Positions 1 through 34,242 of a DNA stretch of 34,242 nucleotides are shown in pieces. The translations under genes were made by a program, and so were the position numbers. The notes beneath the pieces are model-generated. The model had not been told where the DNA came from and ran no database searches. It saw nothing but the letters and a program-made list of their open reading frames with translations. Within the stretch, counting starts at the first letter, position 1. Each line of letters begins with the position of its first letter. The stretch spans positions 1-34,242 of the forward strand of contig VGRJ01000042.1 of NCBI GenBank assembly GCA_016875405.1, in the 5' to 3' direction. The stretch comes from Deltaproteobacteria bacterium. Its GTDB lineage: Bacteria; Myxococcota_A; Polyangia; Polyangiales; Polyangiaceae.

Positions 1-46
1 GACAGTCGGCGCGGCCTGGCAGAAGCTAGTTCCACGACGCGACCGC

Positions 47-508
47 TCACGCGCCGCGAACGAAATCGGACGGCGTGGTCGCCAGGGCGGCGCTTCCGCT
101 CGTCACCGGGCCTTGCGACAGCTCCTGGGGTCGATCGTAGCCGCGAGGCCGCATGACGATGCTGAGCGCCAAGGTGAAGAGCAGCAGGAGCAACACGAAG
201 GCGATGGCGACCCCGAACCGACGGCGCCCGGCCTTGGCGATCGGCGCGGCGACCGGGAGCGGCTCGATCGACACGCTGCGCCGGTTGGCGGTGTAACGCG
301 CGAGCACCTCATCGGGGTTCAGCCCGACGGCGGCAGCGTACGACTTCAAGAAGCCTCGGGTGAAGACCTCCCCGGGGAGGTCATCGAAGTGGTCCGCCTC
401 GATCCGCTCGATGGAGGCGGTCGGGATTCGAGTCGCTCGCGCGAGCTCGCCCAGGCTCATGCCGCGGGCCTGGCGGGCCCGCCTGAGGTAGGTGCCGATC
501 GTGTCCAT
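47..508 (-). CDS. RodZ-like helix-turn-helix, single-pass membrane protein
   Basis: A 153-residue protein. Residues 1-75 form a RodZ/HTH_25-type domain (IGTYLRRARQARGMSLGELA at the start, then ASIERIEADHFDDLP and FTRGFLKSYA). A single transmembrane helix follows at about 98-119, then only about 33 polar residues outside. RodZ proteins link MreB filaments to the cell-wall elongation machinery through this HTH domain, but E. coli RodZ (337 residues) has a folded periplasmic domain that is missing here. The role in cell shape is therefore inferred; a membrane-bound regulator is the alternative. I chose the ATG at 506-508 because it abuts the domain. An in-frame TTG at 626-628 would add 40 residues with no recognisable domain. 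It may be the last gene of the minus-strand operon or have its own promoter in the 204-base gap upstream. Confidence 0.8.
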   Translation of the reverse strand: MDTIGTYLRRARQARGMSLGELARATRIPTASIERIEADHFDDLPGEVFTRGFLKSYAAAVGLNPDEVLARYTANRRSVSIEPLPVAAPIAKAGRRRFGVAIAFVLLLLLFTLALSIVMRPRGYDRPQELSQGPVTSGSAALATTPSDFVRGA

Positions 509-613
509 GGGGCGTGGAGGAAGCCGAGGCACCTTGGTACCTGGGCACCGAGGTTGGTCGACTTTGGGACCTCGGGTTAACCATCCATCGGCAGGGACGG
601 CAACCCCAAATCC

Positions 614-680
614 GCCTCGCGAGGTCAAGTTTGCGGCGAGCGACAGGTAAATTCGGACACTTAGAAGCCTCGCAAGGTCA
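614..680. repeat. Pair of 14-bp near-identical direct repeats in the gap upstream of the RodZ-like gene
   Basis: GCCTCGCGAGGTCA at 614-627 recurs as GCCTCGCAAGGTCA at 667-680, one mismatch, spaced 53 bases start to start. The first copy contains the 10-bp palindrome CCTCGCGAGG. They lie in the non-coding 509-712 interval between the TPR lipoprotein and the RodZ-like gene, the only sizeable gap in this leftward gene set. An operator role is inference; I found no convincing -35/-10 pair here. Confidence 0.5.
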
Positions 681-712
681 TCTCGGCGGCCCGCTCGGCG
701 CTGCCACGCCCA

Positions 713-1537
713 TCAAGGCGCGGGCGGGGCCGTCGGCGCGACGCCCAGGGACCGCAGGACGGCGCCGCACTCGCGCCCGGCGGCGGACGTCGGCGCGAGC
801 TCCTGGCAGCGGGTGAGGTCCGACCGCGCGGGTACGCCCTCGCCGAGCGCCAGCGCTACCCGCCCGCGACCGAGGTAAGCCTCCTGAAGACGCTGGCAGC
901 TCCCCTCCTCGATCGAGACCGCCCGGCCGTAGGCCTGCCGGGCCGCGATTAGCTCCTTCTGCTTCTCGAGCGCGCGTCCGAGCCGGAAATGCCCGACGCA
1001 GAACAGAGGCTGGGCGGCGACCGAGCGCTGCAGCGCCGTGACGGCCTCGGGGAGCCGACCGGCCTCGAGGTAGGCCCAGCCGAGGTTTCCCCAGGCCTTC
1101 TCCGGCGACCGATAGAGCATGTCCTGGGCGAGCGGCTCGAGGACCTCGACGGCCGCCTTGGCTTGCCCTTCGTGAATCAGGACGACGCCCAGCGTATTGC
1201 GCGCGTCGCGCATCTGCGGGTCGAGCTCGAGCGCGCGACGGGCGTACTGCTCGGCCTCCGAGTAGCGGCAGTCCGGCGAAGCCGCGTCGTCCGCGCAGAA
1301 CACGAGCATGACGAGGGCCCCGAGGTAGGCCGCGTCGGCGTTCTGGTCGTCGAACTGCAGCGCCGTCTTGGTGTGGGCCAGGGCCTCCCGCATGCTGCTG
1401 CGCTTGAATGCGTCGAGGGCGAGCTCGTACTCGGCCTGGCCGCGCTTCTGCGCCTCGGGGTCGGCTTCCCGCGGGAAGCACCCGAGCGTCGGCCCGCCGA
1501 AGAGACAGCCTAAGAGGAGCATGGGCGCCGGGCGCAT
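713..1537 (-). CDS. Tetratricopeptide-repeat lipoprotein
   Basis: About 274 residues. The N-terminus is a lipoprotein-like signal (MRPAPMLLLGCLFGGPTLGC) with cysteines at 11 and 20 as possible lipidation sites. The rest is helical TPR-like repeats, for example DAFKRSSMREALAHTKTALQ, YARRALELDPQMRDARNTLG and WGNLGWAYLEAGRLPEAVTA. TPR lipoproteins act as scaffolds for envelope assemblies; the partner here is unknown. The start is uncertain. An in-frame TTG at 1571-1573, preceded closely by GGAG, would give a longer n-region and favour lipidation of the first cysteine, while the ATG at 1535-1537 has no clear ribosome site. It lies 59 bases (23 for the TTG start) downstream of the U32 gene on the same strand, so co-transcription is likely. 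Confidence 0.8.
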   Translation of the reverse strand: MRPAPMLLLGCLFGGPTLGCFPREADPEAQKRGQAEYELALDAFKRSSMREALAHTKTALQFDDQNADAAYLGALVMLVFCADDAASPDCRYSEAEQYARRALELDPQMRDARNTLGVVLIHEGQAKAAVEVLEPLAQDMLYRSPEKAWGNLGWAYLEAGRLPEAVTALQRSVAAQPLFCVGHFRLGRALEKQKELIAARQAYGRAVSIEEGSCQRLQEAYLGRGRVALALGEGVPARSDLTRCQELAPTSAAGRECGAVLRSLGVAPTAPPAP

Positions 1538-1596
1538 CCGCGGCTCATGCCGAGCCGCTCGCACGAGGGCCAAGTTCTCCGCGAGAGGTCCGCGGA

Positions 1597-4095
1597 TCAG
1601 GCGAGCACCCTCAGGGACCCGCGCACGATTCCGTAGCCGCCCTCGGCTCCGAGATCGCGATAGACCTGCCGCGGCGGGAGCTCTCCCGAGAGCAGGCGAC
1701 GATACCCGGCGACGATGCGCGCGACCTGCTCCGGGGCCTCACGGACGAGCTCGACGCGGACGCGCCGAACTCCGGCATCCCGGAGCGGCCCCCACAGCTC
1801 GGCGCCGCTCTGGGCGCGGGCGTGAAAGACCGTGTTGCGGCATCCGACGTCCGCCTCGACCGGATGCTCCATGCCGGCGCGATCCCGCAGCGACAGGCGG
1901 TGGCGTTCGCACGGGCGGCCGCAAGTCAGGTGGTCAGCCCCCTCCGAGAGCAGGGCGGCGATGACGCAATGTTCCATGTGAAAAAGCGCCATCGGGTGGT
2001 GCAGCACGACCTCGGCGCGGGGCCCGAGACCGCCAGCGAGCAGGCGAACGAGCTGGCTCGAGTCGAGATCGAACGCCGGCGTGAAGCCGGCAAGCCCGCG
2101 GCGGAGGACCTCGGCGGCGCTGAGGCGGTTCACGACGTTGAGGGAAAAGTCGCCGATCCGCAGCCAAGGACCCGAGGGTGAGCTTCGCAGCGCGCCGAGC
2201 CCACGGACCAGGATGCCATCGGGCTCGAGCGAGGCGAGGAAGCGGTCGATCTTCTCCTCGCCCGGCTTGCGAATGCGAGGTGGCGCAAGTCCGATCCAGC
2301 TCGCGTTCGACGCCCGAAGCGCGGCGAAGGCGCGGCCGGTGCCGGTGAGCTCGAGAAAGTCCAGGTACACCCCATCGGCCCCTGCGGCGAGGGCCGCCTG
2401 CGCCTGCGGCAGGCTGCGACACAGGACGAAGAGGCCGCCTGGTAGCTCGGGCGACGCGGTCGGCAGCGACGCGTCGACAGGGGGGCCCTCGAGAACGGCG
2501 CCGTCCGGTCGATCGGGGGCGAGCCCCGCTTCGAGCGCGGTGACGAGCGCGCGGCGGGCGCGATTCAAGGCCGAGGAGGCAATGTGGGCCCGCTCCGGCA
2601 GGTCGATGGTCAGCGAGCCCAGCTCGAACGCCGAGTCGCCGAGGCGACCGAGCTTCTCCCGGAGCGCCGACTCGCCGACGCCCTGGCCTCGCGCAACGTC
2701 GACGACCCCGTCGAGTGAGACCGAAGCCGTCGCGGCGCCGGCTCGCCCCTCGAGCACGGCTGCCCCCCCGATGCGCCCGCGAATCGTAAGGTCGAGCCGA
2801 CGTCGGCCGCGCTCGGCGAGGACCCGCAGGGCGCGATCCGCGGCAGGATCGTCGGTGATAAAGACACGGCGACCGACCATCGCGCTGGAGACGGCTCGTT
2901 CGCGGCCCAACCAAAGCACGGCCTTCGAGCCGGCAGGCGCCATCGGCACGTCGCCTCCGTCGACCACCAAGGACCACACTCGCCCGCCGACCTCGCCCTC
3001 CGACGCGAGACCGCCCTCGACGAGCACACCATGGCCGCGAGCGACCGGCGCCGCGAGCGTGACCACGAGCTCTCCTCGCCGCGCCCCGATGCTGGAGACG
3101 ACCCCGACCTCGACGCCGCGATGATCCGAGCCGCGCCCCTCGACGAGGCGCTGATGGTTGACGCCTGCGAGAAAGCCAGGACCGGAGCCGCGGCTGAACG
3201 TGACGAGCGCGCGACGTCGGTCTTCTTCGGTCGGCGCCGACGCTCGAGCGAAGACCGCATCGACGGCCCGACGGTAGAGCGCGGTGGTCGCGGCGACGTA
3301 TTCGGGGGCCTTGAGACGCCCCTCGATCTTCAACGACGCGACGCCCAACGCGCAGAGCTGCGGGACCAGCTCGCTCGCCTCGAGATCTTGGGGTGACAAC
3401 AGGTAAGCGCGGTCGCCGAGCGAGCGCTCCTCGCCGTCGACGAGGAGCTCGTAAGGGAGACGACACGACTGGGCGCACGCGCCGCGGTTCGCGCTTCGAC
3501 CGCCAATCGCCTCGCTGGTGAGGCACTGCCCGGAATAGGCGATGCAGAGGGCTCCGTGGACGAAGACCTCGATCTCGACGTCGCTCTTCTTGCGGATGTC
3601 GGCGATATCCGCGAGGGACAGCTCGCGCGCGAGGATGACGCGGCGCGCGCCGAGCTCGTGAGCCAGCTCTACCGCGTCGGCGTCGGTGCAGGTCATCTGC
3701 GTCGACGCGTGCAGCGGGAGCCGAGGGGCGACGGCCTGCGCGAGCCTTGCGCAGCCGAGATCCTGAACGATCAGCGCATCGACCCCAGCCTCGTCGCAGC
3801 GACGGATCGCCCCCCTCGCGGCGTCGAGCTCGTCGTCAAAAAGGAGCGTGTTGAGGGTGACGTAACCCCGCACGCCATGGCCGTGCAAAAAGCGCATGAC
3901 CTCGGCGAGCGCGTCGTCGCCGAAATTCGCCGCGCGGGCGCGCGCGTTGAACGCCTGCAGGCCAAAGTAGACCGCATCCGCGCCAGCGCGGACCGCGGCC
4001 TCGAGGCAGGCACGGTCCCCCGCCGGGGCAAGCACCTCGGGAGGACGCGCCGACGCCCCTCGCTCGCCGAGCCTGGGTGGAGCGCTCGATGCCAT
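1597..4095 (-). CDS. Peptidase U32 family protein, RlhA/YegQ-like, with long C-terminal extension
   Basis: An 832-residue protein. The N-terminal TIM-barrel-like U32 domain runs from about residue 20 (PEVLAPAGD, ADAVYFGL) and contains the family signature EVFVHGALCIAYSGQCLTS at about 177-195. Cysteines near 185, 192, 208 and 212 fit the iron-sulphur ligands described for U32 proteins. The length and the second half, which ends in a cysteine-rich stretch (MEHCVIA, TCGRPCERHRL, GCRNTVFHA), match the larger U32 proteins that carry a DUF3656-like region. U32 members of the RlhA/TrhP type hydroxylate cytidine or uridine in rRNA or tRNA; others are annotated as collagenases. An RNA-hydroxylase role is the better inference. 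The ATG at 4093-4095 has GAGAGG four bases upstream; a GTG directly before it is possible. The stop of the upstream gene lies inside this GTGATG, so translation is probably coupled. Confidence 0.85.
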   Translation of the reverse strand: MASSAPPRLGERGASARPPEVLAPAGDRACLEAAVRAGADAVYFGLQAFNARARAANFGDDALAEVMRFLHGHGVRGYVTLNTLLFDDELDAARGAIRRCDEAGVDALIVQDLGCARLAQAVAPRLPLHASTQMTCTDADAVELAHELGARRVILARELSLADIADIRKKSDVEIEVFVHGALCIAYSGQCLTSEAIGGRSANRGACAQSCRLPYELLVDGEERSLGDRAYLLSPQDLEASELVPQLCALGVASLKIEGRLKAPEYVAATTALYRRAVDAVFARASAPTEEDRRRALVTFSRGSGPGFLAGVNHQRLVEGRGSDHRGVEVGVVSSIGARRGELVVTLAAPVARGHGVLVEGGLASEGEVGGRVWSLVVDGGDVPMAPAGSKAVLWLGRERAVSSAMVGRRVFITDDPAADRALRVLAERGRRRLDLTIRGRIGGAAVLEGRAGAATASVSLDGVVDVARGQGVGESALREKLGRLGDSAFELGSLTIDLPERAHIASSALNRARRALVTALEAGLAPDRPDGAVLEGPPVDASLPTASPELPGGLFVLCRSLPQAQAALAAGADGVYLDFLELTGTGRAFAALRASNASWIGLAPPRIRKPGEEKIDRFLASLEPDGILVRGLGALRSSPSGPWLRIGDFSLNVVNRLSAAEVLRRGLAGFTPAFDLDSSQLVRLLAGGLGPRAEVVLHHPMALFHMEHCVIAALLSEGADHLTCGRPCERHRLSLRDRAGMEHPVEADVGCRNTVFHARAQSGAELWGPLRDAGVRRVRVELVREAPEQVARIVAGYRRLLSGELPPRQVYRDLGAEGGYGIVRGSLRVLA

Positions 4096-6425
4096 CACAC
4101 CTCTCGCCCGTCACGGAGGAGCGGCCACACGCCCGAAATGGCGCCGAGGAGCTGCGCGATGGGCGCGTACTCGGGCGGCAAGAGTCGACCCGCGACGACG
4201 AGCGAGCCGAAGCCCGCAGGAATGGCCACCATCAAAAATGCCGTCGATGCCCGCGCGCGCCAGCGCTGGGCGAGCGCGACGGCCAGCGCCGCGTCGCGGA
4301 CGTCGTCGGTGACCGTGGCGACCTCGTCGAGGCGAGCCGCCGGGTCCTCGGTCGCGCGTCCGACCCCGCCCAGGACCACCGCGACGTCCGCCGTACGGAG
4401 CGCCGCGTCGTCCTCTTTCGCGTGACCGAGCACGACCACACGCGCGCCGACGTCCCTCAGCCGCTGCACGGCGGCGCCGCGCTCGTCCTCGCGGACCTCG
4501 GCCCTGAGATGATCGATGTCAAGCGCGCGCCCAATGGCCTCGCAAGTCGCGGCGGTGTCCGGCGACATCAACACCGGTTCGATGCGCGCGTCGAGCAGGT
4601 GCTGGACCGCCGCGCGCGCGCCGGGACGGAGGCCGTCCTGCAGCGCGCACACCCCGAAAAGTCGGCCGGAGCGGGCGACGAGCAGGACGGTCCGCCCCGC
4701 AGCCTCCAGCTTGGCCATCGCGCCCTCTGCGGCCGCGACGCTGACGCGCCGCTCGACCATCAGCTCGCGCGTCCCGACGACGACGGCCTCGCCCGTCGCG
4801 CCGACGCCAGTGACGCCTCGTCCTTCATGGCTTCGGGTGTTTCGGACGAGGTCCGCGGCGAGCCCGCGCTCGCGCGCCGCCCGACGGAGGGCGAAGGCCG
4901 TGGGGGTCGACTCCGACGCGAGCGCCGACGCCGCGAGCGCAAGGACGCCATTCGCGGCCGCGCTCCGAGGCTGCGCGCCGGCCCCGCCGAACAGCTCGAT
5001 CTCGACGAGCTCGGGCTCGCCGCGAAGCAGTGTCCCGCGCGCACAAAAGACGGCCGCGGTCGCGCGTCCAGCGCGGTCCCATGCGGCGGCGGTGCCGTAG
5101 AGGATGCCGCGATCGAGCGCCTCGAGGGTGCCGCGCGCGACCGTCAACCCGGGAACGACCACGAGCGCCGCGCTCGAGAGCGCCGCATGCACCGCGACGG
5201 CCACCATCACCACCTCGATGGGTTGCGCCCGGAATGCATACGCGCTCCCGGCGGCGAGGACGGCGAACAGCGGCGAGAAGCGCACGGCGAGGCGTCGGGC
5301 GCCTCGAACCACCTCGGCGTCGACCTCAGGCCGGCGCGCGGCCTCGAAGAAGCTCCGCAGCAGCGCTCGCTCGGTACCAGCGCGGAGCACTCGCCCCCGC
5401 AGCTCCCCCGAGACGATGCGCAAGCCGGCCGCGACCACGTCCCCCGCGCGCCGACGCATGGTGCTCGCGCCGCTCACCCACGAGGCGACGACCGCGTCAC
5501 CTTCGACCACTTCGACGTCTGCGGGAACGAGCGCATCGCTGCGCAAGACGACCTCGCGCCCCGGAGGCGACACGTCCGAGGCTCCACCGCCCAACCGCTG
5601 CAGCAACCACGCACGCCTACGCTCGGTCGGACGCGCGGCCAGCGATGCGACCGAAGCGACGATGGCGTCGGCGACTACGATCGTGGAGGCAAGGAACAAC
5701 GCGCGCTCCGCGAACGCACCGCCCGTCGACAACCGCGCAGCCACCGCGACGAGAAACCCGAGCACCGGCGCGACGACGGCGAGGCTCCAGTGAGGCGCCG
5801 CCTCGTCGCGCACGAAGCTCCCGTCGACCGCGAGGCGCCGCCCGCGAGCCGTCGCCGCGTGTCCCGCGATGGTCGCGACGGCGACACCGACGAGGAGCAA
5901 CCTCGCGACGTGCACGAGCGAGCTCGGGGCGGCCATCTCGAGCGCCATCGCGAGGAGGCCAGCGACGAGCGTGAGCCCCAAGAGGAGGCCGCCCATGTCC
6001 GGCGTAGGCGTGTCGACCGGTGAAGCGTCTTCGCGCTGCTCGAGGCTCGTCGCGACGGGCTCGATCAGCTCATCGAGCGCGAAGCGTGGGGCGTCGGGAA
6101 GTGGGGCCGTGCGCCGCACGACCTCGTCCGCCGAAGCGACCGGCGCGAGCAACGAGGGTGGCACCGAGGGAGATCGCGAGGCACGCCCGACCGAAGCGGA
6201 AAGCTCAGGTTCGAGCCCGAGGAAGGTCCGCCGACACGTCGAAAATCCGCAAAAATAACGGGTTTGCGCATCGAAGATGGCGACGTGCCCCGCGCGGAGA
6301 CCGTCGAGCTCGGCCCCACAACCATCGCATCGGACGACGGCGGAGGCGGTGCGCGCGGCGCGACCTTCGGTCGCCTCGACCGATGAGCCGGGCTCTCGCG
6401 CGAGCGTGTCGCTCACCTCGCTCAT
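4095..6425 (-). CDS. P-type (P1B-like) ATPase homologue lacking the catalytic motifs, probable pseudoenzyme
   Basis: A 776-residue protein with the layout of a heavy-metal P-type ATPase. An N-terminal four-cysteine knuckle (CDGC at 33-36, CGFSTC at 59-64) is followed by paired membrane helices (about 146-190 and 211-262), an actuator-like domain, further helices (382-425), P and N domains, and two last helices (about 725-745 and 755-770). Alignable landmarks include RGILYG (439-444), EGRGVTG (534-540), ALQDGLRPGARAAV (594-607) and the ADVAVVLGG (679-687) end of the P domain. Yet the signatures are altered: VFCARGTLL replaces the DKTGT loop (C461 for the phosphorylated Asp), VSGAST replaces TGES, VVVPG replaces the CPC site, SPDT replaces TGDN, and GHAKED replaces GDGxND. 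It therefore should not pump ions by the usual cycle. The frame is intact and overlaps both neighbours. A regulatory or metal-binding role is speculation. Confidence 0.85.
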   Translation of the reverse strand: MSEVSDTLAREPGSSVEATEGRAARTASAVVRCDGCGAELDGLRAGHVAIFDAQTRYFCGFSTCRRTFLGLEPELSASVGRASRSPSVPPSLLAPVASADEVVRRTAPLPDAPRFALDELIEPVATSLEQREDASPVDTPTPDMGGLLLGLTLVAGLLAMALEMAAPSSLVHVARLLLVGVAVATIAGHAATARGRRLAVDGSFVRDEAAPHWSLAVVAPVLGFLVAVAARLSTGGAFAERALFLASTIVVADAIVASVASLAARPTERRRAWLLQRLGGGASDVSPPGREVVLRSDALVPADVEVVEGDAVVASWVSGASTMRRRAGDVVAAGLRIVSGELRGRVLRAGTERALLRSFFEAARRPEVDAEVVRGARRLAVRFSPLFAVLAAGSAYAFRAQPIEVVMVAVAVHAALSSAALVVVPGLTVARGTLEALDRGILYGTAAAWDRAGRATAAVFCARGTLLRGEPELVEIELFGGAGAQPRSAAANGVLALAASALASESTPTAFALRRAARERGLAADLVRNTRSHEGRGVTGVGATGEAVVVGTRELMVERRVSVAAAEGAMAKLEAAGRTVLLVARSGRLFGVCALQDGLRPGARAAVQHLLDARIEPVLMSPDTAATCEAIGRALDIDHLRAEVREDERGAAVQRLRDVGARVVVLGHAKEDDAALRTADVAVVLGGVGRATEDPAARLDEVATVTDDVRDAALAVALAQRWRARASTAFLMVAIPAGFGSLVVAGRLLPPEYAPIAQLLGAISGVWPLLRDGREV

Positions 6426-7642
6426 CCAGCGCTCGCGGCGGCCTCATGAGCCGACAGCATCGTGTCGAGCCGCTCGACGGCCTCGTCGATCTCGGCGTCC
6501 GTGACGACGAGCGGAGGTGTGAAGCGCAGCGCCGACGCGCCCGCCGCCGTCACGAGCAGCCCGTGCTCGCGTGCCGGGCCCAAGAAATCTCGGGCGACCG
6601 TGCCGTCGTTCAGCACGAGCGCCCGGAGCAAGCCGAGCCCACGCTCCCCTCGGCAGAGCTTTGGGTGTCGCGCCGCGACGGCCGCGAGCCCCGCGCCGAG
6701 TCGTTCGCCACCGACCTTGGCGCGCTCCAGGAGGCCCTCCTCGGCGAGCACGCGCAGGACCGTTCGACCGACCGCCGAGGCCAGCGGATTTCCTCCGAAC
6801 GTCGAGCCGTGGGTCCCGGTCGGGAGGCTCTCGGCGAGGTGGTCGCGAACCAGCATCGCGCCGATGGGGAAGCCTCCTCCCAACCCCTTCGCGAGCGCGA
6901 CGGCATCCGCGCGGACGCCGCTGTGCTCGGCGGCGAGCATGCGCCCCGTGCGCCCGATGCCCGTTTGAACCTCATCCATCGTCAGCAGCGCGCCGTGCTC
7001 GTCGCACAGCTGACGCAGCCCCTCGAGAAAGCCGGGAGGCGCAGGCAGCACGCCACCCTCGCCCTGGACAGGCTCGACGTGAATCGCCGCGACTTCCGGG
7101 CCCATCGCACGACGTACGGCGTCCAGATCGCCATAGGGCACGTGGTCGACACCCGCGAGCGGCGGGCCGAACCCCACGCGATAGGCCTCGGTGCCGCCCA
7201 TCGTGACCGTGGCCATCGTCCGGCCGTGAAAGGCCCGCTCGAAGCAGATCAAGCGAATGCGTTCGACCTGCCCCTTGAGATGAAAATGGCGCCGCGCGAG
7301 CTTCAAGACGGCCTCGTTGGCCTCTGCGCCCGAGTTGCAAAAGAAGGCGCGGTCGAAGCCCGTCGCCCGGCAGAGCTCGTCTGCGAGGAGGATGTTCTCC
7401 TCGTTGTAGAAGTAGTTCGACGTTTGAATGACCCGCGTCGCCTGCTCCGCGATCGCGCGCTCGAGCACCGGATGGCCGTGCCCGAGGCAACACACGGCGA
7501 CTCCGGCGCAGAAATCCAGGTAGCGAGCACCATCGACGTCGAAGAGCTCGCTCCCTCGGCCGCGCGCGACGACGAAGGGCTGAGGCCGGTAGGTCGCGAG
7601 GAGGCGCTGCTGCGCAAGCGCGAGGAGCTCGGTCGTTCCCAT
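6422..7642 (-). CDS. argD: Acetylornithine/succinyldiaminopimelate-type aminotransferase (class III, PLP)
   Basis: A 406-residue fold-type I class III aminotransferase. NSGAEANE at 103-110 binds the PLP phosphate, DEVQTGIGRTG at 223-233 holds the aspartate that contacts the pyridine nitrogen, and K252 in ALAKGLGGGFPIGAML is the Schiff-base lysine. Length and the early YLDFCAGVAV...GHGHP segment fit ArgD, which makes N-acetylornithine in arginine synthesis and often also serves lysine synthesis. Other class III enzymes (ornithine or 4-aminobutyrate transaminases) cannot be excluded, and no other arg gene is in view. I chose the ATG at 7640-7642; upstream codons in the same frame give no aminotransferase sequence. 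The stop TGA overlaps the next gene's ATG (ATGA), so the two are probably translated together. It is the first gene of the leftward operon and divergent from grpE. Confidence 0.85.
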   Translation of the reverse strand: MGTTELLALAQQRLLATYRPQPFVVARGRGSELFDVDGARYLDFCAGVAVCCLGHGHPVLERAIAEQATRVIQTSNYFYNEENILLADELCRATGFDRAFFCNSGAEANEAVLKLARRHFHLKGQVERIRLICFERAFHGRTMATVTMGGTEAYRVGFGPPLAGVDHVPYGDLDAVRRAMGPEVAAIHVEPVQGEGGVLPAPPGFLEGLRQLCDEHGALLTMDEVQTGIGRTGRMLAAEHSGVRADAVALAKGLGGGFPIGAMLVRDHLAESLPTGTHGSTFGGNPLASAVGRTVLRVLAEEGLLERAKVGGERLGAGLAAVAARHPKLCRGERGLGLLRALVLNDGTVARDFLGPAREHGLLVTAAGASALRFTPPLVVTDAEIDEAVERLDTMLSAHEAAASAG

Positions 7643-7725
7643 AACTTGGGCATAGTGCGAGGGCCGTCGACCAGCAATCCGCGTCGAGCACACGGTCGAC
7701 GTTCACGCGAGCTCCGCCGCGAAGA

Positions 7726-7753
7726 TTGCGCTCCAGGAGCGACGAATTATAGT
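7726..7753 (+). promoter_or_regulatory. Candidate housekeeping promoter of grpE
   Basis: TTGCGC at 7726-7731, a 16-bp spacer and TATAGT at 7748-7753 resemble a sigma-70 promoter. Transcription would start near 7760, leaving a leader of about 15 nt before the grpE ATG. The 133-base gap also has to hold the argD promoter on the other strand. No CIRCE-type heat-shock operator is visible. Confidence 0.45.
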
Positions 7754-7775
7754 ACGCGACCCACGAGCTTCGATC

Positions 7776-8561
7776 ATGAGCGACGACCCGACCAGCCAGG
7801 CCCCCACTGACGAGACCTCCGACAAGCCGGCCGAGAGCGGTGCCTCCGAGGCGCCCGCCGAGGTGACGCCGCTTGCGGCCGCGGAGGCCCGCGTCAAGGA
7901 GCTCGAGGCGAAGGTCGCCGCCGCCGAGACCGAGGCGAAGAACAACCACGCGCGCACGCTTCGAGTGGCCGCAGACTTCGAGAATCATCGCAAGCGCTCG
8001 GCGCGCGAGGTCGAGGAGGCGAAGCGCAGCGGCACCCAGAGTGCGCTCGGCAAGCTGCTCCCGGTGTTCGACAATCTCGAGCGCGCGACCGGCCACCTCG
8101 ACGCCGCGACCGATACGAAGAGCCTGCTCGACGGACTTCGAATGGTGATGAAGCAGTTCGACGAAGCGCTCGGAAAGCTCGGCATCGAGCGCGTGGCGAC
8201 GGTGGGCAAGCCGTTCGACCCGATGGTCCACGAGTCGCTTCAGTTCGAGCACCACGACGGGCTCGAGGCAGGGCTCGTGTCGCGCGAGCTGCAGGCCGGC
8301 TACCGCCAGGGCGACGGGCTGCTGCGCCCGGCCCTCGTCGTCGTGTCGAAGGGCCCCGACCCCGAGGCGAAGGCGACAGCGAGCGGCGCGGAGGCAGCCC
8401 CGAAGGCCGACACGGACGCGAAGGCCGACACGGACGCGAAGGCCGACACGGACGCGAAGGCCGACACGGACGCGAAGGCCGACACGGACGCGAAGGCCGA
8501 CACGGACGCGAAGGCCGACACGGACGCGAAGGCTAACGCCGACACACAAGGCGAGAGCTGA
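7776..8561 (+). CDS. grpE: Nucleotide exchange factor GrpE with repetitive C-terminal tail
   Basis: A 261-residue protein. Residues 1-30 are acidic and disordered, 35-80 are the long coiled-coil helix (RVKELEAKVAAAETEAKNNH, then RVAADFENHRKRSAREVEE), and the four-helix and beta domains follow (LLPVFDNLERA, FDPMVHESLQFE, RELQAGYRQGDGLLRPALVVV). GrpE releases ADP from DnaK and so drives the chaperone cycle in the cytoplasm. Past the normal end of the family, near residue 192, comes an Ala/Asp/Lys/Thr tail built from seven identical KADTDA units, which is not part of known GrpE function. No dnaK or dnaJ lies in view. recO starts 40 bases downstream, so the two may be co-transcribed. Confidence 0.93.
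   Translation: MSDDPTSQAPTDETSDKPAESGASEAPAEVTPLAAAEARVKELEAKVAAAETEAKNNHARTLRVAADFENHRKRSAREVEEAKRSGTQSALGKLLPVFDNLERATGHLDAATDTKSLLDGLRMVMKQFDEALGKLGIERVATVGKPFDPMVHESLQFEHHDGLEAGLVSRELQAGYRQGDGLLRPALVVVSKGPDPEAKATASGAEAAPKADTDAKADTDAKADTDAKADTDAKADTDAKADTDAKADTDAKANADTQGES
8403..8528 (+). repeat. Seven perfect tandem copies of an 18-bp unit inside grpE
   Basis: The unit AAGGCCGACACGGACGCG occurs seven times without a mismatch from 8403 to 8528, each copy encoding KADTDA. A degenerate partial copy (AAGGCTAACGCCGAC) follows. Perfect identity, including third codon positions, points to recent expansion by slippage or unequal recombination. The unit length keeps the frame open whatever the copy number. 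Confidence 0.97.
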
Positions 8562-8601
8562 CCGCAGGCGAGCTCCGCCGGCGTGCGACCGCTCGTTTGC
8601 C

Positions 8602-9339
8602 ATGCCGCGCCCCGCAACGCGCCTCGCTCTGCAACGCCTCGACTCGACGGCGCTCCTCGTATCGCGTCATCCCATCGGCGAGGCCGACCTCGTCGTCCGG
8701 CTATTCACGGAGTCGAGCGGGATGATCGGCGTCATCGCGCGCAACGCCCGCCGCTCTGCGAAGCGCTTCGGCGCACTCGAGCCGATGCATGTCCTCAAGG
8801 TTCGCGTCGAATCGTCGCCGCTTCGGGATCTCGGGACGCTCGCCGAGGCCTCGCTCGAACGCCCGCGCATCGGGATCACCGCGCGGCTCGACACGCTCGA
8901 GGCGGCGGGGCAGGCCCTGCGATGGCTCCGTCGCGCGGCTCCGACGCGTAGCAGCGAGCCCGAGCTGTGGCGTGAGGTGAACGCGCTCCTCGACGAGCTC
9001 GACGCCCTCCCGGCCACAGGAGCCAAGCGCGTCGGCAGCCTGCTCGCGGGCAGCGGCCTTCGGATGCTGGCCGCGACGGGGTGGGCGCTCGAGCTGTCAC
9101 GCTGCGTTCGGTGCGAGAAGGCTTGCCCCGAGCGCTCGCGATCGATCCTGGACGTCGCAGCTGGAGGCATCGTCTGTCGCGCCTGCGGGGGACGCGGGGA
9201 GGTCCTCTCGGCCGCCGAGCGGCACGCCTTCCTCCGCGCCGCGGACGGCGATCCGGACGCGCTGGTCGAAGGCTCGAGCCGAGCGATCGACGTAGTCGAG
9301 CGCGCGCTCGAGGTCCACGGTCGCGGGGAGGCCACGTGA
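8602..9339 (+). CDS. recO: DNA repair protein RecO
   Basis: A 245-residue protein. The N-terminal OB-fold (TALLVSRHPIGEADLVVRLF, then GMIGVIARNARRS) precedes a helical domain and a zinc-finger-like cluster with cysteines at 168, 171, 175, 192 and 195 (CVRCEKAC, VCRACGG). RecO binds single-stranded DNA and RecR and loads RecA onto SSB-coated gaps in the RecFOR pathway. Length and order of parts are normal for the family. Its stop TGA overlaps the GTG start of the downstream PfkB kinase (GTGA), so the two are translationally coupled, although no functional link between repair and the sugar kinase is evident. Confidence 0.9.
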   Translation: MPRPATRLALQRLDSTALLVSRHPIGEADLVVRLFTESSGMIGVIARNARRSAKRFGALEPMHVLKVRVESSPLRDLGTLAEASLERPRIGITARLDTLEAAGQALRWLRRAAPTRSSEPELWREVNALLDELDALPATGAKRVGSLLAGSGLRMLAATGWALELSRCVRCEKACPERSRSILDVAAGGIVCRACGGRGEVLSAAERHAFLRAADGDPDALVEGSSRAIDVVERALEVHGRGEAT

Positions 9340-10208
9340 TCCTCTCGCTCGGCGAGCTCCTCTGGGACGTGCACGTCGAGCCTGGAGGGACCCTTGAGAC
9401 GGGTGAGCGCCTGCGCCGTATCCCCGGCGGCGCGAGCTCCAACGTCGCGCTCGAGCTTGCGCGCCGAGGCCTCGAGGTCGCCGTAGCGGGCGCGCTGAGC
9501 GACGACGCGATGGGCCGAGGGCTCGCCGACGCGCTTCGTGCCGAAGGCATCGATACGACCCGCATCGTCCACGCACCGGGTCGGACCGGCGTGGTATTCC
9601 TTGATCGAAATCAAACCTCACACGAGCGCTTCGTCAGCTATCGACCGAGCGTCGACGGGTTCCGCGGAACGACCTTGCCGCCGGAGCTCCGTGCGCTCCA
9701 CGTCGCCGCACTGCACCCGAACCTCGACGAACTCTCGGCGTATGTCGAGCTCGCCTCCGAAGCGCGGCGGCGCGGCGCCTGGGTCATCGTCGACGCCAAC
9801 GTGCGCCCACTTCCCTGGCGCGAAGGGCTCGCCACCGCCACCGCGGCTCGGCTCGCAGACCTCCTCGCGACCGTCGATGTCCTGAAGGCGAGCGACTCCG
9901 ACCTCGCCGTGCTCGACGCCGGGATGGGCGACACCGTTGCGCACGTCGTCGCGTCTGGAGGCACCTGTTTCGTGACGCGCGGAGCTGCGCCGACCGACGC
10001 GTCGGGCCGCTGGGGCACCCTCTCGCACCGCCCTCCGCAGGTCGAGCTCGTCCGCTCGATCGGCGCGGGCGATGCGTTCGTCGCCGGGTTGCTCGGCCAC
10101 CTCGTCCAGGCACCCCGCTCGCAGACGCCGGGCGACGAGGCCTTCTGGTCGGCAAGCCTCGCGGCAGCCCACGAGAGCGCAGCGAGGCGCATCACCTCGG
10201 TGTGGTGA
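9336..10208 (+). CDS. PfkB-family carbohydrate kinase
   Basis: A 290-residue ribokinase/PfkB-fold kinase. IPGGASSNVALELARRG (29-45) is the substrate-binding glycine motif near the N-terminus. GAGDAFVAGLLG (243-254), with D246 as catalytic base, is the ATP-site signature near the C-terminus. VIVDANVRPLPW (150-161) resembles the fructokinase-type D-N-R motif, so a fructose-like hexose is the best guess for substrate, but the family is broad. The GTG at 9336-9338 is well supported: GGGGAGG ends six bases upstream and the codon overlaps the recO stop. Longer frames upstream run through recO in another frame and are not real. Confidence 0.87.
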   Translation: MILSLGELLWDVHVEPGGTLETGERLRRIPGGASSNVALELARRGLEVAVAGALSDDAMGRGLADALRAEGIDTTRIVHAPGRTGVVFLDRNQTSHERFVSYRPSVDGFRGTTLPPELRALHVAALHPNLDELSAYVELASEARRRGAWVIVDANVRPLPWREGLATATAARLADLLATVDVLKASDSDLAVLDAGMGDTVAHVVASGGTCFVTRGAAPTDASGRWGTLSHRPPQVELVRSIGAGDAFVAGLLGHLVQAPRSQTPGDEAFWSASLAAAHESAARRITSVW

Positions 10209-10249
10209 CGCGCGACCGCGGTGCTTCGTGCTAGCGTTCGGCAAGCGTC

Positions 10250-10756
10250 ATGCGAAGCTCTTCCCTCACCCTCGTTGCCCTGCCCTCCGTCGCGCTCCTC
10301 GCCCTCGCCTGTGGCGGCAAGGCCGTGGTCGAGCCACCGCTCCCCACCGGTGCGGGCGGTGGCGGCGGCGCCGGGACCTCGGCCGGCAATGGTGCCTCCG
10401 CCACGATCGCGGTGTCGACCACCGTGACCACGTCGACGACGACCAGCGGGTGCGCCGATCTCGTGGCCCAGTACGCCGCGGTCGTCGAAAAGGCGAAGTC
10501 CTGCAACCCGATGGCGAACACAGACGAGTGCAGCAAGCTCATCCCGGAGTCGCTGACGGCGTGTTGCCCAAAGCAGGTCGCGGTCAACGCGATGGCGGCC
10601 GCCGATCTCGATGCGCTCTCCCAGCTTCGCGAGGCCGCAGGCCAGTCAGGCTGCCTCTCGCCCTGCGACGGCGACTGTCCGCCGCCCATCAGCGTGTCGG
10701 GGTCATGCGACTTGGCCACGAGCCGCTGCCAGACGAATGAGAATCTGCCCGACTGA
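10250..10756 (+). CDS. Cysteine-rich lipoprotein, first of a tandem pair
   Basis: A 168-residue protein with a signal peptide ending LLALAC (lipidated C21), then CGGKAVVEPPL and a linker of Gly, Ala, Ser and Thr (about 30-66). The C-terminal domain is cysteine-rich (C68, KSCNP, DECSK, TACCPK, SGCLSPCDGDC, GSCD, RC), which suggests several disulphides outside the cytoplasm. The function is unknown; such anchored, linker-plus-cysteine-domain proteins are common in myxobacterial envelopes. A TAGCGT box at 10232-10237 lies 12 bases before the ATG and could be its -10 element; no ribosome site is clear. The next gene encodes a clear paralogue. Confidence 0.82.
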   Translation: MRSSSLTLVALPSVALLALACGGKAVVEPPLPTGAGGGGGAGTSAGNGASATIAVSTTVTTSTTTSGCADLVAQYAAVVEKAKSCNPMANTDECSKLIPESLTACCPKQVAVNAMAAADLDALSQLREAAGQSGCLSPCDGDCPPPISVSGSCDLATSRCQTNENLPD

Positions 10757-10853
10757 CGGCGTCGTCGACCCGCGAAAGGCCCACGCTGCCAGTGCGAGCC
10801 GGGGCGCGGCCGTCCAGAGTGATCGTCTCGCAATCTTTGAGGAGCGCAGGGCA

Positions 10854-11345
10854 ATGCAACCGTGGAGCTTCAAGGTGCTGGTGCCGATGGCGACGATGGC
10901 GGCCTGCGGCGGGAAGGCCGTGGTCGAGCCCCCCTTGGGTGCGGGCGGGGCGAACGGCACGAGCGTCTCGTCCTCGTCCGAGTCGGAGTCTTTCTCGTAT
11001 GCCTACTCCGCCGATAGCGGCGTGGGCTCGGGCTCGGGGACCTGTGCCAGCGTCGAGGCGGCCTACCAGACCGAGCTCGAGGCGGCGCGCTCCTGCGATC
11101 CGACGGTCGACGCCCTCGTCTGCACGAAGACGGTCCCGAGTTCGCTCTCGGGCTGCTGCCCCACGCGGACCTATGTCAACGCGAGCGCCGCCGACATCGA
11201 CGCGGCCTACAAGGAGCTGAAGTCGTCGTTCGACGACGCCGGTTGCCAGCCGGACTGCAGCGCTTGTCCGCCACGGCTCCCGACGCAAGGGGTGTGCGAC
11301 GCGGCGTCGAGCACCTGCGTCGACGTGCCGGTCCGCCCGGACTGA
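10854..11345 (+). CDS. Cysteine-rich lipoprotein, second of a tandem pair
   Basis: A 163-residue paralogue of the protein just upstream. It has a short signal ending TMAAC (C18), the identical stretch CGGKAVVEPPL, a Gly/Ser/Glu-rich linker (SSSSESESFSYAYS) and the same cysteine framework (CASVEAAY, RSCDP, LVCTK, SGCCPT, AGCQPDCSACPP, GVCD, TC). The start ATG at 10854 is preceded by GAGGAG about ten bases upstream; in-frame codons further up run through the previous gene and the gap. Function unknown. The pair probably arose by tandem duplication with the linkers diverging faster than the anchor and the cysteine domain. Confidence 0.8.
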   Translation: MQPWSFKVLVPMATMAACGGKAVVEPPLGAGGANGTSVSSSSESESFSYAYSADSGVGSGSGTCASVEAAYQTELEAARSCDPTVDALVCTKTVPSSLSGCCPTRTYVNASAADIDAAYKELKSSFDDAGCQPDCSACPPRLPTQGVCDAASSTCVDVPVRPD

Positions 11346-11361
11346 GGAGGACGCGCTCGCC

Positions 11362-11380
11362 CGCCTCGCTCCTCGAGGCG
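11362..11380. terminator. Hairpin between convergent genes, candidate bidirectional terminator
   Basis: CGCCTCG at 11362-11368 pairs with CGAGGCG at 11374-11380 around a five-base loop (CTCCT). It fills most of the 36-base gap between the lipoprotein stop and the aconitase-family stop on the other strand. There is no T-run on either side, so intrinsic termination is only plausible. Confidence 0.45.
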
Positions 11381-11381
11381 C

Positions 11382-13379
11382 TCAGATCGAGTCGGGTGAG
11401 ACGATCGCGCCCGCGACCGCGCTCGCCGCGACGACTAGCGGGCTCGCGAGGTACACCTGGCCGGGGCCGCTCCGCCCTGGAAAATTGCGGTTGATAGCGC
11501 TCACGGTCACCTCGGACTCCGTGAACGAAACGCCCGGCCCCGCCTTGATGCAGGCGCCGCACGACGGGTCGACGAGCTCGACGCCCATCGACTCGAAGAG
11601 CGATACGTAGCCCTTCTCTTCGGCGTAGCGGCGAATGTCTTGCGAGCCGAATTGGATGTAGAGGTGCACCCCCTCGGCGAGGCGCTTGCCGTGCTCCTTC
11701 GCGCGCTGAAGCACGCTGGCGTACATGTCCATGTCGGCCTTCTTGCCACCGGTGCACGACCCGCCGTACGCGATGTCGATCTTGATCGGAGTCTCGAGGA
11801 GCAACCGTAGCGGCACGCCGTTGCGCGGGTCGCCGGGAGTCGCGACCATCGGCTCGATCGCCGAGAGATCGACCTCGAAGCTGTGCGCGTAGACGGCGTC
11901 CGGATCGGCGTTCACGATGCGCGCACGCACGGCGTCGGCGTCGAGGCCGCGCCGCGTGACGAGGTAATCGACGACGACCTCGTCGGCCTCGATGATCCCC
12001 GTGAAGCCGCCAGCCTCGACCGCCATGTTGGTGAGGGTCGAGCGCTCGTCGAGCGAGAGCCCCGCGAGGCCCGGGCCGGAGAACTCGAGCACCTTGCCGA
12101 TCCCGTCGCCGCTGCGCCAGAACGGCTGCGACAGCAGGTAGAGCATGACGTCCTTCGCGGTGACGCCGAACCGGAGCGCCCCGCGGAGGATGAAGCGCAC
12201 GCTCTCGGGCACCGCCAGCCGCACGTCGCGCGTGTACCAGGCGTTTGCCATGTCGGTCGAGCCGACGCCGAAGGCGAAGCAGCCGAGCGAGCCGGCCATG
12301 CAGGTGTGCGAATCAGTCCCCGCGACAACGTCGCCCGGGAGCGCGAGCTCCTCGATCACCTTGTTGTGGCAGATCGCCTCCGAGCCCACCGTGCGGCCGT
12401 CGCGCTGAACTTCACCGTAGAGCTTGATGCCTTGGCGCTGCGAGAACGCCGCCTGCACGGACTCGAGCTCCGCCGCTTGAGCCTTGAGGCCCATCTCGAC
12501 GTGCTTCTTCGGCATCACGAGATCAAGGAACGTGAGGTGATCGCGGAAGGCGAACACCGACTCGGGGTGCGTCACCTTGGCGTCCTTGCCGAGCGCGGCG
12601 ACGAACAGCGACTCGGCCATCGGCGTCACGTACTCGTGGCTGAACCGGACGTCCGCGCGAACGAACAGCGAGTCGCCGGGGGTCACCGCCGGGACGCCGA
12701 CGACGCCGGTCTTCGCATCGACGATCGCGTGACGCGCGATGATCTTCTCGCACAGGGTCATCGGGCGAGCGGGGGTCTCGATGGCCGGCGGCGCGACCTC
12801 ACCGGCGAGGCGCGCCTTGTTGTAGTTGAAGAGACCGCCGTACTCGACGACGTCGGCGCTGATGCGATCGAGGCCCTTCGTGAACTCTTCGATCGGGAGC
12901 TCATCGCCGCGCTCGATCCGATCGAGGAGCGAGAAATCCGTGGTGGTGAGGAGGCCGATGTTCTGGCAATTCTGGCGGTAGATCTTCTCGATGTTGCGCG
13001 CCACGACGAGCTGAACACCGCACTCGCGCTCCGAGTAGGGCGCCGTCTCGCGCGAGCTGCCGCAGCCCTTCGAGCGGCCGCTCACGATGACGCCGAAGCC
13101 GCCGTTCTTGATCGAGTCGCGCTCGACCTTGTTGCCGCGGAGACCGACGAGACAGTACCGCGCGAGCGTCTCATCGTAATAGTAGCAGACCCAGCCCGGG
13201 GTCAGCTCGTCGGTGGAGATGTTGTCGATGAGCGCATCTGCGTCGGGTCGCTCGCCGAGCGTGTCGCCCTTCAGCTGGCGTTCGAGCGCCTCGAGATCCT
13301 TCGTCAGCCAGAGGACGCGGCCGTGGATCCGGACGGACTTCCTGCGAGCGATGGGCATGCGAAATCCGTAGTCGATCAT
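11382..13379 (-). CDS. Aconitase/isopropylmalate-isomerase family protein, swivel domain fused ahead of the catalytic domain
   Basis: A 665-residue protein. Residues about 15-165 are the small-subunit (LeuD-type) swivel domain, with IDNISTDELTPGW and SGRSKGCGSSRETAPYSE. The large-subunit (LeuC-type) part starts near 205 (PMTLCEKIIARHAIVD) and holds GTDSHTCMAGSLG, GGSCTGGKKAD and DPSCGACIKAGPG. The cysteines in SCTGG and SCGAC fit the three ligands of the [4Fe-4S] cluster. The usual SCTN is SCTGG here. Ordinary AcnA has the swivel last; AcnB has it before the catalytic domains but after a HEAT-like domain absent here. The protein should isomerise a hydroxy-acid (citrate, isopropylmalate or homologue); which one cannot be told. 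The ATG at 13377-13379 was chosen; a GTG at 13412 or the ATG at 13358 are alternatives. Confidence 0.82.
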   Translation of the reverse strand: MIDYGFRMPIARRKSVRIHGRVLWLTKDLEALERQLKGDTLGERPDADALIDNISTDELTPGWVCYYYDETLARYCLVGLRGNKVERDSIKNGGFGVIVSGRSKGCGSSRETAPYSERECGVQLVVARNIEKIYRQNCQNIGLLTTTDFSLLDRIERGDELPIEEFTKGLDRISADVVEYGGLFNYNKARLAGEVAPPAIETPARPMTLCEKIIARHAIVDAKTGVVGVPAVTPGDSLFVRADVRFSHEYVTPMAESLFVAALGKDAKVTHPESVFAFRDHLTFLDLVMPKKHVEMGLKAQAAELESVQAAFSQRQGIKLYGEVQRDGRTVGSEAICHNKVIEELALPGDVVAGTDSHTCMAGSLGCFAFGVGSTDMANAWYTRDVRLAVPESVRFILRGALRFGVTAKDVMLYLLSQPFWRSGDGIGKVLEFSGPGLAGLSLDERSTLTNMAVEAGGFTGIIEADEVVVDYLVTRRGLDADAVRARIVNADPDAVYAHSFEVDLSAIEPMVATPGDPRNGVPLRLLLETPIKIDIAYGGSCTGGKKADMDMYASVLQRAKEHGKRLAEGVHLYIQFGSQDIRRYAEEKGYVSLFESMGVELVDPSCGACIKAGPGVSFTESEVTVSAINRNFPGRSGPGQVYLASPLVVAASAVAGAIVSPDSI

Positions 13380-13476
13380 GACGAGGTTTGAAAGCACGTG
13401 CGCGCGTGACACGGCGCGTCAGTCCGCGTGACGAAGCAGCGTCCGTGCCTCGCCATTTGTGACAGGATGGTCCGCG

Positions 13477-14544
13477 ATGAAGGGCGGACGCGCGAGCGGA
13501 GGCACGGCGTCGACGCGACGAGTGAGCCTCCTACTCGTCGTCGCCGCGGAGCTCGCGGGCTGCTGTGCGTTCTCGGGGCCGCGGCACGTTGGCGCGCCGA
13601 ACGATCACTTCGACGGCGCACGCTTCGTGAACCGCGATCCGACCCGAATGCCCGAGGCTGGCGAGATGATGCGGTGGGCCGCGACGCGCGAGAAGGGGCC
13701 GTGGCCGTCGGCGCCGTGGCTCGCTCCGGGACCTCGTCCCGTCGAGCGCGTGGGTCGGGGGGAGCTGCGCGTGACGTGGGTCGGACACGCGACGGTGCTC
13801 GTGCAGATCGACGGGCTAAACCTGCTCACCGATCCGATCTGGTCCGAGCGCGCGACGCCGGTCGACGGTGTCGGCCCGAGCCGCGCGAATCCTGCCGGCA
13901 TTCGGTTCGAGGACCTGCCGCCGATCGACGCCGTGCTGGTCAGCCACGACCACTACGATCACCTCGATATGCCCACGCTCTTGCGGCTCGGCGAGCGCCA
14001 CCACCCGCGGTTCGTGGTCGGGCTTGGCAACCGCGAGCTGCTCGAGGACGAGGGGCTCGAGCGCGTGACGGAGCTCGACTGGTGGGATCGCCTCGAGCTC
14101 GGGCGCGGCGCGGCGGTGTCGATGGTCCCCGCGCAGCACTTCTCGATGCGAGGGCTCTGCGATCGCGACGCGACGCTGTGGGGCGGCTACGTCCTGACGA
14201 CGCGGGCGGGCAGCGTCTACTTCGCTGGCGACACGGGAGCGGGCACGCATTTCGCCGCCATTCGCGAGCGATTTGGGCCTCCGCGCCTTGCCCTCCTGCC
14301 GATCGGCGCCTACCAGCCGCGTTGGGTGATGGAGGCCATGCACATGGGCCCCGCAGATGCGGTCGAGGCTCACCGCGTACTCGCCGCGCGGACGAGCGTC
14401 GCGGTCCACTTCGACACGTTTCCGCTCGCCGACGATGGTCACGGCGACGCGCCGGCCGAGCTAGCGGCCGTACGCGCGAGGACGGGGACGGCGGCCGACT
14501 CGTTCCTCGTACCGCAGCTGGGATTCGCGCTCGACCTGCCCTGA
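13477..14544 (+). CDS. MBL-fold metallohydrolase lipoprotein, NAPE-PLD/RomA-like
   Basis: A 355-residue protein. A lipoprotein signal (STRRVSLLLVVAAELAGCC, C29) precedes a metallo-beta-lactamase fold of the NAPE-phospholipase D type: VTWVGHATVLVQIDGLNLLTDP, metal site SHDHYDHLD, a later histidine in PAQHFS, the bridging aspartate in FAGDTGAG, and a final histidine in AVHFDTF. Bacterial members are poorly characterised hydrolases, some annotated as outer-membrane RomA; phosphodiester cleavage of a lipid is an inference. The ATG at 13477 follows AGGA about ten bases upstream; an in-frame GTG at 13459 would add six residues. CAGGAT eight bases before the ATG resembles the leaderless boxes seen elsewhere in the window, with the first T replaced. 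It is divergent from the aconitase-family gene. Confidence 0.87.
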   Translation: MKGGRASGGTASTRRVSLLLVVAAELAGCCAFSGPRHVGAPNDHFDGARFVNRDPTRMPEAGEMMRWAATREKGPWPSAPWLAPGPRPVERVGRGELRVTWVGHATVLVQIDGLNLLTDPIWSERATPVDGVGPSRANPAGIRFEDLPPIDAVLVSHDHYDHLDMPTLLRLGERHHPRFVVGLGNRELLEDEGLERVTELDWWDRLELGRGAAVSMVPAQHFSMRGLCDRDATLWGGYVLTTRAGSVYFAGDTGAGTHFAAIRERFGPPRLALLPIGAYQPRWVMEAMHMGPADAVEAHRVLAARTSVAVHFDTFPLADDGHGDAPAELAAVRARTGTAADSFLVPQLGFALDLP

Positions 14545-14552
14545 GCTCGCCC

Positions 14553-14592
14553 TCAGCGCTCCGACGCAGACGTCAGCGCTCCGACGCAGACG
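14553..14592. repeat. Two perfect 20-bp direct repeats between convergent genes
   Basis: TCAGCGCTCCGACGCAGACG at 14553-14572 is repeated exactly at 14573-14592, and TCAG of a third copy overlaps the stop codon of the next, minus-strand gene. The unit includes the palindrome AGCGCT. The 48-base gap is otherwise empty. Confidence 0.9.
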
Positions 14593-14853
14593 TCAGCCGG
14601 TCTCTTCGCGAGGCGTCGCCACGAGGGCCTCGAGCCAGTGCATGACGCGCTCACCGCTCGCGTCGACGGCTCGCGGATGCGCGGCTGCGACGAGGCGACG
14701 AAGCTCCGCGTCCTCGAGGACCTCGAGCACCAGCGCTTCTTGGGCCCACGCGAGCTCTGTGGGTGAAAGGAGCTCACGGTACGGCGCGAGCGCGCGCTCG
14801 ACCTCCACGACGAGGAAGGGGTCCTCGAGACAGGGCACCTTCGAAGAGCTCAT
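14593..14853 (-). CDS. Small helical protein of unknown function
   Basis: An 86-residue, leucine- and glutamate-rich protein with no signal peptide or membrane segment. Predicted amphipathic helices include VVEVERALAPYRELLSPTEL, WAQEALVLEVLEDAELRRLV and VMHWLEALVA. I do not recognise the family. The ATG at 14851-14853 has GGAGG four bases upstream, an unusually good ribosome site for this window, which supports it as a real gene and fixes the start against the longer frame beginning at 14892. It lies 104 bases downstream of etfA on the same strand. Confidence 0.6.
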   Translation of the reverse strand: MSSSKVPCLEDPFLVVEVERALAPYRELLSPTELAWAQEALVLEVLEDAELRRLVAAAHPRAVDASGERVMHWLEALVATPREETG

Positions 14854-14922
14854 GACGCCTCCATGAAAGGCCATCGCCGACCGCATCGTCAAGCGACGCG
14901 GACGGCGACTCGAGGTTTGTTG

Positions 14923-14938
14923 CTCGTGGGGCCACGAG
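14923..14938 (-). terminator. Hairpin downstream of etfA, candidate terminator
   Basis: CTCGTGG at 14923-14929 and CCACGAG at 14932-14938 form a compact stem, best drawn as six pairs closing a GGGC loop. It begins about 20 bases past the etfA stop. There is no T-run after it on the minus strand, so read-through into the small gene is possible. Confidence 0.4.
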
Positions 14939-14957
14939 GACCGCGGGCCCTGATGAG

Positions 14958-15932
14958 TCAGCCAGCCTTGATGGCGCGGACCTTCTCGGCCAACTCAGGC
15001 ACGGCCTTGAAGAGATCGGTCACCAGGCCGTAGTCGGTGATCTGAAAGATCGGCGCATCGCCGTCCTTGTTGATCGACACGATGACCTTGCTGCTCTTCA
15101 TCCCCGCGAGGTGCTGGATCGCACCGCTGATGCCGATCGCGAAGTAGAGGCCCGGGGCGACGACCTTGCCGGTCTGACCAACCTGGAGGTCAGACGCGCA
15201 GTAGCCGTTGTCACAGGCCGCGCGGCTCGCGCCGATCGCGGCACCGAAGGCGTCGGCGAGCGGGTTCAACAGGTCGTAGAACTGCTCCTTCAGCGCGCGC
15301 CCGCCGGCGACGACGACGCTGGCCTCCGCCAGCTCGGGGCGCTCGTTCTTTACCTGGTCGAACTTGACCCGCTCGATGCGGGCCCCAGCCTGACCGGCCG
15401 CGACCACCGCCACCTTCTCAATGGGAGCCGCCGCCCCCGTCGCCTCGGCAGCCGCGAACGCGCTCTGGCGCACGGACACGACCTGGACCGCGGAGTCGAT
15501 GACGCAGACGCCGAACGCGTTCCCTGCGTACATAGGGCGCTTATAGTGGAGCGTCCCTCCGCTCGCGCTCACCTCGGTGATGTCGGCGGCGTAGCCCGCC
15601 TCGAGCTTCCCGGCGACGCGCGGCAAGAGGTCCTTGCCGAAAGCGCTCGCTGCCGCGACCACGACCCCGAAGTCCTTCGCAACGGCGGCGACGGTGGGCG
15701 CGTAGGTCTCCGCGAGGTAGTGCTCGAGGGAGGCGTCCTCCGCGACGAGCACCTTCGCGGCGCCGAGCTTCGAGAGCTCTTCGGCGGCGCTCCCGGCGCT
15801 CGAGCCGAGCACCAGGATCGAATAGCTGCCGCCAAGCGCAGTCGCGGCGGTGCGAGCGAAGGTCACGGCCGAGTGGGTGGTCTTCTTGACCTTGCCCTCC
15901 GCGAACTCTGCAACGACGAGTACGTTTGCCAT
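14958..15932 (-). CDS. etfA: Electron transfer flavoprotein, alpha subunit
   Basis: A 324-residue protein. The N-terminal half is the ETF alpha/beta domain (MANVLVVAEFAEGKVKK). The C-terminal half is the FAD-binding domain, with VVAGGRALK, VGQTGKVVAPGLYFAIGISG, AIQHLAGMKSSKVIVSINKD and the family end APIFQITDYGLVTDLFKAVP. EtfA pairs with EtfB to carry electrons from acyl-CoA and other dehydrogenases to ETF-quinone oxidoreductase. The ATG at 15930-15932 has AAGGA about ten bases upstream. It follows etfB by 27 bases on the same strand, so the two form one transcript with beta first. Confidence 0.95.
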   Translation of the reverse strand: MANVLVVAEFAEGKVKKTTHSAVTFARTAATALGGSYSILVLGSSAGSAAEELSKLGAAKVLVAEDASLEHYLAETYAPTVAAVAKDFGVVVAAASAFGKDLLPRVAGKLEAGYAADITEVSASGGTLHYKRPMYAGNAFGVCVIDSAVQVVSVRQSAFAAAEATGAAAPIEKVAVVAAGQAGARIERVKFDQVKNERPELAEASVVVAGGRALKEQFYDLLNPLADAFGAAIGASRAACDNGYCASDLQVGQTGKVVAPGLYFAIGISGAIQHLAGMKSSKVIVSINKDGDAPIFQITDYGLVTDLFKAVPELAEKVRAIKAG

Positions 15933-15959
15933 GGTCTTAGTCCTTCCGTTCGTCGAGGG

Positions 15960-16784
15960 TCAGATGACCTTCGCCTCGTTCTTGAGTTTGTCGAGCAGCG
16001 CGTCCACATCGGCGACCTTCGAGCCGGCCTTGCGGGCGGGCGGGGCCTCGTACTTCACATAGCGGATGCGCGGTTTCTCGGCGGTGAGATCGCTGAGATT
16101 CTTCGTGTCGAGGGGCTTCTTTCGTGCCTGCATAATCGCGGGCAGTGGCGCGAAACGAACGCCCTCGTTGTACTTGAACGCCTTGTCGGTGGAGGCCGAG
16201 TAGACGCTGGTCGGCGCGACGACGCGCAGGTCGACCGTGAGGACCGCGGGGAACTTCACCCGCACCTCGAGAACACCGCCGTCGACCTCGCGACCGACGA
16301 GCACCGCGCCCGCTTCTTCACGGACGGTCGCAGCGAACGCTGCCTGCGGCCAGTCGAGGAGCTCGGCGAGGATCTGCCCGACCTGGTTCGAGTCGCCGTC
16401 GACGGCCTGCTTGCCGAGCACGACGAGGTCTGGCTTCTCGGCCTCGACGAGCTTGGCAATGGCCTTCGCGACGACGAGGCCGTCGAGCTGTTCGTCCGTG
16501 CACTCGACGCGGATCGCGCGGTCTGCGCCGGTCGCGAGCGCGCTGCGGAGCGTGGTCTCGACGTCCTTCGGTCCGAAGCTGACGACGACGACCTCACCCT
16601 TACGCACCTTCGTGGTCTTCCCGTCCTCGGTGAGGCGAAGCGCCGTCTCGAGGGCGTAATCATCGAAGGGGTTGGGCTTCCACTCGAGGCCGGTCGTGTC
16701 GATCTTCGACCCGTCGGCGGGGATCTTCACCTTGTTGGCGTTGTCGGGATCCGCAACGCGCTTGAGAGCGACGAGGATTTTCAC
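15960..16784 (-). CDS. etfB: Electron transfer flavoprotein, beta subunit
   Basis: A 274-residue protein beginning VKILVALKRVADPDNANKVK, with the AMP-binding ETF beta fold: NPFDDYALETALRL, VVVVSFGPKDVETTLRSALA and GKQAVDGDSNQVGQILAELL. The end (DVDALLDKLKNEAKVI) is the typical tail that contacts partner dehydrogenases. The start is the GTG at 16782-16784, which leaves the conserved KILVALKRV at the N-terminus; an in-frame codon at 16818-16820 would add 12 residues with no family match and would fall on the promoter. The GTG lies exactly seven bases after a -10-like TAAACC, so the message may be leaderless. Divergent from nadB. Confidence 0.94.
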   Translation of the reverse strand: MKILVALKRVADPDNANKVKIPADGSKIDTTGLEWKPNPFDDYALETALRLTEDGKTTKVRKGEVVVVSFGPKDVETTLRSALATGADRAIRVECTDEQLDGLVVAKAIAKLVEAEKPDLVVLGKQAVDGDSNQVGQILAELLDWPQAAFAATVREEAGAVLVGREVDGGVLEVRVKFPAVLTVDLRVVAPTSVYSASTDKAFKYNEGVRFAPLPAIMQARKKPLDTKNLSDLTAEKPRIRYVKYEAPPARKAGSKVADVDALLDKLKNEAKVI

Positions 16785-16791
16785 GCCCCAC

Positions 16792-16820
16792 GGTTTATTG
16801 AGAACGACGCACCGAGTCAA
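16792..16820 (-). promoter_or_regulatory. Candidate promoter of etfBA, predicted leaderless
   Basis: Read on the minus strand, TTGACT (16815-16820), a 17-bp spacer and TAAACC (16792-16797) are followed by seven bases (16785-16791) and then the etfB GTG. This is standard sigma-70 spacing with the start point falling at or next to the first base of the gene. The -35 is strong; the -10 matches at its TA and A positions only. Confidence 0.55.
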
Positions 16821-16822
16821 GG

Positions 16823-16853
16823 CGCGGGCCCGCGTTTTTCGAGGCGCGCCTCG
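16823..16853. promoter_or_regulatory. Two adjacent perfect palindromes in the etfB-nadB divergent region
   Basis: CGCGGGCCCGCG at 16823-16834 and CGAGGCGCGCCTCG at 16840-16853 are perfect palindromes separated by TTTTT. The first lies two bases upstream of the etfB -35 box; the second overlaps the position expected for the nadB -35. They could be operators for one regulator of both genes, or a hairpin with a T-run (16823-16839) that stops upstream transcription. The arrangement is seen; the role is inferred. Confidence 0.5.
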
Positions 16854-16873
16854 CGAAAGGCAGCGGCGTGGGC

Positions 16874-16886
16874 TACCTTACGTGCC
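16874..16886 (+). promoter_or_regulatory. Candidate -10 box of nadB, predicted leaderless
   Basis: TACCTT at 16874-16879 is followed by seven bases and the nadB GTG at 16887. No good -35 is visible 17 bp upstream (TCGCGA at 16851-16856). The same TACCTT-7-start arrangement occurs before the genes at 20161 and 32683. Confidence 0.5.
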
Positions 16887-18515
16887 GTGACCCGCACGAC
16901 GGACCTCCTCGTCATCGGGGGCGGCATCGCCGGCCTGACGCTCGCGCTCGACGCGGCAGCATCGGCGCGCGTCGTGGTCGTCACGAAGCGCAATCGCTTC
17001 GAGTCGAACACGGCGTACGCTCAGGGGGGGCTCGCGACCGTGCTGTCCCCGGACGACAGCCCCGAGGCCCACAAGGCCGATACGCTCGTCGCCGGCGCGG
17101 GGCTCTGCCACGAGGTCGTGGTCGACAAGTGCGTCCGCGAAGGTCCTGAGCGTCTCGCCGAGCTCATCGCCCGCGGCGCGCGGTTCGACATGCACGGGGA
17201 AAAGCTGGCGCTGACGCGCGAGGGCGGCCACTCGGCGCGCCGCATCGTGCACCACGCAGACGCGACGGGCAGCGAGATCCAGCGTGCGCTCGTCGCCGCC
17301 TGCGCCGCGCACCCGAACATCGAGCTCCTCGAGGAGCACACGGCGATCGACCTCATCATGCTGACGTCGTTCGGTGGGCCGGACCGCTGCGTCGGGGCGT
17401 ACATCCTGGACGAGTCGGCCTCGACCTCGAGCGCCCACAACGTCGAGACGTGGCTCGCGCGCGAGACGGTGCTCGCGACCGGCGGGGCGGGGAAGGTCTA
17501 CCTCTACACGACGAACCCGGACGTCGCGACCGGCGACGGCGTCGCGATGGCCTACCGCGCGGGAGCCGAGATCGGGAACATGGAATTCTACCAGTTCCAC
17601 CCGACCTCGCTCTATCACCCGCGCGCGAAGAACTTTCTCCTCAGCGAAGCCCTCCGCGGTGAAGGCGCAGTGCTGCGGCTCCCTGACGGGACGCCGTTCA
17701 TGGATCGGCACGACCCGCGCAAGGAGCTCGCCCCGCGCGATATCGTGGCCCGCGCGATCGACTACGAGATGAAGCGCGGCGGCTTCGAGCATGTGCTGCT
17801 CGACATCAGCCACAAGCCCGCCGACTGGCTGAGGCAGCGCTTTCCCACGATTCACGAGAGCTGCAAGCGCTGGGGGTACGATCTGACGAGCGAGCCGATC
17901 CCCGTCGTGCCGTCGGCTCACTTCATGTGTGGAGGCATCACCACGGATCTCCACGGGCGCACCACCATCCCCGGCCTCACCGCGATCGGCGAGTGCGCGT
18001 TCACGGGGCTCCACGGCGCGAACCGGCTCGCATCGAACTCGCTCCTCGAGGGTCTCGTGTTCGGGCACCGCGCGGCGGTCCGCATCGTCTCGCAGGTCTC
18101 CGAGCACGCGGGCGCGCCCTACCCCGAGGTGCCTGAGTGGCAGACAGGCGCGGCCGTTCCAAGCGACGAAGGGGTCGTCGTCACCCACAATTGGGACGAG
18201 CTTCGACGCACGATGTGGAATTACGTCGGCATCGTGCGCTCGGATGCGCGCCTTCGCCGCGCCGCGCGCCGCATCGCCCTCCTCCAAGAGGAGATCCGCG
18301 AGTACTACTGGAAGCATCTCGTGACGCGTGACCTCCTCGAGCTCAGGAACATTGCGACGGTCGCCGAGCTCATCGTCGGGTGCGCCTCCGCGCGCAAGGA
18401 GAGCCGCGGGCTGCATCACACCCTCGACTACCCCGACTCGGACGACCGCCTCCTCGCCGACACCATCGTGAAGCGCGGGGTCCCCGCTCACCTCCGGCCC
18501 GCGAGCTCGGTCTAG
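16887..18515 (+). CDS. nadB: L-aspartate oxidase
   Basis: A 542-residue flavoprotein of the succinate dehydrogenase/fumarate reductase family. The N-terminal dinucleotide motif LLVIGGGIAGLTLALDAA is followed by the FAD-contacting SNTAYAQGGLATVLSPDDS, the active-site region EFYQFHPTSLY and SEALRGEGAVL, then HFMCGGITTDLHGRT and ANRLASNSLLEGLVFGHRA. The C-terminal helical domain is complete. NadB oxidises aspartate to iminoaspartate, the first step of de novo NAD synthesis; nadA and nadC are not in view. The GTG at 16887 leaves only three residues before the FAD motif; the frame extends far upstream but through etfB and etfA antisense. A CPBP protease gene begins 16 bases downstream. Confidence 0.94.
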   Translation: MTRTTDLLVIGGGIAGLTLALDAAASARVVVVTKRNRFESNTAYAQGGLATVLSPDDSPEAHKADTLVAGAGLCHEVVVDKCVREGPERLAELIARGARFDMHGEKLALTREGGHSARRIVHHADATGSEIQRALVAACAAHPNIELLEEHTAIDLIMLTSFGGPDRCVGAYILDESASTSSAHNVETWLARETVLATGGAGKVYLYTTNPDVATGDGVAMAYRAGAEIGNMEFYQFHPTSLYHPRAKNFLLSEALRGEGAVLRLPDGTPFMDRHDPRKELAPRDIVARAIDYEMKRGGFEHVLLDISHKPADWLRQRFPTIHESCKRWGYDLTSEPIPVVPSAHFMCGGITTDLHGRTTIPGLTAIGECAFTGLHGANRLASNSLLEGLVFGHRAAVRIVSQVSEHAGAPYPEVPEWQTGAAVPSDEGVVVTHNWDELRRTMWNYVGIVRSDARLRRAARRIALLQEEIREYYWKHLVTRDLLELRNIATVAELIVGCASARKESRGLHHTLDYPDSDDRLLADTIVKRGVPAHLRPASSV

Positions 18516-18531
18516 TCGAGCGAAGGTCGCG

Positions 18532-19413
18532 ATGCTCGGAGGTCCTCCCGCGTTCCCGTCGCAGCCGCCGCCCGCGCGCGACGACGACATCCGGCCGATG
18601 AGCGCGGTCGCAGCGCTGCTGTGGGTCACCTGCGCGACGTTTGCCTTCCTCTTCGTCGGTACGCTCCTCGTGAGCGCACGCGAGGACGCCGCGCGCGACC
18701 AGACCGTGCTGATCGGCTGCCAGACGGCGGCGTACCTTCTCACGCTCTTCGCGATCCTTCGCGTGCATGGGCCCGACTCGACGATTCGAGAGTTCGTCGG
18801 CCTGCGCGCGACGCACGCGGCCTTCTATCCGCTCGCGGCGATCGCCGGCGGGGCCTCGGCGTTCTGGGGCTCGTGGTTGCTCGATCGCATTCACAGACGC
18901 TTCCCCGACCCCGACAACGCGAACCGGCTCATCGAGCTGTTCTTCGAGGCGACACCGGCGGGACGGGTCGCGATGGGGGTCGGCATCGTCCTCGTCGGAC
19001 CGCTCGTCGAAGAGCTGATCTTTCGAGGCGCCGTGTTCAATCCGATGACGCGTCGCCATCCGACCGAGGCCGTGATCCTCTGGACGTCGGCCCTCTTCGC
19101 AGTCGTACACGTCGAGCCGCGGGTGCTCGCGCCGATCTTCCTGCTCGGCCTCGCGATGGGCTTCCTTCGGGCAGCGAGCGGCTCGCTCGTCCCCTCGATC
19201 GCGTTTCACGTGGCCTTCAACGGCGTGCAGTTCGCCGACCTCTACACCCACGACGCGCCTCCGCCGCCGAACGCGCCACCGGAGGCCATGCCGGGATGGC
19301 AAGCTGGGGCGGGCGCCGCGGCCTTCGGGCTCGCGATGCTGCTCGCGCTCTGGCTGGCGAAGAAGAGCGAGCGCGCACGCGCGGCTCGAGCGCTCGATCG
19401 CGGCGGGCATTGA
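18532..19413 (+). CDS. CPBP-family intramembrane metalloprotease
   Basis: A 293-residue polytopic membrane protein. Three CPBP (Abi/Rce1-like) motifs are present: EELIFRG at 160-166 with the paired glutamates and the arginine, H193 in VVHVEP, and H226 with N230 in SIAFHVAFN. Hydrophobic segments lie at about 24-46, 60-78, 97-117, 147-162, 180-195, 200-216 and 270-287. Rce1 cleaves prenylated CAAX proteins; bacterial members cut other membrane substrates or process peptides, and the substrate here is unknown. The ATG follows GAAGG five bases upstream. It lies between nadB and the deformylase with gaps of 16 and 12 bases, so one transcript is likely. Confidence 0.87.
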   Translation: MLGGPPAFPSQPPPARDDDIRPMSAVAALLWVTCATFAFLFVGTLLVSAREDAARDQTVLIGCQTAAYLLTLFAILRVHGPDSTIREFVGLRATHAAFYPLAAIAGGASAFWGSWLLDRIHRRFPDPDNANRLIELFFEATPAGRVAMGVGIVLVGPLVEELIFRGAVFNPMTRRHPTEAVILWTSALFAVVHVEPRVLAPIFLLGLAMGFLRAASGSLVPSIAFHVAFNGVQFADLYTHDAPPPPNAPPEAMPGWQAGAGAAAFGLAMLLALWLAKKSERARAARALDRGGH

Positions 19414-19425
19414 CGCGGAGGCGAC

Positions 19426-20127
19426 GTGCTCCCTGACCTCCGGCCTCTCGCGGCGCCATCGCTCGTGCTCGCCTTGCTCGCAGGCTGTGCGCCGTCACCA
19501 CCTGCGACCGCGACGCGCCTCCACCACCCCGAGATCATCCAGCTCGGCGAGCCCACCCTGCGACGGCGCGCGTCGGAGGTCGATCCTCGCAGGATCCGTA
19601 CGCCGGAGTTTCAAGCCCTCGTCGACCGCTTGATCCGCGTCATGCGCGAGGCGCCCGGGGTAGGGCTCGCGGCGCCGCAGCTCGGCGTGCCGCTGCGCGT
19701 CTTCGTGATGGAAGACCGCGAGGAGCTCCTCAGGAAGCAGACGCCGCTCGAGCTCGCGGAGCGCGAGCGGGTGGCCTACCCCGTCCGCGTGTGGGTGAAC
19801 CCCGAGGTGAGCCCCATCGGCGAGCGCCGCGCGACCTTTTTCGAGGGCTGCCTCAGCGTCGCGGGCTTCGCGGGAGTAGTCGAGCGCTCGCACGAGGTCG
19901 AGCTTCGGGGCCTCGACCAGAACGGCGTGCCTCAGACGTGGCGTGTCCGCGGCTGGCCTGCACGGACTGCTCAGCACGAGCAAGACCACCTCGACGGAAC
20001 CGTGTACGTCGACCGCATGGCGACGCGGAGCTTCATGCGACTCGAGGCCGCGCGCGAGCGCTTCGGCGGGCGCCCCATCGCCGAGATCCTCCACGAGATC
20101 GGCGTGACGCCGCCCGCCCCGCCGTAG
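19426..20127 (+). CDS. def: Peptide deformylase with a lipoprotein signal
   Basis: A 233-residue protein with the three deformylase motifs intact: GVGLAAPQLG (78-87), EGCLSV (140-145, C142 a metal ligand) and HEQDH (184-188, H184 and H188 metal ligands, E185 the catalytic glutamate). Deformylases remove the formyl group from nascent protein N-termini and are cytoplasmic. This one begins with a hydrophobic segment and a textbook lipobox (SLVLALLAGC, C21). The start is secure: the GTG at 19426 has GGAGG five bases upstream, and no other start codon with a ribosome site lies between the signal and the domain. The enzyme should therefore be exported and lipid-anchored, or held at the inner membrane. 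Whether it is the only deformylase of the organism cannot be judged here. Confidence 0.88.
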   Translation: MLPDLRPLAAPSLVLALLAGCAPSPPATATRLHHPEIIQLGEPTLRRRASEVDPRRIRTPEFQALVDRLIRVMREAPGVGLAAPQLGVPLRVFVMEDREELLRKQTPLELAERERVAYPVRVWVNPEVSPIGERRATFFEGCLSVAGFAGVVERSHEVELRGLDQNGVPQTWRVRGWPARTAQHEQDHLDGTVYVDRMATRSFMRLEAARERFGGRPIAEILHEIGVTPPAPP

Positions 20128-20147
20128 TCAGTGCACCCTCGTTCCGG

Positions 20148-20160
20148 TACCTTGCTCGAC
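20148..20160 (+). promoter_or_regulatory. Candidate -10 box ahead of the 20161 pseudogene
   Basis: TACCTT at 20148-20153 is followed by seven bases and GTG at 20161. TAGTCA at 20125-20130, 17 bp upstream, is a weak -35 match that overlaps the deformylase stop codon. The arrangement is that seen before nadB and the 32683 kinase. Confidence 0.45.
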
Positions 20161-20858
20161 GTGGCGACGTCCCGGTCTGTCGGGTGGAGCGGCTTCGTAA
20201 GCGCGAGCCTCGCGAGCCTCTTCGACGCGAGCTGCGGCGATAGCGAAGGCCGTCGCGAGCCGCCGCCCCCACCTCGTGACGTCGGGCAGATCGCGACCCC
20301 CGACGGAGACTGCATGCCGGCAGGCGTCCAGGGCTGCGCGGAACTCTTCATGGGCGACGAGCGACTCTGTCACCCGTCGAGCGACCGCTGCTAAGGGGAC
20401 GATCCCGCGCTTCGCCGACGGCTGTGTCGTGGTCGGGATCGACGGCTGCGCGCCGGCCTTTCTTACGACCGAGGTGCGCTGCGAACCCTCCGCCGCGGCC
20501 TGCCCCGGGGGCGCGTTGGCGCTGCCCCGGGGGGGCTGCGTCGCGCTCGCCGACGAGAGGGCATGCGGCCCCGCGCCCTTCGGCTCGATCGTCGACGAGC
20601 CCGGAACGGTGTGGGTCGACCTCGACGATGACGCGCGTCCAGCGTCGCGAGGCGGCGCGGGCGGCGGTGGTGTTCGACTCGAGCTCGGGCGTGCTCGAGC
20701 ACGTGCGCGGCGAGGGAGCGCGCTTTGGGCTCGTCGTGCAAGCCTCGCCGGACCTCGCCTACAAGAGCACGACCAACGTGTTCGCGCGCGGCGACGAAGA
20801 CATCCTCACCGACACCGAGTTGCCGGTGCCGACCGCTCCCGCCGTACCGACCGAGTAA
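20161..20858 (+). pseudogene. Frameshifted, probably internally deleted cysteine-repeat lipoprotein
   Basis: Three frames carry consecutive protein-like pieces. Frame one (20161-20391) starts with a hydrophobic segment, SCGDSEG and a proline run, then DGDCMPAGVQGCAELF and HPSSDRC, and ends at TAA 20392-20394. Frame two, from 20393, continues KGTIPRFADGCVVVGIDGCA, CPGGALALPRGGCVAL and EPGTVWVDLDDD. Frame three, from about 20640, gives VVFDSSSGVLEHVRGEGARF, then TNVFARGDEDILTDTELPVP and ends at 20858. Two missing bases at 20392 would restore C-P-K-G-T, matching the C-P-x-G-T repeat visible in CPGGAL. The second shift, near 20640, has no clear join, which suggests deleted sequence. From memory, myxobacterial lipoproteins of this cysteine-repeat type continue into a parallel beta-helix. 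Alternatives are sequencing errors or two small separate genes. Confidence 0.55.
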
Positions 20859-20872
20859 GCCGGGACGACTCG

Positions 20873-21607
20873 TCAGGCCGCGTAGCGCAGCTCGATGATC
20901 CCGAGCCACCGCAAGACCCGCATGACCGCAAAGGTGGGGTCGACTTCGAACCAGCGCTTCGCGAAGCTCGGCGAGGTGGGGTGGCGGTGGTGGTTGTTCT
21001 GGAAGAGCTCTCCCGCGGTGAGGACGTCGACGAGCAGCGTGTTCCGCGAGCGATCCGAGGTCTCGAAGTTGCGGTAGCCGTACTTGTGTCCCGCCCAGTT
21101 CACGATCGCGCCATGGACCGGCCCCATGAGGAAGTGAAGCGGCAGGAGCGCGTAGAACGCCCAGTGCGGCGCGAACTTCACGTAAAAGAGGACGTACGCC
21201 GCCGCGAAGGCGATGCGCGTGACCCACGAGTGCGCGACGCGATCGAGCCTCGGCCAGCTCGGGCAGTCGCCGTCGAAGCGAGCCTCGGGCGTGATGCTGC
21301 CGTTGAGGAGGCCGCGGTAGCGCTCCTTCGTGTGCTGCATCATCGACCAGACATCGCGAAACACGTGTGGCGAGTGCGGATCCTTCTCGGTGTCGCTGTA
21401 GGCGTGGTGCTCGCGATGCAAGATCATGTAGCCGCGCGGCATCAAGAACGACGACCCCTGCGCGACGAAGGTGCAGAGGTGGAAGAAGCGCTCCCAGCCC
21501 TTCGACATCGAGACCATGCCGTGGGCGCAGTAGCGGTGCAGGTAGAACGACTGAAAGAAGACCGACAGCCACCAGTGCGCGAAGAAAAAGACGACGATCG
21601 CCAGCAT
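20873..21607 (-). CDS. Acyl-CoA/fatty-acid desaturase (delta-9 type)
   Basis: A 244-residue membrane di-iron desaturase. The three histidine boxes are HRYCAH (near 24-29), HREHHAYSD (near 64-72) and QNNHHRHP (near 203-210). Hydrophobic segments lie at about 1-20, 42-60 and 131-160. It ends with the usual EVDPTFAVMRVLRWLGIIEL tail. The enzyme introduces a double bond into saturated acyl chains and adjusts membrane fluidity, using an electron donor not encoded here. It is on the short side, but all three boxes and their spacing are normal. It runs toward the 20161 pseudogene, with only 14 bases between the two stops, and away from the POT transporter. Confidence 0.9.
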   Translation of the reverse strand: MLAIVVFFFAHWWLSVFFQSFYLHRYCAHGMVSMSKGWERFFHLCTFVAQGSSFLMPRGYMILHREHHAYSDTEKDPHSPHVFRDVWSMMQHTKERYRGLLNGSITPEARFDGDCPSWPRLDRVAHSWVTRIAFAAAYVLFYVKFAPHWAFYALLPLHFLMGPVHGAIVNWAGHKYGYRNFETSDRSRNTLLVDVLTAGELFQNNHHRHPTSPSFAKRWFEVDPTFAVMRVLRWLGIIELRYAA

Positions 21608-21821
21608 CGAGTCATGGACTACCGCCTCGCCACCTGCGCGTCCGTCATCCTTCGGTCACACTCCTTTGGCCCACGCTGCCGCGCTCGGTCCCGGGGGGCC
21701 GCCGCAACCACGCAAACGGCGCGCCCCGGCGACGCCCCACTCGGGCGTACGACCGGCCACGTCTTCGTGGTAAGCCCCGGGCTTGCGCGCTCGTTGGGCG
21801 CGCCAGCCAAGGAGCACCGAG
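21608..21821. other. Divergent intergenic region, desaturase and POT transporter
   Basis: 214 bases with no gene I can support. It must contain both promoters. I see no convincing -35/-10 pair, hairpin or repeat; the POT ribosome site AAGGAG lies at its right end. Confidence 0.5.
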
Positions 21822-23513
21822 TTGAGCGCCCCGATCGCCGCCCAAGACCCTACCGCCTCCTCCGCCGCCGCCTCGACGTCGCAGCCAACGGGTCTCTACG
21901 CGCTCTTCTTCGCCGAAGCCTGGGAGCGCTTCTCCTACTACGGGATGCGCGCGCTGCTCGTCCTGTACATGACGAAGCACCTGAAGTTCGACAAGGCGAG
22001 CGCGCTCGCCGTGTACGGCACCTACACCGGGCTCGTCTACCTCACGCCGTTCCTGGGCGGCATGATCGCCGACAAAGTCCTTGGTCGCCGCAAGGCCGTG
22101 ATCATCGGCGGCATCGTGATGGCGCTCGGCCACCTCGCGATGGCGTTCGAGTCGCTGCTCTACCCTGCCCTCGGCCTCCTCATCGTGGGCAATGGCTTCT
22201 TCAAGCCGAACATCTCGACCATCGTCGGCGGGCTCTACGAGGAGGGCGACGCGCGACGGGACGCGGGGTTCACCATCTTCTACATGGGCATCAACCTCGG
22301 CGCGTTCTTCTCGCCGATCGTCTGCGGCACGCTCGGTGAGAGGGTCGGCTGGCACTACGGCTTCAGCGCGGCAGGCGTGGGCATGGTCTTCGGCCTGCTC
22401 GTGTTCCTGTGGGGCCAGCGCTTCTTTGGCAAGGTCGGGCTCCCTCCCGCCAAGGCCGGCGCGGAGCCGCCGACGAGCCTCGTCGCGCGCGACTGGCTCG
22501 ACATCGGAGTGTATTCGACGGTGTCGGTCGGCCTCGTCGTCGGTGTGCTGAAGGCCTGGCCGACGGTCGGTCCCTCGTTCTGGCGCGTGTTCGAGGCGAT
22601 CCCGCTCCCGGTCCAGCTCGTGCTCGGCATCGGCGTGCTCGTCGGGCCGCTGCTCGGCGCCAAGCTCGACCGCACCGAGTGGTCGCGCGTCGCGGTCATC
22701 TACATCCTCTGCTTCTTCAACATCTTCTTCTGGATGGGCTTCGAGCAGGCCGGCGGCACGATGACGATCTTTGCCGACGAACAGACGAACCGCTCGGCCG
22801 GTGGCCTCACCTACGTCGCCATCGGCCTCTTCGTCTGGTTCTGTGCGTTTGCGATCCGTCAATCGACGAAGAAGGAGGCGAGCGGCCAGTGGCTGTGGCT
22901 CGGGCTCACCGCGATGTTCGGCGTGGGAGGCGCGTACTACCTCTTCCGCGCAGTTCAGGCGTTCGGCGGGGCGCCGGCCGAGGACATCCCCGCGTCGCTC
23001 TTCCAGGCGATCAACCCGCTCCTCATCGTGGCGTTCGCGCCCTTCATCGGCTCGATCTGGACGGGCTTCGACTCGAAGCCCGCGACCCGCACGTCGTCCG
23101 CCGTGAAGATGGCGATCGGCATGGTGATCCTCGGGCTCGGCTTCGTCGTCATGTACATCGGTCAGCAAGGCGCGACCGGCGGCGCGAAGGTCGGCCCGCA
23201 GTGGCTGTTCTTCGTCTACGCGCTGCACACGCTCGGCGAGCTCTGCCTGTCGCCGATCGGCCTCTCGATGGTGACGAAGCTCTCGGCGCCGCGCATCGTG
23301 TCGCTGATGATGGGGATCTGGTTCCTCTCGTCGGCAGCGGCGAACAAACTTGCCGGCTCGCTCGAGCACATCGTCGCGCAGCGCAACCTGCCCGTTTACG
23401 GCGTGCTCATCGGCACGTCGATCGGCGCGGCGGTCGTCCTGCTCGCGTTGAGCCCACTCCTCAAGCGCTGGATGCGCGGGGCCGAGGACGCCGAAGGCGG
23501 CGCGGGCCATTGA
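21822..23513 (+). CDS. POT/PTR2-family proton-coupled peptide transporter
   Basis: A 563-residue major-facilitator protein with about 14 hydrophobic helices. The N-terminal signature AEAWERFSYYGMRALLVLYM (31-50) includes the proton-coupling E-x-x-E-R, and the helix 2-3 loop GGMIADKVLGRRKAVIIGG is typical of the family. POT proteins import di- and tripeptides with protons; some bacterial members prefer other small substrates. The start is a TTG at 21822-21824, supported by AAGGAG seven bases upstream. An ATG at 21783 in the same frame would add 13 charged residues and lacks a ribosome site. rlmM begins one base after its stop, so they share a transcript without an obvious functional link. Confidence 0.92.
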   Translation: MSAPIAAQDPTASSAAASTSQPTGLYALFFAEAWERFSYYGMRALLVLYMTKHLKFDKASALAVYGTYTGLVYLTPFLGGMIADKVLGRRKAVIIGGIVMALGHLAMAFESLLYPALGLLIVGNGFFKPNISTIVGGLYEEGDARRDAGFTIFYMGINLGAFFSPIVCGTLGERVGWHYGFSAAGVGMVFGLLVFLWGQRFFGKVGLPPAKAGAEPPTSLVARDWLDIGVYSTVSVGLVVGVLKAWPTVGPSFWRVFEAIPLPVQLVLGIGVLVGPLLGAKLDRTEWSRVAVIYILCFFNIFFWMGFEQAGGTMTIFADEQTNRSAGGLTYVAIGLFVWFCAFAIRQSTKKEASGQWLWLGLTAMFGVGGAYYLFRAVQAFGGAPAEDIPASLFQAINPLLIVAFAPFIGSIWTGFDSKPATRTSSAVKMAIGMVILGLGFVVMYIGQQGATGGAKVGPQWLFFVYALHTLGELCLSPIGLSMVTKLSAPRIVSLMMGIWFLSSAAANKLAGSLEHIVAQRNLPVYGVLIGTSIGAAVVLLALSPLLKRWMRGAEDAEGGAGH

Positions 23514-23514
23514 C

Positions 23515-24492
23515 GTGGCACCGACGACCTGGCTCTGGACCTCGCGAGCCGGCTTCGAGCGCGACCTCGCCGACGAGCTCCCTCGAGGGCGCGTCCTCGC
23601 GCCTGCGCTCGCGGCCTCCGATGCGCCGCGGCCAGGCGCCGAGCCACCGACCTTCGGGCGGCAGGGCTTCCCGATCGCGGCCGAGGTGAAGCCGACCGTC
23701 GAGGCGCTCGCCGCCGCCGTGACCGCGCTCGTGCCGCCGACGCCCGCCGCCTTCGCGCTGCAGATCTGGGTGCCCGACAGCGACGCCGCCAACCGCCTGT
23801 CGGCCCGCGCGACCGAGCTCGTCGAGGGCGTGACCGCGAACCTCGGGGCTCGCGAGCGGCTCGTCGGAGCACACGAGCTCGCCGACCCGGACGACCCGAT
23901 CGTGCAGGTGTGCCTTGCCGACGACGCCCGCGCCTATGTCGGCGCCTTGCCGCGCTCGCGCACCATCTCGACGTGGCCCGGCGGACGCGCCCGGATGAAG
24001 GTGCCCTCGGGCGCGCCGTCGAGGGCCACCTCGAAGATCGCCGAGGCGCTGTCGTGGATCGGCTACGGCCCCGAGTCAGGCGACGTGTGCGTCGATCTGG
24101 GGGCGGCCCCCGGGGGCTGGACGTGGCTCCTCCTTCGCCGTAAGGCGCGCGTGATCGCGGTCGACCGCGCAAACCTCCAGCCCGACATCGCGCGGGACCG
24201 CAAGGTCATGCACCTGCGCGACAACGCCTTCACGTTCCGCCCGGACGAGCCCGTCGACTGGCTCTTCTGCGACATGGTGTGGAAGCCGATGGAGGTCGCG
24301 CGCCTGCTCGCCGAGTGGGGCAAGCGTCACTGGGCGCGCTACCTCGTCTCGAACATCAAGCTGCCCATGAAGAAGCGGCTCGCCACCGTGGGCGAGGTGA
24401 AACGCACGCTGATGCTCGGGGGCTGGCGGGACGTGCGGATGCGGCAGCTCTACCACGATCGCGACGAGATCACGCTGCACGCCCGCCGCTGA
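23515..24492 (+). CDS. rlmM: 23S rRNA 2'-O-ribose methyltransferase RlmM-like
   Basis: A 325-residue protein. The first half (about 1-165) is a THUMP-like RNA-binding part (LWTSRAGFERDLADEL). The second half is an FtsJ/RrmJ-type methyltransferase: SRATSKIAEAL with the first catalytic lysine, the SAM motif VCVDLGAAPGGWTWLLL, the catalytic aspartate in LFCDMVWKP, the second lysine in SNIKLPMKK, and the final glutamate in DRDEITLHA, giving the K-D-K-E tetrad. E. coli RlmM methylates C2498 of 23S rRNA. The start is the GTG at 23515, one base after the POT stop. The protein is a little shorter than E. coli RlmM (366). Confidence 0.88.
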   Translation: MAPTTWLWTSRAGFERDLADELPRGRVLAPALAASDAPRPGAEPPTFGRQGFPIAAEVKPTVEALAAAVTALVPPTPAAFALQIWVPDSDAANRLSARATELVEGVTANLGARERLVGAHELADPDDPIVQVCLADDARAYVGALPRSRTISTWPGGRARMKVPSGAPSRATSKIAEALSWIGYGPESGDVCVDLGAAPGGWTWLLLRRKARVIAVDRANLQPDIARDRKVMHLRDNAFTFRPDEPVDWLFCDMVWKPMEVARLLAEWGKRHWARYLVSNIKLPMKKRLATVGEVKRTLMLGGWRDVRMRQLYHDRDEITLHARR

Positions 24493-24682
24493 GCGCGTGC
24501 CTCATGAACGTGCGGGAGAAGGAACCTCGAGCGAGACCGAACGCAGAGCGTTTACGTGACGCCCGTCAAGTGCTGCGTTCACGGTGAGCGCAGCCGCGAG
24601 CGAAGCCGCCGCGTCGACGAGGGCGACCCGACCGGCAGCCTGCGGGGCTTCCGCCTCGACGTCGGCCCCTGCGCCCCGCGCC
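24493..24682. other. Gap between convergent rlmM and rsmB
   Basis: 190 bases without a gene I can support. An 8-bp inverted repeat, GAACGCAG at 24539-24546 and CTGCGTTC at 24573-24580, encloses 26 bases; it is weak and has no T-run. Small frames here read as shadows. Confidence 0.4.
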
Positions 24683-25999
24683 TCACGCGCGGCGAAGCGA
24701 CGCCACGAAGTAGCCGTCTGTACCGTGATGCTGCGGGGTGAGGCGAAAGCTCGTACCCCTCTCGGCGAGACGCGCGCCCACCTCCGAGTCGAAGGGGCAT
24801 GGCTCGAGGCCCTGCGCCGCGAGCGCCTCGACGACGCCCTCGCACTCCGGTCGAAGCACGCTGCACACGGCGTAGACGAGGCGCCCTCCCGGAGCGAGGA
24901 GCGAAGCCGCGCGTGACGCGATCGCGAGCTGCACGACCGCCATGCGCTCGGGGTCGCCTGCGCCGAGGCGCTCGGCGATCTCGGGGCGACGGCGCAGCGT
25001 ACCGGTTCCGGTGCAGGGCGCGTCGACGAGCACCCGCTCGTAGCGCCGCTCGAGGCCGCCCACGCCGACGGTCCAGTCGATCGGAAACCGGTCTCGCACC
25101 GTGGGGCTCACGATGCGCGCGAGCTTCTGCGGGTGCCTGTCGGCCGCGTCGACTGCCCCGTCGGGCGCGACCTCTTCTGCGAGGAGCCGCGTCTTTCCGC
25201 CTCGCCCAGCGCACGCATCGAGGATCCGTTCGCCCGGACGCGCCCCGACCGCGAGCGCGAGGAGCTGTGCGCCCTCCTCCTGGATGTGAAAGTCGAGCCC
25301 CACCCCGGGGAGCTCCTCTGGGTCGCCTGCACCTCGCACCACGATGCACCGAGGGCTCTCGCGCCCCGCCGCGATCTCGACTCGGCTCGAGGCCTCGCCG
25401 TCACGCGTCGACAGCGCGAGCCGCAGCCGCTCGATGACTTCGTCACGCGAGCGGCCGGCCCTGACGCACAAATTCGCGGGAGGGAACGGCGCCGCGAGCA
25501 AGAAGGCGCGCGCCTCGTCCTCGGACCCGAGCGCCTCCTCGAGCGCGGCGCGGAGCCACCCCGGCGGCGACGCGGCGATCGCGGCCTCGAGGCCACCTCG
25601 CCCGCGTTTCTCCGCCTCACCCGCGACCTTACGGAGGACGGCGTTGGCGAAGCCCGCGACCTGCGCGCCGGCCGCGCGCTTCACCGCCGAGACGGCCTCG
25701 GACACCGCGGCGAAGGGCGGCACTCGCTCGAGGAACTGGATGCTGTAAGCCGCCATCAACAGGTGCGCGCGAACGAGCGGCTTCTTGCGGTACCGATCGC
25801 CCGTGGCGTGCTTCGCGATCGAGCGCTCGAGGTGACCTGCCGTTCGCAAGACGCCGTACATGAGCTCGGTCGCGAGCGCGGCGTCGCGCCGATCGAGGTT
25901 CGGGTGTCGCGTGAGCTCGGCGTCGAGCGCGACGGAGGCGTAGGCCCCGTCTTCCCATACCCGCGCGAGCACCGTGGCGGCGAGCGTTCGCGCGTCCAT
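24683..25999 (-). CDS. rsmB: 16S rRNA cytosine-5 methyltransferase RsmB
   Basis: A 438-residue protein. The N-terminal NusB-like helical domain (DARTLAATVLARVWEDGAYA, DAALATELMYGVLR) precedes a Rossmann methyltransferase domain with ILDACAGRGGKTRLLAEE (SAM site), VLVDAPCTGTGTLRRRPEI (motif IV cysteine) and LVYAVCSVLRPECE (catalytic cysteine). RsmB makes m5C967 in 16S rRNA. The ATG at 25997-25999 has GAGG five bases upstream and begins at the conserved domain. An ATG at 26030-26032 overlapping the rseP stop (ATGA) would add 11 residues and is nearly as likely. Either way it follows rseP in one transcript. Confidence 0.92.
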   Translation of the reverse strand: MDARTLAATVLARVWEDGAYASVALDAELTRHPNLDRRDAALATELMYGVLRTAGHLERSIAKHATGDRYRKKPLVRAHLLMAAYSIQFLERVPPFAAVSEAVSAVKRAAGAQVAGFANAVLRKVAGEAEKRGRGGLEAAIAASPPGWLRAALEEALGSEDEARAFLLAAPFPPANLCVRAGRSRDEVIERLRLALSTRDGEASSRVEIAAGRESPRCIVVRGAGDPEELPGVGLDFHIQEEGAQLLALAVGARPGERILDACAGRGGKTRLLAEEVAPDGAVDAADRHPQKLARIVSPTVRDRFPIDWTVGVGGLERRYERVLVDAPCTGTGTLRRRPEIAERLGAGDPERMAVVQLAIASRAASLLAPGGRLVYAVCSVLRPECEGVVEALAAQGLEPCPFDSEVGARLAERGTSFRLTPQHHGTDGYFVASLRRA

Positions 26000-26028
26000 C
26001 GGAACCTCACTCCGTGGCGGTGCGCCGC

Positions 26029-27699
26029 TCATCCGAGGAGCTCCGACACCTGAGCGCGGAGCACGTCCCAGCGCCGGTCGAGATCGTTGCGCAAGGCAAT
26101 CCCCATCAAGCCGAGGAGCGCGAGGAGACCGAAGAGGCTCACCACCTCCCGCACGCGGAGCGGCACCGGGCGCCGCGCGAGCGCCTCGGCGGCGAGGAAC
26201 AAGAGGTGCCCACCGTCGAGGACCGGGATCGGCAAGAGGTTGATGAGGCCGAGGTTGATGGAAATCACGGCCATCGCCCACATCAGGTAATGAGCCCCCT
26301 TTTGACGCTGCTGGACCACCACGTCGTAGACCGTGATCGGCCCGCCGATCGTCGAGAGCCCGAGCTCTCCCTTCGCGATCTTCCCGATCCCGACGACGAT
26401 GAAGCGAATGACGTCCCAGGTCTCGTCGAGCGCGCTCGGCAGCGCGTAGCGCAGGAGCGATGGGCCGCCCACGGCGCGCTCCGGAACCTTCGGAGCCCAG
26501 TGCTGCGCCCCCAGGTCAGGCTTGGTCGCCCGCGAGCCTTGCTCGTCGGTGATCACCTCGACCGCCAGCTGCACGCGCCCCTCGAGCTTCTCGCCCGCGC
26601 GCGACCACTCGAGCGCATGTGCGACGAGGGGAAGCTGCTTCATGCGCTCCTCGTACATCGCGTAGCTCGTGATCGGCAGCCGATCGATCGTCTCGAGCCG
26701 ATCCCCCTCGCGCATCCCCGCCGCGAACTCGGGCGAGCCCGGCGCGACCTCGGACAGGTACAGATCGGCGAGCTCGATGCCCGTGCGCGTGACGAGCGAG
26801 TCGCCGTGCACATCGGGGGTGAGCGCCGCGAGCCCCGTGTCGTAGACGAACAAACTCGCGAGCGGCGTCGGAGCCCCGGTCACGCGCCGCGGCCTCAGGT
26901 AGGCGACGGGCACGGTCTCGCCTCGATTCGCGGTGAGGAGGCGCTCGAGCTCCGTGAAGGTGGCGACTGGCATCCCGCGCACCTCGGTCACGACGTCGTG
27001 CGTCCGCAGTCCAGCGCGAAAGGCGGGCGACTCCGGGCCGACGACGCCGATCACGGCCGCGGGACGACTCGGGCCGATCCCGAGGACGCCGATCCGGTCG
27101 ACGATCCCAAGCGCGCGCTCTTCGTTTCGCTCCTCGGGCGTCACCGTCACGTCGAGGTGCTCGTTCGCACGAAAGATTTTGAGCTTCAGCTCCTTGCCCG
27201 GGCTCTGTCGGACGAGGCGTTGCACCTCGGCGAAGGTCGCGACGCGCTCGCCGTCGACCTCGAGGATTCGATCGCCTACCTCGAGTCGCCCGAACGCCGG
27301 CTGCCCCTGAAGGACGACCCCGACGGTCGGCGGCGAGTAGTCGTCCTCGGCAGCAAAGACCCCGAGGTAGAGGAGCACCGGGAACGCCAGGTTCATCGCG
27401 GGCCCGGCCAGCATGATAATCGCGCGTTTGTAGACGGGCTGCGCGTCGAAGGTGCGATTTTTGTCCTCGGGCCAGATCGGCTCCTGCCGGTTCTCCTCGA
27501 GCATCTTGACGAAGCCGCCGATCGGCAGGAGCCCGATGCAGTACTCGGTCTCGCGGCCTCGGATCCTCACGATCTTCGGGCCGAAACCGATCGAGAACAT
27601 CAGCACCTTGACGCCGAAGATCTTCGCCCACGCGAAGTGCCCGATCTCGTGCACGAAGATGAGCACGGAGACGAAGAGCGCGAAGTAGACGAGGTCCAC
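26029..27699 (-). CDS. rseP: Site-2 protease RseP with three PDZ-like domains
   Basis: A 556-residue intramembrane zinc protease. HEIGH at 17-21 holds the zinc histidines and catalytic glutamate; NLLPIPVLDGGH at 487-498 holds the third ligand, D495. Four hydrophobic segments match the family. Between them are three PDZ-like units, each with the shape x-SPA/E-x-GL-x-GD: about 122-165, 215-258 and 312-355. E. coli RseP (450 residues) has two. RseP cuts anti-sigma factors such as RseA and clears signal peptides. The start is a GTG at 27697-27699, 99 bases after the small membrane-protein gene on the same strand. Confidence 0.92.
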   Translation of the reverse strand: MDLVYFALFVSVLIFVHEIGHFAWAKIFGVKVLMFSIGFGPKIVRIRGRETEYCIGLLPIGGFVKMLEENRQEPIWPEDKNRTFDAQPVYKRAIIMLAGPAMNLAFPVLLYLGVFAAEDDYSPPTVGVVLQGQPAFGRLEVGDRILEVDGERVATFAEVQRLVRQSPGKELKLKIFRANEHLDVTVTPEERNEERALGIVDRIGVLGIGPSRPAAVIGVVGPESPAFRAGLRTHDVVTEVRGMPVATFTELERLLTANRGETVPVAYLRPRRVTGAPTPLASLFVYDTGLAALTPDVHGDSLVTRTGIELADLYLSEVAPGSPEFAAGMREGDRLETIDRLPITSYAMYEERMKQLPLVAHALEWSRAGEKLEGRVQLAVEVITDEQGSRATKPDLGAQHWAPKVPERAVGGPSLLRYALPSALDETWDVIRFIVVGIGKIAKGELGLSTIGGPITVYDVVVQQRQKGAHYLMWAMAVISINLGLINLLPIPVLDGGHLLFLAAEALARRPVPLRVREVVSLFGLLALLGLMGIALRNDLDRRWDVLRAQVSELLG

Positions 27700-27765
27700 G
27701 GGCGTGGGGTCGCGCAGGGTCCGGCGGGCTAACTCCGGCGAGCAGGTGCGCTGGTGCCGGCGGAA

Positions 27766-27789
27766 GCGTCGGCGGTGGTCAGCCGACGC
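27766..27789 (-). terminator. Perfect 8-bp hairpin between the small membrane gene and rseP
   Basis: GCGTCGGC at 27766-27773 pairs with GCCGACGC at 27782-27789 around eight bases. It starts nine bases past the stop of the 85-residue gene. No T-run follows, so it may attenuate or process the transcript rather than end it; rseP then needs either read-through or its own promoter in the remaining 66 bases. Confidence 0.5.
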
Positions 27790-27798
27790 GAGGCAAGC

Positions 27799-28056
27799 TC
27801 ACTTGTACATCTCGTCGAGGATCTCGTCCTCACGACCCTGACGGACGAGCCGGTCGTGACGGAAGGCCTCGGACATCGACAGGTACGTGAAGAACACGAT
27901 CAGCGGAATGAGCCCGGCGATCGGCATGTTGTCGCCCTTGCCCACCATCTTCATGATCTCCTCCCAGCCATGCCAGCGCTGGTTGAAGAACCACGCGAGG
28001 AAGCTTCCGAGGACGGTCAGCGCGCTGACGAGGATGAATGCCTGATGGCGACCCAT
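27799..28056 (-). CDS. Small two-helix membrane protein of unknown function
   Basis: An 85-residue protein with hydrophobic helices at about 5-24 (QAFILVSALTVLGSFLAWFF) and 46-63 (GLIPLIVFFTYLSMSEAF), a short charged loop and an acidic C-terminal tail (RQGREDEILDEMYK). I do not recognise the family. The ATG at 28054-28056 starts directly before the first helix; a longer frame from 28092 adds 12 polar residues. TAGAAC ends seven bases before the ATG, the spacing of the leaderless boxes but without the final T. It lies upstream of rseP, with a hairpin between, and is divergent from the large kinase gene. Confidence 0.7.
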   Translation of the reverse strand: MGRHQAFILVSALTVLGSFLAWFFNQRWHGWEEIMKMVGKGDNMPIAGLIPLIVFFTYLSMSEAFRHDRLVRQGREDEILDEMYK

Positions 28057-28138
28057 GGACAATGTTCTAGAGGCGGTTTCGCGACCCGTCAAGTCGACCG
28101 CCGCGGGCGCTTCGGCGCTCCAGCCCGAGCGAAGGTGG

Positions 28139-28151
28139 TAACCTGCTGACG
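28139..28151 (+). promoter_or_regulatory. Candidate -10 box of the large kinase gene, predicted leaderless
   Basis: TAACCT at 28139-28144 is followed by seven bases and the GTG at 28152. No good -35 is visible 17 bp upstream. It belongs to the TANNNT-7/8-start set discussed in the findings. Confidence 0.5.
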
Positions 28152-31100
28152 GTGTCGAGTCCGGGAGAGTTTCTCGAGCGCTTCGACGTGCAGCGCGAGG
28201 TGGGGCGCGGGGCGGCGGGGGTCGTGTTTCAGGCGGTTCATCGTCCCACGAGCGAGGCCGTCGCGCTGAAGCTGCTCCATCAGCCGGACGCAGACCCTGG
28301 CGAGCTCGATCGCCTCTCGGTCGAGGGGACGCTGCTCGAAGGGCTGCACCACCCCAGCATCGTCCGGGTGATCGACTTCGGGAACGTCGGCGAGGAGCCG
28401 GTCGACCTCGCCGGTCAGCGCTTTCAGCCCGGAACTCCCTATGTCGCGATGGAATGGCTCGAGGGGCGCGACCTCGCCAGGGCCGTCGCCGCGGGTGGCC
28501 TCGATCTTCGCACGTCGCTGGAGTGCGCGCGTCAGGTGGCCGGGGCGCTGTCGGTGGCGCACGCGGCAGGGATCGCGCACCGCGACGTAAAGCCCTCCAA
28601 CATCTTCGTGCTCGCCGGCGCGGTGGAGCCGCGCGTGAAGCTCCTCGACTTCGGGGTCGCTTGTGCGGACGTGTTCACCGGCGGCAACATCAGCGGAACG
28701 CCAGCCTACATGGCGCCCGAGCAGGCGCGCGGCGAGCCGACGCTCGACGTCCGCTGTGACGTGTATTCACTGGGTGCGACGCTGTTCGAGCTGTGCACCG
28801 GAAGACCACCGCACGCCGGCGCCTCGTCAATCGCGACGCTCGCGAGGCTCGTCTCGACGCCCGCGCCACGCCTCTCCGAGGTGTGCGGCGACGTGCCCGA
28901 GGCGCTCGACGACCTCGTGGCCGACATGCTCTCGATCGAGTGGCGCGACCGCCCGGACAGCCGCGAAGTCGAAGCCCGGCTCGCCGCGCTGTGCGCGCAG
29001 CCAAACTTGCCGGCGCGAGCCGCCGCAGCCGACGTGAAGAGCGACTCCCCGCACTCGAGCGCGCGCCGTCTCCTGACGACGATGGTCGCGCTCGAGGTCG
29101 GGACGGGCGCGACCCGCGACGCGAAGCTCGCGTCGATGCGCGAGGTCGGGGCCGAAGCGGTGCGGCTCGGCAAGGACGCGGTCGTCGCGTTCTTCGGGGC
29201 CCGACGCGCGCACGGCGGCGAGGCCGCGAAGGCGCTCGAGATCGGGACGGCGCTCGCAGCGGAGGGAGCCAAGGTCGGCGTCGCGACGGGACGCGCACTC
29301 GTTCAGCTCGTACGACCTACCGGCGAGGTCGTCGACAAGGCCTCGACGCTCGCCCGCGAGGCGGCGGCGGGCCAGCTCGTGGCCGACGACACGACGGTCG
29401 AGCTTGCGCGCACGGCGTTCGAGTACGCGCCGTTCTCGGAGCGCCCCGCGGTGAGCGCGTACGTCGTTCGCCCAGCGGCAAAACGCGTCGACCTCGGCGA
29501 GTCGACGCCGTTCGTGGGACGGCAGGCCGATCTCGACACGCTCGCGGACGCGTTCACGCGTTGCATCGAAGGGCATACGCCGGTCGCGGTCAGCGTGTCG
29601 GGACCTCCCGGCATCGGCAAGAGCCGCCTCGCGCGCGAGTTCCTGGCGCGCCTCGACTCCCTCTTGACCGATCACGCCCCTCAGACCGCGCCATCGCACG
29701 GCACGTCTCCGCTCGTCGAGCGACGTGAACCCGGACACTTCCGTGTGGTCGAGGTCGCCTGCGACGCCTTCGCGCGTGCGCGCTCGCTCGGCACGGCAGC
29801 CGATGGCATCGCGGCACTCCTCTCGCTGCCGAAGGCCGCGCGAGCTCCCGAGATCGCCGCCGCCCTGGCTCCGCTCGACCTCGTGCACGACGAAGGCGAC
29901 CTGCTCGCGCGCTTCCTCGCGGGGGAGCCGCTCGGCGCCGAGAACGAGCCGAATCGGGCGCGCGACGTCCTCTACCTCGCGATGACCGAGGTCGTCCTTC
30001 GAGTCATCGACAACGAGCCCTGCGTGCTCGTACTCGAGGACGTCCAGTGGTCCGACCCTGAGTCGGTCGCCTGGTTCGGGCACCTCCTGACGCGCGCGGC
30101 GGGATGCCCGCTCTTCGTCCTCGCCCTGGCGCGGCCGTCGTTCTGGAAAGAGGCCGCGAGCGGCTTTCGCGCCCGAAACCAGGTGCGCATCGAGCTGCGC
30201 CCGATCGCACGTCGCGAGACGATGGAGATCGCCCGCGCGATCCTCGACTGCGACTACGGCGACCCGAACCTCGAGCGCATCGCGAAGCAGGCCTCGGGCT
30301 CACCGTTGTTCGCCGAGGAGCTCGCGCGGGTCGTCGCGTCGGGCAAGGAACTCGCGCTCATGCCGACGCTCGAGGCCGCGATCCAGGTAAGCCTCGATGC
30401 GCTCGACCTTGACGCGCGCGACGCCCTCACGCGAATGAGCATCTTCGGCATCGTGAGCTGGGACGCAGCGCTCGGCGCCCTCGGAGTCGTGAAGCCCGAC
30501 GAGGCGATCGACCGCCTGATCGAGAACGAGCTCGTCGTGGCCGTCTTGAAGTCGCGCTTCCCGAAGACGCGCGAGGTCCGCTTCAAGCACGCGCTCGTAC
30601 GCGACGTGACCTACGCCACAACGGGCGACACGCTGCGAAAGGAGCTCCACGCCCGAGCCGCCGCGTGGCTCGCCCGCTTCGGAGAGGACGCCGCGACGAT
30701 CGCCGAGCACTACGATCTCGGAGGCGAGCACGGCGAGGCGGCCGCCTTCTGGGAAGCCGCCGCGCGACGCGCCCTCACCGCGAGCGCGCTCGTCGATGCG
30801 CGGAAAATGGCCGATCGCGCGCTCACGTTCTCGAACTCGAACGAAGACGCGTTCCGTCGCGCGAGCCTGCTCGACGAGACCTTCTCGCGACTCGACGAGC
30901 GGGCCGCCGAGAGGGCCGAGGCGATCGAAGCGATGCGCGACCACGCGACCGACGAGGCGAGCGAGCTTCGGACGATGGGCGCGAGCGCACGCTACGATCA
31001 CGCGCGCTCGGCGGGGGTCGACGTCGACGAGCGGCTCGAAGAGGTGGTCCAACGTGCCACGGCGCTCGGCCTCGTCGACGAGGCGGTCCGCTGCTCCGCC

Positions 31101-32060
31101 ACGCTCGCGACGAGGCACGCCTTCGCAGGCGAGCACGCGCGCGCTGAGGAGGACGCGCGCAAGCTGCTCGTTCTCGCCGAGCAGCACGGCGTCGCAGCAG
31201 CGGCGGTGGACGCATGGCAGACCCTCGCCGTCGTTCATCAGACGCGCGGCGAGCTCGCCGCAGCGCTCGAGGCGCGACGAAGCGCGGCGCGCGCAGCGCA
31301 CGCGGCAGGCCTCAAGAACCGCGAGGCGATGCTCACGATCAACGTCGGCTTCGCGCTGACCACCATCGGAGCGCGTGACGAAGCGCGGCGCGCGATCGAG
31401 GAGGGCGTGTACATGGCCGAGCAGGTCGGCAGCGCGGGCACGGTGCGCCTCGGTCGGATGCTGCTCCTCGGCTGGGCCGCGCACTTCGGCGCAGACGCTG
31501 CGCTCGACGCCGAGCTCGTCGAGCCGCGTACCAGCGCCGATGAGGCCGCGGCGGGCGGGTGGGTCGGTCAGGATCGCGTGACGCTTGGAGTCCTGTTTTA
31601 TCGGGGCTGTGAGCTTCTTCGCGCAGGCGGAGAGAACCTTGCGCGCGCGCGCGCCCTCCTCGCGAAGGCGACCGACGCCTACCGCGCGACCGACAATCGC
31701 GACGTCCTGCCCGTCGCCCTCGGCTGCTGGGCCGAGGCCGAGCGACGCCTCGGCGAGCCCGAGAAGGCCGAAGCCCTCGCGCGCGAGGCCGCCGAGCTCG
31801 TCGAGTCGGGCGCGCCGAGCCTCCTCAGCGAGGCTCCGATCTTCCTTGCGCTCCACGATGCGCGCCTCGATCGGGGTGATTTTCAGGGCGCCGAAGAGGC
31901 GGTGAGCCGCGCGATGCCGCTCCTTGAGCGCCGCCTCCGAGGGCTCCGGCACACGCCGTATGAGCAAGCCTTCCTTCACCTGCCCGAGCACGCGCGACTG
32001 CTCGCCGCGGCCGACGATCTCGGGTGCCTGCCGCCCGAGCTCGAGACGCTTGGGGCCTAG
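28152..32060 (+). CDS. PknK-like Ser/Thr kinase with degenerate cyclase-like domain, AAA ATPase and TPR region
   Basis: A 1302-residue protein. The kinase domain (about 8-283) is complete: GRGAAGVV (18-25), K40, HRDVKPSN (143-150), DFG (166-168) and APE (188-190). Residues about 303-440 resemble a class III nucleotide-cyclase domain (DAVVAFFGA, EGAKVGVATGRAL, GEVVDKASTLAREAAAGQLV) but lack the metal-binding aspartates. A STAND/AAA_16-type ATPase follows (FVGRQADLDTL, Walker A GPPGIGKS at 484-491, Walker B CVLVLEDVQW at 623-632). The rest, to 1302, is helical TPR-like repeats. Such proteins couple signal sensing by the ATPase-TPR part to phosphorylation, as in MalT-like kinases of myxobacteria and PknK. 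There is no membrane segment, so it is cytoplasmic. Starts at GTG 28152. Confidence 0.9.
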   Translation: MSSPGEFLERFDVQREVGRGAAGVVFQAVHRPTSEAVALKLLHQPDADPGELDRLSVEGTLLEGLHHPSIVRVIDFGNVGEEPVDLAGQRFQPGTPYVAMEWLEGRDLARAVAAGGLDLRTSLECARQVAGALSVAHAAGIAHRDVKPSNIFVLAGAVEPRVKLLDFGVACADVFTGGNISGTPAYMAPEQARGEPTLDVRCDVYSLGATLFELCTGRPPHAGASSIATLARLVSTPAPRLSEVCGDVPEALDDLVADMLSIEWRDRPDSREVEARLAALCAQPNLPARAAAADVKSDSPHSSARRLLTTMVALEVGTGATRDAKLASMREVGAEAVRLGKDAVVAFFGARRAHGGEAAKALEIGTALAAEGAKVGVATGRALVQLVRPTGEVVDKASTLAREAAAGQLVADDTTVELARTAFEYAPFSERPAVSAYVVRPAAKRVDLGESTPFVGRQADLDTLADAFTRCIEGHTPVAVSVSGPPGIGKSRLAREFLARLDSLLTDHAPQTAPSHGTSPLVERREPGHFRVVEVACDAFARARSLGTAADGIAALLSLPKAARAPEIAAALAPLDLVHDEGDLLARFLAGEPLGAENEPNRARDVLYLAMTEVVLRVIDNEPCVLVLEDVQWSDPESVAWFGHLLTRAAGCPLFVLALARPSFWKEAASGFRARNQVRIELRPIARRETMEIARAILDCDYGDPNLERIAKQASGSPLFAEELARVVASGKELALMPTLEAAIQVSLDALDLDARDALTRMSIFGIVSWDAALGALGVVKPDEAIDRLIENELVVAVLKSRFPKTREVRFKHALVRDVTYATTGDTLRKELHARAAAWLARFGEDAATIAEHYDLGGEHGEAAAFWEAAARRALTASALVDARKMADRALTFSNSNEDAFRRASLLDETFSRLDERAAERAEAIEAMRDHATDEASELRTMGASARYDHARSAGVDVDERLEEVVQRATALGLVDEAVRCSATLATRHAFAGEHARAEEDARKLLVLAEQHGVAAAAVDAWQTLAVVHQTRGELAAALEARRSAARAAHAAGLKNREAMLTINVGFALTTIGARDEARRAIEEGVYMAEQVGSAGTVRLGRMLLLGWAAHFGADAALDAELVEPRTSADEAAAGGWVGQDRVTLGVLFYRGCELLRAGGENLARARALLAKATDAYRATDNRDVLPVALGCWAEAERRLGEPEKAEALAREAAELVESGAPSLLSEAPIFLALHDARLDRGDFQGAEEAVSRAMPLLERRLRGLRHTPYEQAFLHLPEHARLLAAADDLGCLPPELETLGA

Positions 32061-32098
32061 CCCGCGCCGAAGCTCGCGAGAGAGGTCGGCTCTTCTGG

Positions 32099-32112
32099 TA
32101 GGATCTGAGGCG
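32099..32112 (+). promoter_or_regulatory. Candidate -10 box of the 32113 gene, predicted leaderless
   Basis: TAGGAT at 32099-32104 lies eight bases before the ATG at 32113, downstream of the kinase stop at 32060. There is no clear -35. GAGG two bases before the ATG is too close to be a good ribosome site. Confidence 0.42.
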
Positions 32113-32643
32113 ATGGCGGACACATGCTCTCCGCGAGATCTCGCTTATGCGGTGCATACCGCGACGTGCACCTACCTCCTCGACGGGGACGGAGTGTGCC
32201 GCTGGATCGTGTCTCCGCAGGGCGTCCCCCCTTCGCACGTACAACAGGCGGTGGGCGCGCAGTTCGTCGCGTGCCTCGATCTGACCGAGCCCGGTGGCCT
32301 CGTCGGTGAGCTTCACGTCGGCGCGATGGCGCTGATGGCGCGGTACGACGGCGATCGGATGGTGTTGTTGCGCACGGCCGAGATCACGCACGTCGACGAC
32401 CGGCGCGGCCCCTCCGACGACGACGCCACCGTCCGCGCGCGCCGTCCGCGCCAAGCCTCCTCGACTCGGCCCGAGCTCCGCCAATACGGCCTGAAGGTCG
32501 AGGGCCTGCCCTACGTCGCCTCGCCACCTCCAAGGCTGCGCGTCGTCAAGGACGAGGGCAGCGAGCAGACCATCACGCTCTCGCTACCGACGAAGCGCGT
32601 CCCCGGTGCGAAGCAGCCTGCTCCGCGCAAGGGCGGAGCATAG
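32113..32643 (+). CDS. Protein of unknown function between two kinase genes
   Basis: A 176-residue protein without signal or membrane segment. Residues about 1-100 look like one mixed alpha/beta domain (CSPRDLAYAVHTATCTYLLD, CRWIVSPQGVP, GAQFVACLDL, ELHVGAMALMARYDGDRMVL). The remainder is Arg/Pro/Thr-rich and probably disordered, with several possible phosphorylation sites. I do not recognise the family. It lies 52 bases after the large kinase and 39 before the next kinase, all on the plus strand, so it may be a regulator or substrate of one of them; that is inference from position only. Confidence 0.75.
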   Translation: MADTCSPRDLAYAVHTATCTYLLDGDGVCRWIVSPQGVPPSHVQQAVGAQFVACLDLTEPGGLVGELHVGAMALMARYDGDRMVLLRTAEITHVDDRRGPSDDDATVRARRPRQASSTRPELRQYGLKVEGLPYVASPPPRLRVVKDEGSEQTITLSLPTKRVPGAKQPAPRKGGA

Positions 32644-32669
32644 AACTCGACCGCGTCTGAGAGGCTCGC

Positions 32670-32682
32670 TACCTTTCGCGCC
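32670..32682 (+). promoter_or_regulatory. Candidate -10 box of the 32683 kinase, predicted leaderless
   Basis: TACCTT at 32670-32675 is followed by seven bases and the ATG at 32683. TCGACC at 32647-32652, 17 bp upstream, is a partial -35. The hexamer and spacing match those of nadB exactly. Confidence 0.52.
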
Positions 32683-34152
32683 ATGGCGGTGAAGGGCCAG
32701 CAACGCTACCGGGTCGTCCAGCGACTCGCAGCCGGCGGCATGGCCGAGGTCTTCCTCGCCGAGAGCGCAGGGCTCGAGGGGTTCAAGAAGAAGGTCGCGA
32801 TCAAGCGCGTCCTCCCCCACCTCAGCGAGAAGAAGCGCTTCATCTCGATGTTCCTCGACGAGGCGCGGCTGTCGGCGCAGTTCAACCACTCCAACGTCGC
32901 GCACGTGTTCGACATCGGCGTCGGCGACAACGCCTACTTCATCGTCATGGAGTACGTAGAGGGGACCGACCTCCGCACGCTCATGACGAACCTCGTTGAC
33001 CAAAGGCGGCCCGTGCCGCTCGAGGCCGCGCTCTACATCACGGAGCGGCTCTGCGAGGGCCTCGCGTACGCGCATGAGCTCACCGGCCTCGACGGAAAGC
33101 CCCTCAACGCCGTGCATCGCGACATGTCTCCGCCGAACGTGCTCATCTCGAAGTTCGGTGAGGTGAAAATCGTGGACTTCGGCCTCGCGAAGGCCTCGAC
33201 GCAACTCGAGAAGAGCGAGCCCGGGATCGTGAAGGGCAAGTTCAGCTACCTCGCTCCGGAGGCCGCGCACGGCATGGACGTCGACGCGCGCGCAGACATC
33301 TTCGCGGTGGGCGTCATGCTCTGGGAAATGCTCGCGGGGCGTAAGCTCTTCGAGGGGAGCACCGACCTCGACACGGTGCGCTTGATCCAGGCCGCCGAGG
33401 TCCCGCGCATCGCGAGCTTCAACCCCCTCGCCGCCGACCCCGACGTCGAGGCCATTCTCTCGAGGGCGCTCGCCCGTGACCGCGACCGCCGCTACCAGAG
33501 CGCGCGCGAGCTCGGGCGCGACTTGACGAAGCTCCTCTTCCGAATGGCGCAGCCCGTCGACGCGTTCGACATCGCCGATCTGGTGCGCGTCACCACCGCC
33601 GTCGAGGAGCCCGCCGCCGCCGTCGCGGGCATGGAGACGCTCGATAAGCTGATCGACGATACGCTGCTGCGCTTCACCTCGCTCCGTGAGCGTGGCGCAT
33701 CCCAGACGAGCGCGATGGCGAGCATCGCGCCGCCGTCGATGGAGACCCCGAGCGCATCGGTGCGGCGTCTCGAGCACTCGTCGTCGGATTCCCCGGTGGA
33801 GCACTCGATCCCCGCGTCCGCGCTGCGCGAGGGGAACCTCTCCGCGCTCGAAGACGTCGTCGAGGCCCCGTCGATCAGTCCGCGCGCCGCGTCGACGGTC
33901 GCAAAGCGCCCCGGGGTCGATCCGGGCCTCCTCTCGGGGCTTGCCTCGATGGAGCAGCCGACGCTCCGCCCGCCCGAGGCGCCGCAACTGCCGGAGGAGC
34001 CGCTCCCGCTCGTCGTCACCTCGAAGAAGCCCGCCGCACAGCCGGCCTCGGATGACGCCGCCAGCGGAGGTTCGCTCGCGCTGAAGCTCATCCTGCTCGT
34101 GCTGATCGCGGCGGGAGCCGGAGCGGCCGCCTATTTCAGCGGCCTACTCTGA
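32683..34152 (+). CDS. Membrane-anchored Ser/Thr protein kinase
   Basis: A 489-residue protein. The kinase domain (about 8-285) has AAGGMAEVFLA (16-26), K41, E60, HRDMSPPN (145-152), DFG (165-167) and APE (191-193). The usual catalytic-loop lysine (HRDLKPxN) is serine here, a form I know from many myxobacterial kinases, so activity is still expected. A 170-residue Ser/Pro/Ala-rich linker follows. A single C-terminal transmembrane helix (about 465-487, LKLILLVLIAAGAGAAAYF) leaves almost nothing outside, so there is no extracytoplasmic sensor. It is the third gene of a same-strand set with the large kinase and the unknown protein. Confidence 0.9.
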   Translation: MAVKGQQRYRVVQRLAAGGMAEVFLAESAGLEGFKKKVAIKRVLPHLSEKKRFISMFLDEARLSAQFNHSNVAHVFDIGVGDNAYFIVMEYVEGTDLRTLMTNLVDQRRPVPLEAALYITERLCEGLAYAHELTGLDGKPLNAVHRDMSPPNVLISKFGEVKIVDFGLAKASTQLEKSEPGIVKGKFSYLAPEAAHGMDVDARADIFAVGVMLWEMLAGRKLFEGSTDLDTVRLIQAAEVPRIASFNPLAADPDVEAILSRALARDRDRRYQSARELGRDLTKLLFRMAQPVDAFDIADLVRVTTAVEEPAAAVAGMETLDKLIDDTLLRFTSLRERGASQTSAMASIAPPSMETPSASVRRLEHSSSDSPVEHSIPASALREGNLSALEDVVEAPSISPRAASTVAKRPGVDPGLLSGLASMEQPTLRPPEAPQLPEEPLPLVVTSKKPAAQPASDDAASGGSLALKLILLVLIAAGAGAAAYFSGLL

Positions 34153-34187
34153 CGCTAACCCTCGGCCGACGCGAAGCCCTGGGGGCC

Positions 34188-34242
34188 GCGCTCACTCCGC
34201 CGGAACAGCGCGCTCGCTCCGCCGGAGCAGCGCGCTCACTCC
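34188..34242. repeat. 22-bp tandem repeat running off the window edge
   Basis: Units at 34188-34209 and 34210-34231 differ at two positions (A/G), and 11 bases of a third unit reach the last base. Each unit carries a small palindrome, clearest as GCTCCGCCGGAGC at 34216-34228. It begins 36 bases after the kinase stop. There are no spacers, so it is not a CRISPR array. The total copy number is not visible. Confidence 0.9.

Follow-up and report, generated by a model that had tools for sequence, protein, structure and literature searches.

A predicted non-pumping family of P1B-type ATPase homologues, often encoded beside arginine biosynthesis genes, in the Polyangiales

P-type ATPases are regarded as obligatory pumps, and a family without catalysis that has kept the fold, the nucleotide pocket and the selective constraint would point to another use of this architecture in bacteria. 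Human TMEM94 (ERMA) possesses A-, P- and N-like domains and lacks TGES, and ATPase activity was undetected in a structural (cryo-EM) study, which argues that this protein is not an ATPase; it has ten helices, and its phosphorylation position is still occupied by an Asp, D417 (PMC12134183). Its role is disputed, and another paper argues for a Mg pump (PMC13322241). The N-terminal domain of LpCopA has been proposed to function as a cytosolic metal sensor that acts on the soluble domains of the active pump, and its metal site comprises three sulfurs, including those of a CXXC motif (PMC11970713). A literature search, with subscription journals mostly outside its coverage, returned no bacterial P-type ATPase family like the one described here.

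Here, we report on a pseudo-P1B-ATPase, hereafter pseudo-pump, that is encoded on a 34,242-nucleotide stretch of DNA (contig VGRJ01000042.1, the window), and on its relatives in the same order. We give about even odds (roughly 0.5) to the protein being a regulator or scaffold that is anchored in the membrane, responds to nucleotide and metal, is linked to arginine and does not pump.

The pseudo-pump gene and its altered catalytic motifs

The features of the locus are listed in Table 1. The pseudo-pump frame is open through 776 codons and a stop, and begins with an ATG located within the last argD codons (GGATGAG), so that the two genes share the sequence ATGA (6422-6425), while its end meets the start of the U32 gene at GTGTGATG (4095-4098). 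The clean frame and the overlaps of a few bases with both neighbours described in the first-pass annotation are thus present. The G+C content by codon position (0.785, 0.564 and 0.847) resembles that of both neighbouring genes, which fits a translated gene.

Table 1. Positions of the pseudo-pump, its domains and the neighbouring genes in the window
Feature	Position	Strand	Basis
U32-family protein with DUF3656	1597..4098	-	directly downstream of pseudo-pump
Pseudo-P1B-ATPase, 776 aa	4095..6425	-	ORF, profile matches; 81 distinct members aligned
TRASH/L24e-like treble clef knuckle, residues 31-69 (C33, C36, C59, C64)	6219..6335	-	conservation and model
Helices MA, MB, M1, M2, residues 143-279	5589..5999	-	AlphaFold2 model
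Actuator-like domain, residues 289-352, without TGES (V317 S318 G319)	5370..5561	-	alignment and model
Helices M3 and M4, residues 371-439, without CPC (S417 S418 A419)	5109..5315	-	alignment and model
C461-A-R-G-T replacing DKTGT	5031..5045	-	Asp at site in 0/81 members
N (nucleotide-binding) domain, residues 487-560	4746..4967	-	contact alignment, domain dN/dS
Second P-domain half, residues 576-708, with QDGLRPGARAAVQHLLD and G667-HAKE-D672	4302..4700	-	alignment
Helices M5 and M6, residues 709-776	4098..4301	-	AlphaFold2 model
argD-type acetylornithine aminotransferase	6422..7693	-	directly upstream; TIGR00707 above cut-off
grpE	7776-8561	+	C-terminus carries the 18-base tandem repeat

Divergently from argD lies grpE, and this gene pair recurs at seven other loci (L038, L039, L042, L043, L045, L047 and L160). 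The tandem repeat in grpE (8401-8533; 7.4 copies with a 100% match) codes for a (DAKADT)n tail of GrpE, and its perfect identity suggests a recent expansion. Elsewhere in the window, a 1134-aa ORF (15111-18515) matches FAD-binding fumarate reductase/succinate dehydrogenase flavoprotein domains from about residue 598 to 1115, and a Pfam search with its first half gave no match. Two genes with a protein kinase domain are located at 28152-32060 and 32683-34152, the first of which also contains an AAA ATPase domain.

The homology of the window protein to P-type ATPases over its length, as initially proposed, is borne out by profile matches and predicted fold, which agree. Residues 288-766 match TIGR01525 (E 2e-45, 155.7 bits), and Pfam E1-E2_ATPase and Hydrolase are both matched above their cut-offs, although the P1B subfamily cut-offs all lie far above the score of this protein (155.7 vs 346 bits). 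Its best solved relative by sequence is CopA (E 1e-31), and the AlphaFold2 model, based on 77 family sequences (pLDDT 88, pTM 0.81), gave CopA 7r0g as the top whole-chain fold match (Foldseek E 1e-29). The P/N part of the model superimposes on nucleotide-bound CopA with a Z of 25.9 and an rmsd of 2.0 over 265 residues. The predicted order is knuckle, disordered linker, MA, MB, M1, M2, A, M3, M4, P/N, M5 and M6, so that by prediction the P1B domain order, the fold and the eight helices are retained; the confidence of the prediction was high for each of the eight membrane helices as well as for the cytosolic A, P and N domains.

The catalytic motifs diverge strongly. C461-A-R-G-T occupies the position of DKTGT, the TGE of TGES aligns to V317-S318-G319, TGD corresponds to S621-P-D623, and GDGxND to G667-H-A-K-E-D672. 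The first-pass annotation had considered every catalytic motif replaced, and this holds for the phospho-Asp, the TGES Glu, CPC and the GDG Asp, whereas D672 and the GT of DKTGT have been kept. It had also equated CPC with VVVPG, which is incorrect: the CPC metal site in M4 falls on S417-S418-A419, and VVVPG is found at the GLATP stretch just after it. The same losses are seen when 81 distinct members are aligned to 35 canonical pumps. The phospho-Asp and the TGES Glu are absent from all members (0/81 for each) and present in all pumps (35/35 for each), and the first Asp of GDG is found in one of 81 members compared to 35 of 35 pumps. The P-domain Lys, invariant in pumps, is Arg in 71 of 81 members, and the last Asp of GDGxND is present in 78 of 81. 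As judged from these residues, no member would be able to run the known P-type phosphorylation cycle.

A pump of unusual chemistry, in which Cys461 or a Ser replaces Asp as phosphoryl acceptor, would agree with these being the commonest residues at the site (Cys in 56/81 and Ser in 11/81). However, Leu, Ala, Val, Asn, Gln, Phe, Met and Pro occur there as well, a variety that rules out Cys461 as nucleophile, and the loss extends to the Mg-binding Asp, the P-domain Lys and the Glu of TGES, so that we consider such a pump very improbable.

Distribution, phylogeny and selection

One member per genome was found in 115 of the 144 genomes of the order (a tally of search rows that includes a fragment in G246), and searches of the other classes sampled in this phylum gave none. 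The absence from some genomes of the order is partly a contig-end effect, as illustrated by G020, in which argD-argF and the first part of the gene are present. Among the sequences collected, and with profile A1, the members, all without DKTG, scored at least 284 bits and DKTG-bearing hits at most 265.5 bits; the exception is L115, in which an in-frame stop results in two ORFs of 762 and 214 bits. An in-frame TGA inside the match or at its edge was seen in single members (L115, and in the search rows also L017 and L084), reflecting local decay or assembly error. A scan of genome contigs with peptide patterns of the window protein recovered only canonical-type pumps, from haloarchaea and Plantibacter, and is uninformative on the distribution of the family because these patterns are not family-conserved.

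In a phylogeny built from 42 members and 35 pumps, the members were separated from the DKTGT-bearing pumps by a single split (SH-aLRT 100), which persisted on removal of the motif columns together with four long-branch rows, and no sister with intact motifs was found inside the member group among the sampled sequences. Since one change separates the members from the pumps, catalysis was most simply lost once, and the loss of the phospho-Asp, the dephosphorylation Glu, the P-domain Lys, the Mg-binding GDG Asp and CPC probably predates the diversification of the order. Orthologues thus share the residue loss, which the first-pass annotation had named as the mark of a dedicated pseudoenzyme family. 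A single decayed copy is ruled out by the 81 distinct motif-checked members and by the dN/dS values given below, and an assembly or sequencing artefact by the recurrence of the motif loss in more than 80 distinct sequences. At the level of sequence, an order-wide, dedicated family of presumably non-pumping P1B-ATPase homologues is therefore well shown.

The dN/dS of close pairs was 0.07-0.19 (Nei-Gojobori), well under the value of one that would have spoken for decay, and as estimated in this way the family is shown to be under strong purifying selection. The pair from the window's own genus, L003 and L004, gave a ratio of 0.12 at a dS of 1.7, a divergence too high for the estimate to be reliable. 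When five independent pairs were pooled, three of them from one genus, the N domain, which the first-pass annotation had not singled out, was the slowest part, with a dN/dS of 0.010 (2 non-synonymous versus 70 synonymous changes). Next came the second P-domain half (P2, 0.028), M5-M6 (0.045), P1 (0.052) and A (0.056), and the linker was the fastest (0.25). The control consisted of a single canonical pump pair, from G256 and G263, with an N-domain dN/dS of 0.25; the pseudo-pumps of these two genomes, compared as a pair, showed no N-domain replacement at all. In L025, the variable linker contains a long (DADS)n low-complexity tract. The dN/dS values bear on the idea that the gene is an unselected relic carried along between essential genes. 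Tight packing and probable translational coupling with the neighbours would agree with this, but a dN/dS of 0.07-0.19, its occurrence in 115/144 genomes and near-invariant family-specific residues speak against it; the dN/dS refutes this explanation, to which we give hardly any credence.

Compared to pumps, it is in the membrane helices that conservation fell furthest, with M3-M4 at 0.41 in members versus 0.70 in pumps, and is level in N (0.59 versus 0.57) and P2 (0.65 versus 0.68). This pattern of conservation and selection is what is expected if transport was given up while the cytosolic head retained a function. A family-specific conserved patch is present in the P domain (R600, G602, R604, Q608, D612, E616, R625 and E629), and conserved polar residues inside the membrane helices were looked for across the family, with none found. 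That the protein transports without phosphorylation, for example as a channel, whether passive or regulated, or by carrying metabolites of the arginine pathway, would be compatible with the confident prediction of all eight helices and with the metabolic nature of the operon. Yet it is improbable with no conserved polar residue in the membrane and with the membrane regions having lost most conservation relative to pumps.

Nucleotide pocket, cysteine knuckle and gene neighbourhood

The nucleotide contacts of the CopA N domain, which we take to be E457, H462, G490, G492 and G501 (numbering of the archaeal protein, by alignment), are all present in 46 of the 81 members, and at least four of them in 71. 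Because they occur in most members and on both sides of the deepest fork of the family, nucleotide binding is likely ancestral, and is likely kept by most members. In the window protein, three of the five remain (G535 and G537 of GxG, and G551), and L502 and T507 replace E and H; the HP of the N domain is not kept and the GxG is. Binding of a nucleotide by this protein itself is therefore doubtful, and may be weak or lost in its genus.

The state of the pocket is relevant for another explanation, that of a purely structural membrane scaffold or chaperone, whose cytosolic domains only dock partners such as arginine enzymes, a canonical pump or others, and whose pocket is a folding relic. The family-specific residues form a P-domain patch and no transport path, and the window's genus retained the gene after partly losing the pocket, both of which agree with such a role. 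On the other hand, a relic pocket is expected to drift, whereas the N domain evolves most slowly (dN/dS 0.010) and most members have the contacts. We therefore judge a purely structural function unlikely, though worth keeping in mind.

The N-terminal four-cysteine knuckle noticed in the first-pass annotation turned out to be real, with cysteines that are near-invariant across members: C33, C36 and C59 are present in 77 aligned members and C64 in 74, the remainder being mostly gaps or truncated. The window protein has the pattern C33-x2-C36...C59-x4-C64, and the family consensus is C-x2-C ... F-C-x3/4-C with D-P-L-R-A in between. Predicted alone, the knuckle reached a pLDDT of 95, and the predicted fold resembles the treble clef of ribosomal protein L24e (Z about 5, rmsd 1.8 over 39 residues). 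Profile matches were weak, and were to TRASH, DUF7576, zf-FCS and YHS-type modules. The window knuckle scored 16.1 bits, below the threshold of 27 for TRASH_HVO_1752_C, and reached no library threshold, while the knuckle of L020 scored 27.7 bits against the DUF7576 threshold of 27. By analogy with these modules, the knuckle likely holds a metal site.

The members fall into two main gene contexts. In family f1, 26 of the 29 loci with upstream sequence come after argD or argD-argF, often tens of bases away. Outside f1, the pseudo-pump adjoins argH at 17 of 27 loci (15 directly upstream on the same strand and two divergent), and ten have no argH nearby. The argH-adjacent loci commonly have lysA after argH and a YkuD transpeptidase gene before the pseudo-pump; a YkuD L,D-transpeptidase gene just before the pseudo-pump with argH-lysA after it was noted for L069, L070, L162, L166, L167 and L169, all from outer families. 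With these two arrangements, after argD or argD-argF and before argH-lysA, the arginine link has thus outlived a large rearrangement, and the pseudo-pump is probably co-transcribed with the arginine genes. The argD/U32 neighbourhood proposed earlier therefore stands in part: the association with arginine biosynthesis (argD, argF, argH) is conserved, but the U32 gene adjoins the pseudo-pump in the window's genus alone, which rules it out as a family-wide context. A search for members in four genomes with argF beside argH (G015, G213, G028 and G032) found none. In family f1, a Fur-family regulator gene is often found downstream; at nine loci (L042, L048, L050, L053, L055, L056, L057, L060 and L154) it lies on the same strand within about 200 bases, and it may tie the locus to metal regulation.

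The gene context also argues against the pseudo-pump serving a canonical P1B pump as its regulatory subunit, a pseudo-subunit in mixed dimers, with the arginine context as incidental. Canonical P1B pumps are indeed also present in most member genomes. However, no linkage to pump genes was seen at the member loci, the conserved linkage being to arginine genes, and there seems to be little to recommend such a subunit.

A possible regulatory role and comparison with known systems

The suggestion of the first-pass annotation that this protein is selected for a non-pumping role was supported by the family-wide motif loss, the low dN/dS and the predicted intact fold, and its examples, a metal sensor or a membrane scaffold, would fit. 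In the reading that we favor, a membrane-anchored regulator or scaffold responsive to nucleotide and metal, the N domain would bind adenine nucleotide, a capacity likely weakened in the window copy, and the TRASH-like N-terminal knuckle would bind metal on the cytosolic side. The family-specific P-domain surface could then relay the nucleotide and metal state to a partner, with neither a phosphorylation cycle nor ion transport being involved. The partner or target would most likely be found in arginine biosynthesis, whose genes pack around the pseudo-pump. What weighs against a regulator or scaffold of this kind is that the window copy has just three of the five nucleotide contacts and that the low N-domain dN/dS comes from five pairs, three of one genus, with one canonical control pair, and, against an arginine target, that operon neighbours need not interact and that 10/27 of the loci outside f1 are without argH nearby. 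A bolder version, in which a membrane receptor that reads nucleotide and metal tunes arginine biosynthesis, with transport dropped and the ATP-binding head strictly selected, is tentative, and we would not bet on it.

By its sequences, the family forms a branch of pseudoenzymes within the P1B ATPases, and its gene context is conserved. It may offer a naturally occurring case of an N domain whose nucleotide binding is uncoupled from phosphorylation, and the recurrent arginine-gene context makes its role open to a direct test. Automatic annotation would label the members metal pumps.

With CopA, CopB and ZntA (TIGR01525), the pseudo-pump shares the domain order, the A/P/N fold, the eight helices and many structural glycines, but the residues for phosphorylation, dephosphorylation, Mg binding and the metal site are missing in the checked members. 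The knuckle resembles those of TRASH, YHS, MYM-FCS and L24e in the common four-cysteine pattern, the FCxxxC and the short helix, with weak profile and fold matches, and differs in the D-P-L-R-A stretch that is characteristic of the pseudo-pump family. A sensor role like that of the LpCopA N-terminal domain could apply to the pseudo-pump, although in LpCopA this domain sits on an active pump. Likened from its published description, TMEM94 is the nearest precedent for a non-pumping P-type homologue, but it is eukaryotic and has ten helices, compared to eight here.

Follow-up and report, generated by a model that had tools for sequence, protein, structure and literature searches.

The window analysed here is a whole 34,242-nucleotide stretch of DNA (contig VGRJ01000042.1) from a soil myxobacterium of the Polyangiaceae, one of whose peptide deformylase (PDF) genes is the open reading frame at 19426-20127. 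The gene lies on the forward strand, as do the parts of it given below, and encodes 233 amino acids between a GTG start at 19426 and a stop codon at 20125-20127. Its PF01327 domain (Pfam E 3e-43; residues 36-200, 19531-20025) is PDF1A-like and is preceded by a type II signal peptide (residues 1-20, MLPDLRPLAAPSLVLALLAG, 19426-19485), by the codon of the lipobox cysteine Cys21, the predicted +1 residue of the mature lipoprotein (19486-19488), and by a Pro/Ala-rich linker (residues 22-35, 19489-19530) that holds no ATG, GTG or TTG and has low pLDDT in the predicted model. The leader thus has the n-region, the hydrophobic segment and the lipobox with Cys that mark a lipoprotein, and, with an Arg in the n-region and the junction MLPDLRPLAAPSLVLALLAG|C21, it conforms to a PROSITE-style lipobox rule; the original prediction had likewise read a hydrophobic segment and a lipobox here.

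A Shine-Dalgarno-like GGAGG, read directly at 19417-19421, stands 4 nt upstream of the GTG, a slightly short spacer, and the frame is closed by an in-frame TGA at 19411-19413, four codons before the start. The only downstream in-frame starts ahead of the PDF domain are GTG14 and TTG17; both are within the hydrophobic segment and neither has a Shine-Dalgarno sequence, the sole one being at the upstream GTG. The original observation is confirmed. We see no credible downstream start in this gene and, as no start codon lies between the Cys and the domain here or in several relatives, no cytoplasmic isoform would arise from the usual start. Moreover, substitutions in the leader and linker of six close pairs are distributed 53/33/77 over codon positions 1/2/3 (chi-square ~18, p ~1e-4), a bias which argues that the leader is translated.

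The leader among relatives

Orthologues were gathered by whole-genome searches at the levels of family, order, phylum and class and from named genomes, their 5′ ends were read, and a uniform scan looked for a start codon, a hydrophobic stretch and a lipobox Cys ahead of the PDF domain. The signal was found in 26 of 32 close relatives versus none of 108 other PDFs (Fisher p 7e-23, a value inflated by the relatedness of the sequences and to be taken as a guide only), the 108 being made up of a sister clade without the signal, paralogues from the order level, and named relatives that belong to Acidobacteriota, Actinomycetota and further groups. Eight further loci from Nannocystis and its neighbours, seven of them with the signal, bring the total to 33 of 40, all 33 having the start codon, hydrophobic segment, lipobox Cys and linker in front of the domain. 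These 40 close myxobacterial relatives belong to Polyangiaceae, Sandaracinaceae, Nannocystis and Archangiaceae MAGs, and the named carriers are Nannocystis pusilla Na p29, two Archangium MAGs, an Archangiaceae MAG, a Sandaracinaceae MAG and a Myxococcales MAG. The conservation of the lipobox cysteine, which the original prediction had proposed to check, is therefore broad, and a tag common to at least 33 relatives is not a misread start.

Leader sequences and lengths diverge between these relatives, and the one invariant leader column of the 22-member alignment A1 is that of Cys21; one copy, L078, is misaligned at this column and yet has a lipobox of its own. The strict PROSITE-style rule is passed by 22 of the 26 tabulated lipobox copies. 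L078 (7686-8597) also has a linker of about 100 amino acids with extra cysteines between its lipobox and the PDF domain.

The signal is absent from six of the first 32 relatives and from L222 (in genome G533), where an ATG or GTG next to the domain serves as the start. A start at a downstream codon without the signal, which had been named as grounds for refutation, is thus found in a minority of relatives (g20, g52, g61 and G533 among them), and not in the window gene or in most others. The existence of these signal-less relatives implies that an envelope location is not essential to the family. About ten lipobox relatives keep an ATG beside the domain, where their signal-less sisters start, so that a second, cytoplasmic product is possible in them; in the window gene no codon of this kind could give one. 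In-frame ATGs in the linker or beside the domain were noted in L064, L065, L067, L076, L077, L079, L081, L082 and L083 and in Nannocystis L214-L219. These codons are what could be said for regarding the lipobox-like leader as a spurious upstream extension of an ordinary cytoplasmic accessory PDF whose real start is further down. The window gene, however, has no such codon and a Shine-Dalgarno sequence ahead of the upstream start alone, and the counts of 33/40 versus 0/108, together with the codon-position bias in the leader, already disfavour this explanation, which we hold to be highly improbable.

All lipobox copies are contained in one supported myxobacterial clade (98/92), which also has signal-less members in Sorangium, Polyangium, Minicystis, g20, g52 and g61. 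The sister PDFs of Sorangium, Polyangium and Minicystis belong to the same PDF1A-like clade at 45-50% identity; they differ in starting at an ATG a few residues ahead of the domain, without a lipobox. Mapped on the tree, the presence of the signal changes 7 times versus 20 in shuffles, a count that does not distinguish gains from losses, and within each lineage only some members have the lipobox PDF. The named-genome search found no lipobox form outside Myxococcota. As for a mobile origin, it was considered and set aside, viral contigs giving only two distant matches and plasmid PDFs being all below 60% identity. In the same broad clade, the PDF of a Parachlamydiaceae MAG (L131) has a hydrophobic stretch before a double Met upstream of its match at 1212, its start being uncertain.

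Accessory status, active site and locus

The source genome (5.02 Mb, 99% complete) encodes three PDFs, the window copy and one each on contigs C13 and C114. The latter two are signal-less, resemble ordinary bacterial PDFs and fall in the class typified by the E. coli PDF (C13) and in the Burkholderia/Leptospira class (C114), the window copy forming a clade separate from both; they have the Pfam family and the motifs in common with it and differ from it in the lack of a signal. Across the family, two to four PDFs were counted in each genome with a lipobox copy, and genome G478 has both forms, one with a lipobox and a signal-less sister. Given these additional signal-less def genes, the window PDF is an accessory enzyme; the second, signal-less def gene that had been anticipated turned out to be two, and the contrary case, of a sole and cytoplasmic def gene, does not apply. 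Vibrio Def2 and the integron PDFs of mobile elements are likewise extra copies beside housekeeping ones with a patchy distribution, but there they count as intracellular enzymes associated with inhibitor resistance (PMC12690207).

The three active-site motifs are intact, as originally claimed, and in the frame and at the positions given for them: GVGLAAPQ (residues 78-85, 19657-19680), EGCLS with the metal-ligand Cys142 (residues 140-144, 19843-19857) and HEQDH, within QHEQDH, with the metal-ligand His and the catalytic Glu185 (residues 184-188, 19975-19989). Domain match and motifs (GxGLAAPQ, EGCLS, QHExDH) together place the protein in PF01327, whose members usually hold Fe2+ at a metal site with one Cys ligand. 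Across the aligned lipobox-bearing copies the metal-ligand and catalytic residues of all three motifs do not vary; an inactive, type 3 PDF was ruled out for the window copy on this ground, its catalytic motifs being invariant and not degenerate.

The predicted fold is confidently that of a PDF (pLDDT mostly above 90). By sequence, the closest solved structures are AtPDF1A (1zxz/4je6, E 2e-46) and the human mitochondrial PDF (3g5k, E 2e-42), and by fold the predicted model is closest to the same two, at 44-45% identity and TM ~0.9; in both respects the window PDF is nearer to them than to bacterial PDFs of known structure, which makes it a PDF1A subtype. It has all three motifs in common with these enzymes, whereas their leader is organelle-targeting and its own is a bacterial lipoprotein signal; eukaryotic PDF1A acts within organelles behind such a leader. 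Separately, the myxobacterial PDFs of this clade are much closer to eukaryotic organellar PDF1A than to other bacterial PDFs with solved structures, a likeness that may bear on the origin of PDF1A.

Residue conservation and predicted fold would fit formyl-Met hydrolase activity. One could argue instead that the fold is used outside the cell for some other hydrolysis, e.g., of other N-acyl groups on peptides or signalling molecules, as an enzyme placed in the envelope would be freed from the constraint that nascent chains normally impose; the invariance of all three motifs in the aligned lipobox copies goes against this, and we regard it as improbable. The same intact motifs would also suit a decoy, in which a lipid-anchored periplasmic PDF binds actinonin-type hydroxamates before they reach the essential cytoplasmic PDFs. 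Natural PDF inhibitors do exist, accessory PDFs can confer resistance to them, and loss of Arg97 weakens actinonin binding (PMC12690207). The Arg97-equivalent, however, is Val, Ala, Thr, Met or Ser in 26/26 tabulated lipobox copies, which suits a weak and not a strong binder, and the loci showed no conserved association with a biosynthetic cluster. This makes the decoy less likely, and we judge it very improbable.

In the window, nadB, cpbp and the PDF are closely spaced (12-16 nt gaps), and the original prediction had noted the neighbouring CPBP membrane protease. This neighbour does not count as evidence: a congener (G004, 98% complete) retains nadB-cpbp-desaturase-POT transporter in synteny without the PDF, other PDF loci have no cpbp, and a CPBP partnership was accordingly dismissed as incidental. 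Three other congeners also have no such PDF, two of these genomes being incomplete, so the gene was either gained here or lost there. Across 41 PDF loci no conserved partner gene was found beyond common Ser/Thr kinases and genus-level synteny.

Location, substrate and significance

The usual teaching is that PDF is strictly confined to the cytoplasm or to organelles and works at the ribosome exit; nascent chains there are its typical site of action, which is not part of the definition of the family. This usual location is predicted not to apply to the window PDF, whose conserved lipoprotein signal predicts export; that export is strongly supported by the conservation of the signal. We consider it rather probable that the protein is an envelope-anchored accessory PDF that works outside the cytoplasm on formyl-Met peptides or N-termini, be they of the cell's own exported and N-out proteins or of prey peptides. 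We also lean towards the existence of a myxobacterial envelope deformylation step, in which a lipid-anchored PDF, present in at least four families, would act on prey formyl-peptides or on the cell's own exported and N-out proteins.

The route that we infer from the sequence, from Sec export through lipidation, signal cleavage and anchoring to the final membrane and the substrate, would be the following. The PDF1A-type enzyme would be exported by Sec, Cys21 would be lipidated (Lgt is encoded in the source genome) and the leader cleaved by signal peptidase II, after which the linker would tether the PDF domain to the envelope. In M. xanthus, lipoproteins with Lys at +2 are typically of the inner membrane and those with Ala at +7 of the extracellular matrix, whilst those of the outer membrane have no noticeable sorting signal (PMC3222651). 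The window protein has Ala at both positions and so, by rules which may not apply in Polyangia, would be destined for the outer membrane or the matrix, the outer membrane being the most likely anchor site given Ala and not Lys at +2. Lys at +2 is found in none of the tabulated lipobox copies, and Ala at +7 is not conserved among them.

Anchored in this way, the enzyme would deformylate N-formyl-Met peptides and those protein N-termini that are out of reach of the cytoplasmic PDFs. Candidate substrates are exported and N-out proteins of the cell itself, formylated signal peptides after their release, and peptides from lysed prey; the deformylated peptides would then be open to aminopeptidases. 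The enzyme would also have to acquire its metal and retain it outside the cytoplasm, a point against this reading. SRP binding blocks deformylation, and N-out membrane proteins are proposed to keep their fMet outside the cytosol (PMC5454389); exported and membrane proteins are also stated to escape deformylation (PMC12690207). Formylated N-termini are therefore to be expected outside the cytoplasm, and the extracytoplasmic substrate suggested by the original prediction is reasonable. The three M24 proteins of the genome were considered as an extracytoplasmic Met aminopeptidase partner and rejected, none having a lipobox; with no conserved partner gene either, no complete extracytoplasmic Met-removal pathway is evident.

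Given export and activity, and as a rough estimate in each case, prey or environmental formyl-peptides are a plausible substrate that stops a little short of being probable, the cell's own envelope proteins and peptides are a possible one that we would put forward only tentatively, and any other substrate is unlikely. A narrower form of our preferred explanation would restrict the enzyme to its own cell, where it would serve the quality control of the envelope and not nutrition, acting on N-out membrane proteins, on exported proteins and on signal peptides after cleavage. The escape of SRP-bound nascent chains from PDF and the proposed retention of N-out fMet (PMC5454389), together with the stated escape of exported and membrane proteins (PMC12690207), speak for it, and the patchy presence within each lineage fits an optional trimming function. 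Bacteria in general should, however, have such a need, whereas the lipobox form turned up in Myxococcota alone, and congeners with the same locus live without the PDF; we thus hold the restricted form to be rather doubtful.

If the envelope-anchored enzyme does act as proposed, formyl groups are removed in the bacterial envelope too, which bears on what becomes of formyl-Met on proteins protected by SRP from deformylation, and on whether predatory bacteria take an active part in processing formyl-peptides from lysed prey. This would be a known enzyme at a previously unreported location: a 2025 survey of accessory PDFs (PMC12690207) makes no mention of lipoproteins or of Myxococcota, and in the openly accessible literature we found no description of a lipoprotein, periplasmic, secreted or myxobacterial PDF. 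Cultured Nannocystis strains make the lipid-anchored PDF testable.

Two further observations concern the DNA downstream of the gene. Between the PDF and the desaturase, window positions 20131-20872 hold a Cys-rich coding stretch that switches frame at about 20390 and looks like a gene that has decayed or suffered a frameshift; in G004, where the gap between cpbp and the desaturase is only ~160 bp, the stretch is absent. Two genes downstream of the PDF, a POT-family (PTR2) oligopeptide transporter is encoded at 21783-23513. Its proximity is probably a coincidence, since G004 has the transporter in synteny but not the PDF; uptake of peptides would nevertheless suit scavenging.
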